Source of the DNA: a virus
Direction: 5' to 3' (one strand)
Virus record (IMG/VR): IMGVR_UViG_3300025000_000260
Location: 1-36,813 of that record
Length of the DNA stretch: 36,813 nucleotides
Shown here: positions 1 through 36,813 of the stretch, piece by piece
Numbering within the stretch: the stretch's first letter is position 1
Layout of the letters: the number at the start of each line of letters is the position of its first letter
Position numbers and translations under genes: made by a program
The notes under the pieces: model-generated
Databases searched by the model: none
The model's input: the letters and a program-made list of their open reading frames with translations, nothing else
What the model was told of the DNA's origin: nothing

Positions 1-216
1 GTCCAGGACCTGGGGTGGTCCTGCGCCATCGGGAAGGACAAGCGAATAATCCGGCACTTCGGCGAGGTGGCCGTGGTTGAGGAACACCGGTACTGCGTGG
101 AATGCGGCACGGAACTGAAGCCGCGGCAAACAAAAATGTGCTCGAGGTCCTGCCGGAGCATCTACGGGTGTAAGCAAAGGGAACTCAAGAGAGCCAGGGG
201 CAGAATGGAGGCCTGA
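1..216 (+). CDS. Zinc-ribbon protein, 5'-truncated
   Basis: The frame is open from the first base, so the start lies outside the window; 71 residues are visible. Two cysteine pairs, CVEC and CSRSC, about 14 residues apart form a zinc-ribbon-like knuckle, followed by a basic tail rich in Arg and Lys. That arrangement is common in small phage proteins that bind nucleic acid, but no function can be named. The stop codon at 214-216 touches the TTG start of the next gene, so the two are co-transcribed. By position it is the end of an early operon whose upstream part is not visible. Confidence 0.6.
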   Translation, partial: VQDLGWSCAIGKDKRIIRHFGEVAVVEEHRYCVECGTELKPRQTKMCSRSCRSIYGCKQRELKRARGRMEA

Positions 217-702
217 TTGAACTACAACGCAGCAAAAGCCATGCTCCCCTTGCTCGAGGACCTCTGGGAGTACTTCGGACTCGGGAGACACGGCGGCTCC
301 CACTACAAGCACAAGCGCCCGTTTTGCCCAGGAAATGGACCACTCTCTATCACTGCCCCGCGCCAACTCCACTATACCGGGCGTCAGGATGGCGTTTATA
401 TCCAGATGTCAGGAGGCGTCCCCGAACTCAAACACGAGATAGTCGCCATGTTGGATGGTGTCCCATACCAAGTGATGCGCGAGGCCGTTGAGTCTGTTCG
501 GTATCACGACGAGGACGCCTGCCGAAGCCTGGAACTGACGTCTGATCGGTCAGCCTTCACAAGCAAGACTCAGATCTCCCGCCAACAAATCCTTTCCCGA
601 AAGGCCCTGGATGAGCGCTTGGTCAAGGCCTGCCGGATCATCCTGGAGCATCTCGACTGGTGGCTTGCAAAACAGGTCGAGGAACGCGCTCATATGAATT
701 GA
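217..702 (+). CDS. Unrecognised 161-aa phage protein; possible late-gene regulator by position
   Basis: The start is TTG at 217, with GGAGG a few bases upstream and the previous stop immediately before it; an in-frame ATG at 241 is the alternative. I do not recognise the family. The N-terminal third contains aromatic and His/Gly-rich stretches, the middle is acidic and mixed, and the last 50 residues look helical, with two adjacent Trp near the end. There is no membrane segment. It is the last gene before a control region with tandem repeats and a strong -10, the place where many phages encode their late transcription activator (ArpU/RinA-like). That role is inferred from position and size only. 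Confidence 0.65.
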   Translation: MNYNAAKAMLPLLEDLWEYFGLGRHGGSHYKHKRPFCPGNGPLSITAPRQLHYTGRQDGVYIQMSGGVPELKHEIVAMLDGVPYQVMREAVESVRYHDEDACRSLELTSDRSAFTSKTQISRQQILSRKALDERLVKACRIILEHLDWWLAKQVEERAHMN

Positions 703-719
703 TATAATATATTGTAACC

Positions 720-767
720 GACTTAACAAAAGACTTATCAAATCACTTACCACACGACTAATCAAGC
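720..767 (+). repeat. Four 12-bp tandem imperfect repeats
   Basis: Units begin at exactly 720, 732, 744 and 756. Their first ten bases are GACTTAACAA, GACTTATCAA, CACTTACCAC and GACTAATCAA. They are AT-rich in a GC-rich genome and end 6 bases before an extended -10 element, so the last unit covers the -35 position. This is the layout expected for an activator or iteron-type binding array. No protein binding can be shown from sequence alone. Confidence 0.7.
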
Positions 768-770
768 AAG

Positions 771-779
771 TGCTATAAG
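771..779 (+). promoter_or_regulatory. Probable late promoter, extended -10 (TGCTATAAG)
   Basis: TATAAG is preceded by the TGn extension typical of promoters that depend little on a -35. No good -35 hexamer stands 17 bases upstream; instead the tandem repeats lie there, suggesting activator dependence. A second AT-rich element, TATAAT at 706-711, could be another -10. Two 9-base near-repeats starting AAGTG overlap the -10 at 768-785. From 780 to 885 there is a leader of about 100 bases with no gene seen. Confidence 0.5.
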
Positions 780-885
780 TGACATAAGCGGACCCGCAAC
801 CAACCGCTTGCACGATGTTCTCCCCCTTCCTCCAAAGCCCTTTGCCAATCGACCAGGCAGGGGGTTATTTCTTTGGGAGCAGCCG

Positions 886-1026
886 ATGACCTGTGGTGAG
901 TGCAAAATGGAGTGCTGGACGGTATCGGATGCCGCGCCCCTGGAGGCTGACGGTCGTCTCGGATATTGCGAGCTGACCAGCAGGAACCACCGGGCTGGGG
1001 ATGAATGCGACCTGGACCGCGAATAG
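886..1026 (+). CDS. Small cysteine-rich phage protein (46 aa)
   Basis: The ATG at 886 is preceded by GGGAG at good distance; an in-frame ATG at 808 has no such site. The protein opens with MTCGECKMEC and carries two further Cys (YCELT and ECDL), giving five Cys in 46 residues. This CxxCxxxC...C...C pattern resembles small cysteine-rich proteins common in phages, which probably bind zinc; their role is unknown. It is the first gene after the putative late promoter and lies 28 bases before the next gene. Confidence 0.6.
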   Translation: MTCGECKMECWTVSDAAPLEADGRLGYCELTSRNHRAGDECDLDRE

Positions 1027-1054
1027 GACAGCAGAAAAATTGAAAGGAGATCAT

Positions 1055-1303
1055 ATGTCCCCCAATGCAACCGTCGGACGAAACGTCTATTTCCAGGAAT
1101 CTGCCGACACTGAGCAACTCGCCGCGATCGTGACGGCCGTAAATACCGGAGAAACCATCAACCTTTGCGTGTTCCAGCGAGACGGAACTCCCGTTCCGGT
1201 GCAGAGCGTTCCCCACGCCGAAGACGACATCCCGAAGCCTGGCCACTGGAACTGGATGCCCTTCCAGGTGAAACAGCAGGCCAAGGAAGAGTCCGCCAAA
1301 TGA
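1055..1303 (+). CDS. Conserved small phage protein (82 aa)
   Basis: The ATG at 1055 follows AAAGGAGA. The sequence has the pattern of a widespread phage protein of unknown function: an early GRNVYF strand, an AAIVTAV...INLCVF core, a short HAEDD segment and a terminal PGHWNW motif. Related proteins are usually 70-110 aa, so this one looks full length. Small beta-rich proteins of this sort tend to sit near terminase genes, as here. The stop overlaps the next start by four bases (ATGA), so translation is probably coupled. Confidence 0.75.
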   Translation: MSPNATVGRNVYFQESADTEQLAAIVTAVNTGETINLCVFQRDGTPVPVQSVPHAEDDIPKPGHWNWMPFQVKQQAKEESAK

Positions 1304-1572
1304 GCATCGGGAGCATCGAGAACGCGAAACAGCGTAAGGCCGAAAAATCTCTACAAGACCTGATTCAGCAGCATGTCATCGGAGGAACTATCACCGACGT
1401 CGGGGTGGACTTGGACAAGGACGGAAACCAACATCTTTTCATCATAGTCAACGAAACCCACGCCCTGCTGGTCAAGGGGCGGACCAACCAGGATGGCAAG
1501 GAGCAGATCGCGAGCTGCGTCGTCGAGGCTTCTGCCCTCTGCACTTGCGGCAGGGCACACGAAAAGAAGTAA
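1300..1572 (+). CDS. Unrecognised 90-aa phage protein
   Basis: It starts at the ATG overlapping the upstream stop. Residues 1-30 look helical and charged. The rest alternates as beta strands (GGTITDVGVDLD, HLFIIVNE, HALLVKG), and the protein ends in a Cys pair (LCTCGRA) and a basic tail. No family is recognised. It is the last + strand gene before a block of hairpins and probably ends the first late transcript. Confidence 0.6.
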   Translation: MSIGSIENAKQRKAEKSLQDLIQQHVIGGTITDVGVDLDKDGNQHLFIIVNETHALLVKGRTNQDGKEQIASCVVEASALCTCGRAHEKK

Positions 1573-1578
1573 CGACCT

Positions 1579-1623
1579 TGGATCGCCCGTAAGCCGCCCC
1601 GCACCAGGCGCAATGGCGATCCA
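1579..1623. repeat. Inverted repeat, 9-bp arms
   Basis: Arms TGGATCGCC (1579-1587) and GGCGATCCA (1615-1623) are perfect, with a 27-base loop. No T-run follows, so it is a poor terminator. It is the first of several dyads packed between the small late genes and the small terminase, a position where cos or pac sites and terminase-binding sites are often found. Confidence 0.5.
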
Positions 1624-1629
1624 TTCCAG

Positions 1630-1680
1630 GGGGAGCCGGCCTATCCCGTGATTGCAGGTGCAGCCGGCTCCCCTCTTGTT
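1630..1680 (+). terminator. Hairpin, probable terminator 1
   Basis: Perfect 11-bp arms GGGGAGCCGGC (1630-1640) and GCCGGCTCCCC (1663-1673) enclose a 22-base loop and are followed by TCTTGTT. The loop is long and the T-run broken, so it may be a weak terminator or a structured packaging element. Confidence 0.45.
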
Positions 1681-1729
1681 CCAGTCTGCCGGCGCAAATC
1701 AAATGCCGGTATGGGGCAACGTGGCCCCC

Positions 1730-1766
1730 AGGCCCCGGGATCATCTCCCGGGGCCTCTTCTTTCCT
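1730..1766 (+). terminator. Rho-independent terminator 2
   Basis: The perfect 11-bp stem AGGCCCCGGGA / TCCCGGGGCCT has a five-base loop (1741-1745) and is followed by CTTCTTTCCT. The same AGGCCCCGG core is reused in the terminator after the tape measure gene at 18720. It should end the transcript of the three small genes upstream. The stop codon of a possible - strand gene lies in its loop. Confidence 0.75.
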
Positions 1767-1905
1767 GCTTGCGGAACCTCCTTTCCAGGAAGTGGAAGAG
1801 CCAAAGAAGGGCAAAGGCCATGTGGATGGCGAGTCCAACGGGCTCAGGCAGCCAGAAGTGGCATACGACGATCAGGGCCGCATGGAAGACCAGGTTTTGG
1901 GACAT
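1741..1905 (-). CDS. Possible small membrane protein (54 aa)
   Basis: On the - strand, an ATG at 1905 is preceded by GCGGAG at about six bases, a good ribosome binding site. The product has two hydrophobic stretches (about residues 5-20 and 24-41) separated by a short LPEPVG turn, then a strongly basic tail (ERRFRKQERR). This is the profile of a small two-pass membrane protein with a cytoplasmic C-terminus. It is the only gene candidate in the 460-base gap 1573-2032. Its orientation is opposite to its neighbours, as for the other - strand islands. No clear promoter is visible. It could be a chance reading frame, though hydrophobic pattern, start and binding site together argue for a gene. Confidence 0.45.
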   Translation of the reverse strand: MSQNLVFHAALIVVCHFWLPEPVGLAIHMAFALLWLFHFLERRFRKQERRGPGR

Positions 1906-2032
1906 TTTTTCTCCGCTTCTCAAGCGAAGGGTTGGTGCGCACGTCCTTCAGGGTGGGTTTCCCTCGGGAACAAGACCATCGTAGGTTAGGCTCCTGGGCG
2001 TTTTCTGGGCGACTTCTCGGAGGTGGTGGACG

Positions 2033-2683
2033 ATGGCGAAGAATAAAGACCCCATGCCGCCAGCCAAAACCCCGGAACCTCATGCCGAAACGATCTGCGG
2101 CTCCAAGACGCACAAAGGAGGCATCTGCAAACAGAGGGCTGGCCACCGAACCGATCACCCAGGTACCGGACGCTGTTGGCTTCACGGCGGCAAGACCCCA
2201 ATCAAGCACGGACGCTACTCCGCGGTCACTCGCACCCGCCTCGCCGAGCTGATCGAGACTTTCGAGAAGGACCCTGACCCCCTCAACCTCCTGCCGGACG
2301 TCCTCCTGCTGCGTGCCCTCATCACGGACTACGTCAACCGCTACGACGCCTTCACCGAGGCCCTCCTGGCTTGGTACGAGAGCTGGAAGGCGAACGGGGT
2401 AAACGAGGGAAGGCCCCGGCAGGTGCTCGACATCCTGACCGTGGGCAAGTTCATCGGCGACATCGGGGGCCTGGTCGAGAAGATCGGGAAACAGCGCCAG
2501 GAGGGAATGGTTTCTCTCGCTACCCTGGATCGAGTAATTGAGCAACTGGGGGTCGAGATGGTCAACGCGGCTCAGGAGGTGATCGCCGATGCAGATCAAC
2601 GTGCCGCGCTTCTCAAGGCCGTCGAAGGGAGATGGGGGACCGTCCGGATTGACGGAAAATCCGGCACTCAGGGGACTTCGTAG
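2033..2683 (+). CDS. terS: Terminase small subunit
   Basis: The ATG at 2033 follows CGGAGGTGG. The N-terminal 60 residues hold a Cys/His cluster (C22, C32, C48, H51) ending in the CWLHGGKTP motif found in a known group of phage small terminases. The remainder is helical, as expected for the oligomerisation part of the DNA-recognition subunit. It recognises phage DNA and hands it to the large subunit. It lies directly upstream of the large terminase gene and overlaps it by 95 bases. At 216 aa it is of ordinary length. The hairpin block just upstream is a candidate for its binding site. Confidence 0.88.
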   Translation: MAKNKDPMPPAKTPEPHAETICGSKTHKGGICKQRAGHRTDHPGTGRCWLHGGKTPIKHGRYSAVTRTRLAELIETFEKDPDPLNLLPDVLLLRALITDYVNRYDAFTEALLAWYESWKANGVNEGRPRQVLDILTVGKFIGDIGGLVEKIGKQRQEGMVSLATLDRVIEQLGVEMVNAAQEVIADADQRAALLKAVEGRWGTVRIDGKSGTQGTS

Positions 2684-4178
2684 GGCTCGTGAGAAACGGG
2701 AGCTAGAGGCCACGGAAAAGGCCAGGGTCGAAGAACTGAAGACCAAGGCGAAGGAATCCGGCCTCACGCCCCAGGATGGACCGCAAACTGACTTCTGGGT
2801 AACGAAAGCCGATATCGCGATCTACGGCGGATCAGCGGGCGGCGGAAAGAGCTGGTCGCTTCTTGCAGAGGGCACGAAGCACCGGGATGTTCCCGGCTTC
2901 GGTGCCGTCGTCTTCCGACGCACCTTCTCCCAGGTCACCCAGCAGGGCGGCCTCTGGGACAAGTCAGAGGAGATCTTCCCCACACTCGGAGGGCGATCCA
3001 ATCAGACGGCCCACAAGTGGACCTTCGGCGGGAACGGCGAAATCCAGTTCGCCCACCTGCAGTACGAGAGCGACAAACACAACTACCAGGGCGCCGAAAT
3101 CTGCCTCCTCGAGTTCGACGAACTGACCCATTTCACCGAGAGCCAGTTCTTTTATATGCTCTCGAGGAACCGCTCTACCTGCGGGGTGAGACCCTACACG
3201 AGGGCATCCTGCAACCCAGACGCCGACTCCTGGGTCGCGCGCTTCCTTGCATGGTGGATCGATCAGGATACGGGCTTTCCGATCTCCGATCGTGCCGGCG
3301 TGTTGCGCTGGCTGATTCGGGATGGCGACGATCTGATCTGGGGTGACAGCGAAGCGGAGTTGAGGGAGAAATACCCGCACCTCTGGGAGCGAGACCCAAA
3401 ACTCGAGGCGAAATCGGTTACCTTTATCCCTGCGTGTCTGGACGACAACAAAATTCTCCAGGAAAAGGATCCGGGGTACCGATCAAACCTGATGCTCCTG
3501 GACCGGGTAGAAAGGGAGCGCCTCCTCGGTGGCAACTGGAAGATCAGGGTGGCAGCCGGGGAGTTCTTCAAGCGTCGCTACTTCCGGATCATCGAGACCA
3601 CCCCGACCGACATCATCGCCTGGATCCGTTACTGGGACCGGGCGGCCACCGAGGCCAAACCCAAGAAGGATCCCGACTGGACGGTCGGCGTCTTGATGGG
3701 CGTGACCAAGGAGAATCACTTCGTCGTGGCCCACGTCGAACGCTTCCAGGGTTCTCCCTTGGATGTCGAGACGGCGATCCAGCGCATCACCGAGCAGGAT
3801 GCGGCGACCTTCGGAGATCGGTACACAATCGGCATCGAGCAAGACCCCGGGCAGGCCGGAAAGTTCGAGATCGCCTCCTACATCAGGTTGCTCGCGGGGT
3901 ACGACGTCCGGGCCTTCCCAGCCCGGCAAGACAAGGTCACCCGGGCCAAGCCTTTGAGTGCCCAGGCGGAAGGGGGCAATGTGGACCTAGTAAAAGGCCC
4001 CTGGAATGACGCCTACCTGAACGAGCTCGAGGGATTTCCAAAGGCGGCCCACGATGACCAGGTGGACGGATCGAGCGGCGCCCTCAACGCCCTTTGCGAC
4101 ACCAAGAAGACGGAATTGCCCTCCGACCTGTCCGGGATGGACTTCGGCGGGATGACCAGTGGATGGAGTATGCAATGA
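2589..4178 (+). CDS. terL: Terminase large subunit
   Basis: This is the packaging motor: an N-terminal ATPase that pumps DNA into the prohead and a C-terminal RNase H-fold nuclease that cuts it. Walker A is GGSAGGGKS at residues 80-88 and Walker B is ICLLEFDEL at 171-179 with catalytic E178. A coupling motif near SCNP at 207-210 follows. Nuclease acidic residues are D350 in RYWDRA, E417/D419 in GIEQDP, and D489/D490/D493 in AHDDQVDGSSGA. At 529 aa it is complete. The start at 2589 lies inside the small subunit gene but is preceded by the near-perfect GGAGGTGATC, so the long overlap is accepted. Confidence 0.96.
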   Translation: MQINVPRFSRPSKGDGGPSGLTENPALRGLRRAREKRELEATEKARVEELKTKAKESGLTPQDGPQTDFWVTKADIAIYGGSAGGGKSWSLLAEGTKHRDVPGFGAVVFRRTFSQVTQQGGLWDKSEEIFPTLGGRSNQTAHKWTFGGNGEIQFAHLQYESDKHNYQGAEICLLEFDELTHFTESQFFYMLSRNRSTCGVRPYTRASCNPDADSWVARFLAWWIDQDTGFPISDRAGVLRWLIRDGDDLIWGDSEAELREKYPHLWERDPKLEAKSVTFIPACLDDNKILQEKDPGYRSNLMLLDRVERERLLGGNWKIRVAAGEFFKRRYFRIIETTPTDIIAWIRYWDRAATEAKPKKDPDWTVGVLMGVTKENHFVVAHVERFQGSPLDVETAIQRITEQDAATFGDRYTIGIEQDPGQAGKFEIASYIRLLAGYDVRAFPARQDKVTRAKPLSAQAEGGNVDLVKGPWNDAYLNELEGFPKAAHDDQVDGSSGALNALCDTKKTELPSDLSGMDFGGMTSGWSMQ

Positions 4179-5590
4179 CCGACATCAACAAACAGATCAT
4201 CGACGCCGCTGTCATGGGAGAGCTCGGCCAGACCGGCCTCGTTCGTTTTTCGGGCTTCGTCTTCGAGGAATTTCTCCGCGAGCTGCAGGGTCCCAGGGGG
4301 ATGGCCGTCTACCGTGAGATGCGGGACAACGACGCCACTATCGGGGCGTTGAACTTCGCCATCGACCAGTTGATCCGCAAGGTCTCCTGGCGGGTGGATG
4401 CGGCGAGCGACGATCCCCAGGATCAGCAGAACGCCGACTTCGTTCAGGGATGCATGGAGGACATGACCACCACCTGGACGGACCTCATCTCCGAGATCAT
4501 GACAATGAAAGATTTCGGCTTCTCCTGGCACGAGGTCGTCTACAAAATGCGTCTGGGCCAGCAGCCGGGAATGGCTGGCCCAGGCCAGGACGCCAAGGAA
4601 TTGCCGACCAGCAAGTACAACGACGGGGCGATCGGATGGAGAAGGATCCCGATTCGCGCCCAGGAGACCCTCTGGCAATGGGAATTCGATGAACACGGCT
4701 CCATCCAAGCAATGATCCAGCGTTCGCCCCCTAACTATGACACGGTGCGTCTCCCCATCGAGAAAGCCCTCCTCTTCAGGCACAGGTCCTACAAGAACAA
4801 CCCGGAAGGACGATCGGCCTACCGGAACGCCTACCGCAGCTGGTACTTCAAGAAAAAGATCGAGGTCATCGAGGCGATCGGCATCGAGCGGGAATTGAAC
4901 GGGCTCCCGGTGGCAGAGGTACCCGCCGAACTCCTGGCGGCGAATGCTACCGCCGAACAGAAGCAGATCTTGGCGATCATCAAGAAGCTCGTGACGAGCA
5001 TCCGGATGGATGAGCAAGGCGGAGTTGTTTGGCCGAACGCCTACGATAAAGAGGGCCACAAGCTCTTCGATCTCAAACTCCTCTCCACCGGCGGCCGGCG
5101 CGCCATCGACACCGACAAGATCATCCAGCGGTATGACAAGGCGATCGCCCAGACCATCCTCGCCGATTTCATTCTCATCGGCCACTCGGGAGTCGGGTCC
5201 TACGCCCTCGCCGAGTCCAAGATCGATCTATTCGGACAGGCCATCGAGGGGTGGCTGGATTCCATCGCTGAAACCTTCAATCGGTACGCTATCCCGCGGC
5301 TCTTCAAGCTCAATGGGTGGCGCACGGACAACCTTCCCGCCCTGGCTCATGGCAAGGTCTCCGAAATTGACCTCAAGGACCTGGCCGAGTTCATTACGGC
5401 CGTTGGTGCCGTGAAAGCCATTACCTTTGGGCCGAGGGATGAAGGTTTCCTGCGGCAGGTCAGCGGGCTCCCTGCGTCCGAGGACGGCGAGGCCAACATG
5501 GAGGTTGGAAAGGCTGCGGGTCCCCTCAGGGAGATGGCCGAGGCTGCGAGAATGCTACTCGAGAAGTTGAAGGAGCTGCCGGATGAATAG
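4175..5590 (+). CDS. Portal protein (Mu gp29/DUF935-like)
   Basis: The ATG at 4175 overlaps the terminase stop (ATGA), with GGAG just upstream. The 471-aa protein has the features of Mu gp29-type portals: an early region on a short, distant repertoire of probe states (RDNDATIGALNFAIDQLI), a central GRSAYRNAYRSWYFKKK segment, and a long helical part with a conserved GHSGVGSYALAE stretch. Twelve copies would form the ring through which DNA enters the head, docking the terminase and later the connector. Its place between the large terminase and the MuF gene fits. Assignment to DUF935 rather than another portal family is from pattern memory. Confidence 0.87.
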   Translation: MTDINKQIIDAAVMGELGQTGLVRFSGFVFEEFLRELQGPRGMAVYREMRDNDATIGALNFAIDQLIRKVSWRVDAASDDPQDQQNADFVQGCMEDMTTTWTDLISEIMTMKDFGFSWHEVVYKMRLGQQPGMAGPGQDAKELPTSKYNDGAIGWRRIPIRAQETLWQWEFDEHGSIQAMIQRSPPNYDTVRLPIEKALLFRHRSYKNNPEGRSAYRNAYRSWYFKKKIEVIEAIGIERELNGLPVAEVPAELLAANATAEQKQILAIIKKLVTSIRMDEQGGVVWPNAYDKEGHKLFDLKLLSTGGRRAIDTDKIIQRYDKAIAQTILADFILIGHSGVGSYALAESKIDLFGQAIEGWLDSIAETFNRYAIPRLFKLNGWRTDNLPALAHGKVSEIDLKDLAEFITAVGAVKAITFGPRDEGFLRQVSGLPASEDGEANMEVGKAAGPLREMAEAARMLLEKLKELPDE

Positions 5591-6563
5591 GGTCTTCCTT
5601 GCCCATACCCTCGACGGCTTCCTCTCCCGCATTACCCCCATCTTGAAGGCCATCAACCCAGAAGACCTCCCCACCCACGAGGTGGCCGACAAAGCCGTCC
5701 CTCGGTGGATCAAAGATTTCCTCGATGTGGTCAAGGAAACCCAGGGCAAGATCGTCCTGGCTCGCATCGAAGCGGCCTTCGCAACCGGCAACCTGGAAAC
5801 GGTCATGAAGACCATCCCCTGGGAGACGATGGAGACCGGATTGAGCGAGCGCTGGCGGGTCGCGATCGAGAAGCTCGTCGCTCAGGGTGCCACCGCCAGC
5901 AGCGGATCGCTTCCTCCGCCTCCCGTGACAGGGTTGTCCGTCCGCTTCGACGTCACCAATCCCCGGGCGGTTGAATGGGTGGACCGGCACGCCGCCGACC
6001 TGGTCACCAGAGTTTCAGCAGAATCCAGAACAGCGATCAAGGAGACGATTCAACGCGCATTCACCGATGGAAAACACCCCTACGAGAGCGCGCGAATCAT
6101 CAAAGAGCGCATCGGACTACTCCCCAAGCACGCTCGCGCTGTTGAGAAGTTCGAGGCAAGGGAAAGGCATAACCTGCTTGAAAAGAACCCGAAGATGTCC
6201 TTTGAGGAAGCGTCGGCAAAGGCAAGGGGAAAGGCCGCGAAGTACGCCGCGAAGCTGCTGAAATACCGGGCCGAGAACATTGCTCGCACGGAAACCTTGA
6301 CCGCATCAAACCGGGGGCAGCTTGAGCTCTGGCAGCAAGCCGTTGAACAGGGCTTCCTTCCGAAGCACGTTCGCCGCAAATGGCTGCTGACAGACGACGA
6401 TCGCCTGTGCTCGACTTGCGCGGAAATGGCGGGCGCGACCGCCGGCCTTGACGAGGTCTTCACCGGTCCAGTGAGCGAAGAAGGCAAGGTTTTGGCGGGT
6501 GACTGCGAGACACCACCTCTCCACCCCAGCTGCAGGTGCTCGATGCGCCTTGTCATCGAATAA
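5583..6563 (+). CDS. Head morphogenesis protein (Mu F / SPP1 gp7-like)
   Basis: The ATG at 5583 overlaps the portal stop by 8 bases and has AAGGAG upstream. The C-terminal half carries the MuF signature: YRAENIARTET, then NRGQLELWQQA, RRKWLLTDDDRLCSTC, and a final LHPSCRCSMRL. The paired Cys (CSTC and CRC) are the conserved metal- or fold-binding positions. Family members are minor head proteins bound to the portal and needed for head assembly. The N-terminal 120 residues are helical and not conserved in an obvious way. At 326 aa it is of usual length. Confidence 0.9.
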   Translation: MNRVFLAHTLDGFLSRITPILKAINPEDLPTHEVADKAVPRWIKDFLDVVKETQGKIVLARIEAAFATGNLETVMKTIPWETMETGLSERWRVAIEKLVAQGATASSGSLPPPPVTGLSVRFDVTNPRAVEWVDRHAADLVTRVSAESRTAIKETIQRAFTDGKHPYESARIIKERIGLLPKHARAVEKFEARERHNLLEKNPKMSFEEASAKARGKAAKYAAKLLKYRAENIARTETLTASNRGQLELWQQAVEQGFLPKHVRRKWLLTDDDRLCSTCAEMAGATAGLDEVFTGPVSEEGKVLAGDCETPPLHPSCRCSMRLVIE

Positions 6564-6569
6564 CCCTCT

Positions 6570-6592
6570 CCCGGCTTCGGTCGGGGTTTTTC
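6570..6592 (+). terminator. Compact UUCG hairpin with T-run, joined to a ribosome binding site
   Basis: CCCGGC-TTCG-GTCGGG forms a 6-bp stem with one G-T pair closed by a C(UUCG)G tetraloop, then GTTTTTC. The ribosome binding site GGAGGG of the next gene begins 4 bases after the T-run. The same order (hairpin, T-run, TTTGGAGG, start) recurs at 19398 and 23318. Confidence 0.7.
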
Positions 6593-6606
6593 ATTTGGAG
6601 GGACCA

Positions 6607-7293
6607 GTGCCCCACGAACGAACCCCAATCCTTCCCCGTCCACTACAGAAACCCCTCCCTAAGAGCGCCCTGAACCTCTTCCGCAAGGCCTACGGATCCG
6701 CGATGGCCGAACACCTGGACAGCGAAAAGGCGATAGCCACAGCCCTGGCTGTGGTGAAATCCCGCTACCAGCAAGACGCCTCGGGAAAATGGATCAAAAA
6801 GGATGCCCCCGGCGTCTCTTCCGTCCACGTCGATGGCGTCCAGTGGCAGAAGCCCAAGAAGAATCCCAATCTCGCCAAGGGGATCGTAATCAAATCGGAC
6901 GAGGCCCAGCGCTACACCCTCGGCGTGGTCTACGAGCCGGACGTCGAGGACACCCAAGGCGACCTCGCCACCGCCGAAGAAATCGAGCGTTGGTGCCGGG
7001 ACTTCAACCGGAAGCGCCTTGGTACCGGCCGGGATATCGCCAAGCGCCGGATCCGGAAAGGCGCCCTCGGAATCCAGCATCAAGACTGGTCCGACGAGCA
7101 CGGAGAGATCATCGAATCCTATATCGCCCCGTGCGACATGAGGATCGACAGCGAAAACGGAAACATCGCCAAGATCACCAAGGGGACCTGGCTGATGGGT
7201 TGCATCTGGAGCCCGGAAAATTGGACCAAGATCCTGAACGGCGAAATCACGGGGCTTTCGATGGGTGGTTCAGCCAGAAGGGAGGATGCTTGA
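6607..7293 (+). CDS. ChaB/XkdF-type putative prohead protease
   Basis: I chose GTG at 6607 because GGAGGG lies five bases upstream and no in-frame ATG precedes the conserved part. Residues about 18-55 (ALNLFRKAYGSAMAEHL...) match the ChaB fold, which is often fused to phage proteins at this locus. Residues about 90-225 match XkdF, a putative phage serine protease family: the GVVYEPDVEDTQGDLAT core, a GIQHQDWS segment and a terminal TGLSMGGSARR. Such proteins are thought to mature the prohead by cutting scaffold and capsid; catalysis is inferred. It precedes the scaffold gene and overlaps its start by one base. Confidence 0.85.
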   Translation: MPHERTPILPRPLQKPLPKSALNLFRKAYGSAMAEHLDSEKAIATALAVVKSRYQQDASGKWIKKDAPGVSSVHVDGVQWQKPKKNPNLAKGIVIKSDEAQRYTLGVVYEPDVEDTQGDLATAEEIERWCRDFNRKRLGTGRDIAKRRIRKGALGIQHQDWSDEHGEIIESYIAPCDMRIDSENGNIAKITKGTWLMGCIWSPENWTKILNGEITGLSMGGSARREDA

Positions 7294-8471
7294 TGCCCAA
7301 GAGACTCGTAGAAGGAAAAATCCGGGAGGTCTCCGGGGTGGACGCGGCCGCAAATCGCCGCGAGTTTCTGTTGTCCAAAGCGGCCAAGGGAGCCGATAAG
7401 GAAGCACCTATTTCGAAAGGAGTCACCATGCCCAAGTTTAGCCCGGGCGCCATCCTGAAGGCGCTCAAAGCACTCCCCGGCACCGTCAAGAAGGAGCTCC
7501 CCGCCGAAGTCAAAGCCATGTTGGCCGCCGCGGATGCCGACGCGCCTCACGATGAGCTCGTCGACTACGTGGATGACGCGGAAGCCGATGAGACCCTGGA
7601 CGATCTCGTGGCCGCCCTCGGCGATGCCCTGGATGACGTCCTCGACAGCGAGACCGAGTCCGACAAACGTGGCGCCGTCGAAGCGATGCTCGAGCAGTTC
7701 ATGGAGCTCCTCGGGGCCTCCGGCCTCCTGAAGGCTGCAGGCATCCTCAAGGCCGGCCGGAAGATCAGTTCGACCAACATGGATCTCATCCAGCAGATCC
7801 AGGCGCTCTTCGGCCAGCTCCTGACCAACGCGGGAGCCGAACCGGCGGCCAACACCGACCCCAATGCCGATCCGAACGGCGCCCCCAACGGCGAAGGATC
7901 CAACCCCGAAGACGACCCCGCTCCCAACGCCCTGAAGGAAGAAATGGAAATGGCGCGCAAGGCCCGCCTGGCCAAGCGTGAAGCCCGCAAGGCCGAGAAG
8001 GAGAAGAAGACCAAGGAGAAAAAGGAGAAGGACATGACCAAGTCCGTCGAGTTCATCGCGCTCGAAAAGCGCCAGGCAGCCACCGAAGCCGACCTCAAGA
8101 AGGAACGGGACATCCGCCTCAATGGCGAGTTCCTCCAGAAGGCCAAGGACATCGGGCCCGTGCCCGGTACCACCTTCGAGAAGTCCGCAGCCCTGCTCAA
8201 GTCCCTCTACGAGACCAACCCCGAACAGGCCAAACAGGTCGAGGAGCAAATGAAGGCCTCCGCCGCCATCGCCAAAAACTCCGCCCTCTTCACCGAAATC
8301 GGCAAGGGCGCCCAGGGCGGGGCGACCGATCCCGCCTCGCTGATGATCGCCAAGGCCAGCGAAATCCAAAAGCGCGACTCCATCAGTCTCGCCGATGCGA
8401 TGACCAAGGCCGCCAAGGAAGACCCCGGAATGTACGCCGACTACGTCAACGCTTCGCGAAAGGGGAACTGA
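7293..8471 (+). CDS. Scaffold-like head assembly protein with internal starts
   Basis: The ATG at 7293 overlaps the protease stop and follows GGAGG. The first 30 residues (REVSGVDAAANRREFLLSK) resemble a segment usually attached to the phage protease. The remaining 360 residues are a typical scaffold: Ala/Asp/Glu/Leu-rich helices, a Pro/Asn/Asp linker (about 185-215), a Lys/Glu coiled coil (about 225-250), and a helical tail. Scaffolds line the prohead interior and are removed before DNA entry. Two in-frame ATGs with strong binding sites lie inside, so shorter products are likely, as for lambda C/Nu3. No enzymatic motif is seen. Confidence 0.75.
   Translation: MPKRLVEGKIREVSGVDAAANRREFLLSKAAKGADKEAPISKGVTMPKFSPGAILKALKALPGTVKKELPAEVKAMLAAADADAPHDELVDYVDDAEADETLDDLVAALGDALDDVLDSETESDKRGAVEAMLEQFMELLGASGLLKAAGILKAGRKISSTNMDLIQQIQALFGQLLTNAGAEPAANTDPNADPNGAPNGEGSNPEDDPAPNALKEEMEMARKARLAKREARKAEKEKKTKEKKEKDMTKSVEFIALEKRQAATEADLKKERDIRLNGEFLQKAKDIGPVPGTTFEKSAALLKSLYETNPEQAKQVEEQMKASAAIAKNSALFTEIGKGAQGGATDPASLMIAKASEIQKRDSISLADAMTKAAKEDPGMYADYVNASRKGN
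7416..7430 (+). promoter_or_regulatory. Internal ribosome binding site and start, AAAGGAGTCACCATG
   Basis: This strong site sits inside the scaffold gene and in frame (codon 46). It would give a 347-aa form without the protease-linked segment. The opening MPKFSPG resembles the gene's own first codons, MPKR. Confidence 0.6.
8021..8036 (+). promoter_or_regulatory. Second internal start, AAAGGAG with ATG at 8034
   Basis: An AAAGGAG site seven bases before an in-frame ATG (codon 248) would give a 145-aa product, MTKSVEFIALEKR onward: the C-terminal scaffold part alone. The Lys/Glu-rich coding just upstream produces purine-rich sequence by chance, so this is less secure than the site at 7416. Confidence 0.45.
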
Positions 8472-8475
8472 CGAC

Positions 8476-8865
8476 ATGGCCATCGAAGGAAACCTCCAAA
8501 TCATCCCCGGGCTGGTCGCAGGTGAAGACCTGTCTGCCTACCAGTACCACTTCGTCAAGCTCTCGGCCGATTTCACCGTCGTCCACTGCGACGGCGCCAC
8601 CGACTGCCCGATCGGTATCCTCCAGGACGCCCCGAAAGACAAGCAGGCGGCCTCGGTAGCCTATGCGGGTATTTCGAAGCTCAAGATGGGCGCCACCGCC
8701 ACCATCGGTCAGCGCATCGGCACGGATAACGCTTCTCTGGGCGTTCCCTACGCCGAGGGCACCGGAACCACCAATTACCTTTGCGGACGAATCCTCGAGG
8801 CGGCTACCGCCACCAACGACATCCGCTCCGTCCTCCTCGCCGGGACTCCCCACCGGGGCGCCTAG
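8476..8865 (+). CDS. Capsid decoration protein (DUF2190-like)
   Basis: This 129-aa beta-rich protein starts four bases after the scaffold stop. It shows the pattern of DUF2190/head-stabilising proteins: an early SAYQYHFVKL strand, a CPIGILQD turn, AYAGISKLKMGATATIGQRI and a C-terminal ATNDIRSVLLAG strand. Trimers of such proteins bind the outside of expanded heads and brace them, as lambda gpD does. Its place between scaffold and major capsid is the usual one. The weak point is that the family is identified by pattern rather than by invariant residues. Confidence 0.78.
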   Translation: MAIEGNLQIIPGLVAGEDLSAYQYHFVKLSADFTVVHCDGATDCPIGILQDAPKDKQAASVAYAGISKLKMGATATIGQRIGTDNASLGVPYAEGTGTTNYLCGRILEAATATNDIRSVLLAGTPHRGA

Positions 8866-8867
8866 CC

Positions 8868-8993
8868 ATGGATGCCCGCATTCAGCAGGCGCTCCAAACC
8901 CTCGATCGGCACCTCAAAGGTGCCGCGGCAGCTCGCGAAGAACTGACCCGGCTGACCGAAGAGATCGAGCAGAAACAATCCGAGCGCGAATAA
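8868..8993 (+). CDS. Small coiled-coil protein (41 aa)
   Basis: The ATG at 8868 lies two bases after the decoration protein stop, with no strong ribosome binding site, suggesting coupled translation. The whole protein is predicted helical and charged (RHLKGAAAAREELTRLTEEI), with heptad-like leucine spacing. It may be a small head-assembly helper. From 8994 to 9096 there is a 100-base untranslated stretch before the capsid gene, with no promoter seen. Confidence 0.55.
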   Translation: MDARIQQALQTLDRHLKGAAAAREELTRLTEEIEQKQSERE

Positions 8994-9096
8994 TCCCAAC
9001 AAGTGCGCCCTCACGGGCTCCCTTAAGAAATCATCCTGGCACGCCGGCATCGGCCTCCCAGGTCATTGCACCCAAACGCTTTGACTGAAGGAGGGC

Positions 9097-10062
9097 ATGA
9101 TGCCTCAGCCGTACCTCACCCAGGTCCACGTCGACGCTCCGCTCACGATGATGAGCGTGGCCTACATCCAGGACCACAACAACTTCGTCGCCGCGCGCGC
9201 TTTCCCGATCATTCCGGTCGAGAAGCAGTCCGACATCTACTTCACCTACGACAAAGACGATTGGTTCCGTGACGAAGCTGCCCCCCGCGGCCTCTCCCAG
9301 GAGTCGGCTGGCGGTGGCTACAACATCGACCACTCGGGCCAGTACCTCTGCGTTCCCTTCGGGTTCCACAAGGACATCGACGATCGTGTCCGGGCGAACG
9401 CCGACTCCCCCCTCAGCCCCGATCGGGAAGCAACCGAGTTCGTCACCCAGCGGATGCTCCTCCGCCAGGAACGGGCGTGGGTGGCCAACAACTTCGTGAC
9501 CGGTAAGTGGTCGGTCGACAAGACCCCGACCGCCCTCTGGTCCGACTACGCTGCCTCCAATCCCATCGAGGACATCGAAGACGGGAAGGAATCGATCCTC
9601 TCCACCACCGGCTTCGAGGCCAATACATTGGTCCTTGCATACCCCGTCGTTCGCAAGCTCCGCAACCATCCGGACTTCGTCGACCGCATCAAGTACACCG
9701 GCGGAATCCTCGACCAGATTCAGACCGAGAAGAACCTCGCGGCCCTCTTCGGTCTCAAGCAGGTCCTTGTGGCCAAGGCCGTCGTCAACAGCGCGGCCGA
9801 GGGCGCGACTGCCGTCTACGGTTTCACCCACGGCAAGAATGCCCTTCTCTGCCACGTCGCCGACAGCCCTGGCATCATGACCCCTTCGGCCGGATACACG
9901 TTCATGTGGAAGGGTGTCAGCCAGAACTTGGGCGCCAACGTGGCGATCAAGCGCTTCCGGATGGAATGGCTCAACAGCGACCGGGTTGAAGGGAACATGG
10001 CCTTCGATCACAAGCTGATCGCCCGGGACCTCGGCTATTTCTTCTCCAACGTTGTCGCCTAA
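9097..10062 (+). CDS. Major capsid protein
   Basis: GAAGGAGGG precedes two adjacent ATGs (9097 and 9100); either may be used. The 321-aa protein opens like many HK97-fold capsids of this type: an N-arm through QDHNNFVAARAFPIIPVEKQSD, then YFTYDKDDWFRDEA with a glycine-rich loop, and a central DREATEFVTQRMLLRQERAW long helix. Later strands include TTGFEANTLVLAYPVVRKL and VLVAKAVVNSA. It follows scaffold and decoration genes and precedes connector genes, as expected. It forms the icosahedral shell. No separate propeptide is obvious, consistent with a free-standing scaffold. Confidence 0.92.
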   Translation: MMPQPYLTQVHVDAPLTMMSVAYIQDHNNFVAARAFPIIPVEKQSDIYFTYDKDDWFRDEAAPRGLSQESAGGGYNIDHSGQYLCVPFGFHKDIDDRVRANADSPLSPDREATEFVTQRMLLRQERAWVANNFVTGKWSVDKTPTALWSDYAASNPIEDIEDGKESILSTTGFEANTLVLAYPVVRKLRNHPDFVDRIKYTGGILDQIQTEKNLAALFGLKQVLVAKAVVNSAAEGATAVYGFTHGKNALLCHVADSPGIMTPSAGYTFMWKGVSQNLGANVAIKRFRMEWLNSDRVEGNMAFDHKLIARDLGYFFSNVVA

Positions 10063-10072
10063 GGAGATATCC

Positions 10073-10708
10073 ATGCCCAATCAGCTCCACATGGTCGAGC
10101 GTTCGTTTTCGGGTGACGGGGTCATCCGGTTGCGAGGCGAGGCCGTCAATCCCGATCGATGGGCGAATGGCAAACGCCTGATCGATCAGAGGTTCATCTC
10201 GGCGATCCCCGTCGCCAACGCCCCCCTGGAGTGCGACTGCGGTCGCCTCTGGGTGGGTGAGATTGCCGATCACGCCTGCGAGAAACCCGCGGCCATCATC
10301 CTCGAGGTAGATCCCACCCGAAAGGCGGACGAAATGATTCAGCGCTACATCATTCTCGGCGAAGTCCCCGGCGAAACTTGGGATGCCGGACAGGTGGTTG
10401 GAATCGACCGGGGGGCGGATAAACTGCTTGCGTCCAAGCTCATCAAACAACTCCCCCACGGGATGCCGCTCTGTGCCTGCGACTGCGGGGCCGCGTTTCT
10501 GACCCTGGAAGCCCTCGCCGCCCATCAATCCAAGCGCCATCCCAAGCCCGCACCGAAGGCAAAGCCAAAGCCCGCACCGAAGGCTGAGGCCATCCCAGAG
10601 GCCCCCGCGGGCCCGGAGCTCATGGTGGAGACCGCCCTTCCCCCCGACATCCCCCTGGCTCCCCTGGAGCCCCTTCCGAAAGAGGAGGACCATGAAGAAA
10701 ACCCTTAA
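10073..10708 (+). CDS. Zinc-finger-like protein with Pro/Ala/Lys tail (211 aa)
   Basis: The ATG at 10073 follows AAGGAGATATCC. Two candidate metal sites are visible: C54/C56 with H67/C69, and a C2H2-like finger with C134/C136/C138 and H151/H156 (EALAAHQSKRH). Residues 157-180 are a Pro/Ala/Lys repeat tract, followed by a Pro-rich acidic end. Between the sites is a beta-rich core. I do not recognise a family. The position after the major capsid suggests a head or head-tail role. The end overlaps the next gene by 17 bases. Confidence 0.65.
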   Translation: MPNQLHMVERSFSGDGVIRLRGEAVNPDRWANGKRLIDQRFISAIPVANAPLECDCGRLWVGEIADHACEKPAAIILEVDPTRKADEMIQRYIILGEVPGETWDAGQVVGIDRGADKLLASKLIKQLPHGMPLCACDCGAAFLTLEALAAHQSKRHPKPAPKAKPKPAPKAEAIPEAPAGPELMVETALPPDIPLAPLEPLPKEEDHEENP

Positions 10709-11519
10709 AATTCTCTCCGCATGGATCTTGCTGGCGGCAATTTGCGCACTTCCCGCCTTCGCCGGCATTACCTTTACGACCCAGGGTCAAGCCAAGGTCG
10801 GCGGGCTCATCCTGGGTGGTACCACCATCACTTCGACCGGTATCGAGATCAACAAGCTGACCGGGGTAGCTGCCGGCGTAGCGTCCGCAAGTAAGGCGGT
10901 TGTCCTCGGCACCAACAGGAACATCGACACCTTGGTGATCGCCGCGAGCGGCCTTAAGATCGGAACGGGTACCGGAACTGCGGTAACCTCGACCGCCGCC
11001 GAGTTGAACACCCTGGCGGGGGTCTCGGCTGGATTGGCGTCCGCGAGTAAGGCCGTGGTTCTCGGGACGAATAGAAACCTCGACACCCTGACCATCGCCG
11101 ATGGCGGGCTGAAACTTGGGAGCGGGGCAGGGACGTCCGTCACGGTTTCGGCCAACGAAATTAATTCCCTCTCGGATCAGATCGCGAGCTACAGCGCAAC
11201 CGTGACCCCGGACACCGGGAGCAATGCTGCTCAATTCGCATTCAAAAACGCCGCCGGGACGGCCATTTCGAGCATGCGAACTATGATGGCCTATATCAGC
11301 ACGTCGGCCGGCGAACCCACGTCGGCTGTCACCTCGATCGCTGCCCTCACCAACGGACAGCTCGTTAATCTGGCGACCGGATCCGTTTCGATGGCCACTA
11401 CCACCGCAGGGGGATTCCTGGGCGTCACGACCACCGCCGAGGCCACGGGCTCCTACTACCTGACCTTCGTTTTGCCGAACGGCAAGCTCCTGACCTCTCC
11501 GGCCCTCGTGGTGAACTGA
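10692..11519 (+). CDS. Fibre/decoration-like repeat protein with an N-terminal signal peptide
   Basis: The ATG at 10692 follows GAGGAGG. Residues 1-24 have a basic start (MKKTLK), a hydrophobic core and a PAFA end, a textbook Sec signal peptide. Residues 51-102 and 103-154 are two copies of a 52-residue repeat carrying the shared motif ASASKAVVLGTNRN, and a third partial copy opens at 155 (NEINSL). This repeat is known from phage head-fibre and tail-fibre-like proteins. The C-terminal 100 residues are beta-rich (GSYYLTFVLPNGKLL). A signal peptide on a virion-region protein is unusual; exported placement or a false signal are both possible. Confidence 0.75.
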   Translation: MKKTLKILSAWILLAAICALPAFAGITFTTQGQAKVGGLILGGTTITSTGIEINKLTGVAAGVASASKAVVLGTNRNIDTLVIAASGLKIGTGTGTAVTSTAAELNTLAGVSAGLASASKAVVLGTNRNLDTLTIADGGLKLGSGAGTSVTVSANEINSLSDQIASYSATVTPDTGSNAAQFAFKNAAGTAISSMRTMMAYISTSAGEPTSAVTSIAALTNGQLVNLATGSVSMATTTAGGFLGVTTTAEATGSYYLTFVLPNGKLLTSPALVVN

Positions 11520-11520
11520 C

Positions 11521-11955
11521 ATGGGATTCAACCGGGCGGTTGAGCAGGGCGGGCGCGAGCTCGTCCTGTTTCCTTCGGCAGCCATCACCGCCGCTGCCAC
11601 CGTCACCAGCATCCCGTTTACGATGCTCCCCGGGGTCAAGCACCTGGTTGTCCAGGGAAATCTCGTCTATGGCTCCGGAGGGACCACGGTCAAGGCCTTT
11701 ATCCAGACCACTCTTGATGGCGGGGTGACCTGGATCGACATCGCCTGTCTTGCCTTCGCCACCGCCAACGCCGTCAAGGTGAGCAAACTCAGCATCTCCA
11801 CCGCGCTCGCCGCCGCCATCACGCCCACCGACGGAACCTTGACCGACAACACGATCCTCGACGGTCTCCTGGGTGATCAGTTCCGGGTAAAAGTCATCTC
11901 CACCGGTACCTACGTCGACACTACACTGGCGGTCACCGCCATCGCAAAGGGGTGA
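11521..11955 (+). CDS. Conserved phage structural protein (144 aa)
   Basis: The ATG at 11521 directly follows the upstream stop. The protein is beta-rich with a conserved-looking core (KAFIQTTLDGGVTWIDIACLAF) that I associate with proteins found next to repeat-type fibre genes in other phages. Threonine, alanine and valine dominate; there is no membrane segment. A minor head or neck decoration role is likely from context, not from a motif. Confidence 0.65.
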   Translation: MGFNRAVEQGGRELVLFPSAAITAAATVTSIPFTMLPGVKHLVVQGNLVYGSGGTTVKAFIQTTLDGGVTWIDIACLAFATANAVKVSKLSISTALAAAITPTDGTLTDNTILDGLLGDQFRVKVISTGTYVDTTLAVTAIAKG

Positions 11956-11959
11956 GCCT

Positions 11960-12403
11960 ATGACCTGGACCTACACCCTCGCCACCCTGGCCACCACTCC
12001 CAAGGATCAGGTCCGCCTGATGATCGAGGATACCGATACCACTGACCAGCAGCTCCAGGACGAAGAGATTGCCTTTTTCCTTACCCAGGAGGGCTCGGTT
12101 TCCCTGACGGCCGCACGATGTGCCGATACCCTTGCGGCAAAGTATTCCCGGCAAGCAGATCGAAAGGTCGGGGATATGTCCCTCTCAGCCAGCCAGCGAT
12201 CCAAGGCCTACCTCGAGTTGGCTGCAAGGATCCGTCAGCAGGCTCGCATCAACGTTGCTCCCTATGCCGGCGGAATCTCGGCCGGCGACAAGGAAGCCAA
12301 CGCCGCCGACACCGATCGCGTTTCCCCATCCTTCTGGGTGGATATGGAACGCAACCCGGGCGTCGCAAACCCGACCGATCGGCCGCTTGAAGGGATGGTG
12401 TAG
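11960..12403 (+). CDS. Head-tail connector protein (gp6/gp15-like)
   Basis: The ATG at 11960 follows AAAGGGGTGAGCC. The 147-aa helical protein starts with a segment typical of HK97 gp6/SPP1 gp15-like adaptors: DQVRLMIEDTDTTDQQLQDEEI, then FFLTQEGSVSLTAARCADTLAAKYS. These form a ring under the portal. The C-terminal third is disordered and ends beyond a SFWVDME segment. It is the first of four neck genes in the standard order. Confidence 0.78.
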   Translation: MTWTYTLATLATTPKDQVRLMIEDTDTTDQQLQDEEIAFFLTQEGSVSLTAARCADTLAAKYSRQADRKVGDMSLSASQRSKAYLELAARIRQQARINVAPYAGGISAGDKEANAADTDRVSPSFWVDMERNPGVANPTDRPLEGMV

Positions 12404-12405
12404 CG

Positions 12406-12726
12406 ATGGCCCTCGATCCCGACCTTCTCGCCCTGATGCCTCATTCGGTTTCGGTTGCCCACAGGGCCAGCCAGGACAAATATGGGGCGATTACCTATGG
12501 GTCCGGTACCACTTGGCGGGCGCGAATCCAAAGCAAGATAACCCTGGTTCGCAATTCCCAAGGACTCGAGGCCGTCAGCCGAACTCAGGCATACCTCGCG
12601 GGGGTGGCTCACGTCGGGATCCGCGATCGAGTGACGCTCCCCGATGGCACCGCGCCCGTCATCCTGGCGATCGCCACGTTCCCCGACGAAAAAGGGGACG
12701 CCTACGAGGTGATTTACTTCGAGTAG
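12406..12726 (+). CDS. Head closure / head-tail joining protein
   Basis: This 106-aa beta-barrel-like protein begins two bases after the adaptor stop. Early SVSVAHRASQDKYG, a central TWRARIQ strand and the end GDAYEVIYFE fit the head-closure (SPP1 gp16/HK97-like) group. Such proteins cap the connector so DNA is held until the tail joins. The call relies on order (after adaptor, before gp10-like protein) and length. Confidence 0.65.
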   Translation: MALDPDLLALMPHSVSVAHRASQDKYGAITYGSGTTWRARIQSKITLVRNSQGLEAVSRTQAYLAGVAHVGIRDRVTLPDGTAPVILAIATFPDEKGDAYEVIYFE

Positions 12727-12735
12727 GAGGTCAAG

Positions 12736-13155
12736 ATGGCCGGAATGATTGATTGCCAGATTCCTGGCATCGATGCCTTCATGCAAAGCCTCCACAGATA
12801 TCCAGCCTCCGGCCCCCGGGCGATGGCGGCAGCCCTCCTCCAGGAGGCTGAGGCCATCATGGCCAAGAGCAAGCCCTTGGTGCCCGTGGATGTGGGAAAT
12901 CTAAAGTCCTCGGGTCATGTCCAACTCCCCAGCATCGTCGGACTGAGCGCATCGGTAACGTTCGGATATGGGGGGCCGGCGGTCAAATACGCCTGGCATG
13001 TCCACGAAAATCTCTTGGCTCGCCATACGGTTGGCCAGGCCAAATACCTCGAGCAACCCCTCCTTGAAGCCAAGGCCGGGATGCTCGCCCGCATCGCTCT
13101 CAAGGTGCGAGAACAGATCCGCAGCACCACCATGGGAGCTTATCTGGGAGGCTAG
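12736..13155 (+). CDS. HK97 gp10-like neck/tail completion protein
   Basis: The ATG at 12736 follows GGAGGTCAAG. Hallmarks of the HK97-gp10 family are plain: VPVDVGNLKSSG near residue 50, FGYGGPAVKYAWHVHE in the middle and GQAKYLEQPLLEAKAG near the end. The 139-aa length is normal. Family members join head and tail or terminate the tail. The stop touches the next start. Confidence 0.85.
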   Translation: MAGMIDCQIPGIDAFMQSLHRYPASGPRAMAAALLQEAEAIMAKSKPLVPVDVGNLKSSGHVQLPSIVGLSASVTFGYGGPAVKYAWHVHENLLARHTVGQAKYLEQPLLEAKAGMLARIALKVREQIRSTTMGAYLGG

Positions 13156-13551
13156 ATGCTACTCGACGAAATTGGAACCTTTCTCCAAACCAACAGCATC
13201 GGAACCCTCGGGACCGATCTCTTTGAAGGATTTATGCCCGATACCCCGGATGCCTGCGTGGCGATCCTCGAGTACCCCGGCTCCCCCGGCGAGTACACCT
13301 TCGGAGGAGCCACGGGGGCCATCCTGGAGAAACCGCGAATTCAAGTGATGGTCCGAAATACATCTTTTCCCGCTGCTCAAACGAAGATGGCGGCAATTTA
13401 CGCCCTGCTTGATGCCGTCACAAAGCAAACCCTATCCGGTACCCAATATCATCGAATCCAGGCCCTGCAGCCACATTTCGGGATGCCCAGAGACATCAAC
13501 CTCAGATATATCAGAGCCTGCAACTTCGAGGCCACAAAGGACGTGAGCTGA
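13156..13551 (+). CDS. Tail terminator-like protein
   Basis: This 131-aa protein directly follows the gp10-like gene. Its core (ILEKPRIQVMVRNTSFPAAQTKMAAIYALLDAV) has the strand-helix order of tail terminator (minor capsid-type) proteins that cap the tail tube and set its end. The position two genes before the tube proteins supports this. The stop overlaps the next start (TGATG). Confidence 0.7.
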   Translation: MLLDEIGTFLQTNSIGTLGTDLFEGFMPDTPDACVAILEYPGSPGEYTFGGATGAILEKPRIQVMVRNTSFPAAQTKMAAIYALLDAVTKQTLSGTQYHRIQALQPHFGMPRDINLRYIRACNFEATKDVS

Positions 13552-13805
13552 TGGATCTAACCCAAGTCGTTGTCGCTCAATTGATCGCCATCCGGGCCGC
13601 TGCAGATGCGGCCCTTTCGCTTTTGGTGGCCGAGGGACCCGCCCCGCAACCCCAAGAGCCCGAACCTCAGCAAGAACCCGAGCCCACCCAGCAGGGCTGC
13701 CAGCACCCCCCAGCGAGCCGACGCAACACTTCGACTATGGGGCACGCCACCTGGACGTGCCTGGACTGCGGACACGAGGAGGAAATCAATGCCCTACCTG
13801 ATTAA
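13551..13805 (+). CDS. Small zinc-ribbon protein with Pro/Glu/Gln linker (84 aa)
   Basis: The start ATG overlaps the upstream stop. A hydrophobic helix (residues 1-30) leads into a Pro/Glu/Gln repeat linker (about 31-47) and then a zinc-ribbon-like end: CQHPP, WTCLDCG. The four ligand candidates are Cys, His, Cys and Cys. Its role is unknown; it sits among tail genes and may be a small virion or assembly factor. Confidence 0.6.
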   Translation: MDLTQVVVAQLIAIRAAADAALSLLVAEGPAPQPQEPEPQQEPEPTQQGCQHPPASRRNTSTMGHATWTCLDCGHEEEINALPD

Positions 13806-13986
13806 AACCGGAATGGACTACCTCGGCCTTCGTCGAGAGGCCGGCGATGTGGTCGACGACATTCCCGCGACGTCCCGACCCTGGCTGCTCGAGCAGGGTC
13901 ATATCGAGGAGGTGATCCAATCTAACCCCGCGCCTTCCGAACCCCAGGAGCCCGAAACCCCGCCTCAAACGGAAGGGGGTGAATGA
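13789..13986 (+). CDS. Small phage protein (65 aa)
   Basis: ATG at 13789 with GAGGAGGAAATCA upstream; it overlaps the end of the preceding gene by 17 bases. It begins MPYLIKTGMDYLGLRREAGD and has an LLEQGHIEEV helix, then a Pro/Glu tail. This resembles short proteins found near neck and tail genes in many phages. The stop overlaps the tail tube start. Confidence 0.6.
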   Translation: MPYLIKTGMDYLGLRREAGDVVDDIPATSRPWLLEQGHIEEVIQSNPAPSEPQEPETPPQTEGGE

Positions 13987-14708
13987 TGTCCGTCCACGGC
14001 AAGAATACCGTCATCCTGGTCGATGCGGGCAACCTGACGGAATACTTCAACAACCAGGACCTGCCTGAAACGATCGACTCCAACGACACGACCACCTTCG
14101 GACATGATTCCAAGACCTCGGTCTCCGGTCTTAGGTCGGGAAGCATGAGCCTGCAGGGTTTCTACGATGGAACCCCGACCGGCATCAACGCCATCCTCAA
14201 CCCCTACCTTGGCGCGGCCTCCGACCAGGTCGTCTCCACGGCCCCCGCCGGCTTCGCCCTCGGGAACGCCGTCGATATGCTTCAAAGCCAGGTCACCAAC
14301 TACAAGAAAACCTCCGTGGTCACCGACGTCACCAAGATCGGGGTCGACTTCAAGGCCGACGGTCCGATTGACGCTGGATACTCCCTGCACAACCTCACCC
14401 CCGCGGAGACCGCCACCGGCAACTCCAGCAACCTGGACAACGGGGCGGCTACCAGCAACGGCGGCGTGGCCCACATTCATTGCCCGACCGTGAGCGGCAC
14501 CAACCCGACCAACATCTCGAAGATCCAGCACTCGTCGGACAACGTCACCTATCTCGATCTCGTCACCTTCACCCAGTTGACGGCGGCGGGCTCTCGGCGG
14601 GTGGAGGTTGCAGCGGGTACCACCGTCAACCGTTACCTTCGCGAGGCCCACACCATCGGCGGCACCAACCCTTCGTTCGGCTATGCCGTCGCTTTCGCGC
14701 GGCGGTAG
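13983..14708 (+). CDS. Major tail tube protein 1
   Basis: GAAGGGGGTGA precedes two ATGs (13983 and 13986). The 241-aa protein begins with the tube fold pattern: NTVILVDAGNLTEYF, SNDTTTFGHDSKTSVSGL, SMSLQGFYDG. A later part (about 140-241) adds a beta-rich domain with VAHIHCPTVSG and a GSRRVEVAAGTTVNRYLRE strand, which may decorate the outside of the tube. It lies before the chaperone and tape measure. A related, shorter copy follows immediately. Confidence 0.8.
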   Translation: MMSVHGKNTVILVDAGNLTEYFNNQDLPETIDSNDTTTFGHDSKTSVSGLRSGSMSLQGFYDGTPTGINAILNPYLGAASDQVVSTAPAGFALGNAVDMLQSQVTNYKKTSVVTDVTKIGVDFKADGPIDAGYSLHNLTPAETATGNSSNLDNGAATSNGGVAHIHCPTVSGTNPTNISKIQHSSDNVTYLDLVTFTQLTAAGSRRVEVAAGTTVNRYLREAHTIGGTNPSFGYAVAFARR

Positions 14709-14723
14709 GAAAGGAGCACCACC

Positions 14724-15137
14724 TTGGCCTCTCATGGCAAACTTACTGTTCTCAAACTCGACAACTGGGCGACCGGCAGCGCGGTTCTGACCGATATCTC
14801 TGCCAAATGCAGCAATGTCGATTTCCCCGAGGCGATCGACAGCAACGACACCACGGGTTTCGGAGTCAACTCCAAGACCTCGGTTTCCGGGCTCAAATCG
14901 GGCTCCTTTTCCATCGCGGGGATCTGGGATGCCACGATCCACGCCCACCTGAATTCCTTGAAGGGCCGGGACGCCATCAACGTCGAGTACGGCCCCGCAG
15001 GGTCTGCCAACGGCAGTCCCAAAGACACTGCCCTCTGCCACATGACCAGCTTCAAGAAGACCAATCCCGTGGGCGATATCGTCAAGTTCACGGCCGATTT
15101 CCAGGTCTCCGGCGACGTCGGAAACGGCGTCTACTAA
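14724..15137 (+). CDS. Tail tube protein 2 (paralogue, TTG start)
   Basis: No in-frame ATG precedes the conserved region; the TTG at 14724 has AAAGGAG eight bases upstream. The 137-aa sequence matches tube protein 1 over its tube domain: AIDSNDTTGFGVNSKTSVSGLK here against TIDSNDTTTFGHDSKTSVSGLR there, each preceded by a similar N-terminus. It lacks the C-terminal domain. The pair looks like a tandem duplication, one copy with an extra outer domain. A TTG start would lower its yield relative to the first copy. Confidence 0.78.
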   Translation: MASHGKLTVLKLDNWATGSAVLTDISAKCSNVDFPEAIDSNDTTGFGVNSKTSVSGLKSGSFSIAGIWDATIHAHLNSLKGRDAINVEYGPAGSANGSPKDTALCHMTSFKKTNPVGDIVKFTADFQVSGDVGNGVY

Positions 15138-15207
15138 TCCACCCTCACCCACACGTCTCGGTCCTCGGCGAGAGCCAGGACCCGCACTACGAAGGAGAAA
15201 AAACCAC

Positions 15208-15630
15208 ATGCCCATTCTCACCGTCGATCAGATCGTCAACGCTCCCGACGTCAAGACCGAGGAGATGCTCATTCCCGAGTGGGGCGGCAGCATCCTGGTC
15301 AAGGGCTTGACCCAGGCCGAGGTCCACGCCGCCCGCGAAGCTTCCAAGGTGGCGGAAGAAATCGACGAGCAGCGCCTGGCCATGAGCATGTTCCTCGCCG
15401 GCGTGCTCGAGCCCAAGATCACCCCCGACTACTACGAACTCCTCCGCAACAAGCTCGCGGGCCCGGTCAATCGGGTCGGCAAGAAGATCCTCCAGCTCTC
15501 CGGCCTCGACGAAAAGACCGTAAAGGAAGCGGAGAGCAAATTTCGCACGGAATCGGGAGGAGAGATTCGAGTACTTCCTGACGAAGGAGCTGGGGTGGGG
15601 GTCGGTGCAGCGGATGCGCCTGGGGCTTAG
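15208..15630 (+). CDS. Tail assembly chaperone, short form (gpG-like)
   Basis: ATG at 15208 follows GAAGGAG. The 140-aa product is mostly helical (ILVKGLTQAEVHAAREASKV) and charged, as in lambda gpG-type chaperones that coat the tape measure. The last 25 residues (EGAGVGVGAADAPGA) are low-complexity and look like read-through after the true domain end. A second frame is open over the same place and continues to 15697. The order tube, chaperone, tape measure is standard. Confidence 0.78.
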   Translation: MPILTVDQIVNAPDVKTEEMLIPEWGGSILVKGLTQAEVHAAREASKVAEEIDEQRLAMSMFLAGVLEPKITPDYYELLRNKLAGPVNRVGKKILQLSGLDEKTVKEAESKFRTESGGEIRVLPDEGAGVGVGAADAPGA

Positions 15631-15697
15631 CTCCGAGGAATACGTCCGCTGGACGGCCTATTACAACGTGTTGGCCGCTGAGAGAGAGGAAAAGTGA
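15208..15697 (+). CDS. Tail assembly chaperone, frameshifted long form (gpGT-like)
   Basis: The frame one base ahead of gpG (+1, equal to -2) is open from 15524 and encodes RFEYFLTKELGWGSVQRM... to a stop at 15695-15697, three bases before the tape measure ATG. Its ending, EEYVRWTAYYNVLAAEREEK, is typical of the T part of GT proteins. It has no strong start of its own before this part, so it should be reached by ribosomal frameshifting. Candidate sites are TTTC at 15541-15544 (Phe codon slipping +1) and GGAGGAGAG near 15556-15564. The usual lambda -1 site is not seen and would give the wrong frame. Confidence 0.7.
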
Positions 15698-15700
15698 TCC

Positions 15701-18700
15701 ATGTCTGAATCCGTTGGGGAACTGACCGCAACTCTCAGCGCCAACACGGCGCCTTTTTCCGAGGCCTTCCATGCTGCAGGGCAGTCCGCCCACGAGTCTC
15801 TCACCGGCTCCCTAATCACCGCCAATCTCGTCAGTTCGGGCATCGAGGGGGCCTTCGGGATGATCGCGGGATCGATCCAGAAAACCATTGGGGACCTCGG
15901 CGAAGTCGACAAGATCATGGGGCAATCGGAGGCTGTCGTGAAGTCCACCGGTGGGGCCGCCAACGTCACCGCCGACCAAATGGCGAAGCTAGCCGACACA
16001 ATGGAGCGCTCTACGGGAATGACGGCCGAGAGCATCCAACAGGGGGAAAACCTTCTCGCCACGTTCACGAACATCAAGAACGGCGCAGGGGCGGGCAACG
16101 ACATCTTCAGCCAGACCACCGACATTATGGCCGACATGGCCCAGGCGATGGGAACGGATGCGAAAGGCGGGGCTATCCAACTCGGGAAGGCGTTGAACGA
16201 TCCGACTCAAGGGGTCACCGCTCTCACCCGGGTTGGCGTCACCTTCACCGAGGGCCAAAAGGATCAGATCAAAGCCCTCCAGGCTTCCGGCAACACCATG
16301 GGGGCACAGAAGCTGATCCTCGCCGAGCTTACCAAGGAGTTCGGGGGGTCGGCAGAGGCTGCTGGCAAGAAGCTCCCTGGTGCCCTGGCGCGCCTCGACA
16401 ATGCCTTTGGCAGCATCAACGAAGCTCTTCTTACCGGAATGATTCCCAGTCTTTCGGACATGGCCATCAAGGCCTCCGAGGTCTTCTACAAGATCAGCGA
16501 CGCCATCTCCTCGAGCGGTGTTACCGGAGCGATCAATGCCATGATCCCTCCGGGCTTCCAGGCGATAATCCTGGGTGTGGCCGGCGCCATCACCGCATCC
16601 CTGATCCCTGGCCTCATCACGATGGCCACCTCGGCTTACACGGCTGCCTCGGGAATGCTTGCGGCACTGGTTCCTTTGACACCCTTTTTGATTGCTGGGG
16701 CGGCGGTGGGAACGGCGGCCTTCGTCATCATGCAGAACTGGACGCCGATTTCGAGGTTCTTCGCCAACATCTTTCAGGGGATCTCCGGGGGAATAAAAAC
16801 CCTCTACGACAACTTCAAGGGGGCCTTCGGCGGGATCGGCACCATCGTTGAATCCGTCGCCAACTTCGTCAAAGAGAAGTTCGGATGGCTCGTCTCCCTC
16901 CTCCCATCCTCGATGAAGAATGCGATCGCGGGGGCCGGAGCGGCACTCGGCAAACTGCCGGATCTGGCGATCAAGGCCTTCGGCACAACGGCCACAGTCG
17001 CGGGGGCGGGGGGTAAGAAAATCAAGGAGGCCTTCGGCGCAGGTCTCGGCAAGCTCACGATCCCGAAGCCCGACATGGCTGCGTTGACGGCAGCCACGAA
17101 GCCAGGAACGGCCCCAAAGGCTCCGAAGGCGGCAAGCGGTTCGACGGCGGCAACAGGATTCGACGTGCAGGCCGATATCTCAAAAATCCTGGGCGACCTT
17201 CCCAAGCAAATGAGGGCCGTCACCGAGGAATCCAAGATCTTCGGTACGTCCTTCGATGCAGCCGGGGCAAAGGCAAGTGCTCTAAAATCTGCCCTCAGTC
17301 GGCTAGCTGCTGATGGGGTAGGTGTCACCGACGACCGACTTAAACCCCTCATCGCCGACTGGAAAAAGTACCAAGCCGAGGCTGATTCCTCCAACGCCAA
17401 AACCTATGACACAGCGGCAGCCCTGGCGAAAACCAAAGAGGCTCTGGCGGCAGTGGACATCAATGCGAAACTCTTCGGGGATTCCACGAAGTCTGCCGCC
17501 GAAAAAACGAGCATCCTTGAAAATTCCATCAAGAACATGGTGGACAACGGCGTAAAGCCCGGCTCCCCTGCCATTGAGGAACTGACCGCGAAATGGGCCG
17601 AATTCAAGCCCCCTGCGCCCTCCGAAATGGACAAGGTGAGCAAAGCCCTCAACGGGATCGCTCAGGAGGCCACCTTGATGGGCGATCGGACGGAAGGATC
17701 GTCAAAGAAGATCGCTTACGTCAAGACAGAGCTCGATAGGCTTGCCAAGAGCGGCAAGGGGAGCAAGGATGACATGGCAGCTCTCGCGAAAACCCTCAAG
17801 GATCTCGAGGCTTCCGCGAAAACACAGGGCATCCAAGCATTCACCGGAGCCCTTGCCGACGCAGGAGATCAACTCCAGGGGATGACGAGCAGCGTGGGCC
17901 AGGTGGCTAATGCTTTCGGGGTAGATCTTCCGGACGCCATCACCGGCCCCATCGCCAGCATCGGCAAGCTGCAAAACGGCTTCGAAGGGGTTGGGAAGAT
18001 CGGGGCCCAGATGCTCCCGAACCTCGTCACCCTCTTTGCCCCCCTCGCGGCGGCGATGACCCCGGTCGTTGTGGCTGCATGGGGATTTACCGCGGCGATG
18101 ATTGCCAACCCGATCGGACTGATCGTGATCGGGGTGACCGGATTGATCGTTGGGATCGGCCTCCTGGCCAAGAACTGGGGAGCCGTGACCAAGGCCATCG
18201 GGGATAGCATCGGGTGGATAGGCGGGCTTCTGAAGAACATGGCTGGCGCGGTGGGCGCGGCCTTCGGCGCGATCATCAAGGGAATCGGAGACGCCTTCCG
18301 GGGGGTGTTCGATTTCTTCGTGGACATGATCAAGAACTTCGTCAATGCCACCGTCATCGGCCCGATCAACATCGTAGTTCGGGGCTTGAACCTGGTGGGC
18401 GACTTCACCCACACCTACCACATCCCGACCATCCCCATGCTGGCCAAGGGCGGCGTCACCACCAAGGCCACCATGGCTATGGTGGGAGAAGATGGACCTG
18501 AGGCCGTCCTTCCGCTGAACGAAAGCACCTTCGACCGACTGGGGGGGGCAATCGCGGCGGCCATGAAGGCGAACGGCCAGCAAGGGGCACAGGGCGGACA
18601 GAGCAACACGTACAACGTCTATACCCTGGCCTACACCGGCGACCAGGCTTCCCTGCAAGAGCTGGCGAGGCTGATCGGTATCCAGCAGAACCAGATGAAA

Positions 18701-18715
18701 ACAAGAAGCGCGTAA
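15701..18715 (+). CDS. Tail tape measure protein
   Basis: This is the largest tail protein, 1004 aa, starting three bases after the chaperone extension. It runs inside the tube and sets its length. It is helical with Ala, Lys and Gly richness. Hydrophobic stretches near residues 280-345 and 775-850 (GFTAAMIANPIGLIVIGVTG) are typical of tape measures, which may insert into the host membrane. The end (MVGEDGPEAVLPLNES) is a common tape measure C-terminal motif. By the usual 1.5 angstrom per residue the tail would be near 150 nm. A terminator follows. Confidence 0.93.
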   Translation: MSESVGELTATLSANTAPFSEAFHAAGQSAHESLTGSLITANLVSSGIEGAFGMIAGSIQKTIGDLGEVDKIMGQSEAVVKSTGGAANVTADQMAKLADTMERSTGMTAESIQQGENLLATFTNIKNGAGAGNDIFSQTTDIMADMAQAMGTDAKGGAIQLGKALNDPTQGVTALTRVGVTFTEGQKDQIKALQASGNTMGAQKLILAELTKEFGGSAEAAGKKLPGALARLDNAFGSINEALLTGMIPSLSDMAIKASEVFYKISDAISSSGVTGAINAMIPPGFQAIILGVAGAITASLIPGLITMATSAYTAASGMLAALVPLTPFLIAGAAVGTAAFVIMQNWTPISRFFANIFQGISGGIKTLYDNFKGAFGGIGTIVESVANFVKEKFGWLVSLLPSSMKNAIAGAGAALGKLPDLAIKAFGTTATVAGAGGKKIKEAFGAGLGKLTIPKPDMAALTAATKPGTAPKAPKAASGSTAATGFDVQADISKILGDLPKQMRAVTEESKIFGTSFDAAGAKASALKSALSRLAADGVGVTDDRLKPLIADWKKYQAEADSSNAKTYDTAAALAKTKEALAAVDINAKLFGDSTKSAAEKTSILENSIKNMVDNGVKPGSPAIEELTAKWAEFKPPAPSEMDKVSKALNGIAQEATLMGDRTEGSSKKIAYVKTELDRLAKSGKGSKDDMAALAKTLKDLEASAKTQGIQAFTGALADAGDQLQGMTSSVGQVANAFGVDLPDAITGPIASIGKLQNGFEGVGKIGAQMLPNLVTLFAPLAAAMTPVVVAAWGFTAAMIANPIGLIVIGVTGLIVGIGLLAKNWGAVTKAIGDSIGWIGGLLKNMAGAVGAAFGAIIKGIGDAFRGVFDFFVDMIKNFVNATVIGPINIVVRGLNLVGDFTHTYHIPTIPMLAKGGVTTKATMAMVGEDGPEAVLPLNESTFDRLGGAIAAAMKANGQQGAQGGQSNTYNVYTLAYTGDQASLQELARLIGIQQNQMKTRSA

Positions 18716-18719
18716 AGAG

Positions 18720-18746
18720 GAGGCCCCGGTTTATCGCCGGGGCCTC
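18720..18746 (+). terminator. Rho-independent terminator after tape measure
   Basis: A perfect 10-bp stem GAGGCCCCGG / CCGGGGCCTC with a seven-base loop is followed by TTGTCGTGTT. In the other direction it is followed by CTCTTTA, so it may also end the - strand lipoprotein transcript. The AGGCCCCGG core matches the terminator at 1730. Confidence 0.7.
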
Positions 18747-18754
18747 TTGTCGTG

Positions 18755-19315
18755 TTAGGGGGAAACTGGCTGGGACGGGACAGGGAACGGTTCCAGTCGA
18801 AGCTCGTCTATTGTCACCAAGGCATAATCTGAAGATTTTGTTGCTGAATAATCAAAGGACATCGAATCAGAAGGGATCAGTTTTTGACTCGAGTCGATCA
18901 TCCGCCGGGTCTCAACGACTTCACCATGTTGGTAAAAATTGATAGTAAAATGATAGTAGATAGTTTTATCGCATGTGTTATTTAACAAAAAATGGATCGC
19001 AGCCTTTTGCCAAGGCCTGAGTCCAATTACTTTAACGGATAAACCGGATAGCCTAATCTCGTCGCCCTTCAGACAGGGCGTTGAAGTTGGACTAGGATTT
19101 GGAATTGGTGCTGGAGTTGGATCTAGATTTTCTTCGACTATCTGTTTTTGTGTCGTTATATCGGGAGGCGTTACCACTGTGTTAGGCGACGTCAAGGCGC
19201 ATGGGGATGCCTCGGTAGTCGAAACTCCTGTCACGACTCCTTTCATAGATAGAGAGTCAAGATTTACCGTGCAGGCCGCCAAAAACAGCGGAACCATAAT
19301 CAAAAACTTTTTCAT
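18755..19315 (-). CDS. Lipoprotein, phage moron
   Basis: This - strand 186-aa protein begins with a lipoprotein signal: MKKF, a hydrophobic core and LFLAAC at residues 10-15, whose Cys would be lipidated. Residues 63-80 are a Pro/Thr/Ser linker, then a beta-rich domain (SGLSVKVIGLRPWQKAAIHF, TIYYHFTINFYQHGE) that looks like an Ig-like fold with two Cys. It lies between tape measure and distal tail genes, against the flow, in AT-richer DNA. Such lipoproteins in prophages often block re-infection at the cell surface (superinfection exclusion); that role is inferred. The ribosome binding site is GGGAGGG, somewhat far from the ATG. Confidence 0.75.
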   Translation of the reverse strand: MKKFLIMVPLFLAACTVNLDSLSMKGVVTGVSTTEASPCALTSPNTVVTPPDITTQKQIVEENLDPTPAPIPNPSPTSTPCLKGDEIRLSGLSVKVIGLRPWQKAAIHFLLNNTCDKTIYYHFTINFYQHGEVVETRRMIDSSQKLIPSDSMSFDYSATKSSDYALVTIDELRLEPFPVPSQPVSP

Positions 19316-19338
19316 CGCCTAAACCCTCCCTTGCTTGG

Positions 19339-19344
19339 AGTATA
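19339..19344 (-). promoter_or_regulatory. Possible -10 (TATACT) for the lipoprotein gene
   Basis: Reading on the - strand, TATACT lies 24 bases upstream of the lipoprotein ATG. No good -35 is present. The sequence GTGAAGATT lies 25 bases further upstream; the same word precedes a TATACT element at the next - strand gene, at 35 bases. Confidence 0.4.
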
Positions 19345-19397
19345 CCCCAGGGGAGGAAGAACTTGTTGAAATCTTCACAGTTTAGCCTTCCCCCACA

Positions 19398-19421
19398 CCC
19401 CGCTCCGGCGGGGCCTTTTCT
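19398..19421 (+). terminator. Compact UCCG hairpin with T-run, joined to a ribosome binding site
   Basis: A 6-bp stem CCCCGC / GCGGGG with a TCCG loop, then CCTTTTCTTTTGGAGGG and, seven bases later, the ATG of the distal tail gene. This is the second copy of the hairpin/T-run/GGAGG arrangement. Confidence 0.6.
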
Positions 19422-19436
19422 TTTGGAGGGTGACAA

Positions 19437-19784
19437 ATGCCGATCCCCATCACCATCGCCGGGTGGGACCTCTACCCCGAGAGCGTCAATCCCAATCCCA
19501 AGCTCATTGGCGGCCCCACCCGCGAGTCCATCAACGGCACCGGGTATCGTCGCATCACCGGGCAAAAACAGGTGGTCTCGCTCGTCTGGGGCTACTTGGA
19601 CGCCGAAGAATTCCAGCTTATCCAGATCGTCTGGGCGTTGGCCAGGGCGGGAACGGTGGCGATCGCCTGTGTCGATCCTCGGATCTCCGGGACGTTCCTT
19701 CTCGTCGACCAGGTGTTCCCCTTCACCTACATCGAGGGCTCAACTGAAGCATACAAGGGGTCTTTGACCTTTCAGGAGCAATAA
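19437..19784 (+). CDS. Distal tail-type protein (115 aa)
   Basis: ATG at 19437 follows GGAGGGTGACAA. The protein is beta-rich: an opening ITIAGWDLYPES, a central YRRITGQKQVVSLVWGYLD and a closing LLVDQVFPFTYIEGS strand, with a short helix between. Its length and position, just before the hub, fit a small distal tail or tail-completion protein. Family membership is not certain. Confidence 0.65.
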   Translation: MPIPITIAGWDLYPESVNPNPKLIGGPTRESINGTGYRRITGQKQVVSLVWGYLDAEEFQLIQIVWALARAGTVAIACVDPRISGTFLLVDQVFPFTYIEGSTEAYKGSLTFQEQ

Positions 19785-22700
19785 ATGATTACCGTCAGCG
19801 ATAGCTTCAAAGCCGCCATCAAGGGCGCGATCGACATCTCGAAGGTAAAGGTTTTGGTGGAATTCTCGGGGACCACTTGGACTGACATCTCTGCATGGGT
19901 GCTCCCTGGAATGAATGGCCGCTCGGAGGAAGTGGATTCCCTCGACGGCGGATCGAGTCCCAACTGGGCCAACCTGACCCTCCTCAACGATGATGGACGA
20001 TTCTCCCCCGCCAATACCGCCAGCCCCTACTACCCCAACCTGACCCCCAACAAGCCGATCGTCATTTACATCACGGTTGAAGGGGAACCAGATCTCCCCA
20101 TCTTCACCGGGGTCACCGGGAACTGGCTTCCCTCGGCAAGAAGTCGTGTCTGTTCGCTCAAGTGCTACGACGCGGCCATGCTCCTGGTCGGCCATGAGAT
20201 AAACCGGGAACTGGTCTACAACGCCGCCGCACCTTCTACGGGCCGGACCTGGAATTGGGTGTTCGAGCGAGCCGCTTGGTTGGCCGGTATCAGGTGGGAC
20301 TGGGTGACGACCCGCGACGCAACCTTTGCCAGTACATCCCAGCTCAACGCAAACGGGACCACCAGCACGATCACGGTAGTCTCCAACAGCGCCCTTACCA
20401 CAGCCATCTACAGGCAGGGAGGGTCTGGTGGAACGATCGCCATGCGGATCGACATCGCTCGTTCGGTGGCAGGCGCCCCTCTCATACTGTTCTTCACTTG
20501 GCTCGAAGGTCTTGGGCTCAAGGTGCTCGCCGACCTGGCGCAGGTAATCGATGGAAAAATCTTCTTCGATGCCCAGGGCGCTCTCCGCCTTCGGAGTCGG
20601 ATGTACGTCGGTGATTCGGCTACCCCCGACGACACTCTCACCGTGAACAATTTTGACGACGTGGTCTTTAGCCAAAATTACGAGGGCGGAAGCCTGCACG
20701 TCGAGATCGTCAACAAGGCCACCCTCTACTCCAATCCCCTGAAGAGGATCGTAAACAGGGGGCAGCACGAGGTCACCTACCAGCAGAGGATTACCTGGGG
20801 GAAAGATGGCTTCAGCGACATCCCCGACCTGGCCAGCATGGCAGATAACAGCACCTACCCCCCAAGTACCGAACCGGCCATGTATCTCTCGCTCGACAAT
20901 GCAATTTTCAGCAAGAGCAAGAGCAGTGACAAGGATAAGCAGGTGCCTGGGGGCGGCAAAATCCTGCGGACGTCAAGCCCAGCGTATCCCGCCGGCAAAG
21001 ATCTGCTCCTTTACTCCTATCCTGACGGAAAAGACGACAGCCAGCGCTCGGTCGGGGATTTCATCCACTACACTGGGTACCCGATTTATGACTGGGATCG
21101 AATCGGGGTAAAAATCACCAACCACGCTACTTCGCGGCGCAATCTCAGCTCGATCGAGCTTTATGCCAACATGGTCTTTCCCTCTGGATCACAAGTCAAA
21201 GGACAGCAGATCGACGCGACCTCGGTCGCTCTTCTCGGCACCCGCGAGAAAACCTTCACCAATAACATGCTCCCTGATGCCCTGGCGATCCAAAACCTCG
21301 CCTCTTGGATAGTCTTCAGCCGCAAGGACGTCAAAAATCTTTTCAACTTACCCCTGATGCACGCCATGCCCTGGGTCGAATTGGGTGACACCCTGGCCTT
21401 CTCCGAGACGATCACAAACACGCAACCGACGGTAACAAATGGGGTTCCTCGGGCCTACAGTTGGAAAATCGATCAAAGTTCCTACACCCAGACCTTTGAA
21501 ACGGCGCCCCCCGATCCGGCCTTCACTTTGACGACCGTCATCGGCGGAATCACCGAGATCTCAACCAACCATAATTCCGGAATGATGCACGATCAGATCC
21601 CCTTTCCCGCCCTCTCCGGAGTGGGCAAACAGATCGGTCTGAACAACATCTCGGCCTTCAACCAGGTGCTGAACAATGCTCGGAAATTTAAGCCGGCGGG
21701 GACTTCTGGCCACTATGAAGGGTTGTCAACATACCGGGGTTATGTTTTTGCGGTGACCGATAGCGGTGATATTCAGATCTTCGACCCCTTGACGCTTGTC
21801 AACGTAAAAGCGTGGAATCTTGGCGCAAACTACCAGTTTTATGCCTGTATTCCCAGGGATGGAATCTTATATGTCTTTGCGCATAATTCCACTGGATCAT
21901 ATAATCAAGTTCTTTGGTTTGATATGGGGCTATTGATCGACAGCTTACCAGCGACCCTAACCGTAAATACGCACTGGGGAATAAAGATCAACGAAACAGG
22001 ACTAAAAGCCCTGAATGAATCATGCTATCTTTTTGTCGACGGCAATACGTTATGGATCCACGGTATTCATAACGACATCTTCACTGGCGATTATCGATCT
22101 TACATTCGCACGGTGGATATTACCAATACTGACCTGGTTACGGGACAGTCACTGCCATATTGTTTCACAACGCAAGATCCGGTGGCGACTGGAGTATCAT
22201 GGATTGCCGGTGGAATAATCAAGGCCCTTGGTTATATCTGGGCATTATCTTTCCATTATTCAGAAACCACAACAGCATGGGCTGTAATGGCTGGAGAGAA
22301 TGATATCTATGTGGCAGACGTAAGCAAGTTTTCTGTTGGCGACTTTGTTTCGATAGGCGATGAAAGCACTTCAACCGCTGACTATGGGGTAATTCAATTA
22401 ATAATCGGAAGCTTTATTTATCTAACCGAATACTGTCTCTATAACCACGCTTACGGCGCCACGGTTACAAAATATAGCTCAGAGCTAACGAAATACAACA
22501 TCTCCGACAACACGGCTGCCTATTATCGTCTCAATCTGGGGTCCTTCCCTCTTGGAATGGAGTGGGATGGCCAGTTCGCGTGGATGTCATTTGGGGACAA
22601 GATTGCCAAATGTGCCCTCTCCTCCACCGGATTTACGCTGATCGGGACATATTCACCGACTGGCGTACCTGGGGGTGGCCCCGGGTATCTGATGTTCGAC

Positions 22701-22898
22701 GGCACATATATCTGGTGGGCCAGGATTGGCGCGCTATACCAGATCGATCCTCGCAGCGGGTACCCCATCGGCATGTTCCCTGGTAGCGATATGCTGGGCG
22801 GGATTCCTATCCTTACCGGAGAATCGATAATCGTTAATGCCCCTGATAATCTACAAACGCTCTATCGTGTCCCTCGGTGGTCCAGCATGTCCATCTGA
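19785..22898 (+). CDS. Tail hub protein with C-terminal receptor-binding-like domain
   Basis: A 1037-aa protein starting right at the previous stop. Residues 1-130 open like phage tail hub proteins (ISAWVLPGM, WANLTLLNDDGRFSP, IFTGVTGNWLPS). Residues about 240-600 hold the middle hub part (KVLADLAQVIDGKIFFDAQG, LRLRSRMYV). From about residue 640 the sequence changes to repeated strand pairs with Tyr, Trp and Asp (YRGYVFAVTDSGDIQIF, DGILYVFAH, LGYIWAL, WDGQFAWMSFG, FDGTYIWWA), like a beta-propeller. The DNA for this part is visibly AT-richer. It is probably the swapped host-binding end. Confidence 0.75.
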   Translation: MITVSDSFKAAIKGAIDISKVKVLVEFSGTTWTDISAWVLPGMNGRSEEVDSLDGGSSPNWANLTLLNDDGRFSPANTASPYYPNLTPNKPIVIYITVEGEPDLPIFTGVTGNWLPSARSRVCSLKCYDAAMLLVGHEINRELVYNAAAPSTGRTWNWVFERAAWLAGIRWDWVTTRDATFASTSQLNANGTTSTITVVSNSALTTAIYRQGGSGGTIAMRIDIARSVAGAPLILFFTWLEGLGLKVLADLAQVIDGKIFFDAQGALRLRSRMYVGDSATPDDTLTVNNFDDVVFSQNYEGGSLHVEIVNKATLYSNPLKRIVNRGQHEVTYQQRITWGKDGFSDIPDLASMADNSTYPPSTEPAMYLSLDNAIFSKSKSSDKDKQVPGGGKILRTSSPAYPAGKDLLLYSYPDGKDDSQRSVGDFIHYTGYPIYDWDRIGVKITNHATSRRNLSSIELYANMVFPSGSQVKGQQIDATSVALLGTREKTFTNNMLPDALAIQNLASWIVFSRKDVKNLFNLPLMHAMPWVELGDTLAFSETITNTQPTVTNGVPRAYSWKIDQSSYTQTFETAPPDPAFTLTTVIGGITEISTNHNSGMMHDQIPFPALSGVGKQIGLNNISAFNQVLNNARKFKPAGTSGHYEGLSTYRGYVFAVTDSGDIQIFDPLTLVNVKAWNLGANYQFYACIPRDGILYVFAHNSTGSYNQVLWFDMGLLIDSLPATLTVNTHWGIKINETGLKALNESCYLFVDGNTLWIHGIHNDIFTGDYRSYIRTVDITNTDLVTGQSLPYCFTTQDPVATGVSWIAGGIIKALGYIWALSFHYSETTTAWAVMAGENDIYVADVSKFSVGDFVSIGDESTSTADYGVIQLIIGSFIYLTEYCLYNHAYGATVTKYSSELTKYNISDNTAAYYRLNLGSFPLGMEWDGQFAWMSFGDKIAKCALSSTGFTLIGTYSPTGVPGGGPGYLMFDGTYIWWARIGALYQIDPRSGYPIGMFPGSDMLGGIPILTGESIIVNAPDNLQTLYRVPRWSSMSI

Positions 22899-22940
22899 TC
22901 CCGCTTCCAGCGGTATCCCCCGCACAGAAAGGATAGAAAA

Positions 22941-23114
22941 ATGATCAAGAACTCACTTCATGTCGTGACTGCCCCTATCGGTCCCAACCTCAACTATGAA
23001 GCTACCCTGGGGAACGATCTTGAAGTCATGGAGATAGGTAGAATTATCGCTCGAAAACTCATGGCCAAGCATTTGAGCAACGGTGTTTCGGATCAAGGAG
23101 ACAAGTGCGATTAA
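22941..23114 (+). CDS. Possible small protein (57 aa), antisense to 22953-23231
   Basis: ATG at 22941 with AAAGGAT nine bases upstream, 43 bases after the hub stop. The product starts MIKNSLHVVTAPIGPN and has one amphipathic helix (VMEIGRIIARKLMAKHL). It lies on the opposite strand of the next feature with codons in register, so probably only one of the two is a gene. No family is recognised. Confidence 0.3.
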   Translation: MIKNSLHVVTAPIGPNLNYEATLGNDLEVMEIGRIIARKLMAKHLSNGVSDQGDKCD

Positions 23115-23231
23115 TTCAGCGGTTTCCTTGTCGAGCCCTGTATCAAGAAGTACCTTCCTGCGATTTCTGAAATCCTCTATCAAAACAAGATTTTTTTCCG
23201 CGATCTCTTGAAGCTTTTCCGATTGGTTCAT
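22953..23231 (-). CDS. Small - strand protein (92 aa), probable moron
   Basis: ATG at 23231 is preceded by AAGAGGA at seven bases, a good site; a longer frame begins at 23306 without one. Residues 1-55 look helical (EKLQEIAEKNLVLIEDFRNR, AELIALVSLIRNTVAQML) and the last 30 beta-like (DFKIVPQGSFIVEVG). There is no membrane segment. A TATACT element (23266-23271 on the + map) lies 34 bases upstream. It sits between two tail genes against the flow, like the lipoprotein. Function unknown. Confidence 0.5.
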   Translation of the reverse strand: MNQSEKLQEIAEKNLVLIEDFRNRRKVLLDTGLDKETAELIALVSLIRNTVAQMLGHEFSSDNSTYLHDFKIVPQGSFIVEVGTDRGSHDMK

Positions 23232-23317
23232 AGAATCCTCTTCCCTGACAGTAAGGCATCGCCAGTATAGGGGGATCTTGTCTTTTTCTCGGTGAGGCAA
23301 TAACAATCTTCACGTGC

Positions 23318-23338
23318 CCCGCTTCGGCGGGATTTTTC
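23318..23338 (+). terminator. Compact UUCG hairpin with T-run, joined to a ribosome binding site
   Basis: A 5-bp stem CCCGC / GCGGG with a C(UUCG)G tetraloop, then ATTTTTCG and TTTGGAGG, with the next ATG at 23352. This is the third copy of the arrangement seen at 6570 and 19398. The word AATCTTCAC precedes this hairpin and the one at 19398. Confidence 0.65.
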
Positions 23339-23351
23339 GTTTGGAGGCATC

Positions 23352-25691
23352 ATGTATTATTCCTCAAGAGAGGCTGCCGGGACGCTTATCAGTCCGATCG
23401 ATGGAAGCGTCCTCTATGCGCTCCCCCTCCGGAACATCTCGATCAAGGAATCCCCCGCCCTGGGAGCCCGGAAGTACTCCCGCTCCTCGGCGATGGATGC
23501 GCCCTTGATCCGCGATCACGCAACGGTTACCTTTGCCAAGACCGTGCAATCCCTCGAGTTGATCGCCATCATCAAGGCCTGGCGGAAGGGCGCTCGGCAT
23601 TACCCCTTTGCTGTCGATCTCAGGTGTGTTCGCTACCGTCACCCCCACCTGAGGCTCGCCCTGACGAACTCCAACGGCACGATCGAGATGCACACCGCCT
23701 ACGATTGCAGCCTCTCCGATCGGGGCTTCGGAATCTCGGCTCCTGGCGCCCTGGCCGAGGAGAGTATTACCCTGGATGCCCTGGGCGGTCTCGATAATCC
23801 AGGCGCTGACCACGGGGTACCCTGTCAACCGACGCGCCTCTTCCGATCCGGTTCCGCCTCCTACATCACCTCCGCAGGGGCCTATGCCGTCGCGGGGGAT
23901 GGAGTGGCAAGATTCGGGCTGCCTGGGCCGATAGCGCGGAGGAATCTATTCGTATGGTCGGGCGATCCTACAAAATCCCCCTGGGATAAGTCGGACGTCA
24001 CCATCACCGGGGGGCTCCCGGACGCTTTCGGCGGGAATACCGCAACGCTGTTAACGATGACAACGAACGGGGGCGGGGTTATTTATCAGCCGTTCGCCGT
24101 GACGGCCGGAAAACAGATGATCTATTCGTTCTACGCAAAACGCGGCACCAGTACCTCTCCGAAATACTGCGCGTATGACACCACGTCGGGCCAGGTGGGC
24201 ATCATCGTGCGGACATCGTATTACAGCCTGATCAGCGATTCTGTCTTCGCCCGAGTGGTGATGGCCTTTACCGTCCCCGCAGGCTGCACCTCGCTCAATA
24301 TTTATCCATCAAGTGATAGCGGGATCGGAACCGTCATCACCTGTGGTCATCAACTCGAGGTTGATAGCGGATCGCATCTACCGGGCGCATATCAGGCCAC
24401 CAACGCGACCGGTATCGATTCAACAGCTCTATCCGCCGAATACGCCACCAATGCGGGCCTCGTGCTGGAGGGTGCAGTAAATCAATACCTCGCCAGCCCC
24501 GACACCCCGGCAACCCAGACGGTATCTCTGGGGGCAGGGACGTACACACTGGGGATGGATGACACTGGCAGCGTGGCGCTCTCAGGAGGACCCACAGGTA
24601 CGGCGACAGCGATCGCCCCCGCGACATTTACCCTGGCCGGGACCACGAGCGTGACTTTCACCGTCACCGCTCCCGTAACCCGCTTCAACCTCCAAAACCT
24701 CCCATTCCGCTCAAGCCACATCCCCGGGGCGTCCCGCAACGCAGACCTCTGCGCCGCCTCCTCCCCCTACAACGAGATCGCCAACAGCCACGACCTCACC
24801 GCATCCACCTACACCAAATCCGCAGGATGCACCGTGACGGCCAGCGGGGGGCGCTCCCTCGTCACACTGGCAGCCACCACGGATAACCTCTATCAGGCAA
24901 TCTCCTCCCTTGTGACCCCTATCGCCTCGACAACCCGCACCATCGCGGCGGAACTCATGCTCCCCTCCTCCTCGGCCATCTCGGGCAGCGTCCTCCTCCG
25001 CCTCCTCGACCAGGCGGGCAATCAGATCGCGTCAACCACGGTCAATACATCGACCCTCAACACCTCGACGCCAACGACGGTATTTGTCACCGGCACCCCG
25101 GCGAGCGATGACACGGAACTGAGAGTGCAAACCATCGGCAACTCGGGGACGGGCGGCATCCTGCATGACAACTGGCGGATGGTCCAGGGCTCCATGCCGG
25201 GGATCGAGGTTAGGACGGGGGACACGCCGATCCTTCGCCCTGCTGATGACGTGGTCGATCCGGTCTGGAATAGCAACGGGAAAATCGCCGGATCGTTCGT
25301 CCTCCCGGTGGGCGCAAACGTCGCAGCCGGGACCGTCATCCTCGGCAAAATCGGGGAGATCGTTATCACTCAACTCGCCTCGACCATCACCCTCTCCAGG
25401 GCCAGCAACGGGGGAACGAGGACTGTTTCCATCACCCTCAACGCAGCGGACGGGGGACTACACGCCTTCGAGATTTCCTGGGGCAACTACACCACGGCAG
25501 GAACCAGGGCGATGCCTCTCACCCTGACAGTCGGAGCGCAGACGGCAACCATCGACGCCGCCGCGCTCTACGGCGACACCTCCTGGACGCCACCCGAACG
25601 GATCTGGCTGAGTGGGGGGAGCTCCTTCGCAACCCTCAAGGGCGTAAAGCCTGATTTCCGCGCTATCCCCACCGGCTCCATCGCAGCATAA
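23352..25691 (+). CDS. Tail fibre / receptor-binding protein with carbohydrate-binding-like modules
   Basis: ATG at 23352 follows TTTGGAGGCATC. Residues 1-150 form a tail-attachment domain unlike the rest. From about residue 195 a module opening RRNLFVWSGDPTKSPWDKSDVTITGG resembles CBM-type jelly rolls found in phage fibres (FYAKRGTS, FARVVMAFTVPAGCTSLNIY). Similar beta modules occupy 480-620 (NEIANSHDLTASTYTKSAGC and RTIAAELMLPSSSAI) and 640-770. The order fits a receptor-binding protein recognising a surface glycan. Ser, Thr and Gly are abundant. Its 779 aa and place after the hub support this. Confidence 0.75.
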   Translation: MYYSSREAAGTLISPIDGSVLYALPLRNISIKESPALGARKYSRSSAMDAPLIRDHATVTFAKTVQSLELIAIIKAWRKGARHYPFAVDLRCVRYRHPHLRLALTNSNGTIEMHTAYDCSLSDRGFGISAPGALAEESITLDALGGLDNPGADHGVPCQPTRLFRSGSASYITSAGAYAVAGDGVARFGLPGPIARRNLFVWSGDPTKSPWDKSDVTITGGLPDAFGGNTATLLTMTTNGGGVIYQPFAVTAGKQMIYSFYAKRGTSTSPKYCAYDTTSGQVGIIVRTSYYSLISDSVFARVVMAFTVPAGCTSLNIYPSSDSGIGTVITCGHQLEVDSGSHLPGAYQATNATGIDSTALSAEYATNAGLVLEGAVNQYLASPDTPATQTVSLGAGTYTLGMDDTGSVALSGGPTGTATAIAPATFTLAGTTSVTFTVTAPVTRFNLQNLPFRSSHIPGASRNADLCAASSPYNEIANSHDLTASTYTKSAGCTVTASGGRSLVTLAATTDNLYQAISSLVTPIASTTRTIAAELMLPSSSAISGSVLLRLLDQAGNQIASTTVNTSTLNTSTPTTVFVTGTPASDDTELRVQTIGNSGTGGILHDNWRMVQGSMPGIEVRTGDTPILRPADDVVDPVWNSNGKIAGSFVLPVGANVAAGTVILGKIGEIVITQLASTITLSRASNGGTRTVSITLNAADGGLHAFEISWGNYTTAGTRAMPLTLTVGAQTATIDAAALYGDTSWTPPERIWLSGGSSFATLKGVKPDFRAIPTGSIAA

Positions 25692-25708
25692 CGAAAGGAC
25701 GAAACACC

Positions 25709-26122
25709 ATGGCACAGCCCCTCCCCGTGCAAATCACCGAGATTCAGATCGCCCGATTCTCCGTCGACCCCGAGGCCATGCGCATGGTCATCGACTACAC
25801 CGAGGGGAATAGTACTTCGGGCACCTACACGCCTCTCCGAGAGGGCAGCAAGACTATCGAGGGGGCAGAGATGGCCGCCCTCTGCAACCATCCGATCTAC
25901 GACCAGTCCGGAGCCCAGCTCAACTTCTATGAGACGATCCGAAACCTCGTCTACGGCGTCATCATCCCGTCCCCTGCGCCTGTCATTCCTGCGCCGGTAC
26001 CGCCTGCCCCTGAGCCGGAAGCACCGCCCGCTCCCGAGCCCGAACCGGAGCCGGAAGTGCCCGTCGAGCCTCCCGTTGATCCGCCCGTCGAGCCTGAGCC
26101 CGATCCCGAGGTGACAGCATGA
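25709..26122 (+). CDS. Tail-associated protein with Pro/Glu repeat tail (137 aa)
   Basis: ATG at 25709 with GAAAGGACG upstream. The first 90 residues are mixed alpha/beta (VQITEIQIARFSVDPEAMRM) and may be a small fibre-associated domain. Residues 90-135 are almost only Pro, Glu, Ala and Val (PAPEPEAPPAPEPEPEPE), a stiff acidic linker. No family is named. Its stop overlaps the next start. Confidence 0.6.
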   Translation: MAQPLPVQITEIQIARFSVDPEAMRMVIDYTEGNSTSGTYTPLREGSKTIEGAEMAALCNHPIYDQSGAQLNFYETIRNLVYGVIIPSPAPVIPAPVPPAPEPEAPPAPEPEPEPEVPVEPPVDPPVEPEPDPEVTA

Positions 26123-26646
26123 GAAACACCATCCGAGCCTGGAACTGGTGCAAGACCAGATGGAGCCGCCTGAACGACTGGATTATGAGAGGGGAACCGA
26201 GAAAATCGGTTCCCCTTTTTGCATCTCCAGTGGAGGCCGCTGAATACCTCATGGCCAAGGCCCACTACGTTCCCGATCCCCTCGGCGGCGCACTCGATTG
26301 GTACGTGCATCCTGAGAGGCTACAAGCGGCGATGGAAGACTGCCGCATGGCCGTGGCGCGCATCCCTGGCGTTGACTGCGAGGACTGGGCGACCTGGGCC
26401 TACGTGGCGCTCCTTCGCATTCCCGGATGCAAGCCTCGCCTCCTCACCCTGGGCGATACCTCGGGGCGCTGGGGCCACCATGTGATCTGTGTTTACTCGC
26501 TGGCTGGGAAGTACGGGGCGATCGACGTGTCCGGCCACCGAGCGCTTGCCGATCTGGACGAGGCGAGAATTTGCGCCCTCTGGACCTCGCTCAACAACGA
26601 CGGCACCCGCTACACCGAGGCCGTGCCTACCGCTTACCCTTTTTGA
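26119..26646 (+). CDS. Transglutaminase-like cysteine peptidase
   Basis: The ATG at 26119 overlaps the preceding stop. A candidate catalytic triad is clear: C87 in GVDCEDWATWAY, H120/H121 in RWGHHVICVY, and D136 in YGAIDVSGH. This spacing is typical of transglutaminase/papain-fold peptidases. The first 30 residues are basic and Trp-rich and could touch membrane or wall. It may act on peptidoglycan cross-links or another host target; by place it belongs with the lysis genes. An intrinsic terminator-like hairpin lies inside its codons 25-34. A downstream ATG at 26250 is a poorer start. Confidence 0.65.
   Translation: MRNTIRAWNWCKTRWSRLNDWIMRGEPRKSVPLFASPVEAAEYLMAKAHYVPDPLGGALDWYVHPERLQAAMEDCRMAVARIPGVDCEDWATWAYVALLRIPGCKPRLLTLGDTSGRWGHHVICVYSLAGKYGAIDVSGHRALADLDEARICALWTSLNNDGTRYTEAVPTAYPF
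26191..26220 (+). terminator. Terminator-like hairpin inside the peptidase gene
   Basis: A perfect 10-bp stem GGGGAACCGA / TCGGTTCCCC with a GAAAA loop and TTTTT directly after. It would be a strong Rho-independent terminator, yet lies 72 bases into a coding region. It may attenuate lysis genes. Confidence 0.65.
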
Positions 26647-26660
26647 CAGGAAGGACCATC

Positions 26661-27131
26661 ATGAGCAATCTTTTCTCCTTGGCCGATGCCACGGGCCACT
26701 ACTGCGCCCGTCTGGTGGAAGCCGCACCCATCAAAATCGCTATCGCCCTGCTCGTCTCCTGGGCGGGATGGCTCTCGACCCCGGGCATCACGCAGGCGGC
26801 TATCTGGCTGCTCATCGCGGATTGGGTGACGGGGCTCATCAAGAGCGGCCTGCAACATCAAATCAATTCGGACTCCGGAGTGAGGGGCGCAATCAAATCT
26901 CTGATTTACCTCTCCCTCCTGGCCGTCGCCGGGGTGATCGCCTCGACCGGGGGAAGTGCCGCCGCGGTGGGCGAATGGATCGGCGTGGCGATCGTGCTGA
27001 CCGAGGCGGTATCGAACCTGGAGAACCTGGACGCGATCGCGTGTTTTTTCGGGGTGGAGGTGCCGGTGCTTAAGCGGGCTCTGGCGGTCCTGAGGATGAA
27101 GGCTGCGCTCGAGATGGAAAAGGAGGCCTGA
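26661..27131 (+). CDS. Holin
   Basis: ATG at 26661 follows AGGAAGGACCATC. The 156-aa protein has about four hydrophobic segments (near residues 22-38, 40-60, 79-95 and 100-117), with a TGLIKSGLQ turn and a charged, helical C-terminal end. The IADWVTGLIKSG and VRGAIKSLIYLSLLAVAG parts match the toxin-secretion/phage holin group (phage_holin_4). It would make the inner-membrane hole that lets the peptidase reach the wall. The endolysin begins at the next base. Confidence 0.85.
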   Translation: MSNLFSLADATGHYCARLVEAAPIKIAIALLVSWAGWLSTPGITQAAIWLLIADWVTGLIKSGLQHQINSDSGVRGAIKSLIYLSLLAVAGVIASTGGSAAAVGEWIGVAIVLTEAVSNLENLDAIACFFGVEVPVLKRALAVLRMKAALEMEKEA

Positions 27132-27521
27132 ATGCCGACCCAACTCACCCCGCATTTCACCCTGGAAGAACTCCTCTGTAAGTGCGGGAAATGTACCCCG
27201 CCCGCACCGGTCGTCGCCAACCTCAAGCGCCTGGCGCCCGTCCTCGAAAAGATCCGCATAGCCCTGGGCAAGCCCGTGATCGTCAATTCCGGCTACCGCT
27301 GTCCTCATCGGAACGCCGAGGCGGGAGGCGTAGCCGATAGCCAACACGTCAAGGGTACCGCCGCCGATCTCACCATCGCAGGCGTGAGCCCTGGCAGGAT
27401 AGCAGAGGAAGCAGGAAAAATCGCCCAGGTCGGAGGCATCGGCGTCTATCCTTATCAGGGGTTTTGTCACGTAGACATTCGGCCCCGAGTAGGAGGACAA
27501 ATCACCCGCTGGAACGGATAA
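27132..27521 (+). CDS. Endolysin, peptidase M15 family
   Basis: A 129-aa zinc peptidase of the M15A/VanY-like type that cuts peptide links in peptidoglycan. Zinc ligands are H72 and D79 in SQHVKGTAADL and H113 in FCHVDIR. The IVNSGYRCPHRN segment before them is also diagnostic, and a CKCGKC turn lies near the start. There is no signal peptide, so it needs the holin. It starts at the base after the holin stop and is followed by a terminator. No spanin gene is obvious. Confidence 0.92.
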   Translation: MPTQLTPHFTLEELLCKCGKCTPPAPVVANLKRLAPVLEKIRIALGKPVIVNSGYRCPHRNAEAGGVADSQHVKGTAADLTIAGVSPGRIAEEAGKIAQVGGIGVYPYQGFCHVDIRPRVGGQITRWNG

Positions 27522-27526
27522 CAAAA

Positions 27527-27559
27527 AGCCCCGGTCGAAATGATCGGGGCTCTCTTTTT
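27527..27559. terminator. Bidirectional terminator between endolysin and - strand operon
   Basis: The stem AGCCCCGGTC / GATCGGGGCT (one G-T pair) with a five-base loop is followed by CTCTTTTT on the + strand; on the - strand it is followed by TTTTTG. It separates converging transcripts. Confidence 0.85.
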
Positions 27560-27956
27560 ACACCTGGGGGTTCTCTTTGTCGAACTCAAACTCCTCACCG
27601 TATTTGTCGAAATGGGCGATGACGTATATCGCATAAAAATCCTGAGGAGATACGTCAGGGGAGGTTGCGTGGATGGCCTCGCGGATCTCGTCGTCCATGT
27701 GGGCAACAACAGCCTCCCAGTCGAAGGTATTCCCAAAAATTGTCTTGATTTCCATTTTTTCCTCTCTCTCCAGCGCATCCAGCGCCATCTCGATCAGTTC
27801 TCCGATGTTGCCGCATCCGTGGCGGGCCTTGGCCTGTTTCATTCTCTCGATGGTTTCCGGCCTCAGTTTGGCCTGGTAGGGGACCGTGGGGAGGGAAGGG
27901 CGACCAGCGCCCTCCCTTGCCCCGCCCGAGTTTGCCCGGGGACCGCCTCTAGGCAT
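27558..27956 (-). CDS. Putative DNA-binding protein (132 aa), second gene of a - strand operon
   Basis: ATG at 27956 overlaps the first gene's stop (TAATG). Residues 1-20 (MPRGGPRANSGGAREGAGRP) are an AT-hook-like basic Gly/Arg/Pro arm. Residues 25-65 (KLRPETIERMKQAKARHG, IGELIEMALDALEREE) look like a ribbon-helix-helix unit. The acidic C-terminal part (VVAHMDDEIREAIHATSPDVS, EFEFDKENPQV) resembles small acidic proteins of mobile elements. This is the profile of an autoregulator or antitoxin. Repeated operator-like sites stand at the operon promoter. Functions compatible with this are a toxin-antitoxin pair or an anti-CRISPR operon; neither is shown. Confidence 0.65.
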   Translation of the reverse strand: MPRGGPRANSGGAREGAGRPSLPTVPYQAKLRPETIERMKQAKARHGCGNIGELIEMALDALEREEKMEIKTIFGNTFDWEAVVAHMDDEIREAIHATSPDVSPQDFYAIYVIAHFDKYGEEFEFDKENPQV

Positions 27957-28129
27957 TAATACATACCGCAATTATCAGGGTTGAGGCGATCTTCTTCGAG
28001 GGCTTCCCGTCCGCGCTTGAGGAGCTTGAGGTAATACCTATTCAGAGCGTCTGCATTTTCGATATCAACTCCGGCCCGCCTTGCAAACTTTTTCAGGTCT
28101 TCCATGTCGTACTTGTTGAGATTCATCAT
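27956..28129 (-). CDS. Small protein (57-58 aa), first gene of a - strand operon
   Basis: Two adjacent ATGs (28129 and 28126) follow AAAGGGGAAACG. The product is all helical and charged: DMEDLKKFARRAGVDIENAD, LNRYYLKLLKRGREALEEDR, then a short tail with one Cys. It looks like a small helical protein rather than a fragment. It is not recognised. It is transcribed from the promoter at 28170-28197 and coupled by TAATG to the putative DNA-binding partner. Confidence 0.6.
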   Translation of the reverse strand: MMNLNKYDMEDLKKFARRAGVDIENADALNRYYLKLLKRGREALEEDRLNPDNCGMY

Positions 28130-28169
28130 TTTCGTTTCCCCTTTCGTGTTCTCTGCTCTCCACTCTTTT

Positions 28170-28216
28170 ATTATACACGGTATCAGCAAAAAGTAAACAG
28201 GTATTCAGCAAAAAAA
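28170..28216 (-). promoter_or_regulatory. Promoter with two operator-like direct repeats
   Basis: On the - strand, TTTACT (28192-28197) and a perfect TATAAT (28170-28175) are 16 bases apart, a good sigma-70-type promoter, 41 bases before the first gene. On the + strand, GGTATCAGCAAAAAG (28179-28193) and GGTATTCAGCAAAAAAA (28200-28216) are near-identical direct repeats; the first covers the spacer and the edge of the -35. This suits repression by a protein binding both copies. Confidence 0.7.
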
Positions 28217-28240
28217 CAGAAAGAATTTTTTGGAGGTTCT

Positions 28241-28888
28241 ATGACCCAGCGAATCCAGTCTTTCATCGCCTTTGTCCTGGCGGGCATCATCATCACGACA
28301 GGAATCGCCCTCTTCCGTTCCTGCCAGGTCCCCCGGATCGTCATCCCGGCCACCCCCTCGATCGCCATCGCGACTCCTGCCCCCTCCCCATCCCCCCAGT
28401 TGCAGGCGGCGAGCAAAACCACCTCGACGGCGGCCGGTACCGGGACGCAAAAAACCAAGGTCACCCTCTGGCTGCCATCACCTGAAAACGCCAAAAAGCC
28501 GACCTCGCAGGAGGCCCAGGAAGGGGTCTTGACTGCTGTGCCCGGTACGTCTGGACCTGCCGGAAACTGGGGGAAAATCGAGATCGAGCTTGAGCAGGAG
28601 ATTTCGACCGCGGCCACCTCGAGCGGGGAGGCTTCGGCGTCGATCGCGCCCAACTGTCTACAAAATGTAGAAAGTTCGATCGGCATCATCGCCGGAACCA
28701 TGCCGGGTATCATCGCCCTCGACTGGAGAGCGATCCACCTCGGACCTCTCGGCCTCGACCTGGCGGCAAATCATCGGAGTGTTTCGGCTGGCATCTCGGC
28801 AGGCGGGAAAATCTTCGGACTCGCTGGAGGCTATCAGGCTTTCGATGGCGGGCGGGGAATTTTCGCAGCGGGAGGGGTGAGGTTCTGA
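28241..28888 (+). CDS. Membrane-anchored protein (215 aa), possible lysis accessory
   Basis: ATG at 28241 with a strong TTTTTTGGAGGTTCT before it. Residues 7-27 (QSFIAFVLAGIIITTGIALF) are a single membrane helix, likely a signal anchor, followed by one Cys. Residues 30-75 are Pro/Ser/Ala/Thr-rich. The last 60 residues are Gly-rich and beta-like (SVSAGISAGGKIFGLAGGYQ). Position after the endolysin suggests a spanin-like or envelope role, but there is no clear coiled coil. No family named. Its stop codon sits in an inverted repeat. Confidence 0.6.
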   Translation: MTQRIQSFIAFVLAGIIITTGIALFRSCQVPRIVIPATPSIAIATPAPSPSPQLQAASKTTSTAAGTGTQKTKVTLWLPSPENAKKPTSQEAQEGVLTAVPGTSGPAGNWGKIEIELEQEISTAATSSGEASASIAPNCLQNVESSIGIIAGTMPGIIALDWRAIHLGPLGLDLAANHRSVSAGISAGGKIFGLAGGYQAFDGGRGIFAAGGVRF

Positions 28889-28922
28889 TTAGAAACCAAT
28901 CCGCATTTTTTAGTTTCTAATC
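28887..28922. repeat. Inverted repeat with 10-bp arms
   Basis: GATTAGAAAC (28887-28896) and GTTTCTAATC (28913-28922) are perfect arms around a 16-base loop containing six T. They cover the stop codon of the upstream gene. It could be a weak terminator or a protein site. Confidence 0.55.
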
Positions 28923-28928
28923 GCACAT

Positions 28929-28956
28929 GGGGAGGCTTCGGCTTCCCCTTTTTTTT
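28929..28956 (+). terminator. Rho-independent terminator, UUCG tetraloop
   Basis: GGGGAGGC-TTCG-GCTTCCCC has an 8-bp stem with one G-T pair and a C(UUCG)G loop, followed by eight T. It ends the lysis transcript. Confidence 0.85.
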
Positions 28957-28965
28957 ATCTGCAGC

Positions 28966-28997
28966 AAAAAGCCCGAGATGCTAGTAACATCGCGGGC
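28966..28997 (-). terminator. Terminator for the repressor-integrase transcript
   Basis: On the - strand a stem with arms at 28988-28997 and 28971-28980 (nine pairs, one mismatch) and a seven-base loop is followed by TTTTTG. It lies about 150 bases past the integrase stop. The stretch 28998-29122 holds no gene. Confidence 0.6.
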
Positions 28998-29122
28998 CTA
29001 CCGGTAAGGATTCCGTTTACCACGTCAGTAATGAGGCTCCCTTGACTGCCATCATACCACGGCCCCTTCTTTTTTTGTGGCGAGGATCGAGGGGCTGATA
29101 GGGGAGTAGGGGGCATGGTATG

Positions 29123-29174
29123 AGTGGGGCCTTTGCGGAGGTGCGGCCTACTGCGGATCTACAAAGGCCCCACT
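29123..29174. other. Candidate attP: 52-bp dyad at the integrase 3' end
   Basis: Perfect 13-bp arms AGTGGGGCCTTTG (29123-29135) and CAAAGGCCCCACT (29162-29174) surround a 26-base centre that is only partly symmetric. The centre falls on the integrase stop codon. Length near 50 bp, outer inverted arms and a place next to the recombinase gene are those of serine-integrase attP sites. There is no T-run on either side, so it is not a good terminator. Confidence 0.45.
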
Positions 29175-30650
29175 TCTGATCCCGTTATAGCGCCGCATGT
29201 TCTCGCGGGGGACCGAGATGAACTCGCGTTCGTCTGACAGGGGAAACCTCGGATAGATCTTAAACTCTCCCACCGTCACAATGCAACGCTCGACCAGCAG
29301 GCGCAAGAGATCGCCACGCTTCTGCTCGTCCAGGTCAACCCACATCCCCATGAGGTCTTCGGATATCTGGAGATGTTTTGGCGCAAAGGGCTCGACAACC
29401 TTCATCCCTGAAAGCTCTCCGTCGATTCGTTTGATGTTCGCAGACATTTCCTTGATGTCCGTCACGCCGGATCGGAAAAGATCCTTCTCTCGCTCTCTCC
29501 TGGACTGGAGATCTTTTATCCGCCTCTCCCTGGCCTTGTCGTCTTTCGGCTTTGCCTTGCGAGGAGTCGACGCGGCATGCTTGATGGCTTCTCGAATCTC
29601 TAGCCCGATGGACGGCACCACCCGAAGCTCCAGAAACAGCCTCCCGATGCTTGGGCGAAGCTCGCAAGACGATTTTCCTTTATCGCTCATGCTTGAGCAA
29701 CGATAGTCGTATTGGGAATGTCGACGAAGAACGCTCCCGCACTCGCAATAAATCAACCCTGACCAGGCGTATTTCTTGCCAAAAATAGCGCGAGGGGAAC
29801 TTGCCGCGTTCTCATCCAATAGGCCTTGAGCGCGATCCCAGTCATCTTGAGAGACGATCGGCATGTGGGTGTTTTCGCACACGATCCAGGTTGACGGGTC
29901 TTGCCACTTCTTGCGCCTGCTCCCGGTGGACGTGCGGACATACTTGCTTCGCTGCCACACCGTCTTGCCGAGGTAGATCGGGTTTCGGAGGATGCCGCGC
30001 ACGGAGGTATAAGAGAACAGGCTTCCTGTTTTCGAGCGATACCCCAGGGCGTTCAAACGATCGGCGGTGCCTCGCAGGGTTCGATCCTGCAGGAAGGATC
30101 GGAACACCTCGCGGACGATCTCTGCATCTCCTTCCACCGTGACGAATTTTCCATCATCGACCGCATACCCCAGGGGAATCGCTCCCCAGTTTCGACGGCC
30201 ACCGGCTGCTATGTGGGCCATGGATGACTTGACCCGCTCTGCCGTGTTATCGCTCTCAACCTGAGCCCAGACCGCCAGCATGCCCACCATGGCAACGCCG
30301 TAATGCGTGGAAGTGTCGAAGTCCTGAGTGAGCGAAATGAAGGCTATGTCGTTGTCCTGGAGGACGCCCAGCACCTCATGAGTTTTTCTCATCGAGCGAG
30401 CCAGACGATCGAGCTTGTAAACGATCACGGCATCGAAGGCCCGCTTGCTCGCGGCGTCCATCATTCGCTTGAGCTCTGGCCGCTTGTCGTTCTTGCCGCT
30501 CATCACATCGACGTATTTACCCGCGAAGTGCCAGCCCTTTGCCTCACAGCGGGCTTGGGCCATTTCGAGTTGCGAATCCAGGGAGACACCTTCTTGCGCC
30601 TGCTGGGTCGTGGAGACGCGGGCGTATAAGACGGCGCGAGTTATAGCCAT
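29148..30650 (-). CDS. int: Large serine integrase
   Basis: A 500-aa serine recombinase. Residues 1-140 are the catalytic domain: nucleophile S13 in YARVST, then YKLDRLARSMR and the AQVESDNTAERVK stretch. Residues about 160-290 are the recombinase domain (GAIPLGYAVDD, VRGILRNPIYLGK). A zinc ribbon lies near 310-340 (CECGS, RCSS, CELR), followed by a long coiled coil (370-420). It inserts the phage genome at attB and leaves attL/attR. The ATG follows GAGGATTAA, and the gene directly follows the repressor stop, so both are in one transcript. The length is normal. Confidence 0.95.
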   Translation of the reverse strand: MAITRAVLYARVSTTQQAQEGVSLDSQLEMAQARCEAKGWHFAGKYVDVMSGKNDKRPELKRMMDAASKRAFDAVIVYKLDRLARSMRKTHEVLGVLQDNDIAFISLTQDFDTSTHYGVAMVGMLAVWAQVESDNTAERVKSSMAHIAAGGRRNWGAIPLGYAVDDGKFVTVEGDAEIVREVFRSFLQDRTLRGTADRLNALGYRSKTGSLFSYTSVRGILRNPIYLGKTVWQRSKYVRTSTGSRRKKWQDPSTWIVCENTHMPIVSQDDWDRAQGLLDENAASSPRAIFGKKYAWSGLIYCECGSVLRRHSQYDYRCSSMSDKGKSSCELRPSIGRLFLELRVVPSIGLEIREAIKHAASTPRKAKPKDDKARERRIKDLQSRREREKDLFRSGVTDIKEMSANIKRIDGELSGMKVVEPFAPKHLQISEDLMGMWVDLDEQKRGDLLRLLVERCIVTVGEFKIYPRFPLSDEREFISVPRENMRRYNGIRSGAFVDPQ

Positions 30651-31487
30651 TTAATCCTCAACGGTATGCCGGAGAACCTGCGCGACAATGGTCATCTCTG
30701 GAGTGATGTGGATTATCTTCGACTCCCCTTCGCCTGGAAGAGATTTCAGATAAGGACCCCACTTCGGATCCTCGCAATATTCTTTGCACATGCACCCGTC
30801 GCCCTTGATGTTTACGATCACCTTTTTGCCTGGTTGGGGCTGCTCGCCGTTCAGACGCTTGATAAAAAGAATAGCACCTTCAGTGAACCCCGCCGCCAAC
30901 ATGCTTGTTCCTGTAGCGATCAGAGTTCCGTCAGCCCCTTTGGCCTCTCGTTCATTCCAGTATTCGATACCTTGCGGCTCGTCCGGTATTACGCAAGGCT
31001 CTCCGCAGTTTATGTATCCATACATCGGCAATCCCACGAACTTTCCAAGCGGGGCAAGTGTCCCCGCAGGCGCGAGAAGGGCTGCTTGCTTTTCCCACAC
31101 CGATTCTACGTGAGATTGATCACTACTTCCACATATTTCATGTTTATTTGTAACTGTTTCAGGATTAACCAATTCATGAACGGAAGTTAAGGCGGGCTTT
31201 ATGGGGGCAAGTGGAGCCTGAGATCCAATAACTGAAATGGCTTTAGGTGTTGGCTCTGGACCGTTTCCGCGAACAAAGCGGCCTAGCTCCTCTTCGTCTA
31301 CCTGAAGTCCCTTAGATAGCTTCTGAATAGTGTCGGGGGCAGGCGACTTCGTTACTCGCCCAGCCATTATGTTCCCCAGGGAGCCAGGGTCCATCCCTGA
31401 TCGCCGAGCAAGCTCCCTCCTGGATATGCCCAACTCGGTACACCTCTTGACAATGTATTCAATTAAAGCGCCGATTGATGAATTCAT
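30651..31487 (-). CDS. CI/LexA-type repressor with S24 peptidase domain
   Basis: ATG at 31487 (278 aa) has AAAGGGG upstream; a longer frame starts at 31505. Residues 5-65 are an XRE helix-turn-helix (SRRELARRSGMDPGSLGNIM). The C-terminal part is a LexA/CI-type self-cleaving domain: cleavage site C161-G162 in YINCGEP, Ser195 in GTSMLAAG and Lys235 in MCKEY, 40 residues apart as in known members. DNA damage should trigger self-cleavage and induction. A long linker (75-145) separates the domains. It keeps the lytic genes off and is transcribed together with integrase. Confidence 0.92.
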   Translation of the reverse strand: MNSSIGALIEYIVKRCTELGISRRELARRSGMDPGSLGNIMAGRVTKSPAPDTIQKLSKGLQVDEEELGRFVRGNGPEPTPKAISVIGSQAPLAPIKPALTSVHELVNPETVTNKHEICGSSDQSHVESVWEKQAALLAPAGTLAPLGKFVGLPMYGYINCGEPCVIPDEPQGIEYWNEREAKGADGTLIATGTSMLAAGFTEGAILFIKRLNGEQPQPGKKVIVNIKGDGCMCKEYCEDPKWGPYLKSLPGEGESKIIHITPEMTIVAQVLRHTVED

Positions 31488-31501
31488 AAAACCCCTTTGA
31501 T

Positions 31502-31583
31502 GCAAAATTACAATAAACCCTGTTGTAAAAATACGCTCGCAGGGTATTGTATATTTACGACGATGGTGTTATTGTATTTCTAC
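31502..31583. promoter_or_regulatory. Operator array of the lysogeny switch
   Basis: Between the divergent repressor and Cro-like genes are three sites of the form GTA-N4-TAC: GTAAAAATAC (31525), GTATATTTAC (31549) and GTATTTCTAC (31574). A weaker one, GCAAAATTAC, lies at 31502. Steps are 23, 24 and 25 bases. Each is preceded by T or T-rich DNA (TTGTA). A possible rightward promoter is TTGTAA (31523) with TATTGT (31545); the leftward promoter is not clear. Confidence 0.72.
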
Positions 31584-31602
31584 ACCAAGGAGGTGATGAG
31601 AA

Positions 31603-31833
31603 ATGAAACGATTTTTACCAGAACGACTTCAATCTATTAGAAACGAAAGAGGATTATCAGTTCCACAGCTGGCTACCGCATCAGGGCAGAAGGCGCACAA
31701 CATTTCTAACGCAGAGGCAGGAAGAGTAAAGCGCCCAGGATACCAGTTTATTACCGATATCTCGTCTGCCCTTGGCGTGAGTGACGACTATTTTTTTACC
31801 ACAAGTGATGTATCTATACAACAATCAGCCTGA
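31603..31833 (+). CDS. Cro-like XRE regulator (76 aa)
   Basis: ATG at 31603 follows the strong AAGGAGGTGATGAGAA. The protein is a single helix-turn-helix domain: ERLQSIRNERGLSVPQLATA, then a recognition helix near KAHNISNAEAG and ITDISSALGVSDDYFF. It faces the repressor gene across the operators, the place of Cro. It would repress the repressor promoter during lytic growth. Confidence 0.88.
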   Translation: MKRFLPERLQSIRNERGLSVPQLATASGQKAHNISNAEAGRVKRPGYQFITDISSALGVSDDYFFTTSDVSIQQSA

Positions 31834-31846
31834 AGAAAGGAATCCT

Positions 31847-32596
31847 ATGAACAACCAGACCGAACTTCCCATCCTCAAGACCACAGAAATGATCACGGTC
31901 CGCGAAGTATCAGGAAGGCAAGCTTTCACCTACCAGGACATGGCCGACGCGCTCCAGGTCGATCCCGCTCTCATTCGGAAGCAGTACTCCCGAAACGCCG
32001 ACTCCTGGATCCAAGGCGAAACCGACGTGTGTCTTTTTGACACAGGGGCAGGCGATCGGGAAATCCGCTACTTCACCACTCGCGGTGCCATGCGTTTCTG
32101 TCGCTACGTCAAATCTGGCCGCTCCGATCAACTCTTCAATCACCTCCTCGACCTCTGGGAGGAAGAGCGCAACGAAACCTCCATCGCCCCTCGCAATACC
32201 ATCGCCGAATTGGATGCCGCCCTCAACGCCATCACCTACAAGATCGCCCCCAAGGTTGTCGAGATGGACACCCGACTTTCCCAGGTCGAAGAGCATTGCA
32301 AGCAGACGAACCCCCTGGAAATCGAGCGCCGGATGCACTTCCTGAAGAACACATCCAAGGTCCTGGTTGCTGGAACCAAGGGGAAACCCCAGCCGGTCAC
32401 CTATCAAAAATTCTGGATCGAGCTCAAGAACTTGATCGGGATCAACTCCTTCACCAACCGCGCCGCCTTGACCGTCGAGATGATGGAGAAGTGCGTTGAG
32501 TACGCCAAGTCCTGGTGCGACACGCGGTGCCTGATTCAGCCCTCTCTATTCGGAAGAGAGTCCGGAAAAACGAACGTCATCCAGTTCGGAGCCTAG
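31847..32596 (+). CDS. Phage antirepressor-like protein (ORF6C type)
   Basis: ATG at 31847 follows GAAAGGAATCCT. The 249-aa protein has an N-terminal BRO-like domain (about 15-105: FTYQDMADALQVDPALIRKQYSR, REIRYFTTRGAMRFCRYVKSG) and an ORF6C-like C-terminal domain (about 170-240: TYQKFWIELKNLIGINSFTNRAAL). A coiled-coil linker lies between. Such proteins bind the CI-type repressor or DNA and help induction. It is the second gene of the rightward operon after the Cro-like gene. Confidence 0.78.
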   Translation: MNNQTELPILKTTEMITVREVSGRQAFTYQDMADALQVDPALIRKQYSRNADSWIQGETDVCLFDTGAGDREIRYFTTRGAMRFCRYVKSGRSDQLFNHLLDLWEEERNETSIAPRNTIAELDAALNAITYKIAPKVVEMDTRLSQVEEHCKQTNPLEIERRMHFLKNTSKVLVAGTKGKPQPVTYQKFWIELKNLIGINSFTNRAALTVEMMEKCVEYAKSWCDTRCLIQPSLFGRESGKTNVIQFGA

Positions 32597-32600
32597 TCCC

Positions 32601-32735
32601 ATGACCGCACCGCTCACCATGCAGCAACTCGGAGAAGCAATCGCCGCGCTCTGGCAAGAGGCCGTCGAGAACGGCCAGCTTTCCGAGCAAGGCAAGCTCC
32701 GCCTAGCCCAATCCACCCAAGCCGCCGCCCAGTAA
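32601..32735 (+). CDS. Small helical protein (44 aa)
   Basis: A short frame four bases after the antirepressor stop: ATG at 32601, TAA at 32733-32735. The product (MTAPLTMQQLGEAIAALWQE onward) is a helix pair of Ala, Gln, Leu and Glu. There is no clear ribosome binding site, so translation may be coupled. It is too short to classify. Confidence 0.45.
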   Translation: MTAPLTMQQLGEAIAALWQEAVENGQLSEQGKLRLAQSTQAAAQ

Positions 32736-33044
32736 CGCTGGCAGCGGGGCTCACGACCCCGCAGGCGACCTCACCCCGCGACGCAATGACGCGCCAACCG
32801 GGACGACTGGACCTTTGACAAGAGCATCCCAACTGACCACCCTCACCGCTGACAAAGTGGGGCATCAAGTTGGACAGTCGCACGTTTACACCTCGGGGGA
32901 TCTGACGCACAAAGAACGATCTCCCGGGGATATTATTCCCTGTCTGGTGCCTTTTGTAAACAAAGATTAAGTAAAGGATTTTCGACCCTGCATCCCTACT
33001 GGGAGATAGGCTCGTGAACCCTTGGAACGTAGAAAGGACGTGCA
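32736..33044 (+). other. 309-base intergenic region of the early operon
   Basis: No gene is seen. A hairpin GCGGGG / CCCCGC (32744-32762) without T-run follows the 44-aa gene. A TTGACA-like word lies near 32817 but has no good -10. The 3' half (32920-32995) is AT-richer, with TATTAT and TTGTAA words. A transcription start or regulatory RNA could lie here, but the sequence does not decide it. Confidence 0.3.
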
Positions 33045-33239
33045 ATGCAGGAATCAGTCGAGCGAATTACGGAAAGGCCGGATTACGCCGCGGAATCTGC
33101 CCTCAAGACGCTGTATTTTCGGTCCATCGAGCCCACGCAGCGCTCGGGAATCACGAAGCCGACGATCGACCAGAGCGGCAACAAGCGGCACGAGAAGAAC
33201 AAAGCCGCCAAGGTCGCTCGCAGAAAGAACCGGAAGTAG
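33045..33239 (+). CDS. Small basic protein (64 aa)
   Basis: ATG at 33045 follows GTAGAAAGGACGTG. The first half is mixed (MQESVERITERPDYAAESAL); the C-terminal 25 residues are Lys/Arg-rich (KRHEKNKAAKVARRKNRK) and would bind nucleic acid. The same 14-base leader is used by the next gene. No family is recognised. Confidence 0.5.
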   Translation: MQESVERITERPDYAAESALKTLYFRSIEPTQRSGITKPTIDQSGNKRHEKNKAAKVARRKNRK

Positions 33240-33252
33240 AAAGGACGTGGCG

Positions 33253-33456
33253 ATGAATTCCGATTCTCAGCGCCGCAAGAAGCGCGTAAATCCGCCCTCC
33301 CCGCTCTACCGCATCACGATGATCGAACAGGGCATCAAGGCGAAGCCCGCCAACTGGTTCGACCGGCACAACGCCTGGGTCGAAGCGCGCCTCTGGTGGC
33401 TTCTCGGCATCTCGGCTGCCGTCCTGGCCCTGGTCATGTTCTGGCCCAGGGGGTGA
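33253..33456 (+). CDS. Small membrane protein (67 aa)
   Basis: ATG at 33253 has the same GTAGAAAGGACGTG leader as the gene before. A basic N-terminus (QRRKKRVNPPSP) leads to a single membrane helix near residues 46-64 (LWWLLGISAAVLALVMFW) and a short PRG end. It is likely a one-pass inner-membrane protein with the basic part inside. Function unknown. Confidence 0.55.
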   Translation: MNSDSQRRKKRVNPPSPLYRITMIEQGIKAKPANWFDRHNAWVEARLWWLLGISAAVLALVMFWPRG

Positions 33457-33459
33457 ACG

Positions 33460-33732
33460 ATGAGCATCCCAATTACGGTGAATTTCCCCGCCGCTCAGAA
33501 CATTCCGATCGCCCATCCCGCCCAGCTCGCGGAAATCATCCCCATCACACGAGTTAAACGAGATCCGGTCATCCGCCTGGAGCAGTCAATCCGGGATGCC
33601 GGTATTCCCCACGTGGTTGGCCCCGGATTGTACTCGGTCAGGGTCTGGCCCTGGAGTAACTGGGTATTTTTCAAAACCGAAAGAGAGGCGATCACTTGGG
33701 TAAGAGCGATGGCCGAGGGAGGAAGGAGATGA
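33460..33732 (+). CDS. Unrecognised 90-aa early protein
   Basis: ATG at 33460, four bases after the previous stop, with GGGGGTGA upstream. The protein is Ile/Pro-rich at the start and has a WPWSNWVFFKTEREAITWVR end, suggesting a small alpha/beta fold. There is no membrane helix or metal site. Its frame runs to the base before the next gene's region. Confidence 0.5.
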   Translation: MSIPITVNFPAAQNIPIAHPAQLAEIIPITRVKRDPVIRLEQSIRDAGIPHVVGPGLYSVRVWPWSNWVFFKTEREAITWVRAMAEGGRR

Positions 33733-33734
33733 GA

Positions 33735-33884
33735 ATGAGCCGAGAAAAGGCCTGTCGACTGCTTCAAAAGACCTATGACGCCATCCTCACCACGGACGAT
33801 CCTGTCAGGCAGTCGCGGCTTTTTGAAGAGCTGAAACGGGAAATCCCCGCGTATTTTGAAGAACTAGCAAAGGAGGAGCCATGA
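33735..33884 (+). CDS. Small helical protein (49 aa)
   Basis: ATG at 33735 with GAAGGAGATGAGA before it; an ATG at 33729 overlapping the upstream stop is an alternative. The product is all helix: EKACRLLQKTYDAILTTDD, RLFEELKREIPAYFEELAKE. It overlaps the next start by four bases. Unknown function. Confidence 0.5.
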   Translation: MSREKACRLLQKTYDAILTTDDPVRQSRLFEELKREIPAYFEELAKEEP

Positions 33885-34312
33885 CCCAAGGATTCACAGC
33901 CCAGGCGGGCGAGATCATCTTCCGGCTCACCGGCATGGATCTGGCGGATTACGGGCAGCGCGACCTGGATTACTTCCGAGCCGAGATCGAGCACTTGCAG
34001 ATGAAGGAGGCGACCATCCTGAGGCAGCTCACCGCCCTGGCTGCCTCGGTCGAGGTCAAGGCGGAGGCGAAGAGGGTGAAGGAACTGGCGGAGAAGCTGG
34101 AGCGGGATGCCACCGAGGCCGACAGTCGGTACATCGATTCCTTCGTTGAGGAGCGGAAGGGATTTGAAGAGAGGATGGACGAACAAGGACTCTTGCGCTT
34201 CCCTACCGGAACCAAGGCCAGCGACCTGGTGGAAGCAGAGGGAGGCATCAAGGAATCCTCTGAGTTACCCGCTGGATGGACCGACGAGAAGCTCGACGCC
34301 GCAGAGTTCTGA
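33881..34312 (+). CDS. Coiled-coil early protein (143 aa)
   Basis: ATG at 33881 follows AAAGGAGG. Residues 25-95 form a long charged coiled coil (RDLDYFRAEIEHLQMKEATI, VKELAEKLERDATEADSRY). The C-terminal 45 residues are looser with LPAGWTDEKLDAAEF at the end. The stop overlaps the next start (TGATG). No family recognised. Confidence 0.55.
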   Translation: MTQGFTAQAGEIIFRLTGMDLADYGQRDLDYFRAEIEHLQMKEATILRQLTALAASVEVKAEAKRVKELAEKLERDATEADSRYIDSFVEERKGFEERMDEQGLLRFPTGTKASDLVEAEGGIKESSELPAGWTDEKLDAAEF

Positions 34313-34524
34313 TGGCTATCCCAAGAAAAAGGACCACCCCCGAGCTGAACCCTCGGTTGGTGGTCGAGAGAGGCCTGAAATGGCCCCAGATGCTTTCCAT
34401 TATACCGCATCGGGCCTTTCTTCAAACCAGAGCCTGCGACTTCTGTGGGCACCCCATGGAGCACGTACCAGACGGCTGGGCGTGCTCTCGCTGTTTGCGA
34501 AAGGAAGGACCCGATGGCGAATGA
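34312..34524 (+). CDS. Zinc-ribbon protein (70 aa)
   Basis: The start overlaps the upstream stop. A basic N-terminal part (IPRKRTTPELNPR) is followed by a four-Cys zinc ribbon near the end: CDFCG, 11 residues, CSRC. It probably binds nucleic acid or a partner. Its last 11 bases overlap the next gene. Unknown function. Confidence 0.6.
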   Translation: MAIPRKRTTPELNPRLVVERGLKWPQMLSIIPHRAFLQTRACDFCGHPMEHVPDGWACSRCLRKEGPDGE

Positions 34525-35701
34525 ACAAGCCCTCGCGGTAATAAAGCCCGATCAGCTCACTGCTGAAAACCTGCCAAAACTCAAGCAAGAAAACTTCCTG
34601 GTCCTAACCCCTACGAGCAATGTTCAGCAGATCAACGAATTCTGCGGTGTTCAGTTCTCTCACGTCCCTGTCCGGGTGGCCTTCGACGAGGGCAAGACGT
34701 CCAACGTCGATATCTGGAAGGTGCCCGGAGGGGGCGGAAATTACGCCCCGACCAAGGTGCTCCTGAACAAGATCGCCTCGGCTGCCAACATTCAGTTCGA
34801 CGTAATGGAGACCAAGCGAGTGGACGATCGAAGGGATCGTTTTTACTGCTCCTATCAAGCCGTCGCCTTCATCCGACTTCCTTCTGGTGAAATCAAGCAC
34901 TTCCGGGACGAGGCCACTGAGGACGCCCACATGGTCGAGGAGGAGACCCTCGAAAAGTGGACGGAGAAGATAGGAAAGACGCGGGACGAATGGGTTGACC
35001 GAGTCAAGAAGAAGGTTTCGATCACCAAGGAATTCGCCGAGACGGCCGCCCGCAAGGAATTCCGCGCTTACCATAAATTCTTTGAGGAGCGCTGCCTTAC
35101 CCGGGCGATGAACCGCTGCATCCGGCAGGTCTTGGCAATGAACGGGACCTACACTCTGCCCGAACTTCAAAAGGGGTTCGTTGTCCCACAGATCACCTTT
35201 ACACCTGATCTCAAGGACCCGAAGAGCGCCCAGTTGATGGAGCGCCTTCTTTTCGGAGGAATCCAAGGAGGGTCCAGGGTTCGATCCGGTGAACTTGCTC
35301 TCCCTCCCGCTCAAGAAAATCCCCTCACCCTACCGGCCCCTGCGGTCGATGCCTTCTCCGGAGAAACCGAGCCCACCGAAGCCGAACTTGCCGAACTCGA
35401 GGCGATCTGCGAATCGACCGGAAAGGACGCAAGCCAGGATTCGCAAGTGGTCGAAGCCGAGGTTGTTGAGTCCCACGAGGCCACCATCGCCCTCCATCCG
35501 GAGGCCTGGGCCAAGCTCAATGAGGTCGACTACCCCCTGGAAATGAACGACCCCGACGGTTTCGGCGGCGTCAAGTTCCCCCCGATCGACGTCTTCAACA
35601 GCTTCGCCCCCGAGGGACAGAAGGCGTGGGAACCCAAAATCAAGCGCGCGCTGGAAATTGCCAAGCACCAGGGAAAACTCCCGCTTGAAGTGAAGTTGTA
35701 G
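34514..35701 (+). CDS. Unrecognised 395-aa early protein; possible recombination or annealing protein
   Basis: ATG at 34514 follows AAGGAAGG. Residues 15-130 have an alpha/beta core (FLVLTPTSNVQQINEFCGV, VLLNKIASAANIQFDVMETK). Residues 175-230 are helical, with SITKEFAETAARKEFRAYHK and ERCLTRAMNRCIRQVL, like the Ala/Arg-rich helix of some phage annealing proteins. An acidic linker (285-340) precedes a final alpha/beta domain. It sits just upstream of an SbcD-like nuclease. A single-strand annealing or DNA-binding role is inferred from this neighbour only. Confidence 0.55.
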   Translation: MANEQALAVIKPDQLTAENLPKLKQENFLVLTPTSNVQQINEFCGVQFSHVPVRVAFDEGKTSNVDIWKVPGGGGNYAPTKVLLNKIASAANIQFDVMETKRVDDRRDRFYCSYQAVAFIRLPSGEIKHFRDEATEDAHMVEEETLEKWTEKIGKTRDEWVDRVKKKVSITKEFAETAARKEFRAYHKFFEERCLTRAMNRCIRQVLAMNGTYTLPELQKGFVVPQITFTPDLKDPKSAQLMERLLFGGIQGGSRVRSGELALPPAQENPLTLPAPAVDAFSGETEPTEAELAELEAICESTGKDASQDSQVVEAEVVESHEATIALHPEAWAKLNEVDYPLEMNDPDGFGGVKFPPIDVFNSFAPEGQKAWEPKIKRALEIAKHQGKLPLEVKL

Positions 35702-35710
35702 GAGGTCGAG

Positions 35711-36813
35711 ATGTTGAATTGGGCACATATGGCCGATCTGCATATCGAAGAGGGACCGCGCTTCGATGAAAATATCCGGTGCATTAACTATGCGGTCAAA
35801 GACGCCAAAGCCAAGGACGTGGTTGCATTCCTCCTAGCTGGCGATATTTTCAAAAAGAAGTCGACGCCGGCGGAACGGAACGCCTTCGCCCTCATCGTCC
35901 GGAGCATGGCCGAGCACGCTCCGGTGGTCATTATCCGAGGGAACCACGATCGCCCCGGTGACCTCGAAATCTTCGGCAAACTCGAATGCGATCACGAGAT
36001 CCAGGTTTTTGAGCGCCCCGGAAAGGTCTATGTCGGCGGACTGGCGGTCTACGCCTTCCCCCACTTCGACAAGTCATCCGCCTCTGGATGGCTCGACACC
36101 CAACTCTCGATCGAGCAGACGGACATGGCGGTCATCCAGATCGCCAGAAACTACCTGGCCGAGTGGCGAACGGACCTCCTGCAGGAAACCGTCCCGGCAG
36201 TCTTCCTTGCCCATCCCAGCATGGAGGGGGCGACGCTGAGTAATAGCGAAACCCTCTCTTCTCACGGAATCCAGCTCTGTGCCTCGGATATCGACATCGG
36301 ATTCGATGCCGGCAACCTTGGGCACATTCATCACTGCCAGCCCTGCAACGCGAAGAAGACGATCTGGTACTCCGGCAACCCTGCTCGAGGTGATTGTGGC
36401 GAGGAAAAAGACGCCAAGGGTTACCTGATCCACTCCATCGCCGGACGTGGCGCGGAGTTGCACACGGAATTCCGGGAGACCCCCACACGGAAGATGATCA
36501 CGATCGAGGCTGACTGCCATCCGGAATTTGGGTTTTCCTTCGATTGCGACATCCTGGATCTCAAAAACATCGTTGCCGGGGCCGAAGTTCGGCTGCGTGT
36601 CACCGTACCCGAGGACAAGCGGGCGGATGCACAGATTCTCGTCGAAAGGTTCGAGCGAGACGCATCCGGCGCCTACTCCATCCAAGTCGAAATTCGGACC
36701 ATCCCCGTAACCCGGGTTCGCTCGGAGGAGATCGCCACCGCCCAGACCCTGGAGGACAAGCTCAAGGCCTACCACATCGCCACCGAGGCCCCGCCGGAGG
36801 GGGACCTGGAAGA
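35711..36813 (+). CDS. SbcD-like metallophosphoesterase (3'-truncated)
   Basis: ATG at 35711 follows GGAGGTCGAG and the frame is open to the last base, giving 367 residues without a stop. Metallophosphoesterase ligands are all visible: D9/H11 in MADLHIEE, D45 in LLAGDIF, N78-H79-D80 in RGNHD, H168 in LAHPS, and H205/H207 in GHIHH. This is the order seen in SbcD/Mre11 exonuclease subunits, which process DNA ends and hairpins with SbcC. The C-terminal part has the RAD50-binding-like beta region. An SbcC-type partner would be expected beyond the window. Confidence 0.88.
   Translation, partial: MLNWAHMADLHIEEGPRFDENIRCINYAVKDAKAKDVVAFLLAGDIFKKKSTPAERNAFALIVRSMAEHAPVVIIRGNHDRPGDLEIFGKLECDHEIQVFERPGKVYVGGLAVYAFPHFDKSSASGWLDTQLSIEQTDMAVIQIARNYLAEWRTDLLQETVPAVFLAHPSMEGATLSNSETLSSHGIQLCASDIDIGFDAGNLGHIHHCQPCNAKKTIWYSGNPARGDCGEEKDAKGYLIHSIAGRGAELHTEFRETPTRKMITIEADCHPEFGFSFDCDILDLKNIVAGAEVRLRVTVPEDKRADAQILVERFERDASGAYSIQVEIRTIPVTRVRSEEIATAQTLEDKLKAYHIATEAPPEGDLE

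Follow-up and report, generated by a model that had tools for sequence, protein, structure and literature searches.

Single-chain Acr-Aca fusions with an HTH head are known among the inhibitors of Cas9 (AcrIIA1, AcrIIA11 and AcrIIA15) and of type I-F systems (AcrIF24). In AcrIIA15 an N-terminal HTH dimer is joined to a C-terminal DNA-mimic domain and the protein can hold Cas9 and its operator at once, one operator being located upstream of the -35 element and the other between -35 and -10 (PMC10901769). AcrIF24 is encoded second in an operon of two genes and represses this operon while it inhibits Cascade (PMC9638941). The proteins Aca1-10 share an HTH DNA-binding motif (PMC9410906), and in a 2024 paper the HTH was described as common to all known Acas (PMC10901769). 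An AP2-domain protein was proposed as an Aca beside relatives of AcrIC5 (PMC10732046), and ribbon-helix-helix (RHH) domains are on record for archaeal viruses, in some of their predicted anti-defence proteins (PMC11065993).

For AcrIC5 itself it was demonstrated experimentally that it inhibits the type I-C systems of P. aeruginosa and E. lenta, and its relatives occur in Proteobacteria, Firmicutes and Actinobacteria (PMC7913775). A homologue from a Bifidobacterium prophage is also active (PMC10651486), and for small acidic Acrs including AcrIC5 a blockage of the target-DNA site was proposed (PMC10478522). Based on sequence, on a predicted structure and on analogy with these systems, we consider it reasonably probable that the second protein (ORF2) of the phage locus described here is a single-chain Acr-Aca fusion, in which an acidic type I-C anti-CRISPR domain is united with its own autorepressor, and that the locus serves a temperate phage as an accessory anti-CRISPR operon; this grading applies to the explanation as a whole.

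The window, that is the whole stretch of DNA which was analysed, comprises the 36,813 bases of the record IMGVR_UViG_3300025000_000260, a temperate tailed phage according to its gene content, whose plus strand carries the genes for terminase, portal, capsid, tail and endolysin. The two-gene operon is encoded on the minus strand between the endolysin gene and a serine integrase, and the features relevant here are the following.

27132-27521, plus strand: endolysin gene
27527-27551, both strands: bidirectional intrinsic terminator hairpin, common to the operon and to the plus-strand lysis genes
27558-27956, minus strand: ORF2, 132 aa
27588-27737, minus strand: AcrIC5 domain of ORF2 (aa 74-123), assigned by PF22147, by the 7yhr sequence and by predicted fold
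27759-27956, minus strand: N-terminal part of ORF2 (aa 1-66), with a GAGRP arm and RHH-like helices 33-45 and 51-64
27956-28129, minus strand: ORF1, 57 aa, with an ATG ATG start
28197-28170, minus strand: sigma-70-type promoter TTTACT-16-TATAAT, a consensus match only (10/12 positions)
28194-28214, minus strand: direct repeat 1, candidate operator, upstream of and overlapping the -35 element
28172-28192, minus strand: direct repeat 2, candidate operator, filling the -35/-10 spacer and reaching the first bases of the -10 element
29148-30650, minus strand: serine integrase (Resolvase, Recombinase)
30651-31505, minus strand: CI-type repressor (HTH_3), with the early region beyond

The two overlapping minus-strand genes proposed in the initial annotation were confirmed as frames of 57 and 132 aa with the overlap TAATG; a TTG at 27971 is an alternative start of ORF2 and would give 137 aa. 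Their coding signal is like that of the phage genes of the window (codon score per codon 0.41 for ORF1 and 0.25 for ORF2), and the other five frames of the ORF1 region score 0.08 at most. The bidirectional terminator was borne out too, since each strand can form the hairpin (-19.2 and -19.1 kcal/mol, z -4.8 and -5.7) and there is a T-run on each side. In the related phage L075 a relative of the 175-aa gene, an endolysin and a serine integrase follow each other in the same order and the operon is absent between them, which fits the behaviour of accessory cargo. Searching through the integrase, no near relatives of the phage were found; the contig L081 carries a relative of a tail protein (92%), ends inside that gene and had no match to the operon region. 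The divergent neighbour of the operon (28241-28888, plus strand) encodes a protein of 215 aa, in which an N-terminal stretch resembles a membrane anchor and a linker is rich in Pro, Ser and Ala, and had no PHROG match; this gene would have the repeat-bearing intergenic region in common with the operon.

Residues 74-123 of ORF2 match the Pfam family PF22147 (AcrIC5) with 55.3 bits, the cut-off being 27 (E 7.1e-15), and the best PDB match of ORF2 by sequence is 7yhr, the crystal structure of AcrIC5 (E 8e-6). The same structure was ranked first by Foldseek (rmsd 1.2 Å, target-normalised TM 0.84, 36% identity) for the predicted model of ORF2, which was built by AlphaFold with an alignment of family members and in which the C-terminal domain has a pLDDT of about 92. 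All the invariant and near-invariant AcrIC5 columns are kept (G75, V84, M87, D88, D89, R92, E93, Q105, F107, Y111 and H115 in ORF2 numbering). The acidic domain that had been claimed for the second protein is there: residues 69-132 have a net charge of -11 and a pI of 4.2, and residues 1-68 are basic (+3, pI 9.5). The AcrIC5 family was found in 0/14 control genomes and, among 397 + 397 sampled genomes of two phyla, in none besides the two seed genomes. It is a specific and rare family and not a generic acidic tail.

By sequence and by predicted fold the C-terminal domain of ORF2 belongs to the AcrIC5 family, of which it is a divergent member, with at most 48% identity to other AcrIC5 domains and a long branch in the domain tree. 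The description of the two proteins as unfamiliar holds for ORF1, which has no relatives in the collections searched, but not for ORF2, which is recognisable through this domain. From its family membership and by analogy with the characterised Acrs, the domain would be expected to inhibit type I-C CRISPR-Cas; it counts against such an expectation that AcrIC7, a distant homologue of another Acr, is without type I-C activity (PMC7913775).

The domain was compared in 34 viral and 7 genomic AcrIC5 loci, where the genomic loci came from a contig scan with one pattern only and are not a census. Most of these loci encode standalone proteins of about 57-73 aa. In the phage locus L033 (4839-5195) an excisionase-like HTH_17 (E 1e-9) is fused to the AcrIC5 domain in a 118-aa protein, which by its sequence would be a second type of Acr-Aca fusion. 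In L071, a Bacillota MAG (5989-6327), the domain is preceded by a FitA/CopG-like RHH (E 5e-4, below the cut-off) in a 112-aa protein, and this fusion gene begins 2 bp after a 115-aa gene without assigned function. C-terminal AcrIC5 domains are also carried by open frames of 134-177 aa in L030 (4641-5141), L032 (4481-5014), L039 (1324-1728), L074 (1049-1522) and L022 (4743-5159); the N-terminal parts in L022, L030/L032, L039 and L074, with provisional start codons, matched no known family. Some longer phage proteins are labelled 'AcrIC5-like domain-containing' in public databases. In the domain tree p-AU for the three DNA-binding fusions was 0.131, with an alignment too short to prove independent fusions; their independent origin is argued from the heads, which are different folds.

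Two further loci are worth recording. The pig-faeces microvirus L005 (MG945373.1), an ssDNA phage, has at 3016-3201, between VP2 and VP4, a gene for a standalone AcrIC5-like protein of 61 aa, a gene that is unannotated in the record; an anti-CRISPR in so small an ssDNA phage would be unusual. The Spirochaetales MAG of L072 has two matches to the AcrIC5 domain (G005:C10:10351-11193), which are separated by about 0.5 kb, and an open frame of 182 aa contains the second of them.

Among bacteria, the window's domain has its nearest relative (48% identity) in Stappia indica (L068). There an AcrIC5 gene and, after a gap of 3 bp, an HTH_3 gene form an apparent acr-aca operon (5896-6384), and two near-perfect inverted repeats at 5900-5916 and 5932-5948 flank the -35 element TTGACA. 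The genome encodes a type I-C Cas8c (E 1.5e-179). Among the seven genomes with an AcrIC5 domain, mostly MAGs, Cas8c was clear in this one and present as a weak fragment in one other, which counts against the explanation preferred here.

These data bear on the possibility that ORF2 carries an AcrIC5-family domain with a changed target, either another CRISPR subtype or a DNA-binding defence, and that the head directs or regulates it. The divergence and the long branch of the domain would suit such a change, as would the many contexts in which AcrIC5-like domains occur, including the microvirus and positions behind unrelated N-terminal extensions, but the positions invariant in the family are all kept, the predicted fold is the same, and the genome of the nearest bacterial relative, Stappia indica, has a type I-C Cas8c. 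We regard a changed target as rather doubtful.

The N-terminal part of the Acr-Aca fusion proposed for ORF2 consists of a GAGRP arm (aa 1-20) and of a stretch resembling an RHH (aa 26-66). In the AlphaFold model the two helices, 33-45 and 51-64, have a length and spacing suitable for an RHH, the strand is not formed in this monomer model, and the confidence of the head is moderate (47-78 in ten-residue blocks). The RHH-like part that had been suggested from the letters is supported in that the helices are predicted and the family RHH_10 is colinear with the head over 57 residues including the arm and the helices, but its score of 15.3 bits (E 0.024) stays below the family cut-off of 27. None of the RHH families was matched above its curated cut-off by the head, and no solved RHH protein was matched by it; ORF2 had no match to HTH families either and has RHH-like helices in place of the HTH typical of Acas. 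One weak phage match of the head carries an RHH annotation (E 5). On the plasmid pAgK84 the gene that follows parA directly encodes a protein which aligns with the head (38.5% identity over 52 residues, E 0.8). This hypothetical protein (L080, 2321-2719), which has an arm and an RHH-like stretch, is a candidate centromere-binding protein. The evidence for an RHH head, from sequence comparison and modelling, is suggestive and below proof, and we consider such a head quite likely. The arm, previously called AT-hook-like, is present but is a GAGRP arm, which a small-terminase-like protein (L002) has as well. As the arm of that protein was its sole strong viral match, the GAGRP arm turned out to be uninformative as a clue to the identity of the head.

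The direct repeats noticed at the promoter, at first estimated at about 15 bases, were confirmed as 21 nt each, 76% identical, with an exact core of 10 nt (TTTTTGCTGA) and a start-to-start distance of 22 bp. Among dinucleotide shuffles 2/1000 reached the identity over 21 nt and 8/1000 the exact run, and at two mismatches or fewer the motif occurs only at these two sites in the whole window. The TATAAT of the promoter is perfect as had been claimed, in the arrangement TTTACT-16-TATAAT (10/12), but the hexamers alone are not beyond chance, as 2 promoter-like sites were seen in a scan of 6.1 kb where 2.5 were expected. No inverted repeat of note, of the kind bound by Acas, was found within the operon promoter. 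To our knowledge the characterised Acas bind inverted repeats, and the direct orientation of the window's repeats counts against an Aca-like function. Autoregulation is supported nevertheless, since the repeats tile the promoter as in AcrIIA15 and the head is basic with RHH-like helices. Control by the phage CI repressor was considered and rejected: the repeat motif is absent from the CI/Cro region and confined to the operon promoter. A CRISPR-repeat-mimic RNA (Racr) of the kind that occurs beside an AcrIC5 homologue in Bifidobacterium (PMC10651486) was rejected as well: the vicinity of the operon holds no repeat like those of type I-C, and Rfam gave no match.

A basic head and an acidic tail in one chain, repeats at the promoter and ORF1 in the leading position of the operon would also be expected if ORF2 were mainly an RHH repressor, whose acidic tail is a DNA mimic tuning the operator binding of its own head, and ORF1 were the real effector. 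This we hold to be improbable, because the tail matches a characterised Acr family specifically instead of being a generic acidic one, and the domain works as an Acr where it stands alone (PMC7913775, PMC10651486).

ORF1 is predicted from its single sequence to fold into two helices (mean pLDDT 73). It had no match in Pfam, NCBIfam, PHROGs or PADLOC, no relatives in the viral contigs, phages and loci retrieved for comparison, and its weak PDB and Foldseek matches were rejected as noise. By analogy with the acrIF23-acrIF24 operon it is read as a candidate new Acr, a second inhibitor unrelated to ORF2, an assignment which we offer tentatively, as somewhat less than an even chance. That ORF1 is a small toxin and ORF2 an RHH antitoxin and autorepressor of a type II system, a reading suggested by the overlapping two-gene operon with an RHH-like second protein and a repeated candidate operator, and by the frequency of RHH heads in antitoxins, is highly improbable, as neither protein matches a toxin or antitoxin family (Pfam, NCBIfam, PHROGs, PADLOC) and the C-terminal domain is AcrIC5 and not a toxin-binding antitoxin tail; this part of the initial annotation fell away. 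Its other proposal, an Acr/Aca system made up of a small helical Acr and a separate autoregulator, is supported by the AcrIC5 domain and by the regulator-like second protein, but the roles are distributed differently: Acr and Aca would both reside in the second protein, and the regulator is not separate, since the AcrIC5 domain is fused to a probable DNA-binding part.

In the Acr-Aca fusion model, the acidic AcrIC5 domain of ORF2 would bind type I-C Cascade, probably at the entry of the target DNA, and block interference. Through the arm and the RHH-like head ORF2 would form dimers and attach to the two direct repeats tiling the promoter, and once accumulated it would repress its own operon. 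ORF1, co-transcribed and translationally coupled with ORF2, would most likely supply a second anti-defence protein, unrelated to the first. We infer the DNA-mimic mode, the operator binding, the repression and the role of ORF1 by analogy. An extended version of this model, in which ORF2 is also a built-in sensor, leaving its direct-repeat operator when Cascade captures the acidic domain so that the operon is derepressed, and in which ORF2 is moreover the first RHH-headed Acr-Aca fusion and ORF1 an Acr of a new family, is unlikely when all its parts are taken jointly; if the sensor reading were true, the anti-CRISPR output would track the amount of Cascade in the cell.

In the literature searched we found neither an RHH head on an Acr of a bacterial phage nor a self-regulating AcrIC5, an RHH-headed AcrIC5 fusion included. 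The AcrIC5 domain and Acr-Aca fusions are already known, and as far as we could find the probable RHH head on AcrIC5 would be the new part, while the multi-domain forms of AcrIC5 are catalogued in databases but apparently undescribed. Taken with L071 and L033, the window's locus suggests that different DNA-binding heads, RHH among them, have been acquired by the AcrIC5 domain. This broadens the features by which anti-CRISPR operons can be sought, and the locus nominates a 57-aa orphan protein as a candidate new anti-CRISPR. If the explanation is true, ORF2 would inhibit type I-C systems and regulate itself, a kind of inhibitor not met in the literature searched.

Compared with the described systems, ORF2 shares with the AcrIC5 of Pseudomonas (WP_089394111.1; 7yhr; PF22147) the predicted fold, the conserved positions and the carriage on a mobile element, with about 41% identity of the domain in a first alignment. 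The Pseudomonas protein is a 60-aa standalone Acr encoded near aca1 (HTH), whereas the window's domain comes at the end of a chain of 132 aa that has a DNA-binding-like head. Acas are encoded in the same operon as the acr; here the head is located even in the same polypeptide as the AcrIC5 domain. AcrIIA15 is a parallel in promoter layout, as the window's repeats are placed in the same way around the -35 element, but AcrIIA15 has an HTH head and inverted repeats and inhibits the Cas9 of S. aureus, and it was matched by neither half of ORF2. The AcrIF23-AcrIF24 pair resembles the locus as a two-gene operon whose second protein is Acr and autorepressor at once, as is proposed for ORF2; it differs in that AcrIF24 has its HTH in the body domain, an inverted-repeat operator and a type I-F target, and AcrIF24 too was matched by neither half of ORF2. 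In L071 an RHH head likewise stands before the AcrIC5 domain in the second gene of an apparent operon, without the GAGRP arm and with a head that has no detectable sequence kinship to that of the window. Stappia indica offers an AcrIC5 relative under a promoter with two repeated candidate operators, but there the Acr and its HTH_3 regulator are encoded by separate genes and the repeats are inverted. The fused head and the direct repeats of the window would replace a separate regulator and inverted repeats of this type.

Follow-up and report, generated by a model that had tools for sequence, protein, structure and literature searches.

The 52-bp dyad over the 3′ end of the gene for a large serine integrase in this virus is very probably the attP site of that integrase, a prediction that rests on its geometry, on the recovery of known attP centres in control phages and on a survey of related loci, and that upholds the function given to it in an earlier sequence-only reading. 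The dyad was analysed in a window of 36,813 nt, the whole stretch of IMG/VR record IMGVR_UViG_3300025000_000260. The 3′ end of an integrase gene is the usual place, and a dyad the usual shape, for attachment sites of such enzymes. The site would add a further case to a known kind of attP, and recombination at it is itself a prediction. The main elements are:

29123–29174, no strand assigned: predicted attP core of 52 bp, two 26-bp half-sites flanking a central dinucleotide (arm scan, shuffles)
29123–29135, plus strand: distal arm AGTGGGGCCTTTG, positions 14–26 from the centre, likened to the contact region of the RD-ZD linker and zinc ribbon in LI integrase
29162–29174, plus strand: integrase-side arm CAAAGGCCCCACT, positions 14–26 from the centre, within the integrase reading frame
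29148–30650, minus strand: large serine integrase of 500 aa with resolvase catalytic domain, recombinase domain, zinc ribbon and coiled coil (Pfam, PHROG, alignment, AlphaFold, Foldseek)

The arm scan confirmed the 13-base perfect arms at the ends of the dyad that had been read from the sequence. AGTGGGGCCTTTG and CAAAGGCCCCACT are fully complementary over 13 nt, are separated by a 26-nt spacer, and form the only perfect arm pair of at least 13 nt with a span of up to 120 in the whole window. A functionless pair of this kind could arise by chance, and a comparable one was indeed found somewhere in some shuffled windows, at a frequency that depends on the span allowed: 2 of 20 had a perfect pair of at least 13 nt within a span of 120, and 1 of 100 had a 13-nt arm pair with a spacer of 3–60. 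At the observed position and spacing a chance origin is very improbable. Local shuffles, restricted to the 400 bp around the integrase stop, gave a 13-nt arm pair in only 1 of 2000 cases, and the expectation from base composition is 1.5e-4 for a 13-nt dyad centred within 80 bp of the stop with a spacer of 0–60, and about 1.6e-5 for one at the stop with a spacer of 24–28. When the exact arms with their spacing were sought in other viral contigs, there were no matches.

The position of the arms can be compared with the structure of LI/A118 integrase on attP (Rutherford et al., 2013; PMC3783163). According to excerpts of that paper, the half-site is 25 bp long, the zinc ribbon touches positions 16–24 (a 9-bp ZD motif) and the RD-ZD linker lies at positions ∼13–15. 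Its position 0 is a base of the central dinucleotide, so that its 13–24 corresponds to about 14–25 counted from the centre. The arms in the window, at 14–26, match these linker and zinc-ribbon contact positions, and the dyad as a whole, with its 52 bp, has the form of an imperfect dyad of ∼40–60 bp with its outer arms at linker and zinc-ribbon positions. In the inner half-site (positions 1–13) 5 of 13 positions are symmetric, and thus the dyad symmetry rests on the outer arms. This is in keeping with the loose base recognition by the recombinase domain that the same excerpts describe (PMC3783163). The attP-geometry score of the dyad, 14.5, is the maximum in the window, where the runner-up reaches 12.5.

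The integrase encoded beside the dyad is full-length and intact. Pfam detects the Resolvase (E=2.3e-37) and Recombinase (E=1.7e-26) domains, both over the cut-off; the zinc ribbon (E=1.5e-4) falls under it, with 22.5 against 25.3 bits, and has its four Cys present. The protein also matches the integrase family phrog_95 (E=2.8e-112). In an alignment of 45 integrases Arg11, Ser13, Asp81, Arg82 and Arg85, which we take to be catalytic, are invariant, as are Cys302, Cys304 and Cys318, while Cys329 is almost invariant; these four we take to be the zinc-ligand positions. As a separate observation, the first Cys pair of the zinc ribbon (residues 302–304, ∼29740–29760, minus strand) is spaced as CxC, in contrast to CxxC in the aligned phage relatives. 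The AlphaFold model (mean pLDDT 86, pTM 0.55) has all domains, with a long antiparallel helix pair at the place expected for the coiled coil; pLDDT is below 50 solely at residues 493–500 and in a short loop, 286–291. Foldseek matched the model to the SPbeta, Bxb1, phiC31 and Listeria LI (4kis) integrases. The nearest integrases share about 24–32% identity across most of their length. No close relative of the integrase was found in viral_contigs, the search of genome_contigs gave two Bacilli MAG loci with 24–25% identity, and the plasmid search gave distant recombinases only. In viral_contigs and genome_contigs, neither of which held a close relative, no lysogen or attL/attR junction was found.

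The centre of the dyad lies between 29148 and 29149, within the TAG stop codon of the integrase (29150–29148, minus strand), and so the dyad does lie over the stop codon as had been claimed. On the integrase strand the sequence reads CGCAGTA up to the centre and GGCCGC after it. Two further features are defined by this overlap:

29148–29216, minus strand: last 22 codons and stop of the integrase, a C-terminal extension whose final codons lie in the attP half-site (alignment, AlphaFold)
29148–29149, minus strand: predicted crossover dinucleotide AG, non-palindromic, coinciding with the AG of the integrase TAG stop (position taken from the symmetry)

The integrase extends 22 residues beyond the last common column of the 45-sequence alignment. 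Among its 44 relatives, 40 have no residues past that column, three have 1 and one has 11. The extension runs through the intergenic stretch into the predicted attP and ends at the dyad centre. The central dinucleotide on the minus strand, AG, is non-palindromic, and we predict that it serves as the real crossover. For serine integrases the central dinucleotide of attP has to be identical to that of attB. In A118 this need has been shown by mutation, as stated in PMC3556126. With the T coming from the phage side and AG common to attP and attB, the TAG stop would be rebuilt on integration and the integrase protein would remain unchanged. This speaks against the earlier suggestion that the last codons of the integrase might be altered by integration. 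Editing of the integrase C terminus by integration was also considered for the neighbouring registers: TAG would be kept with a crossover at the symmetric centre (AG), and also if it lies one base downstream (GG on the integrase strand). A crossover one base upstream would use the palindromic TA and is unlikely, because the orientation of integration would be lost.

Known attP sites provide both likenesses and differences. The attP of Listeria phage A118 is also an imperfect dyad, of ∼50 bp, just 3′ of int, with its outer arms at the zinc-ribbon contact positions and a non-palindromic central dinucleotide. Used as a control, the A118 locus (4.3 kb) gave a top dyad with its centre at GG, +45 bp relative to the int stop; GG is the crossover that was mapped experimentally according to PMC3556126. 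In the window the centre is at −1 instead; the sequences of the two sites are unrelated, the inner half-site of A118 is more symmetric, and the integrases are 24% identical. In Enterococcus phage phiFC1 (AF124258) attP overlaps the int 3′ end as it does in the window. The annotated core is at 1445–1447 and the int stop at 1426, with the int-side half-site covering the stop codon, and our scan placed a dyad at +20, within the annotated core; by number of outer matches, another dyad, at −48, ranks above the true attP. In phiFC1 the stop codon is in the outer half-site, whereas in the window it is at the predicted crossover, and the integrases are 28% identical. For the attP of Streptomyces phage SV1, according to PMC4068962, a perfect inverted repeat led to the prediction, which sequencing then confirmed. 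The SV1 site resembles the dyad described here in its perfect arms, its long spacer and its place near int; unlike it, the SV1 site has 10-bp arms, a 22-bp spacer and a total length of 42 bp, and lies within a 342-bp non-coding region downstream of int (PMC4068962).

Among the other control phages, PK5.2 (+31) and Mimir87 (+20) had top-ranked dyads near the int stop, and NIIg3.2 had a weaker dyad at +31. A convincing dyad near the int stop was not found in BL3, D6E, BUCT702, Bo-Finn or Janus. A403 had only a weak dyad at +30, and its record places the attachment site elsewhere, upstream of int.

The survey covered 92 loci, made up of 80 integrase loci from viral contigs, 11 phages and the window, with score weights that were set after the window and the 11 phages had been seen. 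Centres scoring at least 12.5 were found at 23 of 6443 positions between −25 and +74 bp of int stops, the window itself being one of the 23, and at 32 of 373626 positions elsewhere, a density ratio of 41.7. The 92 loci include the same phage twice (L005/L038), one pair with identical dyads (L054/L056) and one with near-identical dyads (L026/L028), and L012 was outside the scan as its int is not annotated. In a block test the best dyad at −30 to +80 beat every other 111-bp block in 21 of 62 loci, where 1.4 were expected, and 41 of the 62 failed; the 30 loci left out had less than 110 bp past the int stop, many of these contigs ending exactly there. Sixteen of the 21 passes came from the 50 viral-contig loci that were unseen when the score was chosen. 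The dyad in the window thus adjoins int as in its relatives, but its centre at −1 differs from those of the other high-scoring near-stop dyads, at +20 to +64. It is the only one of the attP-like dyads surveyed with the stop codon at its centre, and from titles and abstracts we could identify no published case of an int stop at the centre of attP.

On the far side of the predicted attP from int there are two further inverted repeats:

28966–28997, minus strand: probable intrinsic terminator of int, stem 9/10 paired, loop 7, then TTTTT (RNA fold, sequence)
29052–29123, no strand assigned: second dyad abutting attP, 19-nt arms, 16/19 complementary, 34-nt spacer

These bear on the possibility that the attP-like dyad instead forms a 3′-terminal hairpin of the int mRNA, acting as a terminator, stability element or retroregulator, with attP located elsewhere. 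In minus-strand RNA the arms would make a long stem that is directly followed by a second hairpin, and the 251-nt region folds better than shuffled sequences (z −2.7). However, in agreement with what had been read from the sequence, no T-run follows either arm on either strand, and the terminator scan listed nothing at the dyad. Instead of the GC-rich stem, short loop and T-run of an intrinsic terminator, the dyad has a 26-nt loop and no T-run; such a spacer is long for a terminator and right for attP. In addition, int has the separate terminator-like hairpin at 28997–28966, which the stricter terminator scan leaves out since it does not allow stem mismatches, and the same dyad geometry is enriched at the 3′ ends of related int genes, including two known attP sites. 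We therefore regard a hairpin function in place of attP as quite improbable.

The second dyad has its arms at 29052–29070 and 29105–29123, base 29123 being common to it and the attP dyad. The window has no other such pair; a pair of this kind occurred in 6 of 40 shuffled windows and in none of 1000 local shuffles. One arm carries TACCACGGCCCC, which is like TACAAAGGCCCC in the attP arm at 10 of 12 positions. The second dyad might form a hairpin in mRNA or act as an accessory binding site. Among 20 other loci compared, L082 alone had an abutting dyad comparable or superior to this one in strength and span, and several had weaker arm pairs nearby. The strong dyad of L082 lies at +24 to +109 from its attP-like centre and has self-palindromic arms, TACGCTTTTAAGCGTA.

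A regulator gene lies on the other side of int:

30651–31505, minus strand: HTH/LexA-like phage repressor, upstream of int (Pfam, PHROG)

Perfect dyads are typical of operators and this repressor gene adjoins int, so that the dyad might serve as an operator for the repressor or another regulator. We judge this to be hardly probable, as the dyad is at the int 3′ end, roughly 2.3 kb away from where the repressor gene starts, the sole promoter-like match in 28700–31900 is at 31393–31366, and no second copy of an arm with up to two mismatches was found in the window outside the dyad.

Across the dyad from int is the lysis module, with a holin and an M15 peptidase. The location of the predicted attP between the lysis module and the int-repressor module suggests that the contig represents the non-integrated form. 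An ORF between the lysis module and int (27558–27971, minus strand) has no PHROG match, and its C-terminal ∼50 aa match the Pfam anti-CRISPR family AcrIC5 (E=7.7e-15). No relatives of the repressor or of ORF 28241–28888 were found in viral_contigs, and 26000–31600 showed no DNA similarity to 50,697 phage records. The capsid has relatives in 80 viral loci, with 44–56% identity.

From the dyad, the full-length integrase, the half-site geometry and the like arrangement in relatives, all of which were computed, we infer binding, cleavage position, recombination and the fate of the stop codon as follows. One integrase dimer would bind both half-sites of attP, with the recombinase domains near the centre and the zinc ribbons on the outer arms at positions of about 17–25. 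A second dimer would sit on the host attB, and the two would together make a 2-bp staggered cut at 29148–29149 (AG, integrase strand); strand exchange would integrate the circular phage genome. The integrase gene would then end at one prophage border, with TAG rebuilt as attB must share AG. Since the terminator at 28966–28997 lies across the predicted attP, integration would separate it from int and carry it, with the lysis genes, to the other prophage end.

A further idea is that the sharing of one codon between int and attP has been selected, which we consider unlikely. The frame would have been lengthened by 22 codons beyond its usual end, through the half-site, as far as a TAG in which AG is also the crossover, ensuring that the stop is rebuilt with any host flank. 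In the free phage the attP hairpin, then the second hairpin, then the terminator would close the int mRNA; integration would remove all three, so that int expression in the prophage would differ while the protein stays the same.

Taken together, the window contains a probable attP for an integrase that is at most about one third identical to anything found, and with knowledge of attB the pair could be a candidate new tool for orthogonal integration. The survey suggests that attP in uncultured phages might be predicted simply, by scoring dyads for zinc-ribbon geometry within ∼75 bp of the integrase stop. A stop codon at the crossover would illustrate how the constraints of coding and of recombination can meet while the protein stays unchanged.
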